A program made the position numbers and the translations under genes. Shown piece after piece: positions 1 through 64,000 of a stretch of 64,000 bases of DNA; the stretch's first letter is position 1, and every line of letters starts with the position of its first letter. Source of the DNA: Corallococcus soli (lineage in GTDB: Bacteria > Myxococcota > Myxococcia > Myxococcales > Myxococcaceae); the NCBI RefSeq assembly GCF_014930455.1, contig NZ_JAAIYO010000001.1, positions 496,001-560,000 of the forward strand. The letters are read 5' to 3'. The notes under the pieces were generated by a model that saw nothing but the letters and a program-made list of their open reading frames with translations, ran no database searches and had not been told where the DNA came from.

Positions 1-1
1 G

Positions 2-1630
2 GTGGTGGTGAGCCGGCACTCGGGCGAGGTGCTCTTCTCGCTGGGCGACGTGCACCGCGCCGTGCCGTATGGCTCCACGCTCAAGCCGTTCCTGTACGCG
101 GCGGGGACTCCGCCTCCCGGGACGAAGGGCGCGCCGCCTCCGCTGCTCGCGCCCCGTCGCCGCGTGCAGGAGTGGGAGTGTGGTTCGGGGCTGCCCGCGA
201 AGATGGACGCGCGGGTCGCGCTCCTGCGCTCGTGCAACGGCTACTTCCTGGACTGGGAGGCCACGGGCCATGCGCCCAGGGCCTTCGGTGTCTGGGGGCC
301 GGTGCTCTCCGCCGTGGGCCTCAGCGGCCTGCCGGCGGACATGACGGAGGCCATCGGGCTGCGCTCCGGACAGGCCCTGTCCCCGTGGGGGCTGGCGCAG
401 GCATACCGGCTGCTCGCGGAGGCGCGTCCGGACGTCATCGCGCTGCTCACCGGCAACGTGGAGGAGGGCACGCTCAGCGGCCTGCCCGCGTCGCGAGCGC
501 TGAAGGGCGTGGCCACGAAGACGGGCACGGTGCGCGATGCCGCGAGCCGGCCCCAGCTCGGGTGGGTCGTCGCCGTGGACGCGGACCACGTCCTCGTGGC
601 GGTGCGCCCTGGCAAGATGCCCCGGCAGTTCGTGGACGAGCTGCCCGGCCTCTTCGCCCGTGTGCGGAACCTGGCGCCGGGCCAGGAGGCCGCGCACGTG
701 CAGGTGTTCGGCCTGCTGCCGTCCGCGTCCGTGGAGGCGCGCTGCGCGGGCGCGGGCTTCGCGCTGGAGGACGGCGCGCCCCGCCCCGTGGCCGCGGACT
801 TCGCCCGCCTGGATGCGCTCACCGCGAAGGGCCCGGCGGTGTGCCTGGGCAGCCCCTGGCGCGTGCGCTTCCCGGACGTGCCCGACGGCCGTGACTACGC
901 GGGCGTCTTCACCTGGTCCACACCGCCGCCGTACCGCCCGCCCCCGGGCGTGCCCACCACCGCCAGCGCGCTCAAGGCCCGGCGCGGCTCGGACTTCGTC
1001 TTCCGCACCGCGCGCTTCCAGTACATGGTCGGCGTCATCACCGCCGAGGACGTCACGTTGCGGGAGGAGGCCCGCGCCGCGCTGGGCCGCGTGGTCCTCC
1101 ACAACGAGCGCCACGCGCACGGCCGGCACCCCGGTCGCGCCATCTGTGACACCACCCACTGCCAGGCCTTCCGGGGCACCGTGCACACGCGGCGCAACGA
1201 GGACATCGGCGCGCTCAAGAAGCCTCCCTTGAAGTGGGACGTCTGGCTGCCCTTCTCGCAAGGCGGACAGACGCCCTGGCGCGAGGTCCGCACCCGCGCG
1301 CAGGTGGAGGCGCTGCTGGGCAACCGCCTCGTGGCGCTGCGCTTCGAGCAGGGCCGCGTGCGCTACCTGCGCACCGAGGGCGACCCCGGCTCGCCCTACG
1401 AGGACGCGCGTTCGCTGCCCTGCGACCTGGTGCGCGCGGGCCTCAAGCTGCCCTCCTGTCCCCAGCGCGCGTCCTTCGACGGTCCCCAGGTCGTCTTCGA
1501 GGGCCAGGGGCGGGGCCACGGCGAGGGCCTGGACGTCGAAGCGGCGAAGGCTTCCCCCAGGTTCCGCTCCAGCACCCTCATCCTGGAGGACGCCTACAAG
1601 GCGTTCCCCGTCACGCCTCCGCCTCCCTGA
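2..1630 (+). CDS. PBP-type transpeptidase fused to SpoIID-like domain (5' partial)
   Basis: The reading frame is open at the left edge, so the true start lies outside the window. The visible 542 residues begin just before a penicillin-binding transpeptidase core with all three active-site motifs: STLK at residues 25-28 (Ser25 nucleophile), SCN at 77-79 and KTGT at 173-176. The context around STLK resembles PBP1C (PbpC) proteins. From about residue 330 the protein switches to a SpoIID/LytB-like domain. There is an acidic residue at Glu349 where SpoIID has its catalytic Glu, then CDTTHCQ at 382-388 and a Gly/His-rich GRGHGEG near the C-terminus. SpoIID family enzymes are lytic transglycosylases acting on peptidoglycan. 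The protein would therefore join a crosslinking and a glycan-cleaving module, probably in the periplasm. A glycosyltransferase domain could lie upstream, outside the window. Domain calls are good; the combined activity is inferred. Confidence 0.75.
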   Translation: MVVSRHSGEVLFSLGDVHRAVPYGSTLKPFLYAAGTPPPGTKGAPPPLLAPRRRVQEWECGSGLPAKMDARVALLRSCNGYFLDWEATGHAPRAFGVWGPVLSAVGLSGLPADMTEAIGLRSGQALSPWGLAQAYRLLAEARPDVIALLTGNVEEGTLSGLPASRALKGVATKTGTVRDAASRPQLGWVVAVDADHVLVAVRPGKMPRQFVDELPGLFARVRNLAPGQEAAHVQVFGLLPSASVEARCAGAGFALEDGAPRPVAADFARLDALTAKGPAVCLGSPWRVRFPDVPDGRDYAGVFTWSTPPPYRPPPGVPTTASALKARRGSDFVFRTARFQYMVGVITAEDVTLREEARAALGRVVLHNERHAHGRHPGRAICDTTHCQAFRGTVHTRRNEDIGALKKPPLKWDVWLPFSQGGQTPWREVRTRAQVEALLGNRLVALRFEQGRVRYLRTEGDPGSPYEDARSLPCDLVRAGLKLPSCPQRASFDGPQVVFEGQGRGHGEGLDVEAAKASPRFRSSTLILEDAYKAFPVTPPPP

Positions 1631-1796
1631 GCCGCGCCCGGCGCGGAGGGCTGTCGGCGGGGTGACAGGGAATCATCCCGGGGTGCTCGCGCTCGGGGGT
1701 GGGGCTGTCGGCCGGGCGGCCCTGGCAACCGCCTTCCGCGTCACCACCTTGCACCCGTCATTGATCCATTCGGACGAAGCACGGGAGGCAGGGACC

Positions 1797-2471
1797 ATGG
1801 GCAACAAGAACTGGAAGACGCGGGCGGTGGCGGCGGCGGTCATGACGGGGTTGCTGGGCTTCGCGGCCCACGCCGAGGACCCGATGGCCAAGCAGGACAA
1901 GGAGGCGATGAAGCAGGGCAAGCAGGTGGGGGAGGCGGCCGCCAAGCGCGTGCAGTTCGTGGGCTCGCTGGCCGTCTTCAACAACCGGCAGATCGAGCTG
2001 GCGCGCCTCGCGGAGGAGCAGGCGACGGATCCCCGGGTGAAGGAGTTCGCCACCAAGATCCGCACCGACCACGAGAGCAACAACCAGACGCTGCGCACGT
2101 GGGCGGAGAACCAGCAGATGACCGTCAGCGCGCTGATGGACGGCAGCACGTCCGACATGGGCGTGGGCGGCTCCGGCGTGCAGCAGGGCTACGACAAGGG
2201 CATGGACAAGGCCGGCGAGAAGCTGGGCAAGTCCATCGACGAGACGAACAAGCAGATCACCGAGCTGCGCGCGAAGGAGGGCCCGGAGTTCGACAAGGCC
2301 TTCCTGTCGCGCATCGCGGAGGACCAGAAGAAGGGCAACGAGATGCTCAAGAAGGGCCGCGGTGAGTACAAGAACGACGCGACCTTCCTCGCCATCCTGA
2401 GCCAGACGGAGGGCGTGGTGTCCGGCCACGAGAAGGAAGCGAAGGAGCTTGAGAAGCAGATGAAGAAGTAG
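1797..2471 (+). CDS. DUF4142 family secreted protein
   Basis: A 224-residue protein. The ATG at 1797 is chosen because GGGAGG lies just upstream and a signal peptide starts there (KTR, a hydrophobic stretch, then AHA as likely cleavage site). Upstream in-frame codons would destroy the signal. The mature part is helical and charged. It matches the DUF4142 ferritin-like four-helix fold, with VFNNRQIELARLAEEQ near the start and regularly spaced His/Glu residues. A Gly/Met-rich insertion sits in the middle. DUF4142 proteins are periplasmic and of unknown function, often linked to stress. The gene stands alone, with 166 bp before it and a lipoprotein gene downstream on the same strand. Confidence 0.75.
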   Translation: MGNKNWKTRAVAAAVMTGLLGFAAHAEDPMAKQDKEAMKQGKQVGEAAAKRVQFVGSLAVFNNRQIELARLAEEQATDPRVKEFATKIRTDHESNNQTLRTWAENQQMTVSALMDGSTSDMGVGGSGVQQGYDKGMDKAGEKLGKSIDETNKQITELRAKEGPEFDKAFLSRIAEDQKKGNEMLKKGRGEYKNDATFLAILSQTEGVVSGHEKEAKELEKQMKK

Positions 2472-2548
2472 TGCGGGATGTATCGCGGTGGGCGTCGGGC
2501 CACTCAGGCCGGTTGACTCGGCCGGGCCCGGCGCCTATCCCCTCGCGG

Positions 2549-3529
2549 ATGCGCAAGGCTCTGGCGATGGTGGGATGGGTGGGGCTGGGAACCCTGGGGG
2601 GCGCCTGTCAGGCGACCGTCCCGGTGGCCCCCGCCGTCCCCCTCGTGGGCGCCACGCCCGTGGGGCCCTTCGTGGAGGACGCGCGCAAGCCCTTCGAGGG
2701 CTGCGTGCCCCTGCCGTACAGCGCCACGTCGCGCACGTACCGCTGCGGCGGGCTCTCCGTATGGCTGGAGGAGCTGACGGGCGTGAGCGAGGCGCAGGCC
2801 CTGGAGGCGGGGCACGCGCGCGTCCAGGCGCGGCTGGGCTCAAGGCTCACGGAGGTCCCGGGGGAGCTGCCGCTCGCGGGACGGGCGCACCCGTCCCTGC
2901 GGTTCGCGAAGTGCGCGGGCCCGAAGGGCGAGGCGCCTTGCAGCGCGGGCGGCTACCTCACGGCGGTGACGCCCTCGGCGGGGCGGGTGCGGCAGCTGGG
3001 GTGCGTGGCGCGGGACAACGCGCGCGCGGACCTGGGCCGCTGCCTGGAGCTGTTCGCGTACCTGGCCACGCGGGGCAACCCGGAGGGCGACGTGCTGTCG
3101 CCGTCCTCGCTCGTCACGCCGCCCTTCCTGCCGTGGCGGGTCCTGGCCGTGCCGGAGGGCTGCCAGTTGGCGGACTCGACGACGCGCGCGGGGCGGATCC
3201 GCTGCGAGCACTCCACGTTCTCCTGGAGCGTCTTCCAGCCAGTGCAGCCGGGCGCGCCCCAGGTGGAGCGCTGGCGCGACCAGAGCGTGGAGGAGCTGCG
3301 CGACGCGCTCCCCGGCGCCGGCCCCGTGGAGGTGCGGGATTGCTACCTGGAGGGCGTGGCCACGCGCTGTGCCCGCTTCACCGCGCCGTCTCCGGACGGT
3401 GGGGGCGACATCGTCGTCTGGACGGGCGGCGTGGACTGGCAGGGCCGGGGCCTGTTCGCCGCGTGCAGCCTGCTCGCGAAGGACTCCCCCTTTCCGGCCT
3501 CCTGCAACGGCGTGTTCGCTCCGCGCTGA
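2549..3529 (+). CDS. Predicted lipoprotein of unknown function
   Basis: A 326-residue protein that I do not recognise. It begins with a basic N-terminus (MRK), a hydrophobic segment and a weak lipobox ending GGAC, so it is probably exported and lipid-anchored. The ATG at 2549 is preferred because the signal begins there. The mature part carries several spaced cysteines, for example in GCVPL, YRCGG, FAKC, PCSAGG, RDC, ATRCA and ASCNG. This suggests disulfide bonds in the periplasm or at the cell surface. No enzyme motif is visible. The gene lies 6 bp before the ABC transporter genes and could be read with them, but nothing else links it to transport. Confidence 0.65.
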   Translation: MRKALAMVGWVGLGTLGGACQATVPVAPAVPLVGATPVGPFVEDARKPFEGCVPLPYSATSRTYRCGGLSVWLEELTGVSEAQALEAGHARVQARLGSRLTEVPGELPLAGRAHPSLRFAKCAGPKGEAPCSAGGYLTAVTPSAGRVRQLGCVARDNARADLGRCLELFAYLATRGNPEGDVLSPSSLVTPPFLPWRVLAVPEGCQLADSTTRAGRIRCEHSTFSWSVFQPVQPGAPQVERWRDQSVEELRDALPGAGPVEVRDCYLEGVATRCARFTAPSPDGGGDIVVWTGGVDWQGRGLFAACSLLAKDSPFPASCNGVFAPR

Positions 3530-3535
3530 AGGGAC

Positions 3536-4294
3536 GTGGCGTTCGTGTTCATCCTGGAAGGCGTGTCCAAGCGCTACGGTGCGTTGCAGGCCCTGCACCC
3601 GCTGTCGCTGACGTTGCCGAAGGGCGCCACCACGGTGCTCATCGGCCCCAGCGGCTGTGGCAAGTCCACGCTGCTGCGGCTGCTCAACGGCCTGGCGAAG
3701 CCGGACACCGGCCGCATCCTCTTCGATGGTCAGCCCCTGCCGGAAGACGGGGACGCGCTGCTCGCCGTGCGCCAGCGCGTGGGCTACGCGCTCCAGGGCG
3801 GCGGACTGTTTCCGCACCTCACCGGCGCGCAGAACGTCACGCTGATGGCCCGGCACCTGCGCTGGCCGGAGGCGCGGATCCGCGAACGGCAGGGCGTGTT
3901 GATGGACCTGACGCGCTTCCCCGCGGACGCGCTGGAGCGCTTCCCCGGACAGCTCTCCGGAGGCCAGCGGCAGCGGGTGGCGCTGATGCGCGCGCTGATG
4001 TTGGATCCGGACGTGCTGCTGCTGGATGAGCCGCTGGGCGCGTTGGATCCGCTGGTGCGCCACGACCTCCAGGCGGACCTGCGCGGCATCTTCGAGCGGC
4101 TGAAGAAGACGGTGGTGCTCGTCACCCATGACCTGGCGGAGGCGGCCTGGCTGGGCGACGGCATCGTGCTCATGCGCGACGGACAGGTGGTGCAGCAGGG
4201 CACGCTGGAGGACCTGGAGGCGCGGCCCGCGGACGGCTTCGTCACGCGGTTCATCCAGGCGCAGCGGCCGTTGCCCGTGGGGAGGTCCGGATGA
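3536..4294 (+). CDS. Osmolyte (glycine betaine/choline-type) ABC transporter ATPase
   Basis: A 252-residue ABC ATPase with GTG start. It has Walker A GPSGCGKST at 37-45, a Q-loop, the signature LSGGQRQR near 139, Walker B LLLDEP and a switch His in VTHDLAEA. It resembles the OpuBA/OpuCA/OsmV branch of the quaternary-amine importers. It lacks the C-terminal CBS pair found in many OpuCA/ProV proteins and ends at about residue 252, as in the shorter forms. Its stop overlaps the start of the next gene (ATGA at 4291), so the two are translationally coupled. That gene supplies both the membrane and substrate-binding parts. Substrate choice (betaine, choline, carnitine or other) cannot be read from the sequence. 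Confidence 0.88.
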   Translation: MAFVFILEGVSKRYGALQALHPLSLTLPKGATTVLIGPSGCGKSTLLRLLNGLAKPDTGRILFDGQPLPEDGDALLAVRQRVGYALQGGGLFPHLTGAQNVTLMARHLRWPEARIRERQGVLMDLTRFPADALERFPGQLSGGQRQRVALMRALMLDPDVLLLDEPLGALDPLVRHDLQADLRGIFERLKKTVVLVTHDLAEAAWLGDGIVLMRDGQVVQQGTLEDLEARPADGFVTRFIQAQRPLPVGRSG

Positions 4295-5790
4295 CGCGGG
4301 CGGGAGCGCTGGCGCTGCTGTTGCTGCTCGGCCTCAGCGCGTGCGCGAAGCCGCCCGGTGAGACCCCCGAGGTGCGCGTGGGCTCCAAGAAGTTCACCGA
4401 GTCCGTCATCCTGGGCGAGCTGGTGACGCAGGTGGCGAAGGACGCCGGAGCGCGGACCACGCACCGCCGCGAGCTGGGCGGCACCACGGTGCTGTGGGAG
4501 GCGCTGCGCCGGGGCGAGCTGGACGTGTATCCGGAGTACACCGGCACGCTGCGCCAGGAGCTGTTCGCCGGCCGCTCGCTGCCCGACGACGCCGCGCTGC
4601 GCAAGGCGCTCGCGGCGGAGGGGCTGCGGATGAGCGCGTCGCTCGGCTTCAACGACACGTATGCGCTGGGCATGAAGGAGGCGGAGGCCGAACGGCTGGG
4701 CATCCGCCGCATCTCGGATTTGAAGCAGCACCCGGGGCTGCGCGTGGGCTTCAGCAACGAGTTCATGGAGCGCGGGGACGGCTGGCCCGCGCTGCGCGAC
4801 GCGTATGGCCTGCCCCAGCGCGACGTGAGCGGCCTGGACCACGACCTGGCCTACCGGGGCCTGGAGAGCGGCGCCCTCCAGCTCACGGACCTGTACTCCA
4901 CGGACGCGGAGATCGCGGCGTACGGCCTGCGCGTGCTGGAGGACGACCGGCGCCACTTCCCCGCGTACGACGCGGTGCTGCTCTACCGCGAGGACCTGGA
5001 GGCCAAGGCCCCCCAGGCGCTCCAGGCGGTGCGCCGGTTGGAGGGCGCGCTGACGGAAGCGCAGATGGTGAAGCTCAACGCCCGCGCGCGGCTGGAGCGC
5101 GTGCCCGAGGCCCAGGTGGCGTCCGACTTCCTCCAGGCGTCGCTGGGCCTGTCGACGCAGGTGCGCACGCAGGGCACCGCGTCGCGTCTGTGGCAGCGCA
5201 CGCGGGAGCACCTGTTCCTGGTGGGCGTGTCGCTGCTGGGGGCCATCGCGCTGGCCATCCCGTTGGGCGTGGTGGCCGCGCGCCGTCCTCGGCTGGGGCA
5301 GGCGGTGCTGGGGCTGTCCAGCGTCATCCAGACGGTGCCGTCGCTGGCGCTGCTGGTGTTCATGATTCCGCTGCTGGGCATCGGCTCGAAGCCGGCCATC
5401 GCGGCGCTGTTCCTCTACAGCCTGCTGCCCATCGTGCGGAACACGACGGCGGGGCTGGGGGGCATTCCGTGGGAGGTGCGCGAGTCCGCGGAGGCGCTGG
5501 GCCTGCCGGCGAGCGCGCGGCTGTGGCGCATCGAGCTGCCCATGGCGGCGCCGTCCATCCTCGCGGGCATCCAGACGGCGGCGGTCATCAACGTGGGCAC
5601 GGCCACGCTGGGAGCGCTGGTGGGCGCGGGCGGCTACGGCCAGCCCATCCTCACCGGCATCCGCCTGGACGACGTGGGGCTCATCCTGGAGGGGGCCGTG
5701 CCGTCAGCGGTGCTCGCGCTCGCCGTCAGCGGCCTCTTCGAACTCATCGCCCGGACGGTGGTGCCCCGGGGGCTGCGCGTGCGGGGGTAG
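4291..5790 (+). CDS. Substrate-binding protein/permease fusion of osmolyte ABC transporter
   Basis: A 499-residue two-domain protein. Residues 1-20 are a lipoprotein signal with lipobox LSAC. Residues about 25-290 are an OpuAC/OpuBC-type binding domain, starting with the hallmark GSKKFTES and containing the DVYPEYTGT segment. Residues about 305-499 are the inner-membrane permease with several hydrophobic helices and an EAA-like loop (EVRESAEALGLPASARLWRIELP). Binding-protein/permease fusions are known in this family, but most have the permease first; here the binding domain is N-terminal, as in some OpuCB/CC-like fusions. With the coupled ATPase it makes a complete two-gene importer. An N-terminal lipid anchor on a polytopic protein is unusual; the segment could instead be a first transmembrane helix. 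Confidence 0.87.
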   Translation: MTRAGALALLLLLGLSACAKPPGETPEVRVGSKKFTESVILGELVTQVAKDAGARTTHRRELGGTTVLWEALRRGELDVYPEYTGTLRQELFAGRSLPDDAALRKALAAEGLRMSASLGFNDTYALGMKEAEAERLGIRRISDLKQHPGLRVGFSNEFMERGDGWPALRDAYGLPQRDVSGLDHDLAYRGLESGALQLTDLYSTDAEIAAYGLRVLEDDRRHFPAYDAVLLYREDLEAKAPQALQAVRRLEGALTEAQMVKLNARARLERVPEAQVASDFLQASLGLSTQVRTQGTASRLWQRTREHLFLVGVSLLGAIALAIPLGVVAARRPRLGQAVLGLSSVIQTVPSLALLVFMIPLLGIGSKPAIAALFLYSLLPIVRNTTAGLGGIPWEVRESAEALGLPASARLWRIELPMAAPSILAGIQTAAVINVGTATLGALVGAGGYGQPILTGIRLDDVGLILEGAVPSAVLALAVSGLFELIARTVVPRGLRVRG

Positions 5791-5798
5791 GGCCCGGG

Positions 5799-6770
5799 CT
5801 ACACCGGCTCCACGCTGGACGCGGGGGCCGGGGAGGGCTCGAAGCGCGGTGCATCCTCCGCGAGCCCCGCCGCGCACAGGCACACCAGGCACATCCACAC
5901 GCAGTCGGCGAGCAGCAGGTGGATGAGCTGCATGGCCACCGGCGCCAGCAGCACCAGGTTGATGACGCCCACGCACAGCTGCGCGACGTACATGCCGGTG
6001 AGCAGCATGGACGCGCGCTTCACCTCCGGCGAGGGGCGCAGCCGGGCCACCCACCGGCCCACCAGCACCAGCAGCGCGCCCACGCCCACCGCGAACACCG
6101 GGTGCAGCACGCGCAGGCGCAAGAGCAGGTGCGCCGTCTCCGACATGTCCTGGCGCAGGCCGTCCGCCAGGCTGGTGGCGGGGAACAGCGTGTCGCCCAG
6201 CGCGGCCACCGCGCCGCTGATGCCCAGGATGCCCATGCCGGCCACGCCCAGGCCCAGCATCACGGCCACCGGGCCCTGGCCCTTGATCACCATGCGCGCC
6301 CGGCCAGCGGCGGCCCACACCACCAGCGTCTGCGCGCCCACCAGCAGGAAGGTGTTGGTCAGGTGCAGGCCCATCCACACCGCGCGCCACATGGACGCGT
6401 TCTGCGCCACATACTTGAGCAGCACGATGCCCGCGCCGACGAGCCCTTCGGTGAGCATGAAGAACAGCGCCCAGCCCGCGGCGTGCCGCGCGGGGTGTCC
6501 CTTGGGGACGGCGCGGCGGGCCCACACATACAGGGCGACGGCGAGCAGCGTGGCCACGCCGCTGGTGAGCCGGTGGGTGTATTCGATGAGGGTCTGGAGG
6601 GTGGGGGCGCGCGGCACCACCTCGCCGTTGCAGACGGGCCAGTGGTCGCCGCAGCCCGCGCCGGAGCCGGTGGCCCGCACGAACGCGCCCCAGAGGATGA
6701 CGGCCAGGGTGTAGACGAGGACGCCCAGACTGAACCACTGGAAGCGGCGGGACGCGGCGGGATGGGTCAT
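5799..6770 (-). CDS. ctaA: Heme A synthase (COX15/CtaA)
   Basis: A 323-residue polytopic membrane protein with about eight hydrophobic segments. The first helix is followed by GAFVRATGSGAGCGDHWPVCNG, a stretch diagnostic for COX15/CtaA with a conserved Cys pair. The heme-binding EYTHRLTS follows, and later HLTNTFLLV and HPVFAV supply further His ligands. The enzyme oxidises the C8 methyl of heme O to the formyl group of heme A for cytochrome c oxidase. The ATG at 6770 is preferred over one four codons upstream. The gene converges on the osmolyte transporter with only 8 bp between stops. No ctaB or oxidase subunit lies nearby. Confidence 0.9.
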   Translation of the reverse strand: MTHPAASRRFQWFSLGVLVYTLAVILWGAFVRATGSGAGCGDHWPVCNGEVVPRAPTLQTLIEYTHRLTSGVATLLAVALYVWARRAVPKGHPARHAAGWALFFMLTEGLVGAGIVLLKYVAQNASMWRAVWMGLHLTNTFLLVGAQTLVVWAAAGRARMVIKGQGPVAVMLGLGVAGMGILGISGAVAALGDTLFPATSLADGLRQDMSETAHLLLRLRVLHPVFAVGVGALLVLVGRWVARLRPSPEVKRASMLLTGMYVAQLCVGVINLVLLAPVAMQLIHLLLADCVWMCLVCLCAAGLAEDAPRFEPSPAPASSVEPV

Positions 6771-6916
6771 CGTCCCCCGCAACTACCGCATCCCCCTCGG
6801 CCGGGCCACCGCGCGGGAGCGGCCACCTGTCGGCTGCCCGCCATGCCCCCAACACCCGGCCTTATGGGACGGGCCGGCCAGTCCCCAAGCCTGGGGGAAG
6901 TTGTTAGCGTCACCGC

Positions 6917-8044
6917 GTGCCCCGCGACCGTGAAGCGCCGCCTGCCTCCCCGTCCCCCCCTGATGCGGCCGAGCGCCTGCGTCGGCTGGAGGCGGCCATC
7001 GAGGAAGGCCGCGCGCGCAAGGACGCCGCCCTGGAGGCGTGGGTGCGCCGGATGGGTCGCCTGCCGACCGAGAGGGAGCGCGACCGCTGGGAGCGGGAGT
7101 GGGAGCGAAGCGCGGAGCAGGAGCGTCGCCGGTGGGAGAAGCAGTGGGAGCGCGAGTCGAAGGACGCCCTGCGGCGCGCGGAGCGGCAGGCGAAGCGGGA
7201 TGCCTACGTCTCCCAGCAGAAGGCCTGGCGGGAGGCGAAGCGCGCGGAGAAGGAGGCCCGTGAGGCAGCCACGCGCAACCCGGTGCTGGGCGTGGGCTTC
7301 CTCATCGTCGCGCTGGCGTGCGTGGCCACCGCCGCGCGGATGTGGTCGCAGTACTGGTGGCTGTTGTTCGTGGCGCTCGCGTTCTTCCAGAAGGCCGCCC
7401 GGCATCTGCGTCCCCGCAACAACCCGCTGCTGACGCGCGTGGAGGAGCCCCCAGCCCAGGTGCTGCCCGTGGAGGCGAAGGTGCCCGAGGCGCCGAAGGA
7501 TCCGCGCCTCGTCCGGGTGGACGCGGTGTGCGACAAGCTGCTGGCGGAGTTCCGCGCGGCGCCGGGCGTGTTGCAGGAGTTCGTGCGTTCACCCGAGCGC
7601 ACCGTGCAGGACCTGCGCAAGAGCTGCCACGAGCTGCTGCGCCGCGAGCGGGAGCTGCGCACGGTGGCCGCGCCGGAGGACGTGCAGCGACTGGGAGAAG
7701 AGCGCAAGGGGCTGGAGCGGCGCTGGGCCCAGGAAGAGGACGTCGTGGTGCGCGACCGGCTGCGCGCGGCGTTGCAGGTGCTGGACGAACAGGTGCGCCA
7801 GCGCGCGGAGCTGACCCGGGCGGCGGACCGGCTGGAGGCGGAGTACACGCGGCTGGCCTACACGCTGGAGAACCTCTACGCGCAGGTGGTGCGTGCGCGC
7901 TCGGCGGACAGCGCGGACTCGGACGTGGCGGGCGCGGGCCTGCGCCGCAGCGTGGAGCAACTGGGCGCGGAGATGGACGCCGTCACCGAGGCCCTGGAAG
8001 AGGTGCACGGCGCACCCATGGATGGGCGGGTGCGCACGCGCTGA
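6917..8044 (+). CDS. Coiled-coil protein with central membrane hairpin, unknown function
   Basis: A 375-residue protein from a GTG start. I do not recognise the family. Residues 1-115 are extremely rich in Arg, Glu and Trp, with repeated RxxWExE patterns typical of a long charged coiled coil. Two adjacent hydrophobic stretches at about 120-155 can form a membrane hairpin. The rest (about 185-350) is again heptad-like and charged, with Leu/Arg/Glu periodicity. Both soluble parts should lie on the same side, probably the cytoplasm. It diverges from ctaA, with 146 bp between starts. The C-terminal region is vaguely like 5-bromo-4-chloroindolyl phosphate hydrolase/toxic-anion-resistance proteins, but I would not assign it. 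Confidence 0.7.
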   Translation: MPRDREAPPASPSPPDAAERLRRLEAAIEEGRARKDAALEAWVRRMGRLPTERERDRWEREWERSAEQERRRWEKQWERESKDALRRAERQAKRDAYVSQQKAWREAKRAEKEAREAATRNPVLGVGFLIVALACVATAARMWSQYWWLLFVALAFFQKAARHLRPRNNPLLTRVEEPPAQVLPVEAKVPEAPKDPRLVRVDAVCDKLLAEFRAAPGVLQEFVRSPERTVQDLRKSCHELLRRERELRTVAAPEDVQRLGEERKGLERRWAQEEDVVVRDRLRAALQVLDEQVRQRAELTRAADRLEAEYTRLAYTLENLYAQVVRARSADSADSDVAGAGLRRSVEQLGAEMDAVTEALEEVHGAPMDGRVRTR

Positions 8045-8050
8045 GCGGCC

Positions 8051-9457
8051 CTATTCGCCCGCGTGCTTCGACGGGGGCGGGGCGCCGGACGGCCCGGAGA
8101 TGCGCACCGTCTTCGCGTTGACGAACTCCCGGATGCCCAGGTCCGCCAGCTCGCGGCCGTGGCCGGAGTGCTTCACCCCGCCGAAGGGCAGGCGCGCGTC
8201 GGACGCGACGAGCGCGTTGACGAACACCATGCCGGCCTCGATGCCGTCGATGAGCCGGCGCTGCTCGGCCGCGTCCCGCGTCCACACGCTGGCGCCCAGT
8301 CCGAACGGGGTCGCGTTGGCCAGCTCCACCGCGTGCTCCAGGTCGCGGGCGCGCAGGAGCGTGGCCACCGGGCCGAAGAGCTCGTCATGGAACGCGGGCG
8401 CCTGGGGCGGCGGGTCGGCCAGCACGGTGGGCGGATAGAAGTTGCCCGGGCCGCCCTGGGGCTTGCCGCCCAGCAGCAGCCGGGTGCCGGCCTTCACGCT
8501 CTGCTGCACCTGGGCGTGCAGGCCCTCCAGGATGCCGGGCGTGGCGAGGGGCCCCACGTCTGTTTTGGGGTCCATCGGGTCGCCGACGACCATGGACTTC
8601 ATGCGCTCCACGAAGCGGCGCTCGAACTCCTTCGCGATGGGCTCCGCGATGATGAAGCGCTTGGCGGCGATGCAGGACTGGCCGTTGTTGATGAGGCGCG
8701 CGGACACGGCGGTCTCCACCGCCTTGTCCAGGTCCGCGCTGGGCATGACGATGAACGGGTCGCTGCCGCCCAGCTCCAGCACCACCTTCTTGATGGCCTT
8801 GCCCGCGGCGGCGCCCACCGCGCGGCCCGCGCCCTCGCTGCCGGTGAGGGTCACGGCCTTGACGCGCGGATCCTCGATGACGCGGTTCACCTCCGAGGTC
8901 TCGATGAACAGCGATTGGAAGGCGCCCTCCGGGAAGCCCGCGTTGAGGAAGATTTCCTCCAGGGCGAGCGCGCACTGGGGCACGTTGGAGGCGTGCTTGA
9001 GCAGGCCCACGTTGCCGGCCATGAGGGCGGGCGCGGCGAAGCGCACGACCTGCCAGAAGGGGAAGTTCCACGGCATGATGGCGAGCACGGCGCCCAGCGG
9101 CTGATAGCGGACGAAGGCGGTGTCGCCATCCACGTCGATGGGCACGTCGCGCAGCAGCTTCTCCGCGCGGGTGACGTAGTAGCGGCACGCGGTGGCGCTC
9201 TTGATGGATTCGGCCTTCGCGGCCTCCAGCGGCTTGCCCATCTCCTCCGTCATGAGGCGGCCGAAGCGGTCGGCCTCCATCTCCAGGATTTCGGCGGCGC
9301 GGCGCATCCACCGGGCGCGGTCCGCGAAGGACGTCTCGCGGTAGGTGCGGAACGTGTCCGCGGCCCGTTGCAGCTTGCGCTCCAGCTCCTCGGACGAGAG
9401 CGCGTCGAAGGTGCGCAGCGTCTTGCCCGTGGTGGGGCTGATGGTGGCGATGGCCAT
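8051..9457 (-). CDS. NAD(P)-dependent aldehyde (succinate-semialdehyde type) dehydrogenase
   Basis: A 468-residue aldehyde dehydrogenase with GGGAGG eight bases before the ATG. It has the cofactor-binding MPWNFPFWQ, the general-base Glu in LELGGSDPF and the nucleophilic Cys in NNGQSCIAAKRF. The C-terminal segment is LPFGGVKHSGHGRE. The Ser after LELGG and the short length resemble the GabD2/Sad branch, which oxidises succinate semialdehyde to succinate. The sequence alone does not fix the substrate. No GABA transaminase is adjacent. The gene diverges from the exbD pair (207 bp between starts). Confidence 0.85.
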   Translation of the reverse strand: MAIATISPTTGKTLRTFDALSSEELERKLQRAADTFRTYRETSFADRARWMRRAAEILEMEADRFGRLMTEEMGKPLEAAKAESIKSATACRYYVTRAEKLLRDVPIDVDGDTAFVRYQPLGAVLAIMPWNFPFWQVVRFAAPALMAGNVGLLKHASNVPQCALALEEIFLNAGFPEGAFQSLFIETSEVNRVIEDPRVKAVTLTGSEGAGRAVGAAAGKAIKKVVLELGGSDPFIVMPSADLDKAVETAVSARLINNGQSCIAAKRFIIAEPIAKEFERRFVERMKSMVVGDPMDPKTDVGPLATPGILEGLHAQVQQSVKAGTRLLLGGKPQGGPGNFYPPTVLADPPPQAPAFHDELFGPVATLLRARDLEHAVELANATPFGLGASVWTRDAAEQRRLIDGIEAGMVFVNALVASDARLPFGGVKHSGHGRELADLGIREFVNAKTVRISGPSGAPPPSKHAGE

Positions 9458-9664
9458 GTGCGGGTGCCTCCCAGGTGCGAACGTCCCCGGGTGATAGCAG
9501 CCCGTCCGCCGCTGACAATGCCGACCACGCCCGAGCGTCTGGGGGCGTACGCCCGGGTGCCATGACCGAACGATGACCGAACCACCGGCTGCCCACGGCC
9601 AACGCCTCTCCGGGCCCGTGGTCCCATGGTGTCCGGTTCACAAGGACAGACGTGGAGGCTGCGC

Positions 9665-10084
9665 ATGGGAATGGCCGTGGGAGGCAGGGGTGGAGTGAAG
9701 GCCGACATCAACGTCACGCCGTTGGTGGACGTGGTGCTGGTGCTGCTCATCATCTTCATGGTGGGCGCCCCCATGTCCGAGCAGGGCAAGGACGTCGCCC
9801 TCCCCGCCGCGGCGCAGGGAGAGCACCGCGACACCCCTCCAGCGCCGCTCATCTTCTCCCTCACCGCCGACAAGGCCCTGTTCGTCGGGACCGAAGCGCT
9901 CCCCGACGCCTCACACTTGCAGGACCGCGTGCGCGAGGAGCTGCGCGCACACCCCGAGCGCCGTCTGCTCCTCAAGGCGGACGAAGCGCTGACGTGCGGC
10001 GACGTGCTGGAGTTCCTCCAGCGCTCGCGAGACGCGGGAGCGTTGAAGGTGTCCCTGGGTGTCACCGTGAAGAAGACGCACTGA
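9665..10084 (+). CDS. ExbD/TolR family protein (first of tandem pair)
   Basis: A 139-residue biopolymer-transport protein with GGAGG six bases before the ATG at 9665. Residues about 14-34 hold the ExbD signature DINVTPLVDVVLVLLIIFMV, one transmembrane helix with the proton-path Asp (VDVVL). A periplasmic domain of about 90 residues follows. ExbD/TolR forms a proton-driven stator with ExbB/TolQ to energise outer-membrane transport or gliding and envelope tasks. No ExbB/TolQ gene lies in the window, so the partner must be encoded elsewhere. A second exbD follows after 12 bp, certainly in the same operon. The region encoding the helix is identical in DNA between the two copies. Confidence 0.87.
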   Translation: MGMAVGGRGGVKADINVTPLVDVVLVLLIIFMVGAPMSEQGKDVALPAAAQGEHRDTPPAPLIFSLTADKALFVGTEALPDASHLQDRVREELRAHPERRLLLKADEALTCGDVLEFLQRSRDAGALKVSLGVTVKKTH

Positions 10085-10208
10085 GGGCCCACCGCCATGC
10101 GCTCCAAACGCCAGTTCCTCGTGAAGCCGCAGTCCGCCCTCCAATCCGACATCAACGTCACGCCGTTGGTGGACGTGGTGCTGGTGCTGCTCATCATCTT
10201 CATGGTGG
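9702..10208 (+). repeat. 63-bp perfect direct repeat inside the two exbD genes
   Basis: Bases 9702-9764 and 10146-10208 are identical over all 63 positions, including every third codon position. They encode the transmembrane helix and its flanks in the two exbD genes. Sequence outside this block is clearly diverged. Protein constraint alone would allow synonymous changes, so recent gene conversion or recombination between the copies is likely. Confidence 0.9.
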
Positions 10209-10531
10209 TGACGCCGCTGATGCGCCGCGAGCTCATGCTCCAGCTCCCCTCGCCGGAGACCACCCCCACCGACGCCCCACCGTCGAAGGCGCTGTCCCCG
10301 GGCCTCGTGCGCCTCACGGCGGACGGGACGCTGCTCCTGGAAGGGGAGGCCGTGAGCGAAGCGGACTACGTGCCGCGCCTGCGCCGCTTCCTGGAAGCCC
10401 GTCCCCGCGGCCAGCGCGGCCTGTTCTTCCAGCCCGACGCACGGGCCCCATACGCACGGCTGGTGGTGGCGCTGGACGGCGCGAAGGCCGCCGGGGCGGA
10501 AGGGCTGGGGCTCGCGGTGGACTCCCGTTGA
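10097..10531 (+). CDS. ExbD/TolR family protein (second of tandem pair)
   Basis: A 144-residue ExbD/TolR protein, co-transcribed 12 bp after its paralogue. It has a short basic N-terminus, the same DINVTPLVDVVLVLLIIFMV helix with the critical Asp, and a periplasmic domain. That domain is only distantly similar to its neighbour's. It differs after the helix (VTPLMRRELMLQLP against VGAPMSEQGKDVALP). Tandem exbD genes are common in myxobacteria and may form heteromeric stators. An associated exbB and TonB-like protein are absent here. Confidence 0.87.
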   Translation: MRSKRQFLVKPQSALQSDINVTPLVDVVLVLLIIFMVVTPLMRRELMLQLPSPETTPTDAPPSKALSPGLVRLTADGTLLLEGEAVSEADYVPRLRRFLEARPRGQRGLFFQPDARAPYARLVVALDGAKAAGAEGLGLAVDSR

Positions 10532-10573
10532 GCGGGGCCCGGGACCTGGAGCCTGTCCGACACTCCCGCACGA

Positions 10574-11344
10574 ATGCCGGTGGCGGGCCCGGGGTCCACG
10601 GCCTATGTCACGGCCATGTTACGCGGGCCGTGGCGGTGGCTGTCGGGTTGGGACGTGATGGTGACGCGGCCGCTGGGCCTGCTGTTGCTGGTGGTGGCGT
10701 GCGTCCTGGGGTTCGTCGTCCTGTCGGACGAGGTGCATGAGGGCGACACGCAGGACATCGACGAGCGCATCGTCCGCTCCCTGCGCCAGGACGAGGACCC
10801 CGCCATGCCCCGGGGCCCTTGGTGGCTCGCGGAGACCGCCCGGGACGTGACGTCGCTGGGCGGCGCGCCCGTGCTGTCGCTCATCACCGTGGCCGTGTGC
10901 GGCTTCCTGCTGGTGGCCCGCCGCTACCGCACGTCCCTGTTCGTCTTCGGCGCGACCGTGACGGGGTGGCTGCTCAACGCGGTGCTGAAGAACCTCTTCC
11001 ACCGCCCACGCCCCTCGGTCGTGCCCCACCTCACCGAGACCATGTCCACCAGCTTCCCCAGCGGCCACGCGATGCTGTCCGCCATCACGTACCTCACCCT
11101 GGGCGCCCTGCTGGCCCAGTTCGCCGAACAGCGGCGCGTGAAGGTCTACATCCTGTCCGTCGCCCTGCTGCTGTCCGTCCTGGTGGGCTGCACCCGCGTG
11201 TACCTGGGCGTGCACTACCCCACCGACGTGTTGGGCGGCTGGGTGGCCGGCCTCGCCTGGTCCCTGCTCGTCACCGTGGCTGCCCGGAGCATGCGCCGCC
11301 GCAGCCCCGCGCTGCGCGAAGAGGCCCGGCGCCCGGTGGAGTGA
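10574..11344 (+). CDS. PAP2-family membrane phosphatase
   Basis: A 256-residue protein with about six hydrophobic helices. The three phosphatidic-acid-phosphatase motifs are present in order: KNLFHRPRP (K-x6-RP type), PSGH, and RVYLGVHYPTDVLGG (R-x5-H-x3-D). The family dephosphorylates lipid phosphates such as undecaprenyl pyrophosphate or phosphatidic acid, with the active site facing the periplasm. The start may be the ATG at 10574 or the one at 10616 (242 residues). The later start gives a more ordinary N-terminus, beginning with a Trp/Arg stretch and then the first helix. Substrate is unknown. The gene follows exbD by 42 bp and could be co-transcribed. Confidence 0.85.
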   Translation: MPVAGPGSTAYVTAMLRGPWRWLSGWDVMVTRPLGLLLLVVACVLGFVVLSDEVHEGDTQDIDERIVRSLRQDEDPAMPRGPWWLAETARDVTSLGGAPVLSLITVAVCGFLLVARRYRTSLFVFGATVTGWLLNAVLKNLFHRPRPSVVPHLTETMSTSFPSGHAMLSAITYLTLGALLAQFAEQRRVKVYILSVALLLSVLVGCTRVYLGVHYPTDVLGGWVAGLAWSLLVTVAARSMRRRSPALREEARRPVE

Positions 11345-11480
11345 GGCTCGCGCTGATGGCCCCCGCGCATGAAGAAAGAGCCCCCGCCCGCGCCCCCTGG
11401 CGCGTAGGGTCTGCGTCCTCCGTGCCTCCCTCCCACGCACAGCCCCGCCGTCCGCTCCCGCCCCTTCCCCGGAGGCGCGG

Positions 11481-13241
<1,761 letters not shown>

Positions 13242-13271
13242 CACGGGCGCGGGCCGTGGTAGTCAGGGCCC

Positions 13272-13940
13272 GTGGATCTCCAAGCGCAACGCCGCCAACA
13301 GCACAAGCTGCGGCTGTCCTGGATGCCGTGGCTCTACTTCGTCCTCAAGCCGCGCCACCATGAGTGGGCGCACGCGTGGCAGCGCGAGGTGCAGGACCGC
13401 CTGCGCGAATTGGAGACCGTTGAAATCGCGGAGGGGTGCTTCATCGCCCCGGAGGCGCGCATCTTCGCGGAGCCCGGACGCACCGTCAGGATTGGACCTG
13501 GGTGCAGTATCGCCGCGGATGTCTTCATGCACGGCCCCGTGGAGCTGGGCCCCCACGTCAGCCTCAACGCGCGCGTCAACCTGGACGGCGGCGTGGCCGG
13601 CATCCGCATCGGGGAGGGCACCCGCATCGCCAGCGGCGCCACGCTCTACGCGTTCGACCACGGGCTCGCGCCGGATCGCCCCGTGCGCGGCCAGCCCGTC
13701 ACGTCGAAGGGCATCGTGATCGGCCAGGACGTCTGGGTGGGCGCCAACGCGGGCATCACCGACGGCGTCACCGTGGGCGACCACGCCGTCGTGGGCATGG
13801 GCGCCATCGTCACCCGCGACGTGCCCCCCTGGGCCATCGTGGGAGGCTCCCCCGCCCGTCTGCTCGGGGACCGCCGAGACCGGCCACGCTCTGGAATCCC
13901 GGGAGGCTGGGAGCCTCCGGATACTAAGGGGAAACCCTGA
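13272..13940 (+). CDS. Left-handed beta-helix (hexapeptide) acyltransferase
   Basis: A 222-residue protein from a GTG start, 30 bp after the deacetylase gene and probably in its operon. Residues about 50-195 carry hexapeptide repeats of the form (I/V)GxGxx, for example VRIGPGCSIAADVF, IRIGEGTRIASG, IVIGQDVWVGANAGI and VTVGDHAVVGMGAIV. They end with VPPWAIVGGSPARL, as in maltose/galactoside O-acetyltransferases. A His in FDHG may be the catalytic base. The family moves acetyl or other acyl groups from CoA to sugars or small molecules. The acceptor is unknown. A 7-bp hairpin lies inside its 3' end (13902-13918). Confidence 0.85.
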   Translation: MDLQAQRRQQHKLRLSWMPWLYFVLKPRHHEWAHAWQREVQDRLRELETVEIAEGCFIAPEARIFAEPGRTVRIGPGCSIAADVFMHGPVELGPHVSLNARVNLDGGVAGIRIGEGTRIASGATLYAFDHGLAPDRPVRGQPVTSKGIVIGQDVWVGANAGITDGVTVGDHAVVGMGAIVTRDVPPWAIVGGSPARLLGDRRDRPRSGIPGGWEPPDTKGKP

Positions 13941-13956
13941 GTCCCAGGCGGGTCCA

Positions 13957-13987
13957 TTGACTTTGAAACATTCGAGCGACTTATGCT
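13957..13987 (+). promoter_or_regulatory. Possible sigma70-type promoter for the PAS/GAF kinase
   Basis: TTGACT at 13957-13962 and TATGCT at 13982-13987 are separated by 19 bases, in an unusually AT-rich stretch between two genes. They lie about 100 bp before the favoured start of the kinase. The spacing is longer than ideal, so this is tentative. Confidence 0.3.
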
Positions 13988-14087
13988 TCGTCTCGCGGTG
14001 ATACGGCGAGGGGACGGGCGCCCGGGTGAACCGGATGGGTTGTCCCCTTCTTCGGGTATGAGCCGTTTCATGCGTGGGGAGGCCGCG

Positions 14088-16199
14088 GTGTCGCAGGAGC
14101 AACGCGAAACAGGGAGCGGCGCCGCGCCAGGACAGGCCTCCCTGGTGGGCGACGTCGTGGACACCCGCCGCTTCCAGCGCGCCGGTTCACTGCTCCGCGA
14201 GGTCGTCTTCGAACTGGACGCGGCCGGCCGCCTGGTCATGACCTGCCTCGCGTGGGAGCGGCTGATGGGCGTGCCCGCGGCGGCGTGGAAGGGCCGCTTG
14301 CTGGTGGACCTGTTCCACCCGGAGGACCGCGACCAGGCGCGCGCGCTGCTGCGCACAGCCGTGGCCCGCGTGGACTGTCCGGCGCGCCTGGAGCTGCGGC
14401 TCGCGGGGGGCGTGCAGCCCCGCTGGGTGGAGGTGTCCGTCACGGGGGATCCGGAGCGCCTGGGCGGGGTGCTGGGCACGCTGGTGGACGTCACCCCGCG
14501 CAGGCTCGCGGAGGACGCCGCTGCCACGCGCGAGCGCTACCTGGGCGCCATGGTGGAGGTGCAGCGCCGGCTGCTCGCGCCGGAGTCCACGGGCGACCTG
14601 TACAACGCCATCCTGGAGCCGCTGGGCCTGGTGGCGGGGGCCAGCCGGGCCTACGTCTTCGAGTTCCACCGCGACGGCGCCGGCCGGATGCTCCAGTCCC
14701 AGCGCGCGGAGTGGGCCGCGCCCGGCGTGTCGCGCGAATTCGAGAGCCTGGGCACGCAGGGGTGGCCGGTGGACGAGGCCTTCCGGCTGAACCAGTGGAT
14801 GGAGCTGTCGCGCGGCGAAGCGGTGCAGGGGCCCCCGGAGTCCTTCGGTGAGAGCACGGCGCCGGCGCTGAAGGCGCAGGGCATCCGCGCGCTGCTGGTG
14901 CTGCCCCTGACGGTGCATGGGGAGCTGTTCGGCTTCATCGGCTTCGACAACTGCGCCGAGTCCCGGATGTGGTCTCCGGTGGAGCTGAAGCTGCTGTCCG
15001 GCGCCGCGGGCGCGCTGTCGCTGGCGCTGGAGCAGCACACCGCGGACGCGCTGCGCGTGCGCACGGAGGCCACGCTGCGCCGCACGGAGGCGGGCTTCCA
15101 CCTGCTCATCGAAGGCTTCCCGGACCCGGTGGTGGTGCACACGACGGACGGCATGCTCCTGTCGGTGAACCCGGCCATGGCCCGCTACCTGGGCTACCAG
15201 GATCCGGCGGAGCTGCTGGGCCGGCACCTGCTGGGGCTGGTGCGGCGCGAGGACCAGGAGGTCGCGCGCCTCCACCTGGAGGAGGCGCAGGACGGGGGGC
15301 TGGCGGCCCGCTCGCACGAGGTGCCCCTGCTGCGCCGCGACGGGCAGGTGGTGAGCGCGGACCTGGTGACGCTGGGGGTGCTCTTCGACGGGGTGCCCGC
15401 GCGCGTCACCGTGGCGCGCGACTTCACCGAGCGCAAGCGCATGCAGGCGCAGCTCATGCTGGGGGACCGGCTGGCGTCCATGGGCATGCTGGCCGCGGGC
15501 ATCGCGCACGAGCTGAACAACCCGCTGTCCTACGTGCTGTCCAACCTGGAGTTCCTGCACCGCGCGCTGGGCCCCATGCCCCGGCCCCTGGGCGCCGAGG
15601 AGCTGATGGAGTACCAGCAGGTGCTGGACGACGCGCGCGAGGGCTCGGAGCGGATGCGCCAGATTGTCCGCCAGCTCAAGGTCTTCTCCCGCGTGGACGA
15701 CGCGCACGACGAGCCGGTGGACCTGCACCGCGTGCTGGACTCCGTGACGCAGATGGCGGCCAGCGAAATCCGCCCGCGCGCCCGGCTGGTGAAGCAGTAC
15801 GGCAGCGTGCCGGCGGTGCGCGCCAACGAGGGCAAGCTGTTCCAGGTGTTCCTCAACCTGGTCATCAACGCCGCGCACGCGATTCCGGAGGGCCTCACGG
15901 ACGAGCATGAGATCCGCCTCATCACCCGCGTGGACGGCGACGGGCGGGTGGTGGTGGACGTGCGCGACACCGGACGCGGCATCGCGCAGGAACACCTGAG
16001 CCGCATCTTCGACCCGTTCTTCACCACCAAGGTGCCGGGCCAGGGCACCGGCCTGGGCCTGTCCATCTGCGACACCATCGTGCGCGCGCTGGGCGGCAGC
16101 ATCAGCGTGGAGTCCGCCCCCGGCCACGGCGCCACCTTCCGCGTGGCCCTGCACTCCGCCGTGCGCGGCACCGGCCCAAGCCCCGCCCGCGTGGCCTGA
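14088..16199 (+). CDS. PAS-GAF-PAS hybrid-less sensor histidine kinase
   Basis: A 703-residue soluble kinase if it starts at GTG 14088, which has GGGGAGG five bases upstream; ATGs at 14058 and 14070 are alternatives. Order: PAS (about 25-130), a GAF domain (about 145-325, with LLVLPLTVHGELFGFIGFDN), a second PAS (about 340-460), then HisKA and HATPase. The phospho-acceptor is the His in AAGIAHELNNPLSYV. Nucleotide-binding boxes are NLVINAAHA (N), DTGRGI (G1), FDPFFTTK (F) and GTGLGLSI (G2). There is no membrane segment and no receiver domain, so it must sense a cytoplasmic signal and pass phosphate to an unlinked regulator. No response regulator is adjacent. Confidence 0.88.
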   Translation: MSQEQRETGSGAAPGQASLVGDVVDTRRFQRAGSLLREVVFELDAAGRLVMTCLAWERLMGVPAAAWKGRLLVDLFHPEDRDQARALLRTAVARVDCPARLELRLAGGVQPRWVEVSVTGDPERLGGVLGTLVDVTPRRLAEDAAATRERYLGAMVEVQRRLLAPESTGDLYNAILEPLGLVAGASRAYVFEFHRDGAGRMLQSQRAEWAAPGVSREFESLGTQGWPVDEAFRLNQWMELSRGEAVQGPPESFGESTAPALKAQGIRALLVLPLTVHGELFGFIGFDNCAESRMWSPVELKLLSGAAGALSLALEQHTADALRVRTEATLRRTEAGFHLLIEGFPDPVVVHTTDGMLLSVNPAMARYLGYQDPAELLGRHLLGLVRREDQEVARLHLEEAQDGGLAARSHEVPLLRRDGQVVSADLVTLGVLFDGVPARVTVARDFTERKRMQAQLMLGDRLASMGMLAAGIAHELNNPLSYVLSNLEFLHRALGPMPRPLGAEELMEYQQVLDDAREGSERMRQIVRQLKVFSRVDDAHDEPVDLHRVLDSVTQMAASEIRPRARLVKQYGSVPAVRANEGKLFQVFLNLVINAAHAIPEGLTDEHEIRLITRVDGDGRVVVDVRDTGRGIAQEHLSRIFDPFFTTKVPGQGTGLGLSICDTIVRALGGSISVESAPGHGATFRVALHSAVRGTGPSPARVA

Positions 16200-16427
16200 C
16201 GCCTCGTCCCGGCGTGGAGGCGGGCCCCCGTGCCGCTGCCGCCCAACGGACTGAAACCGCCGCGCTCCCATGTTCAAGTGTGGTGCGTTGGACGGCCTGT
16301 CCTCGCAGGTGCTGTCCCATCCGGTGCGACAGGGCCACCCTGGCCTTCCATCGGGCGGGGAGGGGATGCCCCCGAAGCCCGAAGACGCCGGCCCGGGGCC
16401 CGTGCCCCGTGGGCCCTGGAGGATGTC

Positions 16428-18503
16428 ATGCGTAAGCGGACCGCTCGCCTCGCTCCCGTGCTCGGGTTGCTGCTGGGCAGCGTATTGGCGCTGGGGCCGG
16501 GCCACCCGGGCCTGCTGCCGGCCGCGCGCGCGGCGACACCGCCTGTGGCGGACGCCTGCGCCGACTCCGCGACCTTCCTGGTGGGGGCGGCGCGCTCCGA
16601 CATCACGGGCCCCGCGGCGGAGGTGGGGATGATGGGCTACGCGCAGGTGGCGCAGAAGACGGAGGGCATCCACCTGCGGCTGTACTCGCGCGCGTTCGTC
16701 ATCGCCTCGCCGTGCAATGGCCGCCGCGTGGCCATCGTCAGCGCGGACCTGGGGGAGCTGTTCCAGGCGGTGAAGCAGCAGGTGGTGGAGCGGCTGCGCG
16801 CGAAGCTGGGGGAGGTGTACTCCGACGACAACGTGCTCCTGAGCGCCACGCACACGCACGCGGGGCCGGGCGGCTACAGCCACTACACGCTCTACAACCT
16901 GTCCACCCTGGGCTTCGTGCCGCAGAACTTCGAGGCCATCGTCTCCGGCATCGTGGACTCCATCGTCCGCGCCAACGACCGGCTGGCCGAGGGCACGCTG
17001 CGCCTGGCCTCCGGCGACCTGCGCGGCGCGAGCGCCAACCGCTCCCCGGAGGCCTACCTGCGCAACCCCGAGTCCGAGCGCGCCCGCTACCCGGACGACG
17101 TGGACACCCGCATGACGCTGCTGCGGTTCACGCGCGCGGACGGGCAGGAGCTGGGGCTCATCAACTGGTTCGCCGTGCACGCCACGTCCTTCGGCAACAC
17201 CAACCCCTTCATCAGCGGCGACAACAAGGGGCTGGCCTCGCGCTACTTCGAGGCGGGGGAGGGGGGCCTGCGGCCCGGCGGGCCGGACACCTTCGTCGCG
17301 GCCTTCGCCAACGCGAACGAGGGCGACGTGACGCCCAACCTGCTGGGCGGCACGAATGGCGGCGGCGCGGACGACTTCGAATCCACGGCCCTGGCCGCGC
17401 GCAAGCAGTACGACTTCGCCGCGCACCTGTGGGCCACCGCCGCGATGCCGGTGCTGGGGGGCGTGGACTACCGGCACACCTACGTGAAGATGGACGCGGT
17501 GGACGTGGCGCCCGCGTTCACGGACGGCACGCCGCGCCGCACGTGTCCCGCGACCATCGGCGTGTCGATGCTGGCGGGCGCGGAGGACGGCCCGGGCTTC
17601 GGCGCGGAGGGCGCGACGTGCGAGTCCGTGCACGACCTGTGGAACCAGTTCACCTGCTCGCTGGTCACCACGCCCTGTCAGGCGGAGAAGCCCATCGTGC
17701 TGGAGATGGGCGCGATGAAGCCCTACCCGTGGACCCCGGAGGTGCTGCCCCTGCAGCTGGTGACGGTGGGGCCGCTGGCGCTGGTGGCCGTCCCCTTCGA
17801 GCTCACCACCATGGCGGGCCGGAGGCTGCGCGACACGGTGCGCGCGCAGCTCCACGGCACGGGCGTGACGGACGTAGTCATCGCGGGGCTGTCCAACGCG
17901 TACGCGGGCTACGTGTCCACGCGCGAGGAGTACGCGCGCCAGGACTACGAGGGCGCGTCCACGCACTTCGGGCCGTGGACGCTGGCGGCGCTCCAGCAGT
18001 CCTTCACGGGGCTCGCCGGGGCGCTGCGCGACGGGACGCCCGTGTCACCGGGGCCCACGCCCCGGGACCTGCGCAAGGCGGTGGTGGGCCTGCAGCCCGG
18101 CGTGGTGTTCGACGACAAGTACCTGTGGGTGGACTTCGGCGACGTCGCGGAGGAGGCGAAGCCCGCGTACGCGCGGGGCGACACGGCGAGCGCCACCTTC
18201 TGGTCGGGGCATCCTCGCAACAACCTGAAGACTGGCGGCACGTTCCTGCGGGTGCAGCGGCGGGAGGCGGACGGGACGTGGCGGGACGTGGCGCACGACG
18301 GCGAGGGCGGCGCGCGCTACCACTGGCAGCGCGAGTACTGCGTGCCCACGCTCGGATGTTCGAAGGTGCGCATCGACTGGCCCATCCCGGCGGACACGGC
18401 GCCGGGCACCTACCGGCTGGTGCACGAGGGCCACTGGAAGTCCGGCTGGGACGGGCGCGTGCACCCGTACTCGGGGAACTCGCGCCCGTTCACCGTGCGG
18501 TAG
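16428..18503 (+). CDS. Neutral/alkaline ceramidase homologue (secreted)
   Basis: A 691-residue protein from ATG 16428 with GGAGG upstream. A Sec signal ends near ARA at about residue 35. Residues from about 48 to 540 match neutral ceramidases: GAARSDITGPAAEVGMMGYA, the zinc region SATHTHAGPGG, VHATSFGN and SGDNKG. A C-terminal beta-sandwich (about 550-691) follows, as in the bacterial enzyme. The family cleaves the amide of ceramide to sphingosine and fatty acid. Myxobacteria make ceramides, and predation on other cells offers another substrate source. In the motif that is GDVSPN in Pseudomonas ceramidase, with the catalytic Ser, this protein has GDVTPN (Thr302). Activity may therefore differ. 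Several cysteine pairs suggest disulfides. Confidence 0.85.
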   Translation: MRKRTARLAPVLGLLLGSVLALGPGHPGLLPAARAATPPVADACADSATFLVGAARSDITGPAAEVGMMGYAQVAQKTEGIHLRLYSRAFVIASPCNGRRVAIVSADLGELFQAVKQQVVERLRAKLGEVYSDDNVLLSATHTHAGPGGYSHYTLYNLSTLGFVPQNFEAIVSGIVDSIVRANDRLAEGTLRLASGDLRGASANRSPEAYLRNPESERARYPDDVDTRMTLLRFTRADGQELGLINWFAVHATSFGNTNPFISGDNKGLASRYFEAGEGGLRPGGPDTFVAAFANANEGDVTPNLLGGTNGGGADDFESTALAARKQYDFAAHLWATAAMPVLGGVDYRHTYVKMDAVDVAPAFTDGTPRRTCPATIGVSMLAGAEDGPGFGAEGATCESVHDLWNQFTCSLVTTPCQAEKPIVLEMGAMKPYPWTPEVLPLQLVTVGPLALVAVPFELTTMAGRRLRDTVRAQLHGTGVTDVVIAGLSNAYAGYVSTREEYARQDYEGASTHFGPWTLAALQQSFTGLAGALRDGTPVSPGPTPRDLRKAVVGLQPGVVFDDKYLWVDFGDVAEEAKPAYARGDTASATFWSGHPRNNLKTGGTFLRVQRREADGTWRDVAHDGEGGARYHWQREYCVPTLGCSKVRIDWPIPADTAPGTYRLVHEGHWKSGWDGRVHPYSGNSRPFTVR

Positions 18504-18509
18504 CGGCCG

Positions 18510-19355
18510 TCAGTCGTCGTCGTCGCAGGTGCCGTCGGGGTTGCACTTCTTGTCGCACTTCTTGCACGCCTGGCCGTTCCTGCCGCACTGGTTCCTGTTG
18601 GGGGACTCGATGCAGCTGTTGCGGTCACAGCAGCCGTCGCAGGTGGACGGGTCGCAGACGCACTGTCCGCCCTTGCAGGCGAGTCCCGGGCCGCACGCCG
18701 GCCCGCCGCCGCAGATGCACCGGCCGCCGAAACACGCGCTCGCGTTGGCGCCGCACGCCGGTCCGTTGCCGCAGCCACAGGTTCCCTGGGCCGTGCAGGT
18801 GTCGGCCTTGTCTTCCGTGCAGTCCTCGCAGGCCACGCCGCCCACGCCACAGGTGCGGGCCGTGCGCGACGTGCACACGCCGTCGCGGCAGCAGCCGTCC
18901 CGGCAGTCCATGCAGAAGGTGCTGGTGCCGCCATCCGGCTTCGTGCCGGAGCCCAACTGGACGGTGACCTCCACCTCGTAGCCGTCGCGCACGGTGGCGC
19001 TGGCCTCGCCGACGGCGAGCACGGTGCCGTCGCGCAGGCCCTCCACGCGCACGGTGGCCTGCGCGCCGTTGGCGGCGTCACCCAGCAGGACGCGGAAGGT
19101 CTCGCCGTTCTGGAGGGTGCGGTCCGCGGCCTCGGGGATCATCGAGGCGGGCACGTCCATGCCGCCCGCCACGGTGCCGGAGACGCGCAGCTGCGTGAGG
19201 TTCAGCGAGGGCTCGAACTCGGTGGTGACGAAGAGCGCGGTGCCCGCGGCGGCGGCCGGGTCGCGGCAGGCGGCGAGCGCCACCAGCGACAGGATGCCGC
19301 TGGCCAGCAGGAGCCGGACGAAGGCCCGGCCAGGGGTTGCTCCTACGATGATCAT
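18510..19355 (-). CDS. Cysteine-rich surface lipoprotein
   Basis: A 281-residue protein from ATG 19355. A long signal peptide ends in a good lipobox (LAAC), so it is lipid-anchored. Residues about 35-150 form a beta-rich domain without cysteines, with a TGTALFVTTEF start and a VRVEGLRDG segment. From about residue 150 to the end it is extraordinarily Cys-rich, with CxxC, CC and CxC spacings such as DCRDGCC, CEDC, CGCG, CICGGG, CDGCC and CKKCDKKC. It ends in four Asp. Such disulfide-knot tails are common in secreted proteins of myxobacteria, often on the cell surface, and their function is unknown. The gene diverges from gluconokinase and converges on the ceramidase gene. Confidence 0.75.
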   Translation of the reverse strand: MIIVGATPGRAFVRLLLASGILSLVALAACRDPAAAAGTALFVTTEFEPSLNLTQLRVSGTVAGGMDVPASMIPEAADRTLQNGETFRVLLGDAANGAQATVRVEGLRDGTVLAVGEASATVRDGYEVEVTVQLGSGTKPDGGTSTFCMDCRDGCCRDGVCTSRTARTCGVGGVACEDCTEDKADTCTAQGTCGCGNGPACGANASACFGGRCICGGGPACGPGLACKGGQCVCDPSTCDGCCDRNSCIESPNRNQCGRNGQACKKCDKKCNPDGTCDDDD

Positions 19356-19542
19356 GATGGCGCGCAGGGTAGCGGCTTCACGGCGCGCCGTGAAAATGCG
19401 CATCGTGAAGAGGGGGCCGGGCGTTGAGCAGCGGACGCTCATACGCGGTGTCCGGCGCGCCATGCGCACGCGCTGCTCCGCGTGGCGTCAGGCGTGGGAA
19501 GGTCGCGGTATGGGAGCGCGCTCGCGAGGAGACGGCAACGGC

Positions 19543-20058
19543 ATGGTGGTCATCGTCATGGGCGTTTCGGGCACCGGGAAGTCCACGGTGGGCAGGGCGC
19601 TCGCGGAGCGGATGGGGTGGGCCTTCGAGGACGCGGACGACCTGCATTCGGAGGAGAGCCGTCAGAAGATGGCCTCGGGCACCCCGCTGACGGACGCGGA
19701 CCGTCAGCCCTGGCTGGTGCTGCTGCGCGCGCGGATGGAGAAGGCGCTCGCCCAGGGCGAGCCCCTGGTGCTGGCGTTCTCCGCGCTCAAGCGCAGCTAC
19801 CGCGAGCGGCTCTCCGTGGACGCGAAGCGAGAGCGCTGGGTGTACCTGCACGCTCCCTCGGAGGTCATCCAGGAGCGGCTCCAGCGCCGCGAGGGCCACT
19901 TCATGCCGCCCCGGCTGCTGGTCAGCCAGCTGGCCGCCATGGAGCCACCGGAGGACGCGCTCGCGGTGGACGTGACGCCGTCACCCGACGAGGTGGTGCG
20001 GCGCATCCTGGACGGGCTGGGCCTGGAGCCCGCCGCGAACGGTTGCACCGACGAATGA
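19543..20058 (+). CDS. gntK: Gluconokinase
   Basis: A 171-residue P-loop kinase starting at ATG 19543; an in-frame ATG at 19510 would add eleven residues. Walker A is GVSGTGKST near the N-terminus. It is followed by FEDADDLHSEESRQKMASGTPL and DADRQPWL, the substrate-binding stretch typical of GntK. Later come FSALKRSYRERL and a lid region GHFMPPRLLVSQLAAMEPP. The enzyme phosphorylates D-gluconate to 6-phosphogluconate for the pentose phosphate or Entner-Doudoroff routes. Length is normal. No gluconate permease or GntR regulator is adjacent. It is the last high-GC gene before the low-GC island. Confidence 0.9.
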   Translation: MVVIVMGVSGTGKSTVGRALAERMGWAFEDADDLHSEESRQKMASGTPLTDADRQPWLVLLRARMEKALAQGEPLVLAFSALKRSYRERLSVDAKRERWVYLHAPSEVIQERLQRREGHFMPPRLLVSQLAAMEPPEDALAVDVTPSPDEVVRRILDGLGLEPAANGCTDE

Positions 20059-20133
20059 CCCGTTCGGCAGCTACCAGTTGCCAAGGGAAGAAGTGACTTT
20101 ATCTACGTTTGACTACATCGCCTGGAATGGAGG

Positions 20134-21054
20134 ATGCTAACCTTCGCTCTGAACGGTATATTGAACGTGCCTATGTCGACTTCCGCAGTGCTTCCCTCTC
20201 TTTTCTCCCTGCCCACTGGAGGCGGGTTGTTTGCGCTCGTCGAGGTCGTTCTTTCCTTGGTGAAGCGGGATCGAATGACGGCGGAAGAGCGGGCATTGCT
20301 TGAGCATGTTCGCGGATTGAGCGGTACGTTCGGTTGCTACATCCTCGAAGCTGAGAACAGGGATGACCTGCTCGCCAGAGTCGATGCCGTTGTGGAAGAC
20401 CCTGGATTCCATGTGGCTCAGCATGGGGCAGAGGAAGTGAGCTTTGGCATTAGTCATCTTCCCGAGATAGCCGACGAAATAGAACAGCACTCCAATGATG
20501 ATGCAGTTCCCCTAGCTATGGCGCAGGTCCTTGGGGCATCGTCGATACCATACTTACGCGAGCTGCATCGCAACCTCGCAGAGACGATGCGATGTCTTGG
20601 CTACTTCCTGAGCGAAGTGGGGCCAGACATCAGCATGAGCGAGTTCCCTGATGCTTCAACGGGCGAAGGCGGTATCTCAGCGGGCAGAAGCAATGATCCG
20701 CTCGCATTCCTCAGTGACCCGGACGTACCGATACCGGTTGCGGAAGCGTTGCTTGCCTCATTACGACTCAACGTACTTTGTCTATCGCTTGTTGCCCTAC
20801 TCCTCCATCAAGGCGTTGCAGAGCCCTGGCTCAAACTTGCCATTGCCGAGATACTCGCGGACTCAAGCATGCGAGGCTTGGCGCTTATGGCGGCTCTATC
20901 TAACGCCCAGGTTTCTACAGACATTTTGCCGATTGACGAGCGCCTAGATCCATCTGAGTTTGAGCAACACTCGCTGGCTGTGCAAGCGGCTTATAAGCGA
21001 TTCAACATGGCTGCGGAGCGATCGGGTGAACCGGTATACCCCTCCTCCTCCTAA
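20134..21054 (+). CDS. Unrecognised protein in low-GC island
   Basis: Up to 306 residues. The ATG at 20134 has GGAGG too close to be ideal; the ATG at 20173 (MSTSAV) is an alternative. I do not recognise the family. The sequence looks alpha-helical and acidic. One hydrophobic segment lies near the N-terminus (LFALVEVVLSLV) and another near residue 235 (LNVLCLSLVALLLHQG); either could be membrane-associated or buried. The C-terminus has an amphipathic AAYKRFNMAAE helix. Codon use differs from the host genes. It overlaps the next gene by 29 bp, so the two are probably coupled and functionally paired, perhaps as antitoxin or effector with the PemK-like partner. That role is inference. Confidence 0.7.
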   Translation: MLTFALNGILNVPMSTSAVLPSLFSLPTGGGLFALVEVVLSLVKRDRMTAEERALLEHVRGLSGTFGCYILEAENRDDLLARVDAVVEDPGFHVAQHGAEEVSFGISHLPEIADEIEQHSNDDAVPLAMAQVLGASSIPYLRELHRNLAETMRCLGYFLSEVGPDISMSEFPDASTGEGGISAGRSNDPLAFLSDPDVPIPVAEALLASLRLNVLCLSLVALLLHQGVAEPWLKLAIAEILADSSMRGLALMAALSNAQVSTDILPIDERLDPSEFEQHSLAVQAAYKRFNMAAERSGEPVYPSSS

Positions 21055-21445
21055 GCCTCAGTTGCGTGAACGCGGTCTGGTGATGGTGGATGTTGGGGGC
21101 AAGCCTCATCCGTCCATCGTGGTCCGCCTTTTTCCCACTGAGGAACGAGCGGTAGTTATATACGGTACAGGGACCAAACGCGTTGAGTTGGCAGGCATTG
21201 AGGTGCCGAGTAACTCAGTAGCTGGTAAAGCGCTAAGACTTTCCAAGGATACATTCTTCTACGCAACAGGTCTGCGCAGTGTCCGATTGGGACATGTCCA
21301 GGTGCTATTGGGCAGCTGCCCGCCTGGGCTGTTTTTGCAGGTGCGGTACTTGGTCGAAGGAGCCTTGTCTCTCCTCTCATCAACTGAGCAGACAAAGGAT
21401 CTTTCGGAGGATGCACTCCCTCGACCAGTTGATTCGGGAGCCTAA
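21026..21445 (+). CDS. Possible PemK/MazF-like toxin in low-GC island
   Basis: A 139-residue protein from GTG 21026, preferred because GGAG lies seven bases upstream; a TTG at 20960 would add 22 residues. After a Pro-rich start, residues about 18-110 resemble the MazF/PemK beta-barrel. RGLVMVDVGG is followed by PHPSIVVRLFP and an IYGTGTKR strand. Later comes a segment like the usual R-x-V-x-x-x-R-L-G (LRSVRLGHVQ) and a C-terminal helix. MazF-type proteins cleave RNA and are neutralised by a partner encoded just upstream. Similarity is by pattern only and catalytic residues cannot be confirmed. The upstream partner is far larger than typical MazE antitoxins, so this could be a different system. 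Confidence 0.5.
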   Translation: MNRYTPPPPKPQLRERGLVMVDVGGKPHPSIVVRLFPTEERAVVIYGTGTKRVELAGIEVPSNSVAGKALRLSKDTFFYATGLRSVRLGHVQVLLGSCPPGLFLQVRYLVEGALSLLSSTEQTKDLSEDALPRPVDSGA

Positions 21446-21484
21446 GTCGAGTTGAAGGCCGCAACGAACCGCGAGTAGCCCGCC

Positions 21485-22114
21485 TCAGGGCACCGGGTGT
21501 TCGACGGTGGCGCCCAGGCGCTCCAGCAGCTCGCGGTACCACGCGAAGGAGCTGGCGCTCCGGCCCGCCAGCTCCTTCGTGCCCCACAGCAGCGTGAGAG
21601 TGCGGCGCGTGGCGCCGTCCGTCTTGGTGCGCTGGGCGTCCTTCACCGCGTTGGCGCAGGGGCCGGCCGCGTCGAAGAGGCACAGCAGGCCCTCCAGGTC
21701 GATCTCCTGTCCGGAGGCGTTGAAGACGTAGCGGTCGCCCTGGATGGCGGTGGCGACGCGGAAGGGCGCCTGCGCGCGGTCCAGGTCCACCACGCTGATG
21801 GGCAGGCCGCTGTGCAGCGATACGGCGTTGCACGCGTCCACCGCGGCGTTGATGGTGGAGAGCGAGCCGTCCCCGGACGCGCGCACCAGGTACTCGGAGG
21901 CGGGCTTGCCCCGGCCGGTGGGCTTGTAGCCGCCGTGGCGCAGCAGGTCCCGCACGGCGCCGCGCACGGCGTCGTCGCTCTGGAGGGGCGCTGCGGCGCC
22001 GGGCTTCAGGAGGTCCTGGAGCCACCCGGGCGCGGGCAGCTCTCCCAGGGGGGCGGGAAAGGTGGACGTGAAGGCGACGAGGTCGAGGAGGGGATGGGGG
22101 TCGACGGTCAGCAC
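21485..22114 (-). CDS. B3/B4 (PheRS beta editing-like) domain protein
   Basis: A 209-residue cytoplasmic protein. The core (about 70-180) contains SEYLVRA, LSTINAAVDACNAVSLHSGLP and VDLDRA. These are the hallmarks of the B3/B4 domain that in phenylalanyl-tRNA synthetase beta forms the editing site for mischarged Tyr-tRNA(Phe). Stand-alone copies exist in many bacteria. They are thought to act in trans on tRNA or on amino-acid adducts, but this is not established for most. The gene starts only 30 bp from the divergent cupin gene, so the two promoters overlap. Confidence 0.8.
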   Translation of the reverse strand: MLTVDPHPLLDLVAFTSTFPAPLGELPAPGWLQDLLKPGAAAPLQSDDAVRGAVRDLLRHGGYKPTGRGKPASEYLVRASGDGSLSTINAAVDACNAVSLHSGLPISVVDLDRAQAPFRVATAIQGDRYVFNASGQEIDLEGLLCLFDAAGPCANAVKDAQRTKTDGATRRTLTLLWGTKELAGRSASSFAWYRELLERLGATVEHPVP

Positions 22115-22144
22115 GGCGCCACTCTATGCTTTGGGGCAACCCCT

Positions 22145-22507
22145 ATGCCTACGCTCATCCCCAGGCCCATTCGTGTGACGGCGGTGGGCAACAAGCCGAA
22201 GCTCATCGACGAGTACGTGGGTCGGATGAACTCCAAGACGCAGAACATCAGCGTCGCGCACATGCGCAGCCCGGGTGGGTGGGAGGAGCCGGGGCAGACC
22301 CCCGAGTTCCGTGAAATCACCCTGGTGCTCGCGGGCACGCTGCGGGTGGAGCACAAGGGCGGGGTGATGGACGTGCACGCCGGCCAGACGGTGGTGTGCG
22401 AGCCGGGCGAGTGGGTCCGCTACAGCACCCCCGAGGAGGAGGGCGCGGAGTATGTGGCCATCTGCACCCCGGCGTTCTCACCGGGCACCGTGCACCGCGA
22501 CGACTGA
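22145..22507 (+). CDS. Cupin-domain protein
   Basis: A 120-residue single-domain cupin from ATG 22145. Cupin motif 1 is represented by the REITLVLAGTLRVEHKGG stretch and motif 2 by VHAGQTVVCEPGEWVRYSTPE. Of the usual metal-binding set only scattered Glu/His residues are visible, so metal binding is uncertain. Small cupins serve as isomerases, dioxygenases or ligand sensors. The gene diverges from the B3/B4 protein with a 30-bp gap and stands 157 bp before the ABC-F gene. Confidence 0.8.
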   Translation: MPTLIPRPIRVTAVGNKPKLIDEYVGRMNSKTQNISVAHMRSPGGWEEPGQTPEFREITLVLAGTLRVEHKGGVMDVHAGQTVVCEPGEWVRYSTPEEEGAEYVAICTPAFSPGTVHRDD

Positions 22508-22664
22508 AGCCCCATTCCAAGGAGGGCGGAATCCCGGACGGGGGCCCGCCTGCCTGGCCGTGTGCAAGGAGTCGGGGGCGTGGGGGGTTCGGAAGCATCC
22601 CCCTGGGGGGCGGGCCGTGGCATAAGGGCGCGCCGCCTGATTCCCGGGCCTCTTCGGTACGCAC

Positions 22665-24287
22665 ATGATCCGTCTCGACAACATCGGTAAGCAGCACGGG
22701 CAGCAGCTCCTCTTCGTGGAGGCCTCGGCTGCGCTCCACAAGGGAGAGAAGGTGGGCCTCGTCGGCCCGAACGGCGCGGGCAAGACGACGCTGTTCCGGA
22801 TGATGACCGGCCAGGAGTACCCGGACGAAGGACAGGTCTCCATCGACCGGGGTGTCACCATTGGCTACTTCAGCCAGGACGTCGGGGAGATGGCCGGCCG
22901 CAGCGCGGTGTCCGAGGTCATGGACGGCGCGGGCCCGGTGAGCACCGTCGCGGCGGAGATGAAGCAGCTGGAAGCCGCCATGGGGGACCCGGACCAGGCG
23001 GACAACATGGAGAAGCTCGTCGAGCGCTACGGCGTGGTGCAGGGCCGGTTCGAGGAGCTGGGCGGGTACGCGCTGGAGGGACGGGCGCGGGAAATCCTGG
23101 CGGGCCTCGGGTTCACCGAGGAGATGATGGACGGCGACGTCGGCGCGCTGTCGGGCGGCTGGAAGATGCGCGTGGCGCTCTCCCGCATCCTGCTGATGCG
23201 CCCGGACGCGATGTTCCTGGACGAGCCTTCCAACCACCTGGACCTGGAGTCGCTCATCTGGCTGGAGGGCTTCCTCAAGGGGTACGAGGGCGGCCTGCTG
23301 ATGACGTCGCACGATCGCGAGTTCATGAACCGCATCGTGACGAAGGTGGTGGAGATCGACGGTGGCTCGCTGACGACGTACTCGGGCAACTACGACTTCT
23401 ACGAGGGCCAGCGCGCGCAGAACGAAGCGCAGCAGCAGGCGCAGTACGAGCGTCAGCAGGCGATGCTCGCGAAGGAGATCAAGTTCATCGAGCGGTTCAA
23501 GGCCCGCGCGTCGCATGCGGCGCAGGTGCAGAGCCGGGTGAAGAAGCTGGAGAAGATTGAGAAGGTGGAGCCGCCCAAGCGCCGCTCCACGGTGCTCTTC
23601 GAGTTCCAGCCGCCGCCGCGCTCGGGTGACGACGTGGTGAACCTGAAGAACGTCCACAAGGGCTACGGCAAGCGGACCATCTACGAGGGGTTGGACTTCC
23701 TGGTGCGGCGCGCGGAGCGCTGGGCCGTGATGGGCGTGAACGGCGCGGGCAAGTCCACGCTGCTCAAGCTGGTGACGGGCACCACGCAGCCGGACGAGGG
23801 CTCCGTGGCGTTGGGCGGCAGCGTGAAGCTGGGCTACTTCGCGCAGCACGCCATGGACCTGCTGGACGGCGAGAAGACGGTGTTCGAGTCGCTGTCGGAT
23901 TCGTTCCCGCGCGCGGGCCAGGGCTCGCTGCGGGCGCTGGCGGGCTGCTTCGGGTTCAGCGGCGACGAGGTGGAGAAGAAGTGCCGGGTGCTGTCGGGTG
24001 GCGAGAAGGCGCGTCTGGTGATGGCGCAGATGCTCTACGACCCGCCGAACTTCCTGGTGCTGGACGAGCCCACGAACCACCTGGACATGGGCACCAAGGA
24101 GATGCTGATCACCGCGCTGTCGCGCTACGAGGGCACGATGCTGTTCGTGTCCCACGACCGGCACTTCCTGGGCGCGCTGTCCAACCGCATCCTGGAGCTG
24201 ACGCCGGACGGCATCCACAAGTACGGCGGCGGCTACACGGAGTACGTCGCGCGCACGGGCCAGGAAGCCCCCGGTCTGCGCAGCTGA
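22665..24287 (+). CDS. ABC-F family ribosome-associated ATPase
   Basis: A 540-residue protein with two ABC domains and no membrane segment. The first has Walker A GPNGAGKTT, signature LSGGWKMRVALS and Walker B FLDEPSNHLD. The second has GVNGAGKST, LSGGEKARLVMA and LVLDEPTNHLD. Between them (about 235-315) lies the charged ABC-F linker rich in Gln/Glu/Arg/Lys (QRAQNEAQQQAQYERQQAML), which in this family reaches into the ribosomal E site or peptidyl-transferase centre. Members regulate translation or give antibiotic resistance. The overall look is closest to the YbiT/Uup-like housekeeping branch. The interdomain linker is not unusually long, which argues against a specialised resistance factor, though only weakly. 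Confidence 0.88.
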   Translation: MIRLDNIGKQHGQQLLFVEASAALHKGEKVGLVGPNGAGKTTLFRMMTGQEYPDEGQVSIDRGVTIGYFSQDVGEMAGRSAVSEVMDGAGPVSTVAAEMKQLEAAMGDPDQADNMEKLVERYGVVQGRFEELGGYALEGRAREILAGLGFTEEMMDGDVGALSGGWKMRVALSRILLMRPDAMFLDEPSNHLDLESLIWLEGFLKGYEGGLLMTSHDREFMNRIVTKVVEIDGGSLTTYSGNYDFYEGQRAQNEAQQQAQYERQQAMLAKEIKFIERFKARASHAAQVQSRVKKLEKIEKVEPPKRRSTVLFEFQPPPRSGDDVVNLKNVHKGYGKRTIYEGLDFLVRRAERWAVMGVNGAGKSTLLKLVTGTTQPDEGSVALGGSVKLGYFAQHAMDLLDGEKTVFESLSDSFPRAGQGSLRALAGCFGFSGDEVEKKCRVLSGGEKARLVMAQMLYDPPNFLVLDEPTNHLDMGTKEMLITALSRYEGTMLFVSHDRHFLGALSNRILELTPDGIHKYGGGYTEYVARTGQEAPGLRS

Positions 24288-24299
24288 CGTGAAGGCCCG

Positions 24300-24328
24300 G
24301 GCCCTCGCGTTCAATGGACGCGGGGGCC
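24300..24328. terminator. Hairpin between convergent genes
   Basis: GGCCCTCGCG (24300-24309) pairs with CGCGGGGGCC (24319-24328) across a 9-base loop, giving ten pairs including one G-T wobble. It sits exactly in the 42-bp gap between the converging ABC-F and aldehyde dehydrogenase genes, so it could stop transcription from both sides. There is no T-run. Confidence 0.6.
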
Positions 24329-24329
24329 G

Positions 24330-25769
24330 CTACTCGAACAGCTTGCTCGCGAGCCGCGCCAGCCGCTGCGCCTTGCCCCGGTAGGGTGGGAAGAAGAGGT
24401 TCGTGAAGGCCGTGCGTCCCTGGCGCACCACCGCGCGCTCGTGGCTGAACGCCTTGAAGCCCGCCTCCCCGTGGTACGCGCCCACGCCGCTCTGGCCGAC
24501 CCCACCGAAGGGCAGGTGCGGGTTCACGTTGTGCAACACCACGTTGTTCACCACCGTGCCGCCCGCGCTCGTCTCCGTGAGCAGCCGCTCCACGGTCGCC
24601 TCGTCCTGGCTGAACACATACAGGGCCAGGGGCTTCCCGCCCGCGCGCACCTGCGTCACCACTTCGTCCAACGACTCGAAGCGCAGCACCGGCAGCAGCG
24701 GCCCGAAGATCTCCTCCCCCATCACCGGCGCCTCCGGCGTCACGTCCGCCAGCACCGTGGGCGCGATGTAGCGCGTCTCCGCGTGCACGCCGCCGCCCGC
24801 CACCACCCGCGCCCCTTGCGCCACCGTGCGGTCCATCAGCCCGCTCACCCGCCGGAACGCCCCGTCATCCACCATGCGGCAGAAGTCCGGTGTCGCCCGG
24901 CGCGCCTCCTCCGACTTGCCGTAGAAGCGCTCCAGCGCGTCCTTCAGCCCCGCGAGCAGCGCCTCCTCCTTCGACGCGTGCACCCAGACGTGGTCCGGCG
25001 CGATGCACGTCTGCCCCGCGTTGAGGAACTTGCCCCACACAATCCGCTCCGCCGCCGTGGCCACGTCCGCTGACGCATCCACGATGACCGGCGACTTCCC
25101 GCCCAATTCCAGCGTCACCCCCGCCAGGTGCCGCGCCGCCGCCTCCATCACCCGGCGGCCCACGCGCGGCCCTCCGGTGAAGAAGAAGTGGTCGAACGGC
25201 AGCCGCAAGAGCGCCTCGCCCACCTCCGGCCCGCCCTCCACCAGCGCCACTTCGTCCGCGGGGAACACGTCCCGCAGCAGCTGCGCCAGGAAGCGCGCCG
25301 TGCCCGGCGTCTTCTCACTGGGCTTGCACAAGACGGCATTGCCCGCCGCCACCGCCGCCACCAGCGGCGACACCAGCAGGTGGAACGGGTAGTTCCACGG
25401 CGCCAGGATGAGCACCACGCCCCGGGGCTCCGGGTGCACTTCACTCTTCGTGCCCGCGAGCAGCAGCGGCGCGCCCACCCTGCGCGGCTTCATCCACGCC
25501 TTCAGGTGCTTCTGCACGTGCGCCAGCTCCAGCAGCACGGGGAGGATTTCGGTCGCCTCCACCTCCGCCGCGGGCTTGTGGAAGTCCTCGTGGAGCGCGT
25601 CCGCCAGCTCCTCGCGGCGCTCCAGGAGCAGCGCCTTGAGCTTCTCCAGCCGCGCCAGGCGCTCCTTCGGCCCCGTCTTCGCCAGCGCCCACCGGCGCGC
25701 CTGCAGGCGGTCGAACACCTCCTGCAGGTCCGCCGGGACCAGGGCCTCTTCCACTGACACCACGCGCAT
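24330..25769 (-). CDS. Class-3 aldehyde dehydrogenase (paralogue A)
   Basis: A 479-residue aldehyde dehydrogenase; ATG 25769 has GAGGAG just upstream. The class-3/fatty-aldehyde/coniferyl-aldehyde type is shown by the short N-terminus, APWNYPFHLLVSPL, PSEKTP, FFTGGPRVGR, the Glu in LELGGKSPVIVD, the Cys in NAGQTCIAPDHVWV and a C-terminal LPFGGVGQSGVGAYHGEAGFKAFSHERAV. A hydrophobic-aromatic tail (FTNLFFPPYRGK) could touch the membrane, as in fatty aldehyde dehydrogenases. It lies downstream of a close paralogue, 65 bp away, and both probably answer to the TetR regulator upstream. Likely role: oxidation of long-chain or aromatic aldehydes to acids. Confidence 0.87.
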   Translation of the reverse strand: MRVVSVEEALVPADLQEVFDRLQARRWALAKTGPKERLARLEKLKALLLERREELADALHEDFHKPAAEVEATEILPVLLELAHVQKHLKAWMKPRRVGAPLLLAGTKSEVHPEPRGVVLILAPWNYPFHLLVSPLVAAVAAGNAVLCKPSEKTPGTARFLAQLLRDVFPADEVALVEGGPEVGEALLRLPFDHFFFTGGPRVGRRVMEAAARHLAGVTLELGGKSPVIVDASADVATAAERIVWGKFLNAGQTCIAPDHVWVHASKEEALLAGLKDALERFYGKSEEARRATPDFCRMVDDGAFRRVSGLMDRTVAQGARVVAGGGVHAETRYIAPTVLADVTPEAPVMGEEIFGPLLPVLRFESLDEVVTQVRAGGKPLALYVFSQDEATVERLLTETSAGGTVVNNVVLHNVNPHLPFGGVGQSGVGAYHGEAGFKAFSHERAVVRQGRTAFTNLFFPPYRGKAQRLARLASKLFE

Positions 25770-25834
25770 GCCGGCTCCTCTTTCCACGCCAGGGCCACCC
25801 CGCCGGGTGAACACCCCGCGAACCGGCGAATTGC

Positions 25835-27286
25835 CTACTCCAGCATCCGGGTCGCGCGGGAGGCCCATTCCTGGGTCTTTCCCCGATACGGCGGGAAGAA
25901 CACCGAAGCCAGCGACTTCATCCACTGGACCATCACCGCCCGCTCATGGCTGAAGGTCTTGAACCCGTAGTGCCCGTGGTAGTTGCCCAGGCCGCTCATG
26001 CCCACCCCGCCGAACGGCAGGTTCGGGTTCGCCACGTGGATGAGCACGTTGTTCACCACCACCCCGCCGGACGTCGTGTGCTGGAGCACCTCCTCCACCA
26101 TCTTCGAGTCCTGCGAGAACACGTACAGCGCCAGGGGCTTCCCGCCTTCGTTGATGTGGGCGTAGACCTCCTCGCGCCGCTCGTACGTCAGCACCGGCAG
26201 CACCGGCCCGAAGATTTCCCCCTCCATGATGGGCATCGCCTTCGTCACTCCGGACAACACCGTGGGCGAGATGTACCGGGACGGCCCGTCCGCCGTGCCG
26301 CCCGTCTCCAGCCTCGCCCCCGCGGCGACCGTGCGGTCCAACACCTCCTTGAGCCGCTTCCAGGCGGCCGGATCCACCACGCGCGCCAGGTCCGGGCTCG
26401 CCTGCCGCTCCTCCTCCGTCGTGCCGTAGAAGCGCGTCAGCACCGCCTTGAACGCCTCCAGGAAGGCCTGCTGCCTGGACGCCGGCACGTAGATGTAGTC
26501 CGGCGCCACGCACGTCTGGCCCGCGTTGATGAACTTGCCCCAGGCCAGCGCCTCCGCCGTCGCCGTCAGGTTCGCGGACTCGTCGATGATGACCGGCGAC
26601 TTGCCGCCCAGCTCCAGCGTCACGCTGGAGAGGTACTTCGTCGCCGCCGCCATCACCTTGCGGCCGATGTTCGGGTTGCCCGTGAAGAAGAAGTGGTCGA
26701 ACGGGTGCTGGAGCAGCGCCTCCGCCACGTCCGCGCCGCCCTCGAAGGCCGCCACCTCGTTCTCCGGGAACAGGTCCCGGGTGAGCTGCGCCAGGAAGCG
26801 CGACGTGTGCGGCGTCTTCTCACTGGGCTTGAACATCACCGCGTTGCCCGCCGCGATGGCCGCGATGAGCGGCGCGACCAGCAGCTGGAACGGGTAGTTC
26901 CACGGCGACAGGATGAGCACCACGCCCTTGGCCTCGTAGCGCACGTGGCTGGACGCCCCCTTGAGCGTCAGCGGCGTCGCCACCCGCTTGGGCTTCATCC
27001 ACCCCTTCAGGTGCTTCACCGTGTGGTTCAGCTCCTCCAGCGTGGGGTGGATCTCCGTCAGCTCCACCTCCATGGCCGGCTTGCGGAAGTCCTGGTGGAT
27101 GGCCTCCGCCAGCTGCGCGCGGCGCTGGATGATGGCCTCGCGCAGCTTGCGCAGCCGCGCGATGCGCTCCGCGGTCGTGCTGCGCGACAGGTTCCAGCGG
27201 TTCGCGCGCTGGGCCTCGAACACCGCGCGGATGCGTTCGATCTCCGCGGAGGGCTGGGGGAGGAGGGACGCGACGGCTTCCAACAT
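25835..27286 (-). CDS. Class-3 aldehyde dehydrogenase (paralogue B)
   Basis: A 483-residue aldehyde dehydrogenase. ATG 27286 is preferred because GGAG lies seven bases upstream; an ATG at 27298 would add four residues. Motifs match paralogue A: SPWNYPFQLLVAPLIAA, PSEKTPHTSRFLAQL, FFTGNPNIGR, the Glu in LELGGKSPVIID, the Cys in NAGQTCVAPDYIYV and LPFGGVGMSGLGNYHGHYGFKTFSHERAV. The tail ends FFPPYRGKTQEWASRATRMLE. The two proteins are similar throughout, so the pair arose by tandem duplication. The gene follows the TetR gene by 47 bp and is probably in one operon with it. Confidence 0.87.
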   Translation of the reverse strand: MLEAVASLLPQPSAEIERIRAVFEAQRANRWNLSRSTTAERIARLRKLREAIIQRRAQLAEAIHQDFRKPAMEVELTEIHPTLEELNHTVKHLKGWMKPKRVATPLTLKGASSHVRYEAKGVVLILSPWNYPFQLLVAPLIAAIAAGNAVMFKPSEKTPHTSRFLAQLTRDLFPENEVAAFEGGADVAEALLQHPFDHFFFTGNPNIGRKVMAAATKYLSSVTLELGGKSPVIIDESANLTATAEALAWGKFINAGQTCVAPDYIYVPASRQQAFLEAFKAVLTRFYGTTEEERQASPDLARVVDPAAWKRLKEVLDRTVAAGARLETGGTADGPSRYISPTVLSGVTKAMPIMEGEIFGPVLPVLTYERREEVYAHINEGGKPLALYVFSQDSKMVEEVLQHTTSGGVVVNNVLIHVANPNLPFGGVGMSGLGNYHGHYGFKTFSHERAVMVQWMKSLASVFFPPYRGKTQEWASRATRMLE

Positions 27287-27333
27287 GACGGGCTCCATTT
27301 CGCAAAAGAACGGCCGGTACTGCGGGGTGTGGG

Positions 27334-28008
27334 TCAGCGGGCCTGGAGCCCGCGAAGAAGGGTGGTGATGGCCGCCGTCAGCTCAGCGGTGAAGTCCACG
27401 CGCAGCGGGGCCATGTGCGGCAGCGTCAGCACCTCGCGCGCCACCGGGGCGATGTCCGCCATCTGCCGCAGGCCCGTCACCAGCGCGTGCACGTGGCGGA
27501 TGAGCTGGCCCGCGTCCTCGGGGGTGAGGAAGGGCAGGCGCTGCTGGAGCAGCACCGCTGTCTCTCCCATGGAGATGAGCACGCGCTCCTTGAAGCGCCG
27601 CGCCTGCTCCACCGTGACGTTCTGCTCCAGCACCGTCTGCATCCGCGCGAGCAGCCGGGTGAAGGTCTCCTCCCCCTCCAGCGACTGCGCCACCGTGCGC
27701 GCCAGCTGCTCCGCGCTCCACGCCCCGTCGCCCTGCGCCAGCCGCTGGTTCAGCTTCGCGAACCACGCCGTCAGCAGGTCGTCCAGGAGCGCCAGGAACA
27801 GCGCCTCCTTCGTCGGGAAGTAGAGGAACACCGTCCCCTTGGCCAGCCGCGCCCGCGCCGCCACGTCCGCCATCTTCACCTCGGCGAAGGACGTGGCCTC
27901 GAACAGCGCCCGCGCCGCGTCCAGCAGCTCCCGCCGCCGCGCTTCCTTGTCCTCGTCCCGCCGCGCGCGCGCGGGAGCCTGTCGCCTGGGTGCCGGAGTG
28001 CCCACCAT
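27334..28008 (-). CDS. TetR-family regulator of the aldehyde dehydrogenase operon
   Basis: A 224-residue regulator. ATG 28008 is preceded one codon earlier by a GTG. Residues about 25-70 form the TetR helix-turn-helix, with ELLDAARALFEATSFAEVKMADVAARARLAKGTVFLYFPTKEALF. The rest is a helical ligand-binding and dimer domain with no recognisable ligand signature. The N-terminus is an Arg/Ala/Pro-rich extension. The gene leads a likely operon with two aldehyde dehydrogenases. Two palindromes lie directly upstream of its start, so autorepression relieved by an aldehyde or fatty acid is the obvious model. No strong ribosome site is visible. Confidence 0.88.
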   Translation of the reverse strand: MVGTPAPRRQAPARARRDEDKEARRRELLDAARALFEATSFAEVKMADVAARARLAKGTVFLYFPTKEALFLALLDDLLTAWFAKLNQRLAQGDGAWSAEQLARTVAQSLEGEETFTRLLARMQTVLEQNVTVEQARRFKERVLISMGETAVLLQQRLPFLTPEDAGQLIRHVHALVTGLRQMADIAPVAREVLTLPHMAPLRVDFTAELTAAITTLLRGLQAR

Positions 28009-28022
28009 CACCCGGAGTTAAA

Positions 28023-28058
28023 TGACCAGCGGTCACCCGTCAAGCTGACCGGCGGTCA
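28023..28058. promoter_or_regulatory. Twin palindromic TetR operators
   Basis: Two sites of the form TGACC-N3-GGTCA lie at 28023-28035 (middle AGC) and 28046-28058 (middle GGC), with centres 23 bp apart. Site one ends 15 bp from the TetR start. The stretch also precedes the divergent PLD gene, so both could be controlled. Perfect half-sites and twofold repetition make a TetR target very likely. Occupation by this particular TetR is inferred from position. Confidence 0.75.
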
Positions 28059-28124
28059 TCCATCCGGGGGCCAACGGTTCCGGGGGAATGGCGCTGTGTG
28101 GTTGGGTGTGCGACGCTGGGCGAC

Positions 28125-28754
28125 ATGATGAGGCCCATGGACGCGGAGTTGCTGGCGGGCAGCGCGCTGTACCGGGAGGTGGTGCTGCGCAAGCTGGCGC
28201 AGGCGCGCGAGTCGGTGTGGATCGCCACCGCCAACGTGAAGGCCATGTACGTGGAGGGGGCGCGGGGCAAGTTCGTGCCGCTGCTGGAGGTGCTGGACGG
28301 GCTGGCGGCCAGGGGCGTCGCGCTGCGGCTCTTGCACGCGGAGCTGCCCAGCCGGCCGTTCCGGGCCGCGTTCGACGCCCGCTCGCGGCTGGTGAAGGGG
28401 GGGCTGGAGCTGAAGGTCTGCCCGCGCGTGCACTTCAAGGCGGTGGTGGTGGACGGGGCGTGGGTCTACCTGGGCAGCGCGAACCTCACCGGCGCGGGGC
28501 TGGGCGCCAAGGGGGACGACGTGCGCAACTTCGAGATGGGCTTCGTCACGGAGGACTTCGACGTCATCGACCGGACGACGGCCCTTTTTGACGCGGTGTG
28601 GAATGGCGCGGAGTGTCGAGGTTGCCGCCTTCGCGCCGTGTGTCCCGACCCCATCTTGCCCTCCGGCGTGGGACAGGCGAAGAAACAGGGGCGTGATGGG
28701 GTGCGGCTGGGTCAATCCCGGCGCCTGCGTCGCCCACGGGAGAACACCGCATGA
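28125..28754 (+). CDS. Phospholipase-D-like (single HKD) protein
   Basis: About 209 residues from ATG 28125; ATG 28137 is also possible. It contains one HKD motif, HFKAVVVDG followed by YLGSANLTGAGLG, as in PLD superfamily nucleases, phosphodiesterases and phospholipases. A monomer has half an active site, so it should dimerise. A small C-rich knuckle, CRGCRLRAVC, follows the catalytic domain and might bind zinc or iron. No signal peptide or membrane segment is seen, so it is probably cytoplasmic. A nuclease or repair role is as likely as lipid hydrolysis. It is divergent from the TetR gene and shares its operator region. Confidence 0.78.
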   Translation: MMRPMDAELLAGSALYREVVLRKLAQARESVWIATANVKAMYVEGARGKFVPLLEVLDGLAARGVALRLLHAELPSRPFRAAFDARSRLVKGGLELKVCPRVHFKAVVVDGAWVYLGSANLTGAGLGAKGDDVRNFEMGFVTEDFDVIDRTTALFDAVWNGAECRGCRLRAVCPDPILPSGVGQAKKQGRDGVRLGQSRRLRRPRENTA

Positions 28755-28810
28755 AGCCGTCCTTCGCTCCTCGCACCCGCGCGACGCGCCCACGGGCGGA
28801 CTAGCTCCGG

Positions 28811-30208
28811 GTGGCGCTCCTCGGTCCCAAGACGCACGGCGACGTGGACGGTGACGAACGCGTCCGCCGTCAGGTGAAGCGGCGCACCTACTGGTGGTGC
28901 GCGCTGCTCATCACGCTGGGCTCCCTGGCGCACCCGCTGGTGCTGGGCGGGATGCAGCCGGCGTTCTTCGTGACCCACCTGATATGGGGCGCGGTGTTCG
29001 TGCTGCTGGGCGCGCTCGTGGGCGTCGGGTGGATCCGCGGCCCGGCGAGCGGCATCGCGGCGGGCGCGGTGAGCCTGACGGCGCTCTCGGTGATGATCCA
29101 CATCACCGGAGGCCTCTCCAGCCCGCTCTTCGCCGCCTATTACACGGTGCCGCTGCTCGTCGCCGTCTTCACCCCGGGCCAGCGGCTGCCGGTGTGGTCC
29201 GCCATCGTGGGCACGCTGGGCGCGGTGGTGCTGACGACGTGGCTGTCACGGGCGCCGTGGGCGGCGTTCCTCAGTCAGTCCATCAGCCTCACCTTCACGT
29301 TCCTCGTGTCCGCGTGGGGCGCGGAGACCTTCCGCCGCCTCCAGGGCGCGGAGCGCACCGCGCACCTGGAGCGCGTGGAGGCCCTGCGCCAGCTGGCGGA
29401 CAGCGAGCTGCGCCGCGTGCGCGTGGAGCGCCAGCGCGCGGAGGTGGAGCGGCTGGTGGTGGTGGGGCAGCTCGCCGCGGGCGTGGCCCACGAGGTGAAC
29501 AACCCGCTCGCGTACGTGAAGTCGAACCTGCGCTACCTGGAAGAGGAGTGGGCGGAGGGCGTGCCCGCGGACCTGGACGACGTGCGGCGCGTGCTGGAGG
29601 AGACGCAGCAGGGCGTGATGCGCATCCAGCAGATCGTCACCGACCTGCGCCTGTTCTCCCGCGACGAGCCCGGCGGCATGGAGTCCTGCGACGTCGCGGA
29701 GACGCTGGCGGAGGCGCAGCGGCTGGCCTCCGTGCGCCTGCGCAGCCTGGGCGTGGTGGAGCACGACGTGGCGCCGGACCTGGCCCCCGCGCGCGTCACC
29801 CCCCGTCACCTGGTGCAGGTGCTGGTGAACCTGCTCATCAACGCCGCGGACGCCCTGGAGTCCGTGCGTCCCAGCCGCCCCGCGCACGTCGTGCTGCGCG
29901 CGCGCATGGAGGCCGGAGTCGTGCGCGTGGAGGTGGAGGACAACGGCCCGGGCATCGCGGAGTCCGTGCTGCCGCGCCTCTTCGAGCCCTTCTTCACCAC
30001 CAAGCCGCCCGGCAAGGGCACCGGCCTGGGACTGGCGCTGTGCCGCGAATACGTGGCGCGCGCCGGGGGGACGCTGGAGGCGGAGAACCGCGCGGAGGGC
30101 GGCGCGCGCTTCATCCTCCGACTGCCCGCGGCGGGGGCCCCTTCCCAGCCGCCGCGCCGGGAAGGTGTCGCCTCCGTCGATGCGGGCACGGAGCCCGTGG
30201 CCGAGTAG
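28811..30208 (+). CDS. Membrane sensor histidine kinase
   Basis: A 465-residue kinase with GTG start. Residues about 25-170 hold roughly six transmembrane helices and no large periplasmic loop, so it probably senses a membrane or intramembrane signal. A coiled linker (about 175-215) leads to HisKA with the acceptor His in AAGVAHEVNNPLAYV. HATPase boxes are NLLINAADA, EDNGPGI, FEPFFTTK and GTGLGLALC. The C-terminus is a Pro-rich tail. No response regulator is adjacent, as is common for orphan kinases in myxobacteria. It is 56 bp after the PLD gene. Confidence 0.88.
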   Translation: MALLGPKTHGDVDGDERVRRQVKRRTYWWCALLITLGSLAHPLVLGGMQPAFFVTHLIWGAVFVLLGALVGVGWIRGPASGIAAGAVSLTALSVMIHITGGLSSPLFAAYYTVPLLVAVFTPGQRLPVWSAIVGTLGAVVLTTWLSRAPWAAFLSQSISLTFTFLVSAWGAETFRRLQGAERTAHLERVEALRQLADSELRRVRVERQRAEVERLVVVGQLAAGVAHEVNNPLAYVKSNLRYLEEEWAEGVPADLDDVRRVLEETQQGVMRIQQIVTDLRLFSRDEPGGMESCDVAETLAEAQRLASVRLRSLGVVEHDVAPDLAPARVTPRHLVQVLVNLLINAADALESVRPSRPAHVVLRARMEAGVVRVEVEDNGPGIAESVLPRLFEPFFTTKPPGKGTGLGLALCREYVARAGGTLEAENRAEGGARFILRLPAAGAPSQPPRREGVASVDAGTEPVAE

Positions 30209-30226
30209 CCTCGCGGGCGTCCGCGC

Positions 30227-30601
30227 TCATCGCTCCAGCGCGTGCGCGACCTGTCCCAGCAGCCGCAGGCGCGGGGAGTCCAGCTTGCGCACGGTGCGCA
30301 TGAGCCGGCGCACCTCGGGACGCTCGCGGTACTCCGGCGGATCCTCCGCGAGCTGCGGCGCGCCGTCCTCCGTCACCGCCGCCGTCGCGCTCAACCCGAG
30401 CAGCACGTCCGATGAGCAGCTCAGCACCAGGCACAACTTCCGCAACGTCCGGACGCTGGGCAGCATGTGCCCGCGCTCCAGCCGCCCGTAGACCTCGGTG
30501 GCGATGCCGACGCGCTCGGCCACATCGGCCTGCGTCAGTTCCAGCCGCTGCCGGGACGCGCGGACTGCGTTTCCAATGAGGGTGGCCAGTCGTTGTTCCA
30601 T
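30227..30601 (-). CDS. XRE-family transcriptional regulator
   Basis: A 124-residue protein from ATG 30601, the only plausible start. Residues about 8-62 are a Cro/C1-type helix-turn-helix, with RQRLELTQADVAERVGIATEVYGRLERGHMLPSVRTLRKL. The remaining 60 residues are charged and Arg-rich with no recognised ligand domain. It is probably a small dimeric repressor. Two direct TTTCGAC repeats 11 bp apart (on its strand) precede the start and may be its operator. The ribosome site is weak. No partner toxin gene is adjacent, so an antitoxin role is not supported. Confidence 0.82.
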   Translation of the reverse strand: MEQRLATLIGNAVRASRQRLELTQADVAERVGIATEVYGRLERGHMLPSVRTLRKLCLVLSCSSDVLLGLSATAAVTEDGAPQLAEDPPEYRERPEVRRLMRTVRKLDSPRLRLLGQVAHALER

Positions 30602-31027
30602 GGCGTCGAAAACCTGTCGAAAGAGGAGCTTCTCCCCCCGCTTCTGGGACGGAGAGGTACCGGGGAGAAGTCGCTGCCTTGCGTGACCTCGTGAGACACA
30701 GATTACGAGTGGGGTCTGACATCTCCGGACGTGCGGACGAACGCCGCAAACCCGCGACAACTCGCGGTTTCCGCCGTTCCGACGCGCTCGTTTCGCAAGG
30801 CTTCCCGGGTGCTGTTTTCTCGCGTGATGCGAGCGTCGAACCGGGGTGGTAGGCGCGGGCTTGGGCTCCCCTCCCACGACGTCAGGGGAAGGCCTTGCGA
30901 GGTCGCACGACCCTGGGGGTTGTTCCGCCCGTTTCCGGACTTTTCTTGAAGGGTCCGGGGAGACCGCGCGCTCCGGCGAAGCGGGGCCGGAGCGGGTCTC
31001 ACCCGAGGGCAGCGCGGCGGGAGGACT
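30602..31027. other. 426-bp gap without a convincing gene
   Basis: Between the XRE start and the nitronate-monooxygenase stop I see no coding frame with the expected GC3 pattern and ribosome site. It holds the XRE leader with its direct repeats. It also has an inverted repeat at 30752-30767 (CCGCGA and TCGCGG, 4-base loop) flanked by A and T runs that could form a weak hairpin. The remainder has lower GC than the neighbours and shows nothing else. Confidence 0.6.
30605..30622 (-). promoter_or_regulatory. Direct repeat upstream of XRE gene
   Basis: GTCGAAA occurs at 30605-30611 and again at 30616-30622, one helical turn (11 bp) apart. It lies immediately before the XRE start in the 5' leader. 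Position and spacing fit a repressor contact or autoregulatory site. Two short copies are weak evidence. Confidence 0.3.
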
Positions 31028-31918
31028 TCAGCCCGCGTCGTCCACGGACGGCAGCGCGGCGCGCGCTTCGGCGTACTCGCGCACCATGCGCTCCACGACG
31101 CTGGCGGCCGGCAGCACGTCCTTGACGAAGGCCACGCCGTGCCCCGCGCTCCAGGTGTCCTTCCACGCCTTGCCCTGGCCCGCGCGGAAGCGCTCCAGCG
31201 CGCCCTTGAGGAAGTTGCCGTGCACGCCCGTCACCTCCTTCGTGTACTCCAGGTCCTCCGGGCTGGAGTCCACCAGCGCCTGCTTGTAGTCGGGCGCGGC
31301 GCCGGCCTCCTCCGTCGCGAGGAAGCGCGTGCCCAGGTACGCGCCGTCCAGGCCCATGGCGAGCGTCGCGGCCAGGTGGCGCCCGGTGGAGAGCGCGCCC
31401 GCGAGCACCACCGGCACGCCCAGCTCCTGCTTGAGCCACGGCCCCAGCACCAGCGGGCTCAGGTGGCCCGCGTGGCCGCCCGCGCCGGAGCCCACCGCGA
31501 CGAGCGCGTCCACGCCCGCCTTCACGGCCTTCTCCGCGTGGCGCAGCGAAATCACGTCGCTCCACACCTTGCCGCCGTACGCGTGCACGCGCTCCACCAC
31601 CGGCGTGGGGTCCCCCAGGCTGGTGATGACGAGCGGCACCTTGCGCTCCACCGTCGCGGCCATGTCCTCCTCCAGCCGCTCGGCCCACTTGAGGATGAGG
31701 TTCACGCCGAAGGGCACGTCCTTCGGGAACGTGGCCAGGAAGTCCCGGTACGCCTGCGCGGTCCGGTAGTTGAGCGACGGCACCGCGCCGATGGCGCCCG
31801 CGCGTCCGGCGGCCTCCAGGAGCGCGGCGTTGGACACGAGGAACATGGGCGCGGCGATGATGGGATAGCGGATGCCCAACATCCGGGTCACGGCGGTGTC
31901 GATGCGCGAAGGGGCCAT
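31028..31918 (-). CDS. Nitronate monooxygenase/FabK-like flavoprotein
   Basis: A 296-residue TIM-barrel flavoenzyme from ATG 31918. It contains RYPIIAAPMFLVSNAALLEAAGRAGAIGAVPSL near the start, a glycine-rich FMN/substrate loop GSGAGGHAGHLSPLVLGP, and GLDGAYLGTRFLATEEAG, all typical of 2-nitropropane-dioxygenase-like proteins. Members detoxify alkyl nitronates or act as enoyl-ACP reductases (FabK), which this does not clearly resemble. A His in the GGHAGH loop fits the class I catalytic His, tentatively. It diverges from pomY with 238 bp between starts. No metabolic neighbours help. Confidence 0.82.
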   Translation of the reverse strand: MAPSRIDTAVTRMLGIRYPIIAAPMFLVSNAALLEAAGRAGAIGAVPSLNYRTAQAYRDFLATFPKDVPFGVNLILKWAERLEEDMAATVERKVPLVITSLGDPTPVVERVHAYGGKVWSDVISLRHAEKAVKAGVDALVAVGSGAGGHAGHLSPLVLGPWLKQELGVPVVLAGALSTGRHLAATLAMGLDGAYLGTRFLATEEAGAAPDYKQALVDSSPEDLEYTKEVTGVHGNFLKGALERFRAGQGKAWKDTWSAGHGVAFVKDVLPAASVVERMVREYAEARAALPSVDDAG

Positions 31919-32029
31919 GGGCGCATTGGAGCACGCGTGCTCGCGGGCGCGAGGCCGAAAAATCGGCCTGGGCGGCGTTGTCAATCGCAGCGTGTCTCCA
32001 GAGGGGAAAACCCCTGGTGTTTCCGTGGT

Positions 32030-32055
32030 TTACGTAGCACGTAGGGCTGACGTAA
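32030..32055. promoter_or_regulatory. Cluster of ACGTA motifs between divergent genes
   Basis: TTACGT at 32030-32035 and ACGTAA at 32050-32055 form an inverted repeat with 14 bases between. An extra ACGTAG lies at 32039-32044. The cluster sits in the 238-bp divergent promoter region of the nitronate monooxygenase and pomY. It may be a regulator site; no factor can be named. Confidence 0.3.
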
Positions 32056-32156
32056 GGTGCGCCCCCCGACCGAGGTCGGGAAAGCCGGGGGTTCCCTTCG
32101 GTGACGCGAACCGGGGAGCGCCGCCGAGCGTTTTTGCGGGGAGGCCAGACTCAGCC

Positions 32157-34385
32157 GTGAGTGACGAGCGTCCGGACGCGCTGCTCAAGAGCGCACTCGA
32201 AAAGATCGTCTACTTCGAGGCCCGTGCGCAGCAGTTGCATGGCGAGCTGGCGAACGCGCGCGACGAGCTGTCGCACCTGCGTGAAGACCTGGCGCAAGCG
32301 CACCAGCGGGAGCTGGACCTGCGCCGGGAGCTGGCGGAGCTGGAGGTCCGCAGCGGCCGGGCCCTGGGGGAGCGCGAGGAGCTGACGCGGCTGAACCACG
32401 CGCTGCGCCTGGAGCGCAACCAGTTGATGGAGAAGCTGCTGGACGCCAGCCGCATCCATTCCTCCGGGCAGCCGCGCGGCGCGTCCGACGACGATGACGA
32501 CGAGCTGGGGTTCGACCTGGCGTCGTTCATCTCGCAGCTGCGCAGCGAGGTGATCCTCCGCAACGACGCGGTGCCGCCGGTGCGCACGCCGATGCGCGGG
32601 CCCGCGGTGCCGCTCAAGACGCCGGAGCCCCAGGTGCCGTGGACGGAGCGCCCCGCGCCGCCGGTGCCGCAGCGGGCCTCGGCCGCGTACGTGGCGGGGG
32701 ACGCGGGGCTGTCGCCGGTGGCGCGCGAGGCGCAGCGGCTTCAGAACGAGGGCCGCCTGCGGGTGAGCCCGGAGCAGATGGCGGAGCTGTCCGGCCACGC
32801 GGGCAGCCCCACGGACGAGACGCTGTTCGGGTTCTCCGTGCGGGAGCTGTCGGCGGCGGACGCGGCGGCGCGGGTGCGCGCGGCGGAGCGGCTGAAGGCG
32901 CTGGCGCATCCGGCGGCGGCGCCCGCGTTGGCGGCGGCGCTGCACGCGGAGACGGACGCGATGGCGCAGGTGGCGCTGCTCCAGGCGTTCGCGGGGCTGT
33001 GCCGGGAAGAGGGCGCGTCGGTGGTGTCGCCGCTGCTGTCCTCGCCGGTGCCGGAGGTGCGCATCGCGGCGCTCAAGGCGCTGCTGGTGCTGGCGCCCCG
33101 GGACGCGGCGCCGCACCTGGCGCAGGCGATGAAGGACTCGGACCGCTCGGTGCGCAGGCGCGCATCGCTGCTGGCGCTGGGGCTGGAAGGGGAGACGGCG
33201 CGGCGGCTGGGCGAGGACGCCATCCACGACACGGACTCGGAGGTCCGCGCGCTAGCCGCGCTGGCGCTGGGTGCCGGGCGTGGAGAGAACGCGCGGGCGC
33301 TGCTGCTGGAGGCGCTGGGTGACCGCGAGGTGCGCGTGCGCAAGGCGGCGGCGCAGAGCCTGTCCCGCATCCTCGGACAGGACGTGTCCGCGGTGGTGGC
33401 GCTGGAGGACACGCACCGGCGTCGGGAGATCCGCCGGCTGGCGACGCTGCCCGTGAAGCCCGTGCGCGCGACGTTGGAGGTGAAGGCCGTGGCGCCGGTG
33501 GTCGCGCAGCGGGCGAATGGCGCACAGGCCGTGGGTGTCGTCGCCCCACAGGTCATGAGCGCCGCGCAGCAGGTGAATGGCGTGCAGGCCGTGAACGTGG
33601 CGCCGGTGGCGGCGAACGCGGCGCAGCAGGCGAACCTGAACGCGGCGCCGGTGGCGGCGAACGCGGCGCAGCAGGTGCCCGCGCAGGTCCCGCCGCAGGC
33701 CATGAGCGCCGTTCAGCAGGTGAGCGCCGCGCGGCAGGCGGTGCTGGATGCCGCGCAGCAGGCCCTGACCATCGCCCAGGCGGCGAACGCGACGCAGCAG
33801 GCGAACGTGAACGCGGCGCAGGCGGCGGTGAACGTCGCACGGCAAGCGGTGGCGAATGCCTCCTCGCAGGCCGCGGTGGATGCCGCGCGGCACGCGGTGA
33901 ACGGCGCGCAGGCGGCCGTCCCCGCGCTCGCGGTCGCCACCGTGGGCGTGGCTCGCGGCGCACCGTCCGTGATGCAGGGGGCCGTGCCCGCGCGGGCCGC
34001 GAATGGCGGGCCCGTCTCCTTCGCTTCGGCCCCCGCTCCGTCGCGGCCGGTCGCCTCCGTTCCCGCCGCGCCCCCGCCTGCTCAGGCCCCGTCGGTGCGC
34101 CTGACGCCCGTACAGGCCGCGCTGGTGGCCATGGGCGCGCCCCCGCCCACGCGGATTCCAGCGCCCCCCGTCACGCCGCCGGTTCCTCCGCGCCGGGGCC
34201 CTTCACCCGTGGAGGCGCTGTGTGGGGCGATGTTGCAGGAGGTGCGGGTCGCCGTCCGGGGACGCTCGCTCCCTGAGCTGACGGCCGGGCTGTCCGCTCC
34301 GGCGGAGCTCGCACAGGAGGCTGTTGCCCTGCTGGTGGCCCGAGGGGCCATCGTGCGAAGGGGGCACAAATACTTCGCCGCTTGA
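32157..34385 (+). CDS. pomY: PomY, division-site positioning/condensate protein
   Basis: A 742-residue protein from GTG 32157. Three parts match Myxococcus xanthus PomY. Residues about 1-100 are a long coiled coil (ALEKIVYFEARAQQLHGEL, REELTRLNHALRLER). Residues about 225-440 are HEAT repeats (ADAAARVRAAERLKAL, SSPVPEVRIAALKAL, DSDRSVRRRASLLAL, DTDSEVRALAALAL, DREVRVRKAAAQSL). The rest is disordered. In M. xanthus PomY forms condensates on PomX scaffolds and stimulates PomZ ATPase and FtsZ assembly. Here the disordered part has a long Ala/Gln/Asn-rich run (about 465-590) before the Pro-rich segment and ends in a compact helical tail (ALCGAMLQEVRVAVRG). It is followed by pomZ 47 bp later. Identity rests on domain order plus the neighbours. 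Confidence 0.9.
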   Translation: MSDERPDALLKSALEKIVYFEARAQQLHGELANARDELSHLREDLAQAHQRELDLRRELAELEVRSGRALGEREELTRLNHALRLERNQLMEKLLDASRIHSSGQPRGASDDDDDELGFDLASFISQLRSEVILRNDAVPPVRTPMRGPAVPLKTPEPQVPWTERPAPPVPQRASAAYVAGDAGLSPVAREAQRLQNEGRLRVSPEQMAELSGHAGSPTDETLFGFSVRELSAADAAARVRAAERLKALAHPAAAPALAAALHAETDAMAQVALLQAFAGLCREEGASVVSPLLSSPVPEVRIAALKALLVLAPRDAAPHLAQAMKDSDRSVRRRASLLALGLEGETARRLGEDAIHDTDSEVRALAALALGAGRGENARALLLEALGDREVRVRKAAAQSLSRILGQDVSAVVALEDTHRRREIRRLATLPVKPVRATLEVKAVAPVVAQRANGAQAVGVVAPQVMSAAQQVNGVQAVNVAPVAANAAQQANLNAAPVAANAAQQVPAQVPPQAMSAVQQVSAARQAVLDAAQQALTIAQAANATQQANVNAAQAAVNVARQAVANASSQAAVDAARHAVNGAQAAVPALAVATVGVARGAPSVMQGAVPARAANGGPVSFASAPAPSRPVASVPAAPPPAQAPSVRLTPVQAALVAMGAPPPTRIPAPPVTPPVPPRRGPSPVEALCGAMLQEVRVAVRGRSLPELTAGLSAPAELAQEAVALLVARGAIVRRGHKYFAA
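33599..33675 (+). repeat. 32-bp direct repeat (45-bp period) in pomY disordered region
   Basis: Bases 33599-33630 and 33644-33675 are identical. They encode APVAANAAQQ in the low-complexity Ala/Gln/Asn region. Degenerate AQQ/NAAQ units continue up to about 33900. The pattern suggests slippage or unequal crossing-over lengthening the disordered tail. Confidence 0.85.
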
Positions 34386-34432
34386 GGCAAGGTGCATCGG
34401 CCGGGCCTCACACGTCATCCGAAGGGTCGTTC

Positions 34433-35392
34433 ATGGAAGCGCCGACGTACAGCTCGAAGCAGGTGGCCGAGATGCTCGGCGTGACTCCGAAGGGCATCCC
34501 CGCGGAGCTGCGCAAGGACAGCTACGGCCCGGAAGACGTGTGGGAGCTGAGGACGACGCTCAACCGCTTCCCCCCCAGCGCGGGCCACCGCCGGCAGCTG
34601 TTCCTCAACTTCAAGGGCGGCACCGGCAAGACGTCGCTGTCCACGTCCTACGCGTGGCGCCTGGCGGAGCTGGGCTACGCCGTCCTCCTCATCGACCTGG
34701 ACAGCCAGGGCCACGCCACCAAGTGCCTGGGCTACGAGGGCGAGGACTTCGAGAAGACGCTCCTGGACGTGCTGGTGCGCAAGACGCCGCTCGTGCAGGT
34801 GGTGCAGAAGTCCACGCTGCCCAACCTGGACTTCATCCCGTCCAACCTGAGCATGTCCACGGTGGACCTGGCGCTGATGCCCATGGCCGGCCGCGAGTTC
34901 AAGCTGAGAAACGCGCTCAAGGACGTGGAGGCGCAGTACGACTTCATCGTCTTTGACGCGCCGCCGTCCTTCGGCCTGCTCAACCTCAACGCGCTGATGG
35001 CCGCGAACGACCTGTTCGTGCCGGTGCTCGCGGACTTCCTCTCCTTCCACGGCCTGAAGCTGCTCTTTGAAACGGTGCAGAGCCTGGAGGAGGACCTGAA
35101 CCACGTGCTGGACCACGTGTTCATCGTGGTGAACTCCTTCAACGCCACCTTCAAGCTGGCGAAGGAGGCGCTGGAAGCCCTCCAGACGCACTACCCGGAG
35201 TACCTGCTGCCCACCATCATCCGGCAGTGCACCAAGTTCGCGCAGGCCTCCAGCGAGGGCCGCCCCGTGTTCGTGGCGGATCCGACGTCCAAGGGGGCCA
35301 CCGACATCCAGGCCATGCTCGACAACGTGCTGCCGCGCCTGGTGGCCGCGCATGCTCCGCCCAAGAGCGGCGGCGCCACGAAAGCCGGCTGA
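34433..35392 (+). CDS. pomZ: PomZ, ParA/MinD-type ATPase for division-site positioning
   Basis: A 319-residue ParA-like ATPase from ATG 34433. The deviant Walker A is KGGTGKTS, with Gly62 and Lys66. The Walker A' Asp is Asp90 in LIDLDSQGH. Lys268 lies in the C-terminal DNA-binding region (RQCTKFA). These are exactly the numbered positions altered in M. xanthus PomZ studies (G62, K66, D90, K268), so register with the known protein is very close. PomZ dimers bind the nucleoid non-specifically and move the PomX/PomY cluster to mid-nucleoid, marking the division site. The first 50 residues form a MerR/HTH-like N-terminal extension (SSKQVAEMLGVTPKGIP). The gene sits between pomY and pomX. Confidence 0.95.
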   Translation: MEAPTYSSKQVAEMLGVTPKGIPAELRKDSYGPEDVWELRTTLNRFPPSAGHRRQLFLNFKGGTGKTSLSTSYAWRLAELGYAVLLIDLDSQGHATKCLGYEGEDFEKTLLDVLVRKTPLVQVVQKSTLPNLDFIPSNLSMSTVDLALMPMAGREFKLRNALKDVEAQYDFIVFDAPPSFGLLNLNALMAANDLFVPVLADFLSFHGLKLLFETVQSLEEDLNHVLDHVFIVVNSFNATFKLAKEALEALQTHYPEYLLPTIIRQCTKFAQASSEGRPVFVADPTSKGATDIQAMLDNVLPRLVAAHAPPKSGGATKAG

Positions 35393-35401
35393 GATTCCGC
35401 C

Positions 35402-36973
35402 ATGAAGAAAGCCTTTGAACAGAACGTGTCCCGCGCGAAGCCGCGCCTCCGCCTGGGGGCGTTCACCGGCGCCCTCGACCCGGCCGAACCCACGGCGAGC
35501 GCCGCGGAGCCCACGCCGGAGGCCCCCCCGCCCGTCGCGGAGTCGCCGGACCTGTCCGCGGAGGTGCGTGCCCGCATCGAGCGCGGCCGGGCCCCGCGCC
35601 CCACCGCCGCCGAGGCCATTGAAGCGGCGCTGAACACCCCCTCCGCCCACGCGCCGGCCACCCCGGGCCTGCCGGCGGTGACGGCGCCGACGTTCTCGCC
35701 GGTGTCGCACGCGCTGTCCGCCCTGGTGTCCCCGGAGGCGCGGCGCGAAGAGGAAGAGGCGCCGCCAGCGCCGTGGCTGGAGCACGAGTCCCCGGAGGCC
35801 GCGCCCGGCTGGAGCGCGGCGACGGCCGCGCCCGCGGAGGAGTCCGCGTGGGATGCGGTGGCTGTGTCCCCGGTGTCGCACCGGGAGGTCGCCGAAGCGG
35901 TCGCCGCGTCCGCGTGGAACGTCTCCGTGGCGCACGCCGCGCAGCTGAATGAATCCACGCTGGAGTCCTTCGCCGTGGAGCCGGTCGCCGCGGAGCCGGT
36001 CGCCGCCGCCGCGCAGCCTCCGGCCTTCACCGCGCCGCCGGAGGCCCTCAGGGACGCTCCCGTGACCTTCGCCTCGCCGCCTCCGGCGATGGCGGAAGCT
36101 CCCCGGAGCGCGCCGGTCACCTTCGCCGGGCCCCCGCCAGGGGTACAGTTCGATGGACGGATGGGCGTTCAGGCCCTCCGCATGCCCGAGGCCGAGCCCA
36201 TGACGACGTACGCTGCCGTCCAGGCCTCCACCGTCACCACCGCCGAGCCGGTGGCCCGACAGGAGTCCCCGCCCGCCCAGGTCGAAGTGCAGACGCCGGC
36301 CCCGCCGCGCGAGGAGCTGGACTCGGAGTCCCGCCGCGAGCGCCTCAAGGCCCGCCTCAAGGCCGTGCGCGAGAACCCGCGTCCGGAGCCGCTGCCCGCC
36401 ACCGTCGCGGAGGCCGGCCAGCGCGCCGTGGAGCGCATCACCCACCTCCAGGCGGACCTCACCAAGGTCAAGGCCCTCAACCTCACGCTCACCCAGGACC
36501 TGGAGGTGGCGCGCCGTCAGGCGGAGAAGGCCACCGAGGAGGCCCGGCTGCGCATGGACGAGGCGCGCCGCCTCACTGCGGAGATGGAAGGCCGGGTGAA
36601 GCTGCTCGCCGACCTGGAGCGCGAGCTGGCCGCCCTGGAAGGCGAGCGCGACGAAGCGCTGCTGTCGCTCCAGGAGTCCCGCCAGGCCCTCCAGGCCGCG
36701 TCGAAGGAGCACGAGACGCTGGAGCAGGTGGTGGCGCGCGGCAAGGCGGCCCTGGCCGACAGCCTGGCGGAGGAGGAGCGCCTCGCCGTGGAGCTGGAGA
36801 CCGCCAAGGACGAGTCCGCGTCCCTGCGCCGCGCCGTGGAGACGCTCCAGGGCGAGCGCGACGTGCTGGCCCAGCAGGTCGCCTCCCTCACCGCCGAACG
36901 CGCCGAGCTGCTGGAGGCGCGCAAGGCCCTGGAGTCCGTGCACCGCGCCCTGAGCCAGGCCACGGTGCGCTGA
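35402..36973 (+). CDS. pomX: PomX, scaffold of the Pom cluster
   Basis: A 523-residue protein 9 bp after pomZ. The first 20 residues (MKKAFEQNVSRAKPRLRLGA) include Lys13 and Arg15, the pair that activates PomZ ATPase in the M. xanthus PomX N-terminal peptide. Residues about 25-300 are Ala/Pro/Glu-rich and disordered, longer than I recall for M. xanthus (about 400 residues total there). Residues about 305-523 are an almost continuous coiled coil (SRRERLKARLKAVRE, then heptads with AELEARK-like composition). PomX self-assembles into filaments that scaffold PomY and bind PomZ. It converges on the M48 gene with 6 bp between stops. Confidence 0.93.
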   Translation: MKKAFEQNVSRAKPRLRLGAFTGALDPAEPTASAAEPTPEAPPPVAESPDLSAEVRARIERGRAPRPTAAEAIEAALNTPSAHAPATPGLPAVTAPTFSPVSHALSALVSPEARREEEEAPPAPWLEHESPEAAPGWSAATAAPAEESAWDAVAVSPVSHREVAEAVAASAWNVSVAHAAQLNESTLESFAVEPVAAEPVAAAAQPPAFTAPPEALRDAPVTFASPPPAMAEAPRSAPVTFAGPPPGVQFDGRMGVQALRMPEAEPMTTYAAVQASTVTTAEPVARQESPPAQVEVQTPAPPREELDSESRRERLKARLKAVRENPRPEPLPATVAEAGQRAVERITHLQADLTKVKALNLTLTQDLEVARRQAEKATEEARLRMDEARRLTAEMEGRVKLLADLERELAALEGERDEALLSLQESRQALQAASKEHETLEQVVARGKAALADSLAEEERLAVELETAKDESASLRRAVETLQGERDVLAQQVASLTAERAELLEARKALESVHRALSQATVR

Positions 36974-36979
36974 GCACGC

Positions 36980-37954
36980 CTACTTCGAGTCCTTCGCCAC
37001 GCCGCTGCCCTTCACCGTGGTGAAGCTGCCCGGCAGCGCGGGGGTCCGGAGCGAGTCCGTGGACAGCTCCGCGAACGTGCCCGGGGCGCCCTGCTGTTCG
37101 CGGACGACCTCGGCGATCTGCCGCACGCGCTCGTCCCGCTTCGGGTGGTTGGCGAAGAAGCCGCCGCCCTCCGGTGTCTTCGCGATGAGCTGCCGGTACG
37201 CGTCCGGGTCGTAGCCCGCGGACAGCATCAGCTCCACGGCCAGCCGGTCCGCCGCCAGCTCCTCCTCCTTGCGGTGGCCCTTGCTGGCCACCTCCACGGT
37301 CTTCTCCGTCAGGTCCGCCAGCAGGCCCGTGTCCGAATCCAGGTCCAGCTTGCCGTCCCGGTCGCTGGCCGACAGCAGCCGGCCCGCCGCCGCCGAAACA
37401 ATCGCGTTGCTCACGACCGCGCCCTTGCAGCCGCTCACCTTCACCGTCGCGTACTGGTGCAGCGCGTGCTTCATCACGATGTGGGCGATTTCATGGGCCA
37501 GCACGCCCGCGAGCTGGCCCTCGTTCTCCACGCCCTGGAGCAGCTTGCGCGTGACGAAGACGTAGCCGCCCGGCGCGGACAGCGCGTTGAAGTTGCGCGT
37601 GTCGTTGAGCACGCCGAACGTCCACTGCAACGTCGGCCGGGGGGACTGCATGGCCAGGTTACGGCCCACGGTGTTGACGTACGTGGTCAGCTGCTGGTCC
37701 GTCGCCGTGGAGAGCATCAGCCCGCCGCCGCGCTGGACCCACTGGATGGCGAGCGCGCTGCCCAGCGCGTACTCCTCCTGGATGGCGGGCTCCACGCCCA
37801 GCTTGTCGCACTTCTGCGTGCTCTCCGACGCCGCCACGAAGCGGTCCACGTCGCCGCCCAGCTTCGCGGCCTTCAGGCCCTTCGTCACCTGCGCACAGGA
37901 CGTCAGGCACAGGCCCAGGCCCACCGACGCCACGACCTTCAGGTACGCGCGCAT
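36980..37954 (-). CDS. M48-family metalloprotease lipoprotein
   Basis: A 324-residue protein from ATG 37954. A lipobox (LTSC) follows a short hydrophobic stretch, so it is lipid-anchored in the envelope. The zinc motif is HEIAHIVMKH (HExxH), and a third ligand Glu probably lies in EEELAADRLAVELM. Downstream is FANHPKRDERV, seen in M48 proteases such as BepA/LoiP. Such proteases act in outer-membrane protein quality control. It overlaps the SH3 gene by one base (TGATG), so the two are coupled. Confidence 0.85.
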   Translation of the reverse strand: MRAYLKVVASVGLGLCLTSCAQVTKGLKAAKLGGDVDRFVAASESTQKCDKLGVEPAIQEEYALGSALAIQWVQRGGGLMLSTATDQQLTTYVNTVGRNLAMQSPRPTLQWTFGVLNDTRNFNALSAPGGYVFVTRKLLQGVENEGQLAGVLAHEIAHIVMKHALHQYATVKVSGCKGAVVSNAIVSAAAGRLLSASDRDGKLDLDSDTGLLADLTEKTVEVASKGHRKEEELAADRLAVELMLSAGYDPDAYRQLIAKTPEGGGFFANHPKRDERVRQIAEVVREQQGAPGTFAELSTDSLRTPALPGSFTTVKGSGVAKDSK

Positions 37955-38547
37955 CACTTCGCCCCCTTCGTGGGCTTGCCCGCCGGGCTCTGCGCCACCT
38001 TCTGCGGGCCGACGCTCGTGCTGGGAGCCACCACCGGGAACAGCCCGGCCTGCTTCACGTGCTCGGCGATCTTCGCGGGGGTGACGGCGGCGGCCAGCGC
38101 CTCCACCTGTTGGATCTGCTTCACCGCCGTCGCGTAGTCCCCGCCCTTGTCCTTGCCGTACTTCTCCGCGCCGGGGCTCAGCGCCTTCACCGCCGCGCCG
38201 CTGGACACGAAGGCCGCCGGGTCGATGGCGCGCGTCGCTCCGTCCTTGGCCACCAGCTCCATGTTGGGCGGCTTCGTGGACAGGTTCGTCTGGAACACGT
38301 AGCCGGGCTTGCCCCCGGGCTCCTTCACCAGGTGCCACTGCTTGTTCTTCGGATCCGCGCCGTTCCACGTCACCTGCTGGCCGGGCTGGAGCACCACCAC
38401 CACGTTCGCGGTGGGCGCGGCGCTGACGAGCACGCGCGTGTTGCGCGCCTTCACGTAGAGCTTGTCCCCCGGCTTCGCCGCCCACGCCCCCGCCGCTGGC
38501 ACCCCCAGCGCCAGCAGCAGGACGCCCGTCTTCAGTCCCTGTGTCAT
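37954..38547 (-). CDS. Secreted protein with bacterial SH3 domain
   Basis: A 197-residue protein from ATG 38547 with a Sec signal ending AWA. Residues about 25-95 resemble an SH3b domain (LYVKARNTRVLVSAAPTANVVVVLQPGQQV and HLVKEPGGKPGYVF). Such domains bind peptidoglycan or peptides in the periplasm. The rest is Lys/Ala-rich and ends in a basic tail. Its stop overlaps the M48 start, implying a joint function in the envelope. It lies 25 bp after the CHASE2 cyclase gene. Confidence 0.78.
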   Translation of the reverse strand: MTQGLKTGVLLLALGVPAAGAWAAKPGDKLYVKARNTRVLVSAAPTANVVVVLQPGQQVTWNGADPKNKQWHLVKEPGGKPGYVFQTNLSTKPPNMELVAKDGATRAIDPAAFVSSGAAVKALSPGAEKYGKDKGGDYATAVKQIQQVEALAAAVTPAKIAEHVKQAGLFPVVAPSTSVGPQKVAQSPAGKPTKGAK

Positions 38548-38572
38548 CGTGCTCCCTGAACGGCATACGCCG

Positions 38573-40924
38573 TCACTTCTCCAAATTCGCCACCCCGTCG
38601 AAATCCACGGGCGGGGACTCCAGGTATTCACGGCAGCGCTCCAGCAGCTTCCCGGTGGGCCCGTCCTCCGGTGCCCGCGCCACCTCCGCCTCCAGCACCG
38701 CCACCGCGTCCGCGAAGCGCGCCTGCCGGTACAGCGCCAGGGCCTCGTGGTAGCGCTCCACCGTGCGTCGCAGCTCCGGCGGCAGCTGGCCCTTGAGCGC
38801 GAGCAACTCGTACACCGTGACGGCCTCCGTCTTGCCCGCCACCCGCACGCGGTCCAGCTCGCGCACCTCGATGTGGTCCTTCGCCAGCTCGTAGGTGCGT
38901 GGGCCAATCATGATGACCGACCCGTAGGCCTTGTTCGCACCCTCCAGCCGCGCGGCCAGGTTCATGCCGTCGCCAATGGCCGTGTAGCTGAAGAGCTGGT
39001 CGCTGCCGAAGTTGCCCACGAAGTTCACCGCGCTGTTCACGCCGATGCGCGTGTACACGTCCGGGAACCCCTTCTGGCGGAAGTCCACGCGCAGCACCTC
39101 CACCGCCGCCTTCGCCGCCAGCGCGCCCCGGCAGGCCCGCACGGCGTGGTCCGCCTGGTCCATGGGCGCGCCGAACAGGCACACCACCGCGTCGCCGATG
39201 TACTTGTCCAGGCACCCGCCCTCGCGCAGCAGCGCCTCGCTCACCGTCGTCAGGTACGTGTTGAGGATGCGCACCAGCTGGCGCGGGTCCTCCTTGAAGT
39301 GCTCGCTGAAGGTGGAGAAGCCGCGGATGTCGCTGAAGAAGGCGCTGATCTCCTTGTTCTCTCCATCCAGGCGAGGGAGCTGCCGCGAGCGGATCATCTG
39401 CTCCACCAGCTTCGGCTCCATGAAGCGGTGGAACGTCTGGCGGATGAACTCCGTCTCGCGGTTGGCCACCAGGTGGTTGAACGCCAGCGCCGCCACGCTG
39501 GCCCCCATGCCCGCCAGCGCCGGCATCGCGGTGAGCAGGTGCGTGTGGGACGTCTTCAGGAACACGCCCGCCACCACGTACAGCCCGACGGGCAGCCCCA
39601 GCGTCCATCCCACCTCCAGCGGCGTCGAGCGCACCGTCATCAGCAGCACCGCCGACAGCAGCGCGACCAGGAACGTGATGCCCAGCTCCATGCCGTGGGG
39701 CAGGCGCGTGATGAACTCGCCGGACAGGAGCGTGTCCACCACCGCGGCCTGCTTCGCCAGGCCCGGCTCCGTGGAGGAGAAGGGCGTCGCCTTGATGTCG
39801 TTGATGCCCGGCGTGGTGCCGCCGATGACCACCACCTTGCCCCGGAAGGTGTCCGCGGGCAGGCGCACGGGCTTCCCTTCGCTGCGGAGGAGCCAATCGT
39901 TGAGCACGACCAGCAGGCTCACCAGCGGGTAGCGCTCATGCAGCGGGCCGCCGAAGTCCAACGCCGCGCTGCCATCCGCGTTCACGGCCCATGTCCGCTC
40001 GCCCAGGTGGAGCGCGCGGCCGGAGAGGGTGACCTCCTTCGCGCCGAGCAGGTCCGCCACCAGGCGCACCGGCAGGGTCGCGTAGGTGTTGATGCCATCC
40101 GAGTACACGAAGCGCGTGCCGCGCATGACCCCGTCCGCGTCCGCCTCCGTGTCCACCAGTCCGAATCCGTCCACCGCGCCCACCAGCGCGGGCGTGGGCA
40201 GCACCGGATGGCGCGGCAGCCACCGCTTCTCCTTATTCGACCAGTACTGGAGCAGGGGCAGCGGCTGCCCGTCGTCCGTCCTGCGCGCGGGAAACGCGAG
40301 TGCGCGCGCCAGTGCCTCGAGGGGCAGCGAGGGCGTGGCCGTCTCGGGGCCATCCTCGAACTCTTCGGGAGCGTCCTCCGGGAAGGTGTCCTCCGGCGAA
40401 GGGGGCGCGGCTTCAGGCGCGGCCAGCGGCACGGGCACCTGGAAGTCCGCGCGGGGCAGGGGGTTGGCCGTGCCGTTGGCCACCATGCCCACGTAGAAGG
40501 GCAGGTCCGTCTCACGCAAGACCTGGGCGAAGCCCAGGTCGGTGGATTCGTCCGACGCCTGTTCGTCCATCACCGCGTCGAAGAGGACCGCCCTCGCGCC
40601 CGCCGCCTTCAGCTCCTCCACGATGCGCGCCCACAGCGTGCGCGTGTACGGCCAGTTGCCGAAGTTGGTGCGCAGCTGCACGTCCTGGCTGATGCCCGTC
40701 AGCGTGGGCTGGTCGATGGCCACCACCACCACGTTCGAGGAAAGTCCCCGGCCCCCCGTGTACGCACGCAGGGCCCGGTCGTAGGCGACGTGCTCGACTC
40801 CCTTCAGCCAGCCGGTGCGCTCGCACGCCCACGCGACCAACGTGGCCACCAGCGCGACGCCCAGCATCTGCGCCCCATGGTTGCGCCAGCGCTGCTGGAG
40901 GGTCTTCCACGGCTCACCCGTCAC
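38573..40924 (-). CDS. CHASE2-domain class III adenylate/guanylate cyclase
   Basis: A 783-residue protein from GTG 40924, with a GGGGAGGGG ribosome site. After one N-terminal helix (about 20-40), residues 45-415 form a periplasmic CHASE2 sensor (AYDRALRAY, VVVVAIDQPTL, GARAVLFDAVMDE, KVVVIGGTT). An acidic Pro-rich insert lies near residues 170-200. Three helices (about 420-500) lead to a cyclase domain (about 520-690). Metal-binding Asp residues are in FFSDIRGFS and GDAVVCLFG, and TAIGDGMNLAARLEGANK carries the transition-state Asn/Arg. A C-terminal TPR-like helix pair follows. The domain is complete, so cAMP or cGMP production is likely in response to an extracellular signal. Confidence 0.88.
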   Translation of the reverse strand: MTGEPWKTLQQRWRNHGAQMLGVALVATLVAWACERTGWLKGVEHVAYDRALRAYTGGRGLSSNVVVVAIDQPTLTGISQDVQLRTNFGNWPYTRTLWARIVEELKAAGARAVLFDAVMDEQASDESTDLGFAQVLRETDLPFYVGMVANGTANPLPRADFQVPVPLAAPEAAPPSPEDTFPEDAPEEFEDGPETATPSLPLEALARALAFPARRTDDGQPLPLLQYWSNKEKRWLPRHPVLPTPALVGAVDGFGLVDTEADADGVMRGTRFVYSDGINTYATLPVRLVADLLGAKEVTLSGRALHLGERTWAVNADGSAALDFGGPLHERYPLVSLLVVLNDWLLRSEGKPVRLPADTFRGKVVVIGGTTPGINDIKATPFSSTEPGLAKQAAVVDTLLSGEFITRLPHGMELGITFLVALLSAVLLMTVRSTPLEVGWTLGLPVGLYVVAGVFLKTSHTHLLTAMPALAGMGASVAALAFNHLVANRETEFIRQTFHRFMEPKLVEQMIRSRQLPRLDGENKEISAFFSDIRGFSTFSEHFKEDPRQLVRILNTYLTTVSEALLREGGCLDKYIGDAVVCLFGAPMDQADHAVRACRGALAAKAAVEVLRVDFRQKGFPDVYTRIGVNSAVNFVGNFGSDQLFSYTAIGDGMNLAARLEGANKAYGSVIMIGPRTYELAKDHIEVRELDRVRVAGKTEAVTVYELLALKGQLPPELRRTVERYHEALALYRQARFADAVAVLEAEVARAPEDGPTGKLLERCREYLESPPVDFDGVANLEK

Positions 40925-41202
40925 GACGGCCCCTCCCCGAGAGGTCAGGACGGGGACGCTAACCCAGGGACGGGCCCCTCCGTCACTCCGGCGCGCCCCG
41001 GGAATTGGACCTTCATCCAGCGGGCTCCGTAAGAGCCGGTAGAGCAGGAGTCCTTGCGAGCCATTGCAGCCCCTCGTGTCGGCCGGCCAGCGCAGGTCTC
41101 ACGGTTGCCAGCACCGGGAAGCCGCCGGACCTTCCGTTCATGGGGCGGACGCAGCGCGGCTCGAGCGCTGGGGTCCCGCCCCTCTTCCGAAGGAGTCACA
41201 CC

Positions 41203-42402
41203 GTGGCTTTGGATCTCTTTCAAGAAAAAGGCATCCCCCTGGAGCGGCAGCTCTTCACCTGGAAGGACATGGTGCGCCGTCCCTACAGCAAGCTGGACGA
41301 CGACACCTTCACCCGGATGCGCGTCATCCTGATGAACGGCATTGAAGCGGACGCGCTGCGCATGAAGCACATCTTCGCCCGGCTCAACCGGGAGCTGCGG
41401 CCCCACCTGGCGCTGGTGCGCCGCGCGGAGCACCACCAGCAGACGCTGGTCAACTGGCTCAACCCGCCGGATCAGACGGCGCTCGAAACGACGCTCGGCT
41501 TCGAACAGCTCGCCATCGAGGTGACGGCCAGCGTGGCCGTCCATGAGCCGGACCCCTACCTGGCGCAGACCTACCGGTTCGGGATGCTGGAGGACTTCGA
41601 CCACCTGTACCGCTACTCGGCGCTCTACGACCGGGTGGAGGGCAAGGATCCCAACAACCTGGTCCAGTCCTACACCGACATCCGTCCCGGGCGGCCCACG
41701 GCGGTGGAGCACCGCCACCCGCTGGACGACGTGCGCCGGTCCTACGACCACAAGACGGCGGATCCGCTGTCCAAGCTGCACGCCATCACCATCACCGCGT
41801 CCGAGTTCCAGACCCACGACTACTACATGACCGTGGGGCCGCAGTTCACGGACCCCGTCGCGCGGCAGCTCTACGCGGAGATCGCCTCCATCGAGGAGCA
41901 GCACGTCACCCAGTACGGCTCGCTCTGCGACCCGGATGAATCCATGCTGGAGAAGTGGCTGCTGCACGAGGCCGCGGAGGTCTACAACTACTACTCGTGC
42001 CTCGCGTATGAGACGAACCCGCAGGTGAAGGCGGTGTGGCAGCGCTTCGTGGACTACGAGCTGGGCCACCTGCACTACGTGATGGAGCTGTTCAAGAACC
42101 TGGAGCGCCGCGACCCGGCGGAGGTGCTGCCCCGCACGCTCCCGGAGCCCATCGCGTTCAAGGAGCACCGCGAGTTCGTGCGCAAGGTGCTGTCGCAGGA
42201 GGTGGACATGCGCTCGAAGGGGATGGACTACGTGGGGCTGGCGGAGGAGGACCCGCGCTCGGTCCAGTACCGCGAACAGCTCAATTCGGAGGGGTCGCCC
42301 ACGGAGACCGTGGCGGCCGGATACCACTGGAGGCCGGGCACGGAGCTCGCCGCGAAGGCGGAGCGCATGGGTTCGGTGCTGGAAGGCAGGAGGCTGCAAT
42401 GA
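41203..42402 (+). CDS. Ferritin-like (diiron carboxylate type) protein 1
   Basis: A 399-residue protein from GTG 41203 with AAGGAG seven bases upstream. Long helices carry pairs of Glu and His such as RRAEHHQQTLVN, EIASIEEQHVTQYGSL, HEAAEVYNYYSCL and DYELGHLHYVMEL, consistent with a four-helix diiron bundle (ExxH motifs). The middle (about 105-210) is a charged, His-rich insert (AVEHRHPLDDVRRSYDHK). No signal peptide. Function unknown; ferritin-like oxidases or storage proteins are possible. Its stop overlaps the next gene, another ferritin-like protein, so the two are co-translated. Confidence 0.78.
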   Translation: MALDLFQEKGIPLERQLFTWKDMVRRPYSKLDDDTFTRMRVILMNGIEADALRMKHIFARLNRELRPHLALVRRAEHHQQTLVNWLNPPDQTALETTLGFEQLAIEVTASVAVHEPDPYLAQTYRFGMLEDFDHLYRYSALYDRVEGKDPNNLVQSYTDIRPGRPTAVEHRHPLDDVRRSYDHKTADPLSKLHAITITASEFQTHDYYMTVGPQFTDPVARQLYAEIASIEEQHVTQYGSLCDPDESMLEKWLLHEAAEVYNYYSCLAYETNPQVKAVWQRFVDYELGHLHYVMELFKNLERRDPAEVLPRTLPEPIAFKEHREFVRKVLSQEVDMRSKGMDYVGLAEEDPRSVQYREQLNSEGSPTETVAAGYHWRPGTELAAKAERMGSVLEGRRLQ

Positions 42403-43166
42403 GCAAGGACACCGTCGCCGACGTGGGCATGAACCGCACCGGCATCAAGACGTCGCCCATCGACAGTCAGGACATCATCCAGGAGGCGCAGCGCGCGACG
42501 CCCAGCAGCCCGGGAGACGGGCAGGGCATCCTGGAGGTGCGCAAGCAGTACGCCCGCGAGGCGGGGGATGGCCTGGGCCACGTGCCGCCGCCGTCCAGCC
42601 TCAAGGGCCTGGCGAAGACCGCGGTGGACATGCTCAAGGGCAGCAAGCCCACCGTGTTCATCGACAAGCTGGGGGAGCGGCTCGCCTTCGAGCGCGTCGG
42701 CGTCCGGCTCTACGAGGGCGCCCTGTCCAAGCTGGACGTGTACGGGAGCTGGGAGGGAGGCCCGTCGCGCGAGCTGCTCACGAAGATCCTCGATGACGAG
42801 CTGGGACACTTCGCGCTGCTGAACGAGGCCCTGGAGAAGATGGGCGCGGACCCCACGGCGATGACGCCGTCGGCGGACCTCTCCGCGGTCATCTCCATGG
42901 GTGTGCCCGCGGCCATCTCGGATGCGCGCACCAACCTGCGTCAGTGCACGGAGGCGCTGCTCGTGGCGGAGCTCACCGACAACGCGAGCTGGGAGCTGCT
43001 CATCGACCTGGCGCGCGGCCTGGGCCACGACTCGCTCGCGGACCGCTTCCAGCAGGCCCTGGACGCGGAGGCCGAACACCTGCTGCTGGTGAAGGGCTGG
43101 CTGGCGGCGGGCGTCGCCACCGAAGCGCGCGCGTCCCTGGAGTCCGCGCCCGCCCCCGCGCCTTGA
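42399..43166 (+). CDS. Ferritin-like protein 2
   Basis: A 255-residue protein starting inside the stop of the previous gene (ATGA at 42399). The first 85 residues are polar and probably disordered. Residues about 90-245 form a helical bundle with Glu/His pairs: LAFERVGVRLYEGAL, ILDDELGHFALLNEALEKMG and ALDAEAEHLLLVKGWL. It resembles DUF892/ferritin-like domain proteins. Coupling with the larger partner suggests a heteromer. TspO lies 190 bp downstream on the same strand. Confidence 0.75.
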   Translation: MSKDTVADVGMNRTGIKTSPIDSQDIIQEAQRATPSSPGDGQGILEVRKQYAREAGDGLGHVPPPSSLKGLAKTAVDMLKGSKPTVFIDKLGERLAFERVGVRLYEGALSKLDVYGSWEGGPSRELLTKILDDELGHFALLNEALEKMGADPTAMTPSADLSAVISMGVPAAISDARTNLRQCTEALLVAELTDNASWELLIDLARGLGHDSLADRFQQALDAEAEHLLLVKGWLAAGVATEARASLESAPAPAP

Positions 43167-43356
43167 GGTGGGGAGGCGGGGATGCGACCCCGGGCGCGGT
43201 TCACACGACGCGCCCGGTGCGTCCCCCGGCGCGAGGAAGCGTCATCCCCAGGACTCGCGGCCAGACGGGCAGGCAGGCGCGCGTGGCGGGCCGTGGCGCG
43301 AGGACACAGCTTGTGGCTTCGCACACGACTTCTTCGCCAGCAGGGAGGGACACGCC

Positions 43357-43887
43357 ATGCAGCTCAGCGAACTGGGAGGCTCCGAGGGCCTCGACCACAA
43401 CGCCACGCTCAACCGCGAGTCGGCGGTGGCGCTGGGCGCGTTTGGCGCCATCACCGCGGGGGCCGTCTACCTGGGCGCGCGTGGCACCCGCGAGGCCGTG
43501 TCGCAGGGCTGGTACAAGCGGCTGAAGAAGCCGCCCTTCCAGCCTCCCGCCGCGCTCTTCGGTCCGGTGTGGACGACGCTCTACGCGCTCATCGCCGTCT
43601 CCGGCTGGCGCATCTGGGGCTCGCCCGCGGGCACGAAGCGCTCCACGGCCCTGGGCCTGTGGTTCGTGCAGCTGGGGCTCAACTCCGCCTGGTCCTACCT
43701 GTTCTTCAGGAAGCGCCACGTGCGCGCCGCCGCCGTGGAGAACTGGGCCCTGCTGGGCAGCATCGTGGCCTATACCGCCGCCGCCAGCGGCGTGGACCGC
43801 AAGGCCCCGTGGCTGATGGCCCCGTACCTGGGCTGGGTGTCCTTCGCCAACGTGCTGTCCACCGACATCGCCCGCCGCAATGCCTGA
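43357..43887 (+). CDS. tspO: TspO/MBR family membrane protein
   Basis: A 176-residue protein from ATG 43357 with GGGAGGG upstream. After a roughly 20-residue polar N-terminus there are five hydrophobic helices with TspO landmarks: WYKRLKKPPFQPP, FGPVWTTLYALIAVSGWRIW, LNSAWSYLFFRKRHV and PYLGWVSFANVL. TspO binds porphyrins and steroids, and in bacteria tunes pigment or stress responses. Upstream ferritin-like genes hint at a link to metal or tetrapyrrole handling, but that is only proximity. Confidence 0.9.
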   Translation: MQLSELGGSEGLDHNATLNRESAVALGAFGAITAGAVYLGARGTREAVSQGWYKRLKKPPFQPPAALFGPVWTTLYALIAVSGWRIWGSPAGTKRSTALGLWFVQLGLNSAWSYLFFRKRHVRAAAVENWALLGSIVAYTAAASGVDRKAPWLMAPYLGWVSFANVLSTDIARRNA

Positions 43888-43963
43888 CGTTGGCGGGCCT
43901 GCTGCTCGCGCGGCGCCTCCTTCACGAGGCCCGCGCGTCCTGGCGTTCCATCCTCCCCGGGGC

Positions 43964-44146
43964 CTAGTTGCGCAGGCGGTTGGGACGACCCGCGTTGTTG
44001 AACGACAGCACCGCGGCGAAGTAGCGCGCCTGGTTCTCCGAAGCGCAGCGCACCTCCTGGATGCGCCCCGCGACCTTCACCCGGACGATCCAACCCTCGT
44101 TGTCGCGGCTGATGGGGGTCTCGGCCTGCATCGTCATGTTTTCCAT
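43964..44146 (-). CDS. Small protein of 60 residues, unknown
   Basis: A short gene with GGGAGGG about eleven bases before its ATG and normal host codon use. The product (MENMTMQAET start, GRPNRLRN end) has a short beta-like core, GWIVRVKVAGRIQEVRCASENQARYFAAVLSF. There is no signal peptide. I do not recognise it. The ribosome site, GC3 bias and absence of a better alternative support expression. It converges on tspO. Confidence 0.6.
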   Translation of the reverse strand: MENMTMQAETPISRDNEGWIVRVKVAGRIQEVRCASENQARYFAAVLSFNNAGRPNRLRN

Positions 44147-44289
44147 TGTGGTGTTCCCTCCCGTCCACTCCCCTAGAGCAGCCGCCGTGCCAGGGGAGGG
44201 AAGCGTGGGATTCCAGCCCTTTGCATCGGGCCTGGGGCCCTTGCGGCCCCCGCGGCTGAAGTTCTTTCAGCGCCCGCTTCACGCCGGGT

Positions 44290-46242
44290 TCAGTGCAGGT
44301 GGCGATCCGTCTGGGTGCGCGCGGGGGCCTGCCGGGCGGCGGAGAGTGTCGGCAGCGCGACGTAGAAGGTGGAGCCCTGGCCCGGCTCGCTCTCCACCCA
44401 GATGCGGCCGCCGTGGCGCTCCACGATGTCGCGGCTGATGTAGAGGCCCAGGCCCAGCCCGCCATAGGAGCGGGTGGAGGCGTTGCGCGCGCGGAAGTAG
44501 CGGTCGAAGAGCAGCTGCTGCTGGTCCAGGGGGATGCCGATGCCCGGGTCCTTCACGGACAGCACCGTCACGTCCTCGCCCACCGCCAGCCGCACGCGGA
44601 TGGTGCCGCCATCCGGGCTGTACTTGAGCGCGTTCTCCAGCAGGTTGAAGACGACCTGCTCCAGCCGGTACGCGTCCCCCTGGACGGACACCGGCTCCGG
44701 GGGGCGCTCGAAGTCGAAGACGTGGTTGCCGCGCTGGCCCTCCATGGACGTCAGCGTGTGCTCCACCAGCACGTCGAAGCGGGTGGCCTCCGGGTGCAGC
44801 GACAGCCGGCCAGCTTCGATGCGCGAGGCGTCCAGCAGGTCGTTGATGAGGCCGGTGAGGCGCGTGAGCTGGTGGCGCGCATGCCGCAGCACGCTGGGGT
44901 CCACGTGCTCGCCGCGCTCCAGGCGGCGCTCCAGCGTGGCCAGGCGCAGGCTCAGCGGCGTCAGCGGCGTCTTCAGCTCGTGGCTCGCGATGGAGAGGAA
45001 GTCGTCGCGCACGCGGATGGCCTCCTGGGCCTCGCGGTACAGGTGCGCGCGCTCCTCCTCCGCGCGCTTGCGCTCGGTGATGTCCTCCACGAGCACGCCC
45101 AGCCCCAGCACGCGTCCGCCGGGCGTGTGCACCGGGTAGACGCTGCCGCTCAGGTGGCGCCGGGGGCCGTGGAGTCCCAGGTCCTCGTCGGTGCTCGACT
45201 CCTGCTGGACCAGGGGCTCCCCGGTCTTCAGCACCTGGCCCAGCATGTCCTCGACGGCGCTGCCCGCGTGGGCGCCGAAGAGCTCCCGGGGAGTCCGGCC
45301 CGGATGTGCTTCGGCGGGCTTGCCATTGATGCGCGCGAGCGTTTCGTTGACGCGCACGTACCGCAGGTCCGAACCCACGAAGCCGATGCCCACCGGGGCG
45401 CTGCGAAAGAGCAGGTCCAGTTGGGCGATGTGCGCCTCGCGCTCGGCCTCCACGCGGCGGCGGTCGGTGATGTCCTCCACCATGCCGACGCCGCCCTCCA
45501 CCTCGCCGTCGTCGCCGTAGCAGGGCGCGAAGCGGACGCGCACGGGGAGGACCTTGCCGCTGGTGAGCGAGCGGTAGTCCCCTTCGTAGTCGCAGGTGCG
45601 CCCGCCCAGCGATTCGCGCACGCAGGCCATCAGCCCCTCGTCGCGCAGCGTGAACAGGTGCAGGCCCACGATGTTCCGCTTGGACGTCCCCATCTGGTGC
45701 GCGAACCGCTCGTTGCAGGCGGTGATGATGGCGGCGCGGTCGAAGTGGAAGATGCCCAGGGGGGCGTTCTCCACCAGCAGCCGGTAGAGCCGGTCCACCG
45801 TCTCTCCAGGGTGCGCAAGGTCGTCAGGGCTGCCCGGCACGTGCTCCACCGGCTCCTCCAGCGTGTCGATGACCTCATGCAGCCGTCGCATCGTGAGGAC
45901 GATGCGCTCCTGCGCGCCCTCGCCGCTGGCCCCCACCGTCAGCTCCACCATCAGCTCCACGCCGTCACGGCGGCGCGAGGCGACCCGCGTCGGCCGTCCC
46001 CCGAGCACCTTGCGGCGCGACAGCAGGTAGCGCGGAAGGCTCAGGCCGTGGAAGTGGTGCAGGCGGGCGGGGAAGAGGTCGGAGACCGGCCTGCCCAAAA
46101 GCTGCGCACGTTCCCATCCCAGCAGCCGCTCCGTGGCGGCGTTGATGTGCAGGATGCGCTCATCCGCGCCGCAGGCGACGACCGGCTCCACCGCGGCGTC
46201 CAGGACGGCCTCCAGCTCTCGTGCGCCTCCTCCTGCGACCAT
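44290..46242 (-). CDS. Triple-PAS soluble histidine kinase
   Basis: A 650-residue kinase from ATG 46242, chosen because AGGAG lies six bases upstream; a GTG at 46263 lacks one. Three PAS domains follow one another (about 10-115, 155-275 and 285-405), with ERLLGWERAQLLGRP and an ITDRRRVEAERE linker between the second and third. HisKA has its acceptor His in SIASHELKTPLTPLSLRL. HATPase boxes are NLLENALKYSP, DPGIGI and GLGLGLYISR. There is no membrane segment or receiver. The CYGDDGEVEGG PAC region is typical. It is an orphan kinase for a cytoplasmic signal, partner unknown. Confidence 0.87.
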   Translation of the reverse strand: MVAGGGARELEAVLDAAVEPVVACGADERILHINAATERLLGWERAQLLGRPVSDLFPARLHHFHGLSLPRYLLSRRKVLGGRPTRVASRRRDGVELMVELTVGASGEGAQERIVLTMRRLHEVIDTLEEPVEHVPGSPDDLAHPGETVDRLYRLLVENAPLGIFHFDRAAIITACNERFAHQMGTSKRNIVGLHLFTLRDEGLMACVRESLGGRTCDYEGDYRSLTSGKVLPVRVRFAPCYGDDGEVEGGVGMVEDITDRRRVEAEREAHIAQLDLLFRSAPVGIGFVGSDLRYVRVNETLARINGKPAEAHPGRTPRELFGAHAGSAVEDMLGQVLKTGEPLVQQESSTDEDLGLHGPRRHLSGSVYPVHTPGGRVLGLGVLVEDITERKRAEEERAHLYREAQEAIRVRDDFLSIASHELKTPLTPLSLRLATLERRLERGEHVDPSVLRHARHQLTRLTGLINDLLDASRIEAGRLSLHPEATRFDVLVEHTLTSMEGQRGNHVFDFERPPEPVSVQGDAYRLEQVVFNLLENALKYSPDGGTIRVRLAVGEDVTVLSVKDPGIGIPLDQQQLLFDRYFRARNASTRSYGGLGLGLYISRDIVERHGGRIWVESEPGQGSTFYVALPTLSAARQAPARTQTDRHLH

Positions 46243-46479
46243 GCCTCGCTCCTGGGAACCCACGTCACGGTGCGTGGCCTGGGTCCTGCCGGGACATGGG
46301 GGTCCCCCGGCGTTGACGGGTGCGTGGATGGCCGCCCCGTGCGCGTCCCCTTTGCCTACAGGTACACACTGTCCGCGGGTCCGGCGCGTCGAATCCGGGT
46401 ATCACCCTCCGGCAGTCTCCCTGGAGGGAAGGCAGGCGGGCGGCTCATCCTGGAGAGGGATGCCGTCGCCCTTGCCTGC

Positions 46480-49098
46480 CTACCGCCGCTTGGGCGCGGG
46501 CGTTCGGCCGCGCTTCGCGGACCGGGTCTTGGTCTTGGTCTTGGGCTTGGGCTTGGCTCTGGCGGCGGGGGCTTCACGCAGGGAGAGCGTCTCCAGCTTC
46601 TCCCGCAGCGTGCGCGTCTCCTGCTTGAGCGCGTCCAGCTCCTCGCGCAGCGAGGCGACCTCGCGGGCCTGGGGCGTCCCTTCGCGCAGGGCGCGCACGG
46701 CCTCGCGGGCATGGCGGCGGGTGCGAGGGTCGCTGAAGGCCGTGCCTTCCAGCGCGGGCAGCAGGCGCCGGTCGCCCAGGGTGGAGGCCGCTTCACACAC
46801 CGCCAGCTGTACGCGGAACTGCGGGTCGCGCAGGAGCTGGGCGAACAGGTCCACCGCTTCGCGCTTGCGGTTCGCGCCCTCCGCCAGCTTCGCCACGGCG
46901 ACCACGGCGGCGCGGCGCAGGAACGCCGGTTGTCCATACGCGGTGCGGGCCACGGCCACCGGGAACGCGGCCGCATCCTGCGTCTCCGCCAGGCCGTCCA
47001 TGGCGCCCGCGCCAATCACGTCCTGGAACGAGGGCCGCGCGGCGGCGGCCTCCAGCAGGGGCAGGGCGTCCGGAGCCCGCACGCGACCCAGCGCGCGCGC
47101 GGCCTCGGCCTCCACGAAGTAGCTGGCGTCCCCGGACTCCACCAGGGCGCGCAGCCGCCCGGCCACCGGTGGGTCGTGGCGGAACTCGCCCAGGGCGGCC
47201 ACCACCGCGCGGCGCACGCGCGGGTGCGCGGTGTCCAGCGCGTCCAGCAGGTGCGTGCGGGCCTCCGGGGTGCGGATGCGGCCCAGGGACTTCGCGCACG
47301 CGGCGCGGGTGGCCCAGAAGCCCGCGGTGTCCGTCAGCGCGCGGCCCAGGGCCTCCACGGAGCGCAGGCCGCCGTCCTTCCCCAGCGCCAACGCGGCTTC
47401 GGTGCGCGCGCGGGGTTCGGGGGCCAGGGCCAGCTCCTCGCGCCACAGGCCCACGGCCTTGTCCACGTCCAGCGTGCCCAGCACGTCGCGGCGGGGATCC
47501 ACGCGCACCTGCGAGGGCGCCGCGGGGCAGGGCAGGTGGAAGCGGTGCTCCGCGTCGGTGACGTCCAGCCGGTGGTGCGTGTCCTGCCCGTTCGCGGTGA
47601 CGACCACGTCCAGCGGGAGGCGGAAGACGGGCGTGCCGGCGTCCGTGCGCTGCGTCTGCCGCACGGCGATGCGCAGGCGGGCGTCGTCGGCCTCGTAGCG
47701 GACCTCCACCTTCAGCTCCGGGTGGCCGGGGGAGAAGACGTACTGGTCGAAGACGGGGTCCAGGTTGTGGCCGGTGGCCTCCTCGAAGGCGCGCGCCAGG
47801 TCCACCGTCTCCACCACGCCGTGGCGGTGGCGGGCGACGTAGTGGCGCAGGGCGCGCAGGAAGAGGTCGTCGCCCACGCGGCGGCGCAGCTCGTGGAGGA
47901 CCAGGCCGCCCTTCTCGTAGAGGTGGCGGTCGAACAGGTCCATGGGGGCCTGGAACGAGCGCGCGACGATGGGGCGCGCGTAGCGCTCGCGCGTCTCGGA
48001 CAGGTACGCGTCCAGGTCGAGCATGCGGTGGTGGTCGGCCTCGTCGCGGTCGTCGCCGCGCTCCTTCCACAGCACCTCGAAGTAGGTGGCGAAGCCCTCG
48101 TTGAGCCAGCCGTGCGGCCAGTCGCGGCAGGTGAGCAGGTCGCCGAACCACTGGTGCGCCAGCTCGTGGGAGATGAGCGGCTCGGCGGTGTAGTCCAGGT
48201 GCGCGCGAGCGTCGTGCAGCACCGTGTCCACCAGCGTGGTGGCGGTGGTGTGCTCCATGCCGCCCAGGATGAACTCCGTGACGAACACCTGCGCGTAGCC
48301 GCTCCACGGATAGGGTTCGCCGGTGATGGCCTCATAGGCGGCGACCATCTGGGGCGTGCGCGCGACGCACCGGAGCGCGTCCTCGCGGCGGCCCCTGGGG
48401 AACAGGTAGCGCAGCGGCGTGGTGCCGACGGTGTCGGTGGCCTCGTCGAACTCGCCCACCACCAGCGTGACGAGGTAGGGCGCGTGGGGCTGCGCCATGC
48501 GGTGGTGCTGGGTGCGGCGCTCGCCGGTGGTGATGTCGCTGACGAGCACCCCGTTGGACAGGGACGTCATCGCGGCGGGGAAGGTGGCGATGACCTCCGA
48601 CGTGGCCTTCTGCGCGGGCGTGTCCAGGCACGGGAACCAGCAGCGCGCGTCGATGTCCTGCCCCTGCGTCCACGCCTGGAGGGGCCGGTCGGGGTAGCCC
48701 GCGTCGGGGCCCCAGAAGTAGAGGCCGCGGCGGGGCCGGGCGCGGTAGGCGAGCGCGATGTCGCACGCCTGTCCCGCCTCCAGCGCGCGGGGCAGCTCCA
48801 CGCGCACGTGGGCGCCGGAGTTGGAGAAGGGGACGGGCTTGCCGTCGACGCGCGCGCCGGTGACGTCCAGGTCCACCGCGTCGAAGGTGACGGTGAACAC
48901 GGCGCGGACGGCGGACACGCGGGTGGTGCAGGTGCCGGCGATGGCACGCTGGGGGAAGTCCAGGTCCAGCTCGATGCGCACGTGCTCGGCGCGCACGGGG
49001 CGGGGCGCCGCGTAGTGCTCGGTGGCGCCGGGGAGGCTGAACGGATGCGGGTCCGAGGACCCGGCGGCGGCGGGGGCGTGGCGGTGGCAGCAGCGCAT
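46480..49098 (-). CDS. M1-family aminopeptidase with HEAT repeats and basic tail
   Basis: An 872-residue protein. Residues about 30-450 match M1 aminopeptidases. The zinc site is HELAHQWFGDLLTCRDWPHGWLNEG (HExxH-x18-E), and the exopeptidase loop is GGMEHTTATT rather than the usual GGMEN/GAMEN. Residues about 560-790 hold HEAT-type repeats in place of the usual ERAP1-like domain (TPEARTHLLDALDTAHPRVRRAVVAALGEF). A coiled coil (about 805-840) and a Lys-rich tail of KPK/KTK units end the protein. No Sec signal is seen, so it is probably cytoplasmic and may bind nucleic acid or protein through the basic tail. Confidence 0.87.
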   Translation of the reverse strand: MRCCHRHAPAAAGSSDPHPFSLPGATEHYAAPRPVRAEHVRIELDLDFPQRAIAGTCTTRVSAVRAVFTVTFDAVDLDVTGARVDGKPVPFSNSGAHVRVELPRALEAGQACDIALAYRARPRRGLYFWGPDAGYPDRPLQAWTQGQDIDARCWFPCLDTPAQKATSEVIATFPAAMTSLSNGVLVSDITTGERRTQHHRMAQPHAPYLVTLVVGEFDEATDTVGTTPLRYLFPRGRREDALRCVARTPQMVAAYEAITGEPYPWSGYAQVFVTEFILGGMEHTTATTLVDTVLHDARAHLDYTAEPLISHELAHQWFGDLLTCRDWPHGWLNEGFATYFEVLWKERGDDRDEADHHRMLDLDAYLSETRERYARPIVARSFQAPMDLFDRHLYEKGGLVLHELRRRVGDDLFLRALRHYVARHRHGVVETVDLARAFEEATGHNLDPVFDQYVFSPGHPELKVEVRYEADDARLRIAVRQTQRTDAGTPVFRLPLDVVVTANGQDTHHRLDVTDAEHRFHLPCPAAPSQVRVDPRRDVLGTLDVDKAVGLWREELALAPEPRARTEAALALGKDGGLRSVEALGRALTDTAGFWATRAACAKSLGRIRTPEARTHLLDALDTAHPRVRRAVVAALGEFRHDPPVAGRLRALVESGDASYFVEAEAARALGRVRAPDALPLLEAAAARPSFQDVIGAGAMDGLAETQDAAAFPVAVARTAYGQPAFLRRAAVVAVAKLAEGANRKREAVDLFAQLLRDPQFRVQLAVCEAASTLGDRRLLPALEGTAFSDPRTRRHAREAVRALREGTPQAREVASLREELDALKQETRTLREKLETLSLREAPAARAKPKPKTKTKTRSAKRGRTPAPKRR

Positions 49099-49260
49099 GA
49101 GGAGGGTGACTCTTCCGCATGCCCGTGCCGGGGTCGAGCCACATCGAACCGGCTTATCCGGAATTCAAGGTCCGGGCCCCCTGGACGGAGGCCCGGGAAG
49201 GTGACAGGGGCGGAAGGCGGCGGTTGAGAAACGCCGCGGGCATCCCCAGGATGGGCGGGC

Positions 49261-50079
49261 GTGCAGTCCGTCCTCTATTTCTCCGACAAGCAGGTGCGAG
49301 AGAAGCTCTTCGCGTTCGTGGACGCAGCGCCCGGGCTGCTGCTGGTGACGGGGCTGCGCCATGGCGCGGCGATGACGCGCCCGCCCCAGGCACGCGAGCC
49401 CTTCGCGTCGCTGGAGGCCCTGTTCGGCGACGTGCTGGCCCAGGTGCTGGTGGCGGACGAGGGCACCACGGAGGGCATGTGGCGCGACCCGATGGGGGAC
49501 CTGGGCGACCGGCTCTACCCGGAGGACAAGAAGCGCGCGTACGCGGCGGCCACGGGCTACCTGCTCCTCCAGGCCGGCAAGCCGCTCACGGTGGTGCGCA
49601 AGCACGGCGGCCCCGCCGACGACCTGTGGTTCCTCCAGGAGGCCCTGAGCCGGCTGGGTCCGGGCATCCCGCCGCCCGACCCGGCGAAGCGCCCCGGCAC
49701 GCGCCGCCCTGAAGCCGCCCCGCGCGCCCCGCCCCGCTACGGACCGGCCAGCACCCGTGAGGAGCCCTGGCCCCGCTCCAGTGGCAGGGGTGAGGCACCG
49801 CCCCGCTCCGGGTCCGCGGATGACCCGACGCCGCCCCGGGGCCGCCGCGCGGTTCCGCCACCGGAGGCCGTGGAGCCCGAGGGAAAGGATCCGTGGGTCG
49901 TGCTGGGCATCGCGCGGGGCACGCCGAAGGACGAGGCGCGCAAGGCGTTCCGCGCGCTCATCGCGCAGTACCACCCGGACAAGGTGGCGCACCTGGCGCC
50001 GGAGTTCCACACGCTCGCCGAGCGCCGCACGCGCGAAATCCTGGACGCGTGGGAGGCGCTGGGGCGGGACCCTGCCTGA
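49261..50079 (+). CDS. J-domain protein with N-terminal alpha/beta domain
   Basis: A 272-residue protein from GTG 49261. Residues about 1-125 are an alpha/beta domain (LLVTGLRHGAAM, ATGYLLLQAGKPLTVVRKHGG) that may be thioredoxin-like; the family is not certain. A disordered Pro/Arg linker (about 135-210) follows. Residues about 215-270 form a J domain with the HPD motif in IAQYHPDKVAHLAPEF, needed to stimulate DnaK ATPase. It is probably a cytoplasmic DnaK co-chaperone with its own client domain. Diverges from the M1 peptidase gene with a 162-bp gap. Confidence 0.8.
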   Translation: MQSVLYFSDKQVREKLFAFVDAAPGLLLVTGLRHGAAMTRPPQAREPFASLEALFGDVLAQVLVADEGTTEGMWRDPMGDLGDRLYPEDKKRAYAAATGYLLLQAGKPLTVVRKHGGPADDLWFLQEALSRLGPGIPPPDPAKRPGTRRPEAAPRAPPRYGPASTREEPWPRSSGRGEAPPRSGSADDPTPPRGRRAVPPPEAVEPEGKDPWVVLGIARGTPKDEARKAFRALIAQYHPDKVAHLAPEFHTLAERRTREILDAWEALGRDPA

Positions 50080-50094
50080 GCCCGCGCTGCGTCC

Positions 50095-51066
50095 TCAGAG
50101 GATGAGCGCCGGGGCTGCCGCGTCCAGCTTGAAGCGCGCGATGAGGGGCACGTGGTCGGACAGGCCGTGGAATCGGCTGGTGAGGTCGCCGAAGGGGCGC
50201 GTCTCATCCGCGTCCAGCCAGCTCACGCCGCCGCCGGAGAACAGGTGGTCCAGGTGCATGCGCATGCGCATGAAGCCCGCGGTGGGGAACGCGCGTGACA
50301 GGGTCGGGTCGATCTGCCCCACGGCCGCCTGGGCGCACGTCAGGTGGGCGTCGCCGGTGAGGTAGCGGTAGACGGGCGACGACGGGGGCGAATTGAAGTC
50401 CCCGCACACCACGAACGGCTCCGTCTTCGAGTGCAGCTGGATGAACTCGGTGAGCTTGCGCGCCTCGTGGAGCTGGTTGCTGCCACAGCCCATCTTGTCG
50501 CGCGTGGCCCAGAACTCGCGGGCGAACGGCGTGGGCAGGCTCAGGTGCGTGTTGAAGATGTGGAAGGCGCGCTGGTCGCGGCGGCGCAGGACGCGCATGT
50601 GCGCGCAGATGCGGCTCTGCTTGCGCTCCTTCAGGCCCTGGACGTGGTGGTGCGTGATGTGTTCGGGGGCCTCCACGTTGTGCTTGTCCACCTGGAGGGT
50701 GCGCGTGTTGACGAGCATCGCGAGCCCGGTGGTGTAGAGCGACAGCTCGCCCAGCTTGTAGTGGTGCGCGCGGAAGTAGAACGCCTCGTAGGGCATGTCC
50801 CGCCCCTGGAGCGCGAAGGTCTCCTCCACGCGCTCCATGAAGGCCTCCAACTGCGTCTCGCCGGGGCGTGTCGGCCGGTGGACGATGTTGCTGCGGATGG
50901 AGGACGTCTCCACCTCCTGGAGGCACACGACGTCCGGCAGCGGGTCCAGCGTGGCCAGGGCGGCGGCCACGCGGCGCTTGGGGCCGATGGTGCTCGCGAG
51001 CCCCTTCAGCATGTGGCCGAAGTAGCGGACGTTGTACGTGACGATTCGCAGTGGGGACGCGTCCAT
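50095..51066 (-). CDS. Endonuclease/exonuclease/phosphatase family protein
   Basis: About 323 residues from ATG 51066; ATG 51093 would add nine. Exonuclease III/DNase I-fold motifs are present: YNVRYF, PDVVCLQEVET with the metal-binding Glu, FNTHLSLP, GDFNSPPSSPVYRYL and a terminal LSDHVPLIA His. Substrates in this superfamily include DNA and inositol phosphates or phospholipids, so specificity is open. No signal peptide is seen. The gene converges on the J-domain gene with 15 bp between stops. Confidence 0.85.
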   Translation of the reverse strand: MDASPLRIVTYNVRYFGHMLKGLASTIGPKRRVAAALATLDPLPDVVCLQEVETSSIRSNIVHRPTRPGETQLEAFMERVEETFALQGRDMPYEAFYFRAHHYKLGELSLYTTGLAMLVNTRTLQVDKHNVEAPEHITHHHVQGLKERKQSRICAHMRVLRRRDQRAFHIFNTHLSLPTPFAREFWATRDKMGCGSNQLHEARKLTEFIQLHSKTEPFVVCGDFNSPPSSPVYRYLTGDAHLTCAQAAVGQIDPTLSRAFPTAGFMRMRMHLDHLFSGGGVSWLDADETRPFGDLTSRFHGLSDHVPLIARFKLDAAAPALIL

Positions 51067-51240
51067 GGGCCTGTCGCCATCTCCCGGGCTCATGCGCGGA
51101 AAGGTGGGAAGCAAAGCTACGAACGTCCAGGCCCCTTCGCAGCGCCCGCCGCCGGATTCACCCTGGAACGCCCCCATATGCAGACAAGCGGACGGAGCCC
51201 CTGCCTGCCTGCCCGCCCGCCCAGGTGGCTCACCGGCGAA

Positions 51241-51639
51241 TCAAACCGCCGGCTTCACCCGCACCATCGTGTCCAGCAGGTGCTCCAGCGAGCGGTCCGG
51301 ATCCTCACACAGCCCCACGTGCACGGGGCCCGTCTGGAGCATGGTGCTGCGCGGGGCCACCAGCCAGTGCCAGCGCTCCTTCTGCGGCAGCCGCCCGATG
51401 GGCCCCGCGTCCTTCCCGCCCGCGCACACGCGGCGGAAGCTCTCCAGGTGGCCCTTCAACAGCTCCACGTCCGCGTCCGGTGACAGCGCCTTGAGCCGCG
51501 CCTCATCCAGCTCCACGCGCGCGCCCAGGAAGCGGTGCTGCACGCAGAAGAGCACCACGCCCACGTTGATGAACTCCTCGCGCTCCACGCGGGGCACCAG
51601 CCGGATGATGGCGTAATCAAACGAGCTGGGCGTGGGCAC
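51241..51639 (-). CDS. DUF3037 protein, partner of HipA-like kinase
   Basis: A 132-residue protein from GTG 51639, with GGAGG six bases upstream. The opening, FDYAIIRLVPRVEREEFINVGVVLFC, is the hallmark of DUF3037. It overlaps the 3' end of the HipA-like gene by 23 bp, so the two are translationally coupled. DUF3037 genes are commonly found beside HipA-like kinases. The function is unknown; antitoxin-like or regulatory partner is an inference from pairing. Confidence 0.85.
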   Translation of the reverse strand: MPTPSSFDYAIIRLVPRVEREEFINVGVVLFCVQHRFLGARVELDEARLKALSPDADVELLKGHLESFRRVCAGGKDAGPIGRLPQKERWHWLVAPRSTMLQTGPVHVGLCEDPDRSLEHLLDTMVRVKPAV

Positions 51640-52399
51640 GCGTCGCCTCCTCGATGAACGCCGGCGCCGCTTCCAGCCGGCGCAGCAGCCACGTCACGTA
51701 CGCCGCGCGGTGCTCCGCCGTGGACGCGAACGCGGGCTCCTGGCCCAGCCACGCCTCCGGAATGGTCCCCACGATGCGCTCCACCACCTCCCGCGTCACC
51801 CGCTCGCGCAGCAGGTCCCCGGCCTCCGCCAGCGCGTGCGCCCACGGCAGCAGCACGTGGTCCTTGATGGGCGCGAAGCGCGTCTGGCTGCGCTCCTCCC
51901 AGCCGTCCCACGAGTGGTGGAAGTACAGCGCCGCCCCATGGTCGATGAGCCAGAGGTTGCGGTGCCACACCAGGAGGTTGGGGTTCTTCGGCGTGCGGTC
52001 CACGTTCGTCACGAACGCGTCGAACGCCACGATGGCGGACGCCACCTTCGACTCCGGCACCGGCACCGCCAGCGGGTCGAACGTCACCGAGCGCGGCAGG
52101 TAGTCCAACGCCAGGTTCAGCCCGGCGCTCGACTTGAGCAGCTCGCGAATCTCGCTGTCCGGCTCGTTGCGCCCCAGCGACGTGTCCAGCTCCACGAACA
52201 CCAGCTCCGGCACCCGCAGGCCCAGCACGCGCGCCAGCTCTCCGGCCAGCAGCTCGGCGATGAGCGCCTTGGCGCCCTGGCCGGCTCCCCGGAACTTCAC
52301 GACATAGAGCCCCGCGTCGTTCGCCTCCACGATGGCGGGCAACGAGCCCCCTTCGCGCAAGGGCGTCACGTAGCGCGTGGCGGTGACCGTCCTGAGCAT
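51617..52399 (-). CDS. HipA-like kinase
   Basis: A 260-residue protein from ATG 52399 with GAGG upstream. It resembles the HipA_2 type, shorter than HipA toxins (about 440 residues). After a Gly-rich ATP-binding start (VVKFRGAGQGAKALIAELLAGELARVLG) it has a catalytic segment FDAFVTNVDRTPKNPNLL and a metal-binding LIDHGAALYFH. HipA proteins phosphorylate tRNA-synthetase targets. This short type is not shown to be a toxin. With DUF3037 it forms a two-gene unit that may be toxin-antitoxin-like. It stands divergent from ohrR. Confidence 0.82.
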   Translation of the reverse strand: MLRTVTATRYVTPLREGGSLPAIVEANDAGLYVVKFRGAGQGAKALIAELLAGELARVLGLRVPELVFVELDTSLGRNEPDSEIRELLKSSAGLNLALDYLPRSVTFDPLAVPVPESKVASAIVAFDAFVTNVDRTPKNPNLLVWHRNLWLIDHGAALYFHHSWDGWEERSQTRFAPIKDHVLLPWAHALAEAGDLLRERVTREVVERIVGTIPEAWLGQEPAFASTAEHRAAYVTWLLRRLEAAPAFIEEATRAHAQLV

Positions 52400-52495
52400 C
52401 CCTCGTCCTCGACAGTGTCCCGGGCACCCGGGGGTGGCGGCTCTACCACGGCCCCTGCCCCCGGGGAACACACCCCGCCCCACCCGGACTTCCCG

Positions 52496-52528
52496 GCGCC
52501 AATTCAGTTGCGCGCAATTGAATTGCGC
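52496..52528. promoter_or_regulatory. OhrR-type palindromic operators
   Basis: A perfect 17-bp palindrome GCGCAATT-G-AATTGCGC lies at 52512-52528. A second, imperfect one lies at 52496-52513 (GCGCCAATT-C-AGTTGCGC), overlapping by two bases. They precede the ohrR start at 52543. AATT-rich palindromes are typical OhrR/MarR targets, so autoregulation of ohrR-ohr is likely. The divergent HipA-like gene is 97 bp away. Confidence 0.75.
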
Positions 52529-52542
52529 ACTATCTATCTGCC

Positions 52543-52977
52543 ATGTCGTCGGAAGACTTCCTCCGCCTGGACCTCCAGCTCTGCTTCCCGCTCTACGCGG
52601 CCTCACGGGCGATGGTGCAGGCCTACACGCCGCTCCTGTCGAAGCTGGGGCTGACGTATCCGCAGTACCTGGTGATGCTGGTGCTGTGGGAGACGGACGG
52701 CGTGTCGGTGAAGGAGCTGGGGGAGAAGCTGTACCTGGACTCGGGCACGCTCACGCCCCTGCTCAAGCGGCTGGAGACGCTGGCCTTCGTGCGCCGGGAG
52801 CGCTCCACGCAGGACGCGCGGTCGGTGCGCGTGTCGCTCACGCCGCAGGGGCGGGGCCTGCGCCGCAAGGCCGCGGCCATCCCGGAGGCCATCGCCTGCC
52901 GCACCGGATTGTCGATGGAGGAGCTGGCCCGGCTGCGCCGGGACGTCCAGCGCCTGTTCGAATCGGTTTCAAGGTAG
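52543..52977 (+). CDS. ohrR: OhrR, organic-peroxide-sensing MarR regulator
   Basis: A 144-residue MarR-family protein. Cys14 in DLQLCFPLYAASRA corresponds to the peroxide-sensing Cys of OhrR. A second Cys at 119 lies 105 residues away, the same spacing as Cys22-Cys127 of the two-Cys Xanthomonas OhrR, so disulfide-based sensing is likely. A winged helix (about 55-100) carries VSVKELGEKLYLDSGTLTPLLKRLE and ERSTQDARSVRVSLT. Tyr residues in AAYT/TYPQY match the pocket. It is followed by ohr 37 bp downstream and preceded by AATT palindromes. No ribosome site is visible before the ATG. Confidence 0.93.
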   Translation: MSSEDFLRLDLQLCFPLYAASRAMVQAYTPLLSKLGLTYPQYLVMLVLWETDGVSVKELGEKLYLDSGTLTPLLKRLETLAFVRRERSTQDARSVRVSLTPQGRGLRRKAAAIPEAIACRTGLSMEELARLRRDVQRLFESVSR

Positions 52978-53014
52978 TTCGCAAACCCAAACGCAGCCCA
53001 CGAAGGAGCACCCC

Positions 53015-53461
53015 ATGGCCCACGTCACCCTGACCGAGAAGCTCTACTCCACCACCGCCACCACGCACGGGGGCCGCAACGGCCGGCTGTCGCTCAACGA
53101 CAGCCCCCTGGACAACCTGGAGCTGGCGATGCCCAAGTCGCTGGGCGGCTCCGGCAAGACGACGGCCACCAACCCCGAGCAGCTCTTCGCCGCGGGCTTC
53201 TCCTCCTGCTTCGAGAGCGCCCTGCGCCTCGTGGCGGGCAAGATGGGCAAGAAGCTGGACGAGAAGGCGGGCGTGAAGGCCACCGTCACCATTGGCAAGA
53301 CGCCCGAGGGCGGCTTCGGCCTCGCGGTGGAGCTCCAGGGCATCCTGCCCGGCATCCCCCAGGAGGAGGCCCAGAAGCTGATGGAGGCGGCCCACCAGGT
53401 GTGCCCGTACTCCAACGCCACGCGCGGCAACATCGAGGTGAAGGTCTCCGTCGCCGAGTAG
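53015..53461 (+). CDS. ohr: Ohr, organic hydroperoxide reductase
   Basis: A 148-residue peroxidase of the Ohr/OsmC fold, with GAAGGAG before its ATG. Catalytic residues are visible: Arg21 in THGGRNG, Cys65 in AAGFSSCFESAL and Cys130 in CPYSNATRGN, with Glu55 in NPEQLFAAG. The enzyme reduces lipid and organic hydroperoxides using lipoyl-protein reductant. It lies 37 bp after ohrR, in one operon, induced when OhrR is oxidised. Confidence 0.95.
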   Translation: MAHVTLTEKLYSTTATTHGGRNGRLSLNDSPLDNLELAMPKSLGGSGKTTATNPEQLFAAGFSSCFESALRLVAGKMGKKLDEKAGVKATVTIGKTPEGGFGLAVELQGILPGIPQEEAQKLMEAAHQVCPYSNATRGNIEVKVSVAE

Positions 53462-53479
53462 CGCGGGACGCTCCGCTCC

Positions 53480-53515
53480 GGGCCCCCGCGCGTCGCACGG
53501 GAAGCCCGGGGGCTC
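53480..53515. terminator. Hairpin between convergent ohr and bestrophin genes
   Basis: Bases 53480-53488 pair with 53507-53515 in a nine-pair GC stem with one G-T wobble. It lies in the 52-bp gap between converging genes, touching the bestrophin stop. There is no T-run on either strand. Likely a factor-assisted terminator. Confidence 0.4.
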
Positions 53516-54407
53516 AGGCGGCGGAGCGGTCCTCCGGGTTCGTCCCGGTGGCCGGGAGGAAGGCCAACAGGTTCCTCTGGATGTTCTCGCAGATGGTGTC
53601 GAGCGGCAGGTCGTTGTCGTCGGTGCCGAAGGGGTCTTCAATCTCGACGCCAATCTCCTCGATGCCGAAGAAGACATAGGTCACGACGAAGATGGACGGC
53701 ACCGTCACCCAGCCGAAGGTGTCCACCAGCGCGAAGGGCAGGGTGAGGCAGTAGAGGATGAGCGCGCGGCGCAGGTGCACCATGTACGCGAACGGCATGG
53801 GCGTGCGGTGGATGCGCTCACAGCCGCCCAGGTAGTCGATGAGCAGCTGCACGTTCTGGTCGAGCTGCATCTGGACGTACTCCGGATACAGCCCCTGGCG
53901 CCGGCCCTCATCCAGCACGGCCGACATCCGCCGCGCCACGCCGAGCGGGACGTGTTGTGCCTTCAACACCTCCTGCACGGCCTCCGGAGGCAGGTCCCCG
54001 GCCCGGGGGCCCAGCTGTCGCTGACCGCGCAGCGAGGCGGAGGCGGCGAAGGGGAACACGGCCGTCCAGCGCACCAGCGAGGCGAACAGGGGCGTGCGGC
54101 CCAGGAACACCTCCGACGCACGCACCAGGTTGCGCGTCTCGTTGACGATGCCGCCCCACAGCTTGCGGCCCTCCCAGAAGCGGTCATAGGAGGCGTTGGT
54201 GCGGAAGACGAGCAGCAGGCTCAAGCTCATGCCGGCCAGCGTGTGCACCGTGGGGGGGACGCCCACGTGGCTCACGTGGTTGGAGAAGGCCACCACGCCC
54301 GCGGACCACAGGACGAACAACAACACACGGCCGACGATCTCCTTCACCATCGAACCGCGCAGGTAGTGGAAGTAGCTCCACCATCGATGCGGGTCATACT
54401 CAACCAT
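53514..54407 (-). CDS. Bestrophin-like membrane protein (UPF0187/YneE)
   Basis: A 297-residue protein from ATG 54407. Features are WSYFHYLRGSMVKEIVGRVLLFVLW near the start, VFRTNASYDRFWEGRKLWGGIVNETRNL (the RFWE/GRKLWG signature) and two later helices (LILYCLTLPFALVDTFGWVT and PSIFVVTYVFFGIEEIGVEIEDPFGTDDND). The DPFG-type acidic end matches bacterial bestrophins, which form pentameric anion or cation channels. No partner is visible. Diverges from the patatin gene with 162 bp. Confidence 0.88.
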   Translation of the reverse strand: MVEYDPHRWWSYFHYLRGSMVKEIVGRVLLFVLWSAGVVAFSNHVSHVGVPPTVHTLAGMSLSLLLVFRTNASYDRFWEGRKLWGGIVNETRNLVRASEVFLGRTPLFASLVRWTAVFPFAASASLRGQRQLGPRAGDLPPEAVQEVLKAQHVPLGVARRMSAVLDEGRRQGLYPEYVQMQLDQNVQLLIDYLGGCERIHRTPMPFAYMVHLRRALILYCLTLPFALVDTFGWVTVPSIFVVTYVFFGIEEIGVEIEDPFGTDDNDLPLDTICENIQRNLLAFLPATGTNPEDRSAA

Positions 54408-54569
54408 GGGTGCTCGCGCCTCCGTTGGGGGCGCGCATGCTAGCCGCACCGCGCCGCGTCGTGAGAAGCGCTTTTGCAGGATTGCGGATGCCCGACGCTC
54501 CGGGCCGTGGCCTGCCCGTCAGCCCTTCGATTAAGCATGGGGGAGGCCCGCGTCCAAGGAGGCGTCCCC

Positions 54570-56402
54570 ATGCGCCGTCACGTCTCGCTCCCGCTGGTGG
54601 TCCTTCTCTGTGCGACGGGGGGGTGCAGCGCCCTCCGCACGGACGTCCTGCTGGACACGCTGAACGCACCGGAGTCGTCGAAGCCCGAGGATGCTCCGCC
54701 CCGGGTTCCGGCGGTGGAGCGCGTGGCCGGGCTCACGCGCGCGCAGCTCATGGACGCGTACGTGGACGCCGAGCGCGCCGGGGGGTGGATGGACGGGCTG
54801 GGCGCCTCGCCGGAGGTGGTGGTGGACATGACGGCCTGTCTGCTCCAGCACGCCGGGAACGACACCGCGGTCTGTTATGAGAACCCGGAGCGCACGGGCT
54901 TCCTCGACCGGGCGGTGAAGGCGTCCGCGTGGGGCGTGCCGCTGCCCGCGCAGTCGTTCTCCGTGACGGCGCCGTCCGACGCGGAGGTGGACGCGGAGCG
55001 CTTCCTGTCGAACGCGCTGGGGCTCGGGCCGTCGCTGGCGGCGCTGCAGCAGTCGCTGGAGGTGCCGCTGACGCGCGAGGCCCTGTCGCAGGGCATCCGC
55101 GAGGGCGCGGCGTCGGCGGCCGGCTACGTGCGCGCGCGCGCGTGGCGCCGGGACCTGAGGCGGCCCTCCAACGCGGTGGTGCTCAGCGGTGGCGGCGCCA
55201 ATGGCGCGTTCAGCGCGGGGGCCATCTGGCGGCTGCTGGGCATCCTGGAGCAGTGCCGGGGCAAGCCCGCGCCGGAGGGCTGCGGGGATGCGCGCATCGA
55301 CCTGGCGGCGGGGACGAGCACCGGGGCGCTCATCAGCACGCTGGTGGACCTGTTCCACACGCCGGGCCAGGAGGCGAAGGCGCGCCGGCTGCTCATGGGC
55401 AACTACACGTGCACGGTGGAGTCGGACCTGTACTGCGTGAACTCCACGTGGCTGTGGAACCTGGCGGACGACACGCGGGGCCTGGTCCAGTTCGACGGCG
55501 TGTACACGAAGCTGGAGGAGGTCATCCAGCCGGGGATGTTCCACAACGGCACGGAGCTGGTGTCCGTGTCGGTGGACTTCCAGACGGGGGATGTCTTTGG
55601 CGTGAGCGACCAGGACCCGGAGGACTTCAAGGCGGGGGTGACGGACGCGGAGCGCAAGCGGGGGATGACGCGCGCCATCGTGGCGTCCATCGTGGAGCCG
55701 GTGTTGTCGGATCCGGTGGTGTCGCTGCCGTCGGCCTCCGGCAAGCGCAAGGGGACCTACTACGACGGCGGGGTGCGCTCCGGGCTGCCGCTGCTCCAGG
55801 CGGTGCAGCGCGGGGCGGAGCGGGTGCTGGTGATTTCGACGGGCGGGGTGAACCCGGGGCCGGCGAAGAGCCCGAAGAACGCGATGAACGTGCTCATGCG
55901 CACCATTGACCTGTTCGTCGCGCAGCCGCGCGTGGGCGAGGTGCAGCAGGCGGAGCTGCTCGCGGTGGCGCGGCGGCTGGGCGAGTACAACGTCTGCATC
56001 ATGCGGGGCGCGAGCGAGGACTTCTGCCGCCGCAAGGGCCCGGGCTTCCAGGCGCCGGGGCTGGCGCCGGCGGCGGGGCAGGCGGTGTGGATGGGCGCGG
56101 CGCGGTTCGACCAGGTGGCGACCAGCTGGCGCACGGCGTGGATGTTCAAGCCGGAGATGGGGCTGGCGACGGCGAGCGGCTATTCGTTCACCCCGGAGGT
56201 GATGCAGCCGCTCTTCGTCGCGGGCGTGGAGTCGCTCCAGAAGCGGTGCACGGAGGTGCTGGGCCTCTTCGACATCCAGGGCACGCTGGCGGCCCGGGAG
56301 TGCGCGCGCCAACTGGTGGAGGTGTCGGACGAGGCGCGCGAGGCGCTCCCGTCCGTGCAGCAGTGCCGCAAGGACAAGCCGGAGCGCCGCACGTGTGACT
56401 GA
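54570..56402 (+). CDS. Patatin-like phospholipase lipoprotein
   Basis: A 610-residue protein from ATG 54570, with AAGGAGG seven bases upstream. The lipobox (TGGC) marks a lipid-anchored protein. Residues about 200-430 form the patatin domain: oxyanion box SGGGANGAFSAG, nucleophile GTSTG, and dyad Asp in DGGVRSG. The family hydrolyses lipid acyl esters. It lacks a beta-barrel and so would act on the periplasmic or surface side. The N-terminal 150 residues and the C-terminal tail have many Cys that may form disulfides (MTACLLQHAGNDTAVCY, QKRCTEVL, RECARQ, VQQCRK, RTCD). Could serve in predation or membrane remodelling. Confidence 0.85.
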   Translation: MRRHVSLPLVVLLCATGGCSALRTDVLLDTLNAPESSKPEDAPPRVPAVERVAGLTRAQLMDAYVDAERAGGWMDGLGASPEVVVDMTACLLQHAGNDTAVCYENPERTGFLDRAVKASAWGVPLPAQSFSVTAPSDAEVDAERFLSNALGLGPSLAALQQSLEVPLTREALSQGIREGAASAAGYVRARAWRRDLRRPSNAVVLSGGGANGAFSAGAIWRLLGILEQCRGKPAPEGCGDARIDLAAGTSTGALISTLVDLFHTPGQEAKARRLLMGNYTCTVESDLYCVNSTWLWNLADDTRGLVQFDGVYTKLEEVIQPGMFHNGTELVSVSVDFQTGDVFGVSDQDPEDFKAGVTDAERKRGMTRAIVASIVEPVLSDPVVSLPSASGKRKGTYYDGGVRSGLPLLQAVQRGAERVLVISTGGVNPGPAKSPKNAMNVLMRTIDLFVAQPRVGEVQQAELLAVARRLGEYNVCIMRGASEDFCRRKGPGFQAPGLAPAAGQAVWMGAARFDQVATSWRTAWMFKPEMGLATASGYSFTPEVMQPLFVAGVESLQKRCTEVLGLFDIQGTLAARECARQLVEVSDEAREALPSVQQCRKDKPERRTCD

Positions 56403-56411
56403 GGGCGGGGG

Positions 56412-57695
56412 CTACTTCCCGCCGTCCTTCACCCACGCGCCCCAGCCCACGAGCTGGGCGCCGTCCTCGGCGACGCGCTTGCCCTTGGGCGGGACGCGGA
56501 AGAGGGTGTCCGACAGCGTCCCGAAGCGGGCCTCGTCCGCGAGCCCGTGGAGCGCGGCGCCCCACGGTTCGGCGGCGTAGGTGGTGACCTGCACGCGGCG
56601 CTCGACGCCTTCGCCCAGCGGCGTTTCGAAGACGACGGCGGGGATGGGGTGCCGGGCGACGGTGAGGGTCTCGCGGCGCGAGGGCGCGGTGCCGGCGGGG
56701 ACGGGCGGCCACTGCTGCGGCAGGCTGACGACTTCGCTGACGAGTGAGAGGAGGGCCTCTTCCAGGGGGAGGGCGTCGGCCTCCTGGAAGTCCGCGCACG
56801 GCGCGTCCCCGGAGGGGCCGGTGACCTCCTTGCGCAGCAGGAAGCCGCGCTCGGCGCCCATGCAGACGCGGCGCACGGAGGCCGTGCCGGAGATGTCCTG
56901 GCGCACGTCGAACCAGGTGCCCGGGCCCCAGGGCCGTTCGAGGACGGGGAGGGTGCCGGTGGCGTTGGTGCCCTGGCGGAAGGATACGAGCGTGAGCTGC
57001 TGGCTGCCGCTGGCGCCGAAGCCTGACAGGGTGGTGCTGGCGTCGAGCAGGCCGTGGGTGAGGTAGAGCGGCCCGGGCTCCGACGCGTAGAGGCGGTTCT
57101 GCAGGGGGCCGTCGCTGGGGCGGCTGTCGTGCAGGTAGCGCTGCGCGTCCCACGAGCGGCCGGCCGCGGTGGTCTGCTCGGCGGAGCGCTGGCCGCGGTG
57201 TTCGGCCTTCCACGCCTGGATCTCCTCCATGCGCATGGGCAGCAGGCGGTCCTGGGCGAGGCGCGGGTGGGGAAGCGGCCTGCCTTGATCATCCGTGAAG
57301 GTGACGGTGAGCCACGCCCACGGGGCCTGCACGGCGACGACCTCCAGGGCGACGCGGCCGGCCACGGCGCTGCCACGGTCGTTGGGGTCCACGACGCGCT
57401 GTCTGCCCGGAGGGGCCCGGTGGGCGGAGAAGGCGTACTCCACGCGGTCGCCCACGCGGGCGCGCTGCCAGGGGGACGCGGTGGCGGTGGTGGGGGTGGG
57501 CGCGCCGGCGTCCGGGGTGACGGAGGCGTCGGGCGTGGAGGCGGTGGTGGTGTCGGGCGGTGGGATGGCGGTGGTGCCATCCGCGGGCGCCGTGGCGCGG
57601 GGCTTCACACTTTCGCAGCCAGCGCCCGTGCCCAGGACGAGCGCGGCGCACAGCAGGAAGGGCCGGGAGGAGAGACGGGACAGGGTGCGTCGCAT
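56412..57695 (-). CDS. Predicted lipoprotein, possibly DUF6068-like
   Basis: A 427-residue protein with a signal ending in lipobox GAGC. A Pro/Thr-rich spacer of about 55 residues follows, then a large beta-rich domain. Motifs include RVGDRVEYAFSAHRAPPGR, WLTVTFTDDQGRPLPHP, GPLYLTHGLLD, RVCMGAERGFLLRKE and VFETPLGEG. It looks like a family limited to Myxococcota, perhaps DUF6068; I am not certain. Probably in the outer membrane. It converges on the patatin gene with 9 bp between stops. Confidence 0.65.
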   Translation of the reverse strand: MRRTLSRLSSRPFLLCAALVLGTGAGCESVKPRATAPADGTTAIPPPDTTTASTPDASVTPDAGAPTPTTATASPWQRARVGDRVEYAFSAHRAPPGRQRVVDPNDRGSAVAGRVALEVVAVQAPWAWLTVTFTDDQGRPLPHPRLAQDRLLPMRMEEIQAWKAEHRGQRSAEQTTAAGRSWDAQRYLHDSRPSDGPLQNRLYASEPGPLYLTHGLLDASTTLSGFGASGSQQLTLVSFRQGTNATGTLPVLERPWGPGTWFDVRQDISGTASVRRVCMGAERGFLLRKEVTGPSGDAPCADFQEADALPLEEALLSLVSEVVSLPQQWPPVPAGTAPSRRETLTVARHPIPAVVFETPLGEGVERRVQVTTYAAEPWGAALHGLADEARFGTLSDTLFRVPPKGKRVAEDGAQLVGWGAWVKDGGK

Positions 57696-57829
57696 GCGTG
57701 GGCCTCGGGAGGGGCGTCACGGGATGCGCCCCCTCGCAGGTCGTTAGATACACGGGCCCCGGGCGCGGGCCGCGCGGAGTTCCTGATCATGCGCGGGGGG
57801 AACGTGCTCTTGTCGACAGGGAGGGGCGG

Positions 57830-58537
57830 CTACTCTGCGGTGATCTCCCGGTAGAACACGTCACTGGGGCCCAGGCGGTTCACGGTGTCGACGAAGCGCT
57901 CGGAGACGACGATGCGGGTGGTCCCCTCCACGCCGAAGAGGTCGAGTCCTGGGGGAACGGATTCGCGCAGGAGCCAGCGCTTCGGGGGCAATGAGAAACC
58001 GCCGTTCCCGCAGGCTGGGCAGGGGGGGGCGCGGTCGATGCAGTCAGGATGCAGCTTCGCCAGAGGGCGTGCCTCCAGTTCGTAGAGCGCCTGTTCCTTG
58101 GTGCGCCGGGTGCGCAGCTCCGCGCGGACCGGGATGATGCCTTGCAGGCCTTCGCCCAGGAGCAGGTCGCGCGCATCCTCGCGCACGAGCACCTGCCACG
58201 AGGGCCACACGGTCACGGGACCGAAATGACCGCGCGCGGTTCCCACCAGCGGGCCCAGGCTGTACCCCGGCTCAAGAGGAAGTTCCGGTGGAACGAACGG
58301 ACGCACCAAGGCCATGCGGCGAGCCACCTCCTCGGGAGCCTGCGGCCACACACTGGCCAGGGCTTCGTTGTCCGGCAGGCTGGACAGATCCACCGAGGGA
58401 TAGGCCTGCATGCCTCCCCAGGCTTCACAGCGGGGACAGAGTTGGCTCGGCACATACCAACGGCGCTTGGCGCGGTACTCCCCGCTCCACTGTCCCGAGT
58501 CGGGGTCTTCTGGTTCTTCCAACTCGAAGTAGCGCAA
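57830..58537 (-). CDS. SitI-type (double-CXXCG family) immunity protein, copy 1
   Basis: A 235-residue cytoplasmic protein three bases after the sitA-like gene, hence co-translated. It matches the myxobacterial double-CXXCG family, the SitI6-type immunity proteins. The motifs here are CPRCEAWG (residues 34-41, CxxCE rather than CxxCG) and CPACGNGG; both may bind zinc. The start MRYFELEEP and the end SERFVDTVNRLGPSDVFYREI match copy 2. It should neutralise the SitA toxin encoded just upstream. The middle and end are nearly identical to copy 2, and the first 90 residues and the region around the second CxxC differ. Confidence 0.8.
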   Translation of the reverse strand: MRYFELEEPEDPDSGQWSGEYRAKRRWYVPSQLCPRCEAWGGMQAYPSVDLSSLPDNEALASVWPQAPEEVARRMALVRPFVPPELPLEPGYSLGPLVGTARGHFGPVTVWPSWQVLVREDARDLLLGEGLQGIIPVRAELRTRRTKEQALYELEARPLAKLHPDCIDRAPPCPACGNGGFSLPPKRWLLRESVPPGLDLFGVEGTTRIVVSERFVDTVNRLGPSDVFYREITAE

Positions 58538-58540
58538 CCG

Positions 58541-59239
58541 TCAGTTCTCCAAGGGGGATGGCAAGAGGTCTACCTGCTGCCAGTAGGTCATCGTCAATCC
58601 AAAGAGACCGTACTTCTGGATCATCAAGAAGGCATGATCGAAGTGCGCTGCCTTCGGCCTGATGCCATACAGCCGGATATAATCTCGCCAGTCACGATTC
58701 CACGGTCCGCCCCCCTCTCCACGGTGGATGCGCTTGTGGACATCCACGTCCACGGCCAACACGTACTGGTGGATGTCGATCCCCTTTCTGTCGAAATGGT
58801 CCTTGAACGCCTGCGGGAAGATGTGGTGCCGCTCCTTGGGCCGCTTCGCCCACTCCGCCATCGCCTGCTCCCGCTGCAACTGACTGGGCAGCTTCTCGCG
58901 CGGATGGAAGCGGAACACCATGACGGGCCGCGCATCGCGCGGAAGCTCCTGCGCGCTGCCCCAGTGGCGCCGGGGCCCGCTCCCCGGCGCCACCAACACG
59001 GGCGGCGCCGTCGCGCCGCGCGTGCGCACGATGCGGCCCGGCTCCAGGTCCTCGCACCAGAACAGCGCGCAGGCTTCATCCGTGCACAGGGGCGCGACGC
59101 ACCGGTCCTTCCCGCTGTCCTCACATTCCTGCTCGGTCCCGGCCTCCGCCCAGACGCTCTCGGGTGAGAACGTCGCGACCGCCGACGTCGAAGCGCAGCC
59201 GCACCACAGGACCACCCACAGCCAGCACAACCAACGCAT
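58541..59239 (-). CDS. SitA-type toxin lipoprotein, copy 1
   Basis: A 232-residue lipoprotein. The short signal ends LWCGC. In Myxococcus xanthus, SitA toxins are transferred between kin by TraA/B outer-membrane exchange and kill recipients without the matching SitI. The C-terminal half has an HNH/DUF2380-like region: RHHIFPQ (His138-139), IHQYVLAVDVDVHKRIHRG and GPWNRDW, suggesting a nuclease. The mature N-terminal half (about 16-143) is Cys-rich and nearly identical to copy 2, so it is probably the delivery part. The toxin part differs from copy 2 at 144-155 and 184-199. The classification follows the TIGR02269/SitA6-type family by memory. Confidence 0.8.
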   Translation of the reverse strand: MRWLCWLWVVLWCGCASTSAVATFSPESVWAEAGTEQECEDSGKDRCVAPLCTDEACALFWCEDLEPGRIVRTRGATAPPVLVAPGSGPRRHWGSAQELPRDARPVMVFRFHPREKLPSQLQREQAMAEWAKRPKERHHIFPQAFKDHFDRKGIDIHQYVLAVDVDVHKRIHRGEGGGPWNRDWRDYIRLYGIRPKAAHFDHAFLMIQKYGLFGLTMTYWQQVDLLPSPLEN

Positions 59240-59514
59240 GACCTACCTCGAAAGAACCACAGCGTGAGCATCTTCAGATCTGTTGATCCCGACCGAAGAA
59301 CGCAGCACTGCTGCGACCTGCGCGCTTGTGCTCATTCCAGGTTTCAAGGCTGTTCTCAGCTGGGACTCCCGATGGAAACCCTCTGCCCTGATTGTTGCTG
59401 GGCGCGCTGCGCTGGTCGCTTGCGCACTTCGTAAGGAGCGGATCCGCGAGGTGCGGACCATGCGCATCCTCTCCATCGACGCATATCTGCGGCTGCTGCC
59501 GGGGCCACAGGGCG

Positions 59515-60225
59515 CTACTCCGCAGTGATCTCCCGGTAGAACACGTCACTGGGGCCCAGGCGGTTCACGGTGTCGACGAAGCGCTCGGAGACGACAATGC
59601 GGGTCGTCTCCTCCACGCCGAAGAGGTCCAGACCCTGGGGGATGGATTCACCCTGCAGCCAGCGCTTCGGGGGCAGCGTGAAGCCATGACGCCCGCAGAC
59701 CGGGCAGGTGGGCTCCCTGTCGTAGATGCACGCGGGGTGCAGCTTCGCCAGGGGCCGTGCTTCCAACTCGTAGAGTGCTTGTTGCTTCGTGCGACGGGTG
59801 CGCAGCTCCGCGCGGACCGGGATGATGCCTTGCAGGCCTTCGCTCAGGAGCAGGTCGCGCGCATCCTCGCGCACGAGCACCTGCCACGAGGGCCACACGG
59901 TCACGGGACCGAAATGCCCGCGCGCGGTTCCCACCAGCGGCCCCAGCCTGCATCCTGGTTCAAGAAGGCGTTCCGGTGGGACGAACGGGCGCACCAGTGC
60001 CTCCCGCCGCGCATATTCCTCGGGGGGTTGAGGCCGGATGTCGTTCAACGCGTCATTGGCTGGCAGGTCGGTCAGGTCCACCGATGGATAGGCCTGCATG
60101 CCTCCCCATGTCTCGCAGCGTGGACACCGGATGCTTGGCAGACACCACTTGTGCTCCGCGCGGTACTCCCCACTCCACTCGCCCGCGTCGGGGTCGCGCA
60201 GCACGGCCAGTTCGAAGTAGCGCAC
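59515..60225 (-). CDS. SitI-type (double-CXXCG family) immunity protein, copy 2
   Basis: A 236-residue paralogue of the immunity protein in the first pair. It has CPRCETWG and CPVCGRHG where copy 1 has CPRCEAWG and CPACGNGG. Identical blocks include WGGMQAYPSVDL, GPLVGTARGHFGPVTVWPSW and the C-terminal SERFVDTVNRLGPSDVFYREI. The differing parts are the N-terminal 90 residues and the linker around the second CxxC. It is separated by three bases from its toxin gene. It should protect against copy-2 toxin only, if specificity follows sequence. Confidence 0.8.
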   Translation of the reverse strand: MRYFELAVLRDPDAGEWSGEYRAEHKWCLPSIRCPRCETWGGMQAYPSVDLTDLPANDALNDIRPQPPEEYARREALVRPFVPPERLLEPGCRLGPLVGTARGHFGPVTVWPSWQVLVREDARDLLLSEGLQGIIPVRAELRTRRTKQQALYELEARPLAKLHPACIYDREPTCPVCGRHGFTLPPKRWLQGESIPQGLDLFGVEETTRIVVSERFVDTVNRLGPSDVFYREITAE

Positions 60226-60228
60226 CCG

Positions 60229-60930
60229 TCAGTTCTCCACTGGGAACGGCATGAGGTCCACCTGCTGCCAATACGTCATCGTCAATCCAAAGAGGCCATG
60301 TTTCTGGATCATCAGGAAGGCGTGGTCGAAATGCTGGAGCCTGCTGGTTTTCTGCCCAGGGCCTTCGATGTAGGCCTGCCAGTCTCGATTCCAAGGACCG
60401 CCGTTCTTCCCCCGGTGGATGCGCTTGTGGACGTCCACATCCACGGCCAGCACGTACTGGTGGATGTGGATGTCCTTGGTAAGGAAGTGCCGCTCGTACG
60501 CCTGCGGGAAGATGTGGTGCCGCTCCTTGGGCCGCTTCGCCCACTCCGCCATCGCCCGCTCCCGCTGCAACTGACTGGGCAGCTTCTCGCGCGGATGGAA
60601 GCGGAACACCATGACGGGCCGCGCATCGCGCGGAAGCTCCTGCGCGCTGCCCCAGTGGCGCCGAGGCCCGCTCCCCGGCGCCACCAACACGGGCGGCGCC
60701 GTCGCGCCGCGCGTGCGCACGATGCGGCCCGGCACCAGGTCCTCGCACCAGAACAGCGCGCAGGCTTCATCCGTGCACAGGGGCGCGACGCACCGGTCCT
60801 CCCCGCTGTCCTCACGTTCCTGCTCGGTCCCGGCCTCCGCCCAGACGCCCTCGGGTGAGAACGTCGCGACCGCCGACGTCGAGGCGCAGCCGCACCACAG
60901 GACCACCCACAGCCAGCACAACCAACGCAT
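60229..60930 (-). CDS. SitA-type toxin lipoprotein, copy 2
   Basis: A 233-residue paralogue of the copy-1 toxin. Over the first 143 residues only five differ from copy 1 (Gly28, Arg39, Glu44, Val66, Arg125 here). The region after RHHIFPQ changes to AYERHFLTKDIH, and a later stretch to QAYIEGPGQKTSRLQ. The shared segment IHQYVLAVDVDVHKRIHRG is kept. This is the pattern of a toxin whose delivery part is constant and whose effector part has diverged to a new specificity. Starts at ATG 60930. Confidence 0.8.
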   Translation of the reverse strand: MRWLCWLWVVLWCGCASTSAVATFSPEGVWAEAGTEQEREDSGEDRCVAPLCTDEACALFWCEDLVPGRIVRTRGATAPPVLVAPGSGPRRHWGSAQELPRDARPVMVFRFHPREKLPSQLQRERAMAEWAKRPKERHHIFPQAYERHFLTKDIHIHQYVLAVDVDVHKRIHRGKNGGPWNRDWQAYIEGPGQKTSRLQHFDHAFLMIQKHGLFGLTMTYWQQVDLMPFPVEN

Positions 60931-61057
60931 GAAGCTCCCGGGACGCACGGTCCGCTCACCATGCCAGGACCGCGACCCCCACTCCCAGTGGAAGCCCCAC
61001 CCCCGCCACTGCTAGACCTTCCGCCCAGGTCCACCTTTCGTCCCCGGAGCCCCGCGC

Positions 61058-63070
61058 ATGCCCTCGCCCCTGTCCATCCGCCGTGTCGTCCTCTACAAGC
61101 ACGGCGTCGGCTACTTCGAGCGCCGGGGGAAGGTGACGGACAGCGAGACCGCGCACCTGGACTTCAAGGCGCGCGACATGAACGACGTGCTCAAGTCCAT
61201 GACCGTGCTGGACCTGTCCGGCGGCTCCGTCTCCGCCGTGAGCTACGACTCCACCAAGCCCCTGGAGCAGCTGCTCTCCGAAGCCACCATCCGCATCCCC
61301 GAACACGGCAGCCTCACCGCGCTGCTCGGCCAGGTGAAGGGCGCCCGCGTCCGTGCTCGTATCGGCGGCGGGCAGGTGGAGGGCGCCATCGTCGGCCTGG
61401 AGTCACTGCCTGTCGTCCAGGGCGAGGCGAGCGTCATCCGCCCCTTCCTCACGCTGCTCGTCGGCGCCGCCCTGCGCACCTTCGACGTGCTGGAGATCAG
61501 CGAGCTGGAGTTCCTGGACGAGGCCGTGCGCAAGGACCTGGAGTTCTACCTGGCCACCGTCATGTCCTCGTACAAGAAGGACTCCAAGCGGCTGTCCATC
61601 CTCACCGCTGGAGAGGGCACCCGCGAGCTGTTCGTCAGCTACGTGCTGGAGTCCCCCGTGTGGAAGACCAGCTACCGCATCCTGCTGGATGAGGCGCAGC
61701 CGCCGCTGCTCCAGGGCTGGGCGCTGGTGGACAACACCGGCGACGAGGACTGGGTGGACGTGGAGCTGTCGCTCATCGCCGGCCTGCCCGTGTCCTTCGT
61801 CCACGACCTCTACAACCCCCGCTACCAGCGCCGCCCCATCGTGGAGGTGCGCTCGGAGGTGGGCGTCGCGCCCGTGATTCCCGAGGAGGCCCAGGCCGAA
61901 TCCTACGAATCCGTCTCCGAGGTCTCCGATGACGGCCCCTTCGGCAGCAGCGGGGACGCGCCCAGCGCCAGCTTCGTGCCCATGGCGGCTCCGGCCCCGG
62001 CGCCGGTCATGCGCAGCAGGAGCATTGGCGGCGGAGGCCCGGGCGGCATGCGCGACCGGCTGGAGCAGAGCACCGCGGTGAAGACCGTGACCAAGGAGGT
62101 GGGCGACCTCTTCGAGTACGGCGTGGACCGCCCCGTCACGGTGCACCGCAACCAGAGCGCGCTCGTCCCCATCCTGCACCGCCCCTTCGAGGGCCGCCGC
62201 GTGCTGCTCTACAACCGCGCCACGCGTGAGAAGAACCCGATGACGTGCATCGAGTTCAAGAACACCACCGGCCTCACGCTGGAGGGCGGCCCCGTCACCG
62301 TCACCGAGGACGAGACCTACGTGGGCGAGGCGATGCTGGACACCCTCAAGCCCGACGACGTGCGCTTCGTGCCCTACGCCGTGGAGCTCTCCTGCTCCGT
62401 GTCCGTGGAGGACGAACAGGAGGACGGCCCGGTGTTCCGCGCGCGGGTGAACCGGGGCACGCTGGTGACGGAGTTCTTCCACCAGCGCCGCACGAAGTAC
62501 ACCGTGCGCAACAAGGCGAAGCGCGTCCAGACGCTCTACGTGGAGCACCCGCGCACGGGCTGGGAGCTGAAGGACACGCCCGCCCCCGCGGAGACCACCG
62601 ACGGCTTCTGGCGCTTCAAGCGGGACCTGGCGCCGGGCGCCTCCGACACGCTCACCGTCACCGAGCGCACCCGCGGAAACCGCCAGTACTACATCAGCAA
62701 CCTGGGGCTGTCCGAGGTGGCGTTCTTCCTCGACTCGCGCTTCATCGACGCGGGCGTCGCCCAGGCCCTGCGCGACGTGGTGGCCCTGCGGGAGAAGCTG
62801 GCCCTGTTCACCGTGGAGGCCCAGAACCTGACCGACAAGCGCACCCAGCTCTTCACGGACCAGGAGCGGATCCGCTCCAACATCGACTCGCTCAAGAGCG
62901 GCGTCGCGCAGCGGGAGCTGGTGGACCGCTTCGTCACCAAGCTCAACGCCCAGGAGGACAAGCTGGAGACCATCGGCCGGGAGCTGGAGCGCCTGGAGAA
63001 GGATCGCGCCCGCGTGCAGGAAGAGGTCAACCAGCGCATCCAGTCGCTCAGCTACGAGGCGGAGCTCTAA
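61058..63070 (+). CDS. DUF4139-domain protein
   Basis: A 670-residue protein from ATG 61058. It resembles the mucoidy-inhibitor/DUF4139 family: IRRVVLYKHGVGYFERRG at the start, then SPVWKTSYRILLDEAQPPLLQGWALVDNTGDEDWVDVELSLIAGLP in the middle. A disordered Ser/Ala/Pro/Gly linker (about 280-330) follows. The C-terminal part has GNRQYYISNLGLSEVAFFLD and a coiled coil (about 575-665) rich in Asp/Glu/Lys/Leu (TDKRTQLFTDQERIRSNID). No signal peptide is seen. Function unknown. A weak 7-bp hairpin overlaps its 3' end (63056-63081). Confidence 0.85.
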   Translation: MPSPLSIRRVVLYKHGVGYFERRGKVTDSETAHLDFKARDMNDVLKSMTVLDLSGGSVSAVSYDSTKPLEQLLSEATIRIPEHGSLTALLGQVKGARVRARIGGGQVEGAIVGLESLPVVQGEASVIRPFLTLLVGAALRTFDVLEISELEFLDEAVRKDLEFYLATVMSSYKKDSKRLSILTAGEGTRELFVSYVLESPVWKTSYRILLDEAQPPLLQGWALVDNTGDEDWVDVELSLIAGLPVSFVHDLYNPRYQRRPIVEVRSEVGVAPVIPEEAQAESYESVSEVSDDGPFGSSGDAPSASFVPMAAPAPAPVMRSRSIGGGGPGGMRDRLEQSTAVKTVTKEVGDLFEYGVDRPVTVHRNQSALVPILHRPFEGRRVLLYNRATREKNPMTCIEFKNTTGLTLEGGPVTVTEDETYVGEAMLDTLKPDDVRFVPYAVELSCSVSVEDEQEDGPVFRARVNRGTLVTEFFHQRRTKYTVRNKAKRVQTLYVEHPRTGWELKDTPAPAETTDGFWRFKRDLAPGASDTLTVTERTRGNRQYYISNLGLSEVAFFLDSRFIDAGVAQALRDVVALREKLALFTVEAQNLTDKRTQLFTDQERIRSNIDSLKSGVAQRELVDRFVTKLNAQEDKLETIGRELERLEKDRARVQEEVNQRIQSLSYEAEL

Positions 63071-63081
63071 CGCCCCGCCTC
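63056..63081 (+). terminator. Weak hairpin at end of the DUF4139 gene
   Basis: GAGGCGG (63056-63062) can pair with CCGCCTC (63075-63081) over a 12-base loop that includes the stop codon. It lies at the end of the DUF4139 gene, next to the converging amidohydrolase gene. No T-run, so confidence is low. Confidence 0.3.
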
Positions 63082-63099
63082 GCCAGACGGACGTCCCGG

Positions 63100-64000
63100 C
63101 TACGGCGTGGTCGCGCGAAACACCTCGCGGCCCGCCACCACCGTCAGGCGCACCTGCGCGGTGAGCAGCTCCGCGGCGGGCCCGTCCACGGGGTCCACGG
63201 ACAGCACCACGAAGTCCGCGTCCTGCCCCGGCTTCAGCCGGCCGCGCTGCTCCTCCACGAACGACGCGTAGGCCGCGCCCACCGTGAAGCCCTCCAGCGC
63301 CTCCTCGCCGCTCAGGCGCTGGTCGGGCTGCCATCCGCCGGGCGGCTGACCGCTGGCGTCCTGCCGCGTGCGCGCCGCGTACAGCCCCGCGAGCACGTCC
63401 GGCCGCTCCACCGGGAAGTCGCTGCCCAGCGCCAGCACCGCGCCCGCGGCCTTCAGCTTCTGCCACGCATAGGCGCCCTGGATGCGCTCCGGCCCCACGC
63501 GGTCCTGGGCCCAGGGCATGTCGCTGGTGGCGTGCGTGGGCTGGACGCTCGCGACGAAGCCGTTGGCGCCCAGCCGGGTGATGTCCTCCGGGCGGAGGAT
63601 CTGCGCGTGCTCCACGCGGTGGCGGCCCTCCTTCTTCCCCGTGGCCTCCATCTCCTTGAGGAGCGTGTCCAGCACCAGCGTGTTGGCGCGGTCGCCAATC
63701 GCATGCGTGGCCACCTGGAAGCCGCGGCCCACGAAGGCGCGCACGCGCGCGGCGTACTCCTCCGGGGACAGCACCAGCAGGCCCTGGTGGCCGGGCTCGT
63801 CGCTGTAGGGCGTGCTCAGCGCCGCGCCCCGGCTGCCCAGCGCGCCGTCCATGACGAGCTTCACCGCGCGCATCGTCAGGAGCTTGCCCTGGAAGGGGCC
63901 GTCCTTCAGGTACTGCTCGCGGTCCGCCGTCTGTCCATCCGCCATCGCGTAGATGCGCAGGGGCAGGCGGCCGTCCTTGTCCCACTGCTGGAGCTGCCGG
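63100..64000 (-). CDS. YtcJ-type amidohydrolase (5' end beyond window)
   Basis: At least 300 residues; the frame stays open to the right edge, so the start is missing. It matches the C-terminal half of the metallo-dependent amidohydrolase YtcJ/AepA group. Visible are KLVMDGALGSRGAAL, VATHAIGDRANTLVLDTL (HAxGD), RVEHAQILRPEDI, the SVQPTHATSDMPWA segment and LALGSDFPVERPDVLAGLYAA. These carry the metal-binding His/Asp set. It ends LKPGQDADFVVLSVDPVDGPAAELLTAQVRLTVVAGREVF, as expected. The N-terminal metal-binding HxH is out of view, and any signal cannot be seen. Substrate unknown. Confidence 0.85.
   Translation of the reverse strand, partial: RQLQQWDKDGRLPLRIYAMADGQTADREQYLKDGPFQGKLLTMRAVKLVMDGALGSRGAALSTPYSDEPGHQGLLVLSPEEYAARVRAFVGRGFQVATHAIGDRANTLVLDTLLKEMEATGKKEGRHRVEHAQILRPEDITRLGANGFVASVQPTHATSDMPWAQDRVGPERIQGAYAWQKLKAAGAVLALGSDFPVERPDVLAGLYAARTRQDASGQPPGGWQPDQRLSGEEALEGFTVGAAYASFVEEQRGRLKPGQDADFVVLSVDPVDGPAAELLTAQVRLTVVAGREVFRATTP

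Follow-up and report, generated by a model that had tools for sequence, protein, structure and literature searches.

The closest described systems to the gene pair studied here are the MazF/PemK toxins and their partners. Arg25 and Thr48 are described as the catalytic residues of MazF from B. cereus (PMC7354611), and Gly18, Glu20 and Arg25 are reported to be essential in MazF-Da (PMC8634880). The partners described for MazF are of the AbrB, RHH and XF1863 types (PMC2701414). MazF-mx of M. xanthus is reported to be an active RNase that cleaves GU^UGC, and its partner MrpC is encoded elsewhere (PMC5408214). We analysed a gene pair within a 64-kb stretch of the Corallococcus soli genome (hereafter the window). 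An earlier note, made from the sequence alone, had described the pair as a recently acquired foreign island in which a MazF-like gene is coupled to a gene of unrecognised kind. When searching the open-licence literature, no prior report of this gene pair was found.

The pair lies on an insert of 1,424 bp with a GC content of 55.0%, compared to about 71% for the chromosome (Table 1). When the window was scanned in segments of 1,424 bp at 200-bp steps, all segments below 64% GC overlapped the insert. In a sample of the genome (20 stretches of 20 kb, 200-bp steps; 400 kb of 9.4 Mb), none of the 1,860 segments of the same length was as low (mean 71.0%, sd 2.8, minimum 58.1%), which bears out the earlier observation that the base composition falls well below that of the flanks. 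Another low-GC stretch (58-60%) is present on the same chromosome (G000:C1 at about 105,000-107,200; L138 at about 5000-7200).

Compared by BLAST with the three closest relatives (G011, G015 and G008), the match stopped at 20039-20040 and restarted at 21465, with a right-flank identity of about 95% to all three. The insert is thus real, but both of its edges had previously been placed about 20 bp too far to the right (20059-21484). On the empty site the left and right matches overlap by 5 bp in G011 and by 4 bp in both G015 and G008; in the window strain the insert has a 5-bp direct repeat, CGAAC, on both sides. The left neighbour of the module is a gntK-like gene on the plus strand with matches to P-loop kinase families. 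Its frame ends at 20058 and the last 18 nt (20041-20058) are derived from the insert, while the displaced native gntK tail is found on the far side, at 21465-21478. The right neighbour is a B3/4-domain gene on the minus strand (21485-22114), so that the junction is convergent. No recombinase gene was found within the module and no convincing terminal inverted repeats were seen for the insert. The 64-kb window harbours no tRNA, and the Rfam scan gave nothing at gathering scores. In the left flank, identity to the nearest relatives drops to 83-90% over 18400-20000; recombination in this part was considered but is not claimed, as the other genomes too show poor conservation there. Further to the right lie two adjacent aldehyde-dehydrogenase-like genes, named by eye (24330-25925 and 25835-27298, minus strand); against three other Corallococcus at this locus, cross-matches between the two copies were at 72-73% DNA identity.

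Table 1. Features of the inserted module and its edges (positions in the window)
Feature	Position	Strand	Basis or remark
Inserted module	20041..21464		absent in 12/16 Corallococcus; BLAST breakpoints; GC
Left CGAAC repeat copy, 3′ end of gntK	20036..20040		match overlap on empty site
Putative -10-like box TATATT	20157..20162	+	upstream DNA alignment
Gene 1	20173..21054 (293 aa, preferred ATG) or 20134..21054 (306 aa)	+	acidic, predicted all-helical
GGAG, ribosome-binding-like, 7 nt before gene 2 GTG, within gene 1	21015..21018	+	7-locus comparison
29-nt gene overlap	21026..21054	+	same length in 7/7 loci
Gene 2	21026..21445 (139 aa, GTG start)	+	basic, MazF-fold prediction
Right CGAAC repeat copy; native gntK tail then runs to TAG ending 21478	21465..21469		BLAST, sequence

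Gene 1 and gene 2 were each found in the identical 7 of 96 Myxococcaceae genomes. Four of these carriers are Corallococcus genomes, and all four harbour the module at the gntK-B3/B4 junction. The remaining carriers are an Archangium (G020), a Myxococcus (G067) and a member of a third genus (G033). In these the module lies at three unrelated loci, and the blastn match to the window was confined to the module. In the other 12 of the 16 Corallococcus genomes, which lack the module, gntK is next to the B3/B4 gene, at a distance of -22 to +22 nt. The sister genomes therefore do not all share an island of matching base composition. The earlier view of a recent acquisition by this strain is retained in so far as the island is foreign and absent from close relatives; a confinement to this strain is contradicted by its presence in seven genomes.

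Within the phylum, gene 2 was found in 7 of 195 genomes. A profile search of genome contigs with gene 2 detected four Myxococcaceae loci and missed G012 and G033; its same-genus matches were Corallococcus sp. AS-1-6 and C. interemptor. The contig search with the single gene 1 protein gave no match although two carriers at 61-62% identity lay in the searched set, so the contig searches are insensitive. With the gene 1 profile, matches at E ≤ 0.5 were obtained in 22 of the 195 genomes, namely the seven true loci and 15 weak ones. The best weak match (G031, E 6.5e-5) was discarded, as it lies inside a 776-residue open frame that by eye is a sensor histidine kinase; the other 14 had E values of 0.01-0.46. 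Neither the viral contigs nor the phages searched contained a relative of the module genes, and the plasmids gave no match for gene 2 and one chance match (E 1) for gene 1. Overall, no convincing homologue beyond the Myxococcaceae was found in the phylum, viruses, phages or plasmids. In the Archangium locus (L018), a tandemly duplicated two-gene unit (11442-13963, minus strand) lies about 2.4 kb upstream of the module. By eye, one of its proteins resembles a lipoprotein and has a nuclease-like end, and the other, its partner, has a Cys motif; the unit may be similar to the kin-discrimination toxin-immunity pairs of myxobacteria.

The arrangement of the two genes is strongly conserved. The 29-bp overlap described in the earlier note is exactly 29 nt long in all seven loci and gene 2 starts with GTG in each of them, preceded by GGAG in six (GAAG in G020). 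Two co-directed, overlapping genes that are found only together correspond to the layout of type II toxin-antitoxin systems, and the proposal of a tightly coupled two-gene unit held for all seven loci. From this layout it seems likely that gene 2 is translationally coupled to gene 1 via the overlap. Upstream of gene 1, the DNA alignment revealed in 7/7 loci a box resembling TATATT (TAGATT in G067), with an ATG following after 10 nt; a general promoter scan predicted 0 sites at gene 1, where 0.7 would be expected by chance. The box may represent a promoter from which a near-leaderless mRNA would start gene 1 at 20173. This ATG is preferred because it follows 10 nt after a box kept in all seven loci. 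In most aligned loci an ATG or GTG lies about 39 nt further upstream, in frame with the conserved ATG, so a gene 1 protein of 306 aa is also possible. In the Archangium draft genome (G020, L018) the reading frame of the conserved ATG is not that of the remaining gene 1 sequence, and this copy may therefore be broken or mis-sequenced.

Compared to the window proteins, the homologues share 43-63% identity for gene 1 and 58-77% for gene 2. Antitoxins are often less conserved than their toxin partners. In all seven pairs the two proteins have opposite charges, with pI values of 4.35-4.88 for gene 1 vs 9.23-9.83 for gene 2 (4.5 vs 9.5 in the window). Both genes are under purifying selection: in a comparison of 12 genome pairs (out of 21) for both genes, dN/dS was 0.09-0.33 in 23 of 24 comparisons, with many dS values near saturation, and dS was undefined in the remaining one (G000-G067, gene 2). 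Spurious open reading frames that overlap by chance in low-GC DNA could explain why neither window protein matches a curated family. However, this explanation is refuted by the conservation of the proteins in seven genomes, the dN/dS values and the invariant overlap, and we give it practically no credence.

How the four Corallococcus carriers came to share one junction was examined with two trees, based on rpoB (15 of the 16 genomes, as none was found in G013) and on the flanks (16/16). The carriers require three changes on either tree, and well-supported branches alone force two changes on the rpoB tree and three on the flank tree. As few changes were needed in 128/500 and 122/500 label shuffles, respectively, and the carriers do not cluster on the trees. 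A single old insertion into a Corallococcus ancestor, followed by vertical inheritance, fast evolution and loss in most species, would account for the shared junction, and a gain followed by two losses could make up the three changes. On the other hand, in the six carrier pairs dS was 0.65-1.92 in the module compared to 0.10-0.33 in four flanking genes (gntK, B3/4, cupin and ABC), and for G014-G012 it was 1.2-1.3 compared to about 0.1. Faster evolution and a change in composition could inflate the module dS, but amelioration of low-GC DNA would hardly do so tenfold. Moreover, the breakpoints differ: the gntK tail lies to the right of the insert in the window strain, whereas in G012 the gntK stop lies to its left. 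Because of the several-fold higher dS and the different breakpoints, repeated acquisition fits better than one old island, and we consider a single insertion unlikely. These comparisons agree best with separate acquisitions, or with homologous recombination that replaced alleles at one junction, and the module has probably come into the gntK-B3/B4 junction on more than one occasion. M. xanthus is reported to be naturally competent (PMC8538405).

The gene 2 protein of the window matched no family in Pfam (0 matches at E ≤ 10), NCBIfam, PADLOC or PHROGs. PF02452 (PemK_toxin) was reached by two of the seven gene 2 homologues, with a best E of 0.016; the window protein was not among them and gave no PF02452 match above the cut-off. 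An hhalign comparison of gene 2 with 12 PF02452 relatives was weak (E 0.008, probability 4.9). Matches of single gene 2 homologues to NCOA6_TRADD-N (E 0.13), BPL_C (E 0.19) and one NCBIfam model (E 0.14) were at chance level and were rejected, and a sequence search against solved structures was also at chance level (flagellin, E 1.2).

Structure prediction was more informative for gene 2. With an alignment of seven rows, the best AlphaFold2 model reached a pLDDT of 74.5 (others 35-68; only the best two above 60). It shows strands and a C-terminal helix in the MazF order, forming an SH3-like barrel, with a low-confidence tail (124-139). Foldseek gave 81 matches at E ≤ 0.001, with a best E of 3.7e-5 to MazF-mt3; the best 50 of these 81 we take to be all MazF-type. 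The best VIA-align match was MazF of B. cereus (Z 13.1, rmsd 2.8, 103 residues aligned), and most of the 50 matches listed are MazF/PemK toxins. On the basis of the model and both sets of matches, gene 2 is predicted to have the MazF fold, in agreement with the resemblance suggested earlier; a structure unlike the MazF barrel was not obtained.

CcdB shares the MazF fold, and CcdB of Vibrio fischeri (3jsc) appears at rank 41 of the VIA list with Z 11.1. Gene 2 might thus be a CcdB-like gyrase poison and gene 1 its antidote. Against this, we take the 40 higher rows, with Z up to 13.1, to be of MazF type, with the exception of 7bye, which is titled only 'toxin-antitoxin complex', and His/Arg-Pro is kept at the MazF catalytic position. 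The Z difference of 2 between the MazF and CcdB matches is not large; still, a gyrase poison appears quite improbable to us, and a MazF-type effector is favoured.

The resemblance is less complete at the active site. At the position of the catalytic Arg, before a conserved Pro, five of the seven rows have His (His28 in the window) and two have Arg. The Pro itself is invariant in 7/7 rows, as is a GTGT motif that closes beta3; Thr48 and Thr50 of this motif lie near the expected catalytic Thr, and in the weak alignment Thr50 falls opposite the relatives' second Thr. In the model, beta1 (17-23) and beta2 (26-36) are joined by two residues and the RNA-gating loop is missing; the weak alignment with PF02452 relatives has a gap of seven columns here. 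Gly18 and Glu20 of MazF-Da would fall within this missing loop. Of the MazF-type RNase that gene 2 was earlier said to resemble, the fold was recovered but the catalytic Arg and the beta1-beta2 loop were not.

With His for the catalytic Arg in five of seven rows and no beta1-beta2 loop, gene 2 may not cut RNA. Its MazF fold could have lost catalysis or been put to another use, as an RNA-binding regulator or protein partner, with the pair forming a regulatory or stress unit instead of a toxin-antitoxin. The seven-column gap where the residues essential in MazF-Da lie (PMC8634880) would agree with this, as would the reported regulatory role of an 'inactive' type II pair (PMC11826091). However, His need not abolish activity, because His-Pro instead of Arg-Pro was found in 35/35 PF02452 loci inspected (34 Myxococcaceae and one from another family; the count omits more divergent PF02452 matches, and those of them that were aligned include Arg-Pro) and MazF-mx, which likely shares the His, is reported to cleave RNA at GU^UGC (PMC5408214). 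The invariant Pro and GTGT also argue against a loss of function. We hold a dead or repurposed gene 2 to be unlikely. Each of the 16 Corallococcus genomes has a single PF02452 (MazF) gene, for example at G000:C2:507684-507995 (L078).

The gene 1 protein of the window matched no family in Pfam, NCBIfam, PADLOC or PHROGs. It is acidic and predicted to be all-helical (pLDDT of the best model 64, others 36-41), and no DNA-binding domain was seen. Its homologues gave only chance-level matches in Pfam, PADLOC and NCBIfam, and those to DUF7185 (E 0.15, a single homologue), AbiEi (E 0.024, one member only) and three NCBIfam models (E 0.04-0.12) were rejected. The sequence search against solved structures was at chance level (Rna15, E 0.021). 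With the weak model as query, the best match had an E of 1.2 in the PDB and of 0.28 in BFVD, and the best VIA Z of 6.6 lay inside the stated background for helical models; because the model is weak, gene 1 may contain a hidden known fold. When tested as a partner of the MazE (AbrB-fold) or RHH type, the window protein gave no match, and its low-confidence helical model had no structural match. Gene 1 has three to four times the usual size of a MazE antitoxin and, in line with the earlier note, shows no convincing resemblance to the families searched. It is a candidate antitoxin or sensor-inhibitor and would probably serve as antidote or trigger of gene 2.

We consider it fairly probable that the insert is a self-contained two-gene addiction or defence module, similar to type II toxin-antitoxin systems, in which gene 1 would inhibit the effector, gene 2. 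This reading is based on the occurrence of both genes in the same seven genomes, at three unrelated loci outside Corallococcus, and on the 29-nt overlap, GTG start and upstream box kept in 7/7 loci. The predicted MazF fold, the opposite pI values, the low dN/dS and the lower conservation of gene 1 support it further. What counts against it is a large gene 1 without a DNA-binding domain, a gene 2 with His for Arg and without the loop, the weak PemK profile match, the weak models and the empty promoter scan. Transcription would start from a promoter inside the module and give an mRNA that is perhaps nearly leaderless. The acidic, helical gene 1 protein would be translated first, with gene 2 following by coupling through the overlap in a fixed ratio. 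The basic gene 2 protein would be the effector; it may be toxic and would most likely act on RNA. Gene 1 would bind gene 2 and keep it inactive, and module loss, stress or phage might disturb the complex and release gene 2. The phage-defence role that had also been suggested received no direct support: PADLOC models gave no credible match to the module proteins (none for the window, and only the AbiEi match mentioned above for the homologues), and the neighbours in the window and in the three other genera look by eye mostly like housekeeping genes.

More tentatively, the module may represent a new selfish or defence family of the Myxococcaceae, which would combine a loop-less, His-site MazF-fold effector with a large, all-helical protein of a new kind as antitoxin or sensor. 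In Corallococcus it would repeatedly invade one preferred convergent-gene junction, and outside this genus it would use other sites, in all cases without a recombinase of its own. Its partner gene adds a family that was missed by the profile libraries searched, and gene 2 raises the question whether RNase activity can persist in a MazF barrel that lacks the RNA-gating loop and carries His in place of the catalytic Arg. The 12 empty and four filled sites, with several-fold excess divergence inside, make a compact case for the movement of an addiction module without a recombinase in naturally competent predatory bacteria.

Compared to the MazF/PemK proteins (PF02452; MazF-mt3 5hk0, S. aureus 4mzp and B. 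cereus 7bxy), gene 2 has the same SH3-like barrel and a helix at the C-terminus (Z 12.9-13.1), and shares the His/Arg-Pro and the Thr-rich end of beta3. It differs by an identity of only 11-16% to these three structures, by the failure of the window protein to match PF02452, by the lack of the beta1-beta2 loop, by mostly His for the catalytic Arg and by a tail of low confidence (124-139). The pair was kept out of MazEF, as neither the catalytic Arg nor the beta1-beta2 loop was found when tested. MazF-mx is likewise a myxobacterial MazF and likely shares the His at the Arg position, as do all 35 PF02452 loci inspected. In contrast to gene 2, the PF02452 gene of Corallococcus is a separate single copy that clears the cut-off in 16/16 genomes, and gene 2, unlike MazF-mx, has an adjacent, overlapping partner. 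With MazEF and other type II operons the module has in common two overlapping genes, the first acidic and the second basic, a patchy distribution and an inserted position, whereas its partner protein of about 290 aa, predicted to be helical, gave no convincing match to known antitoxin families.
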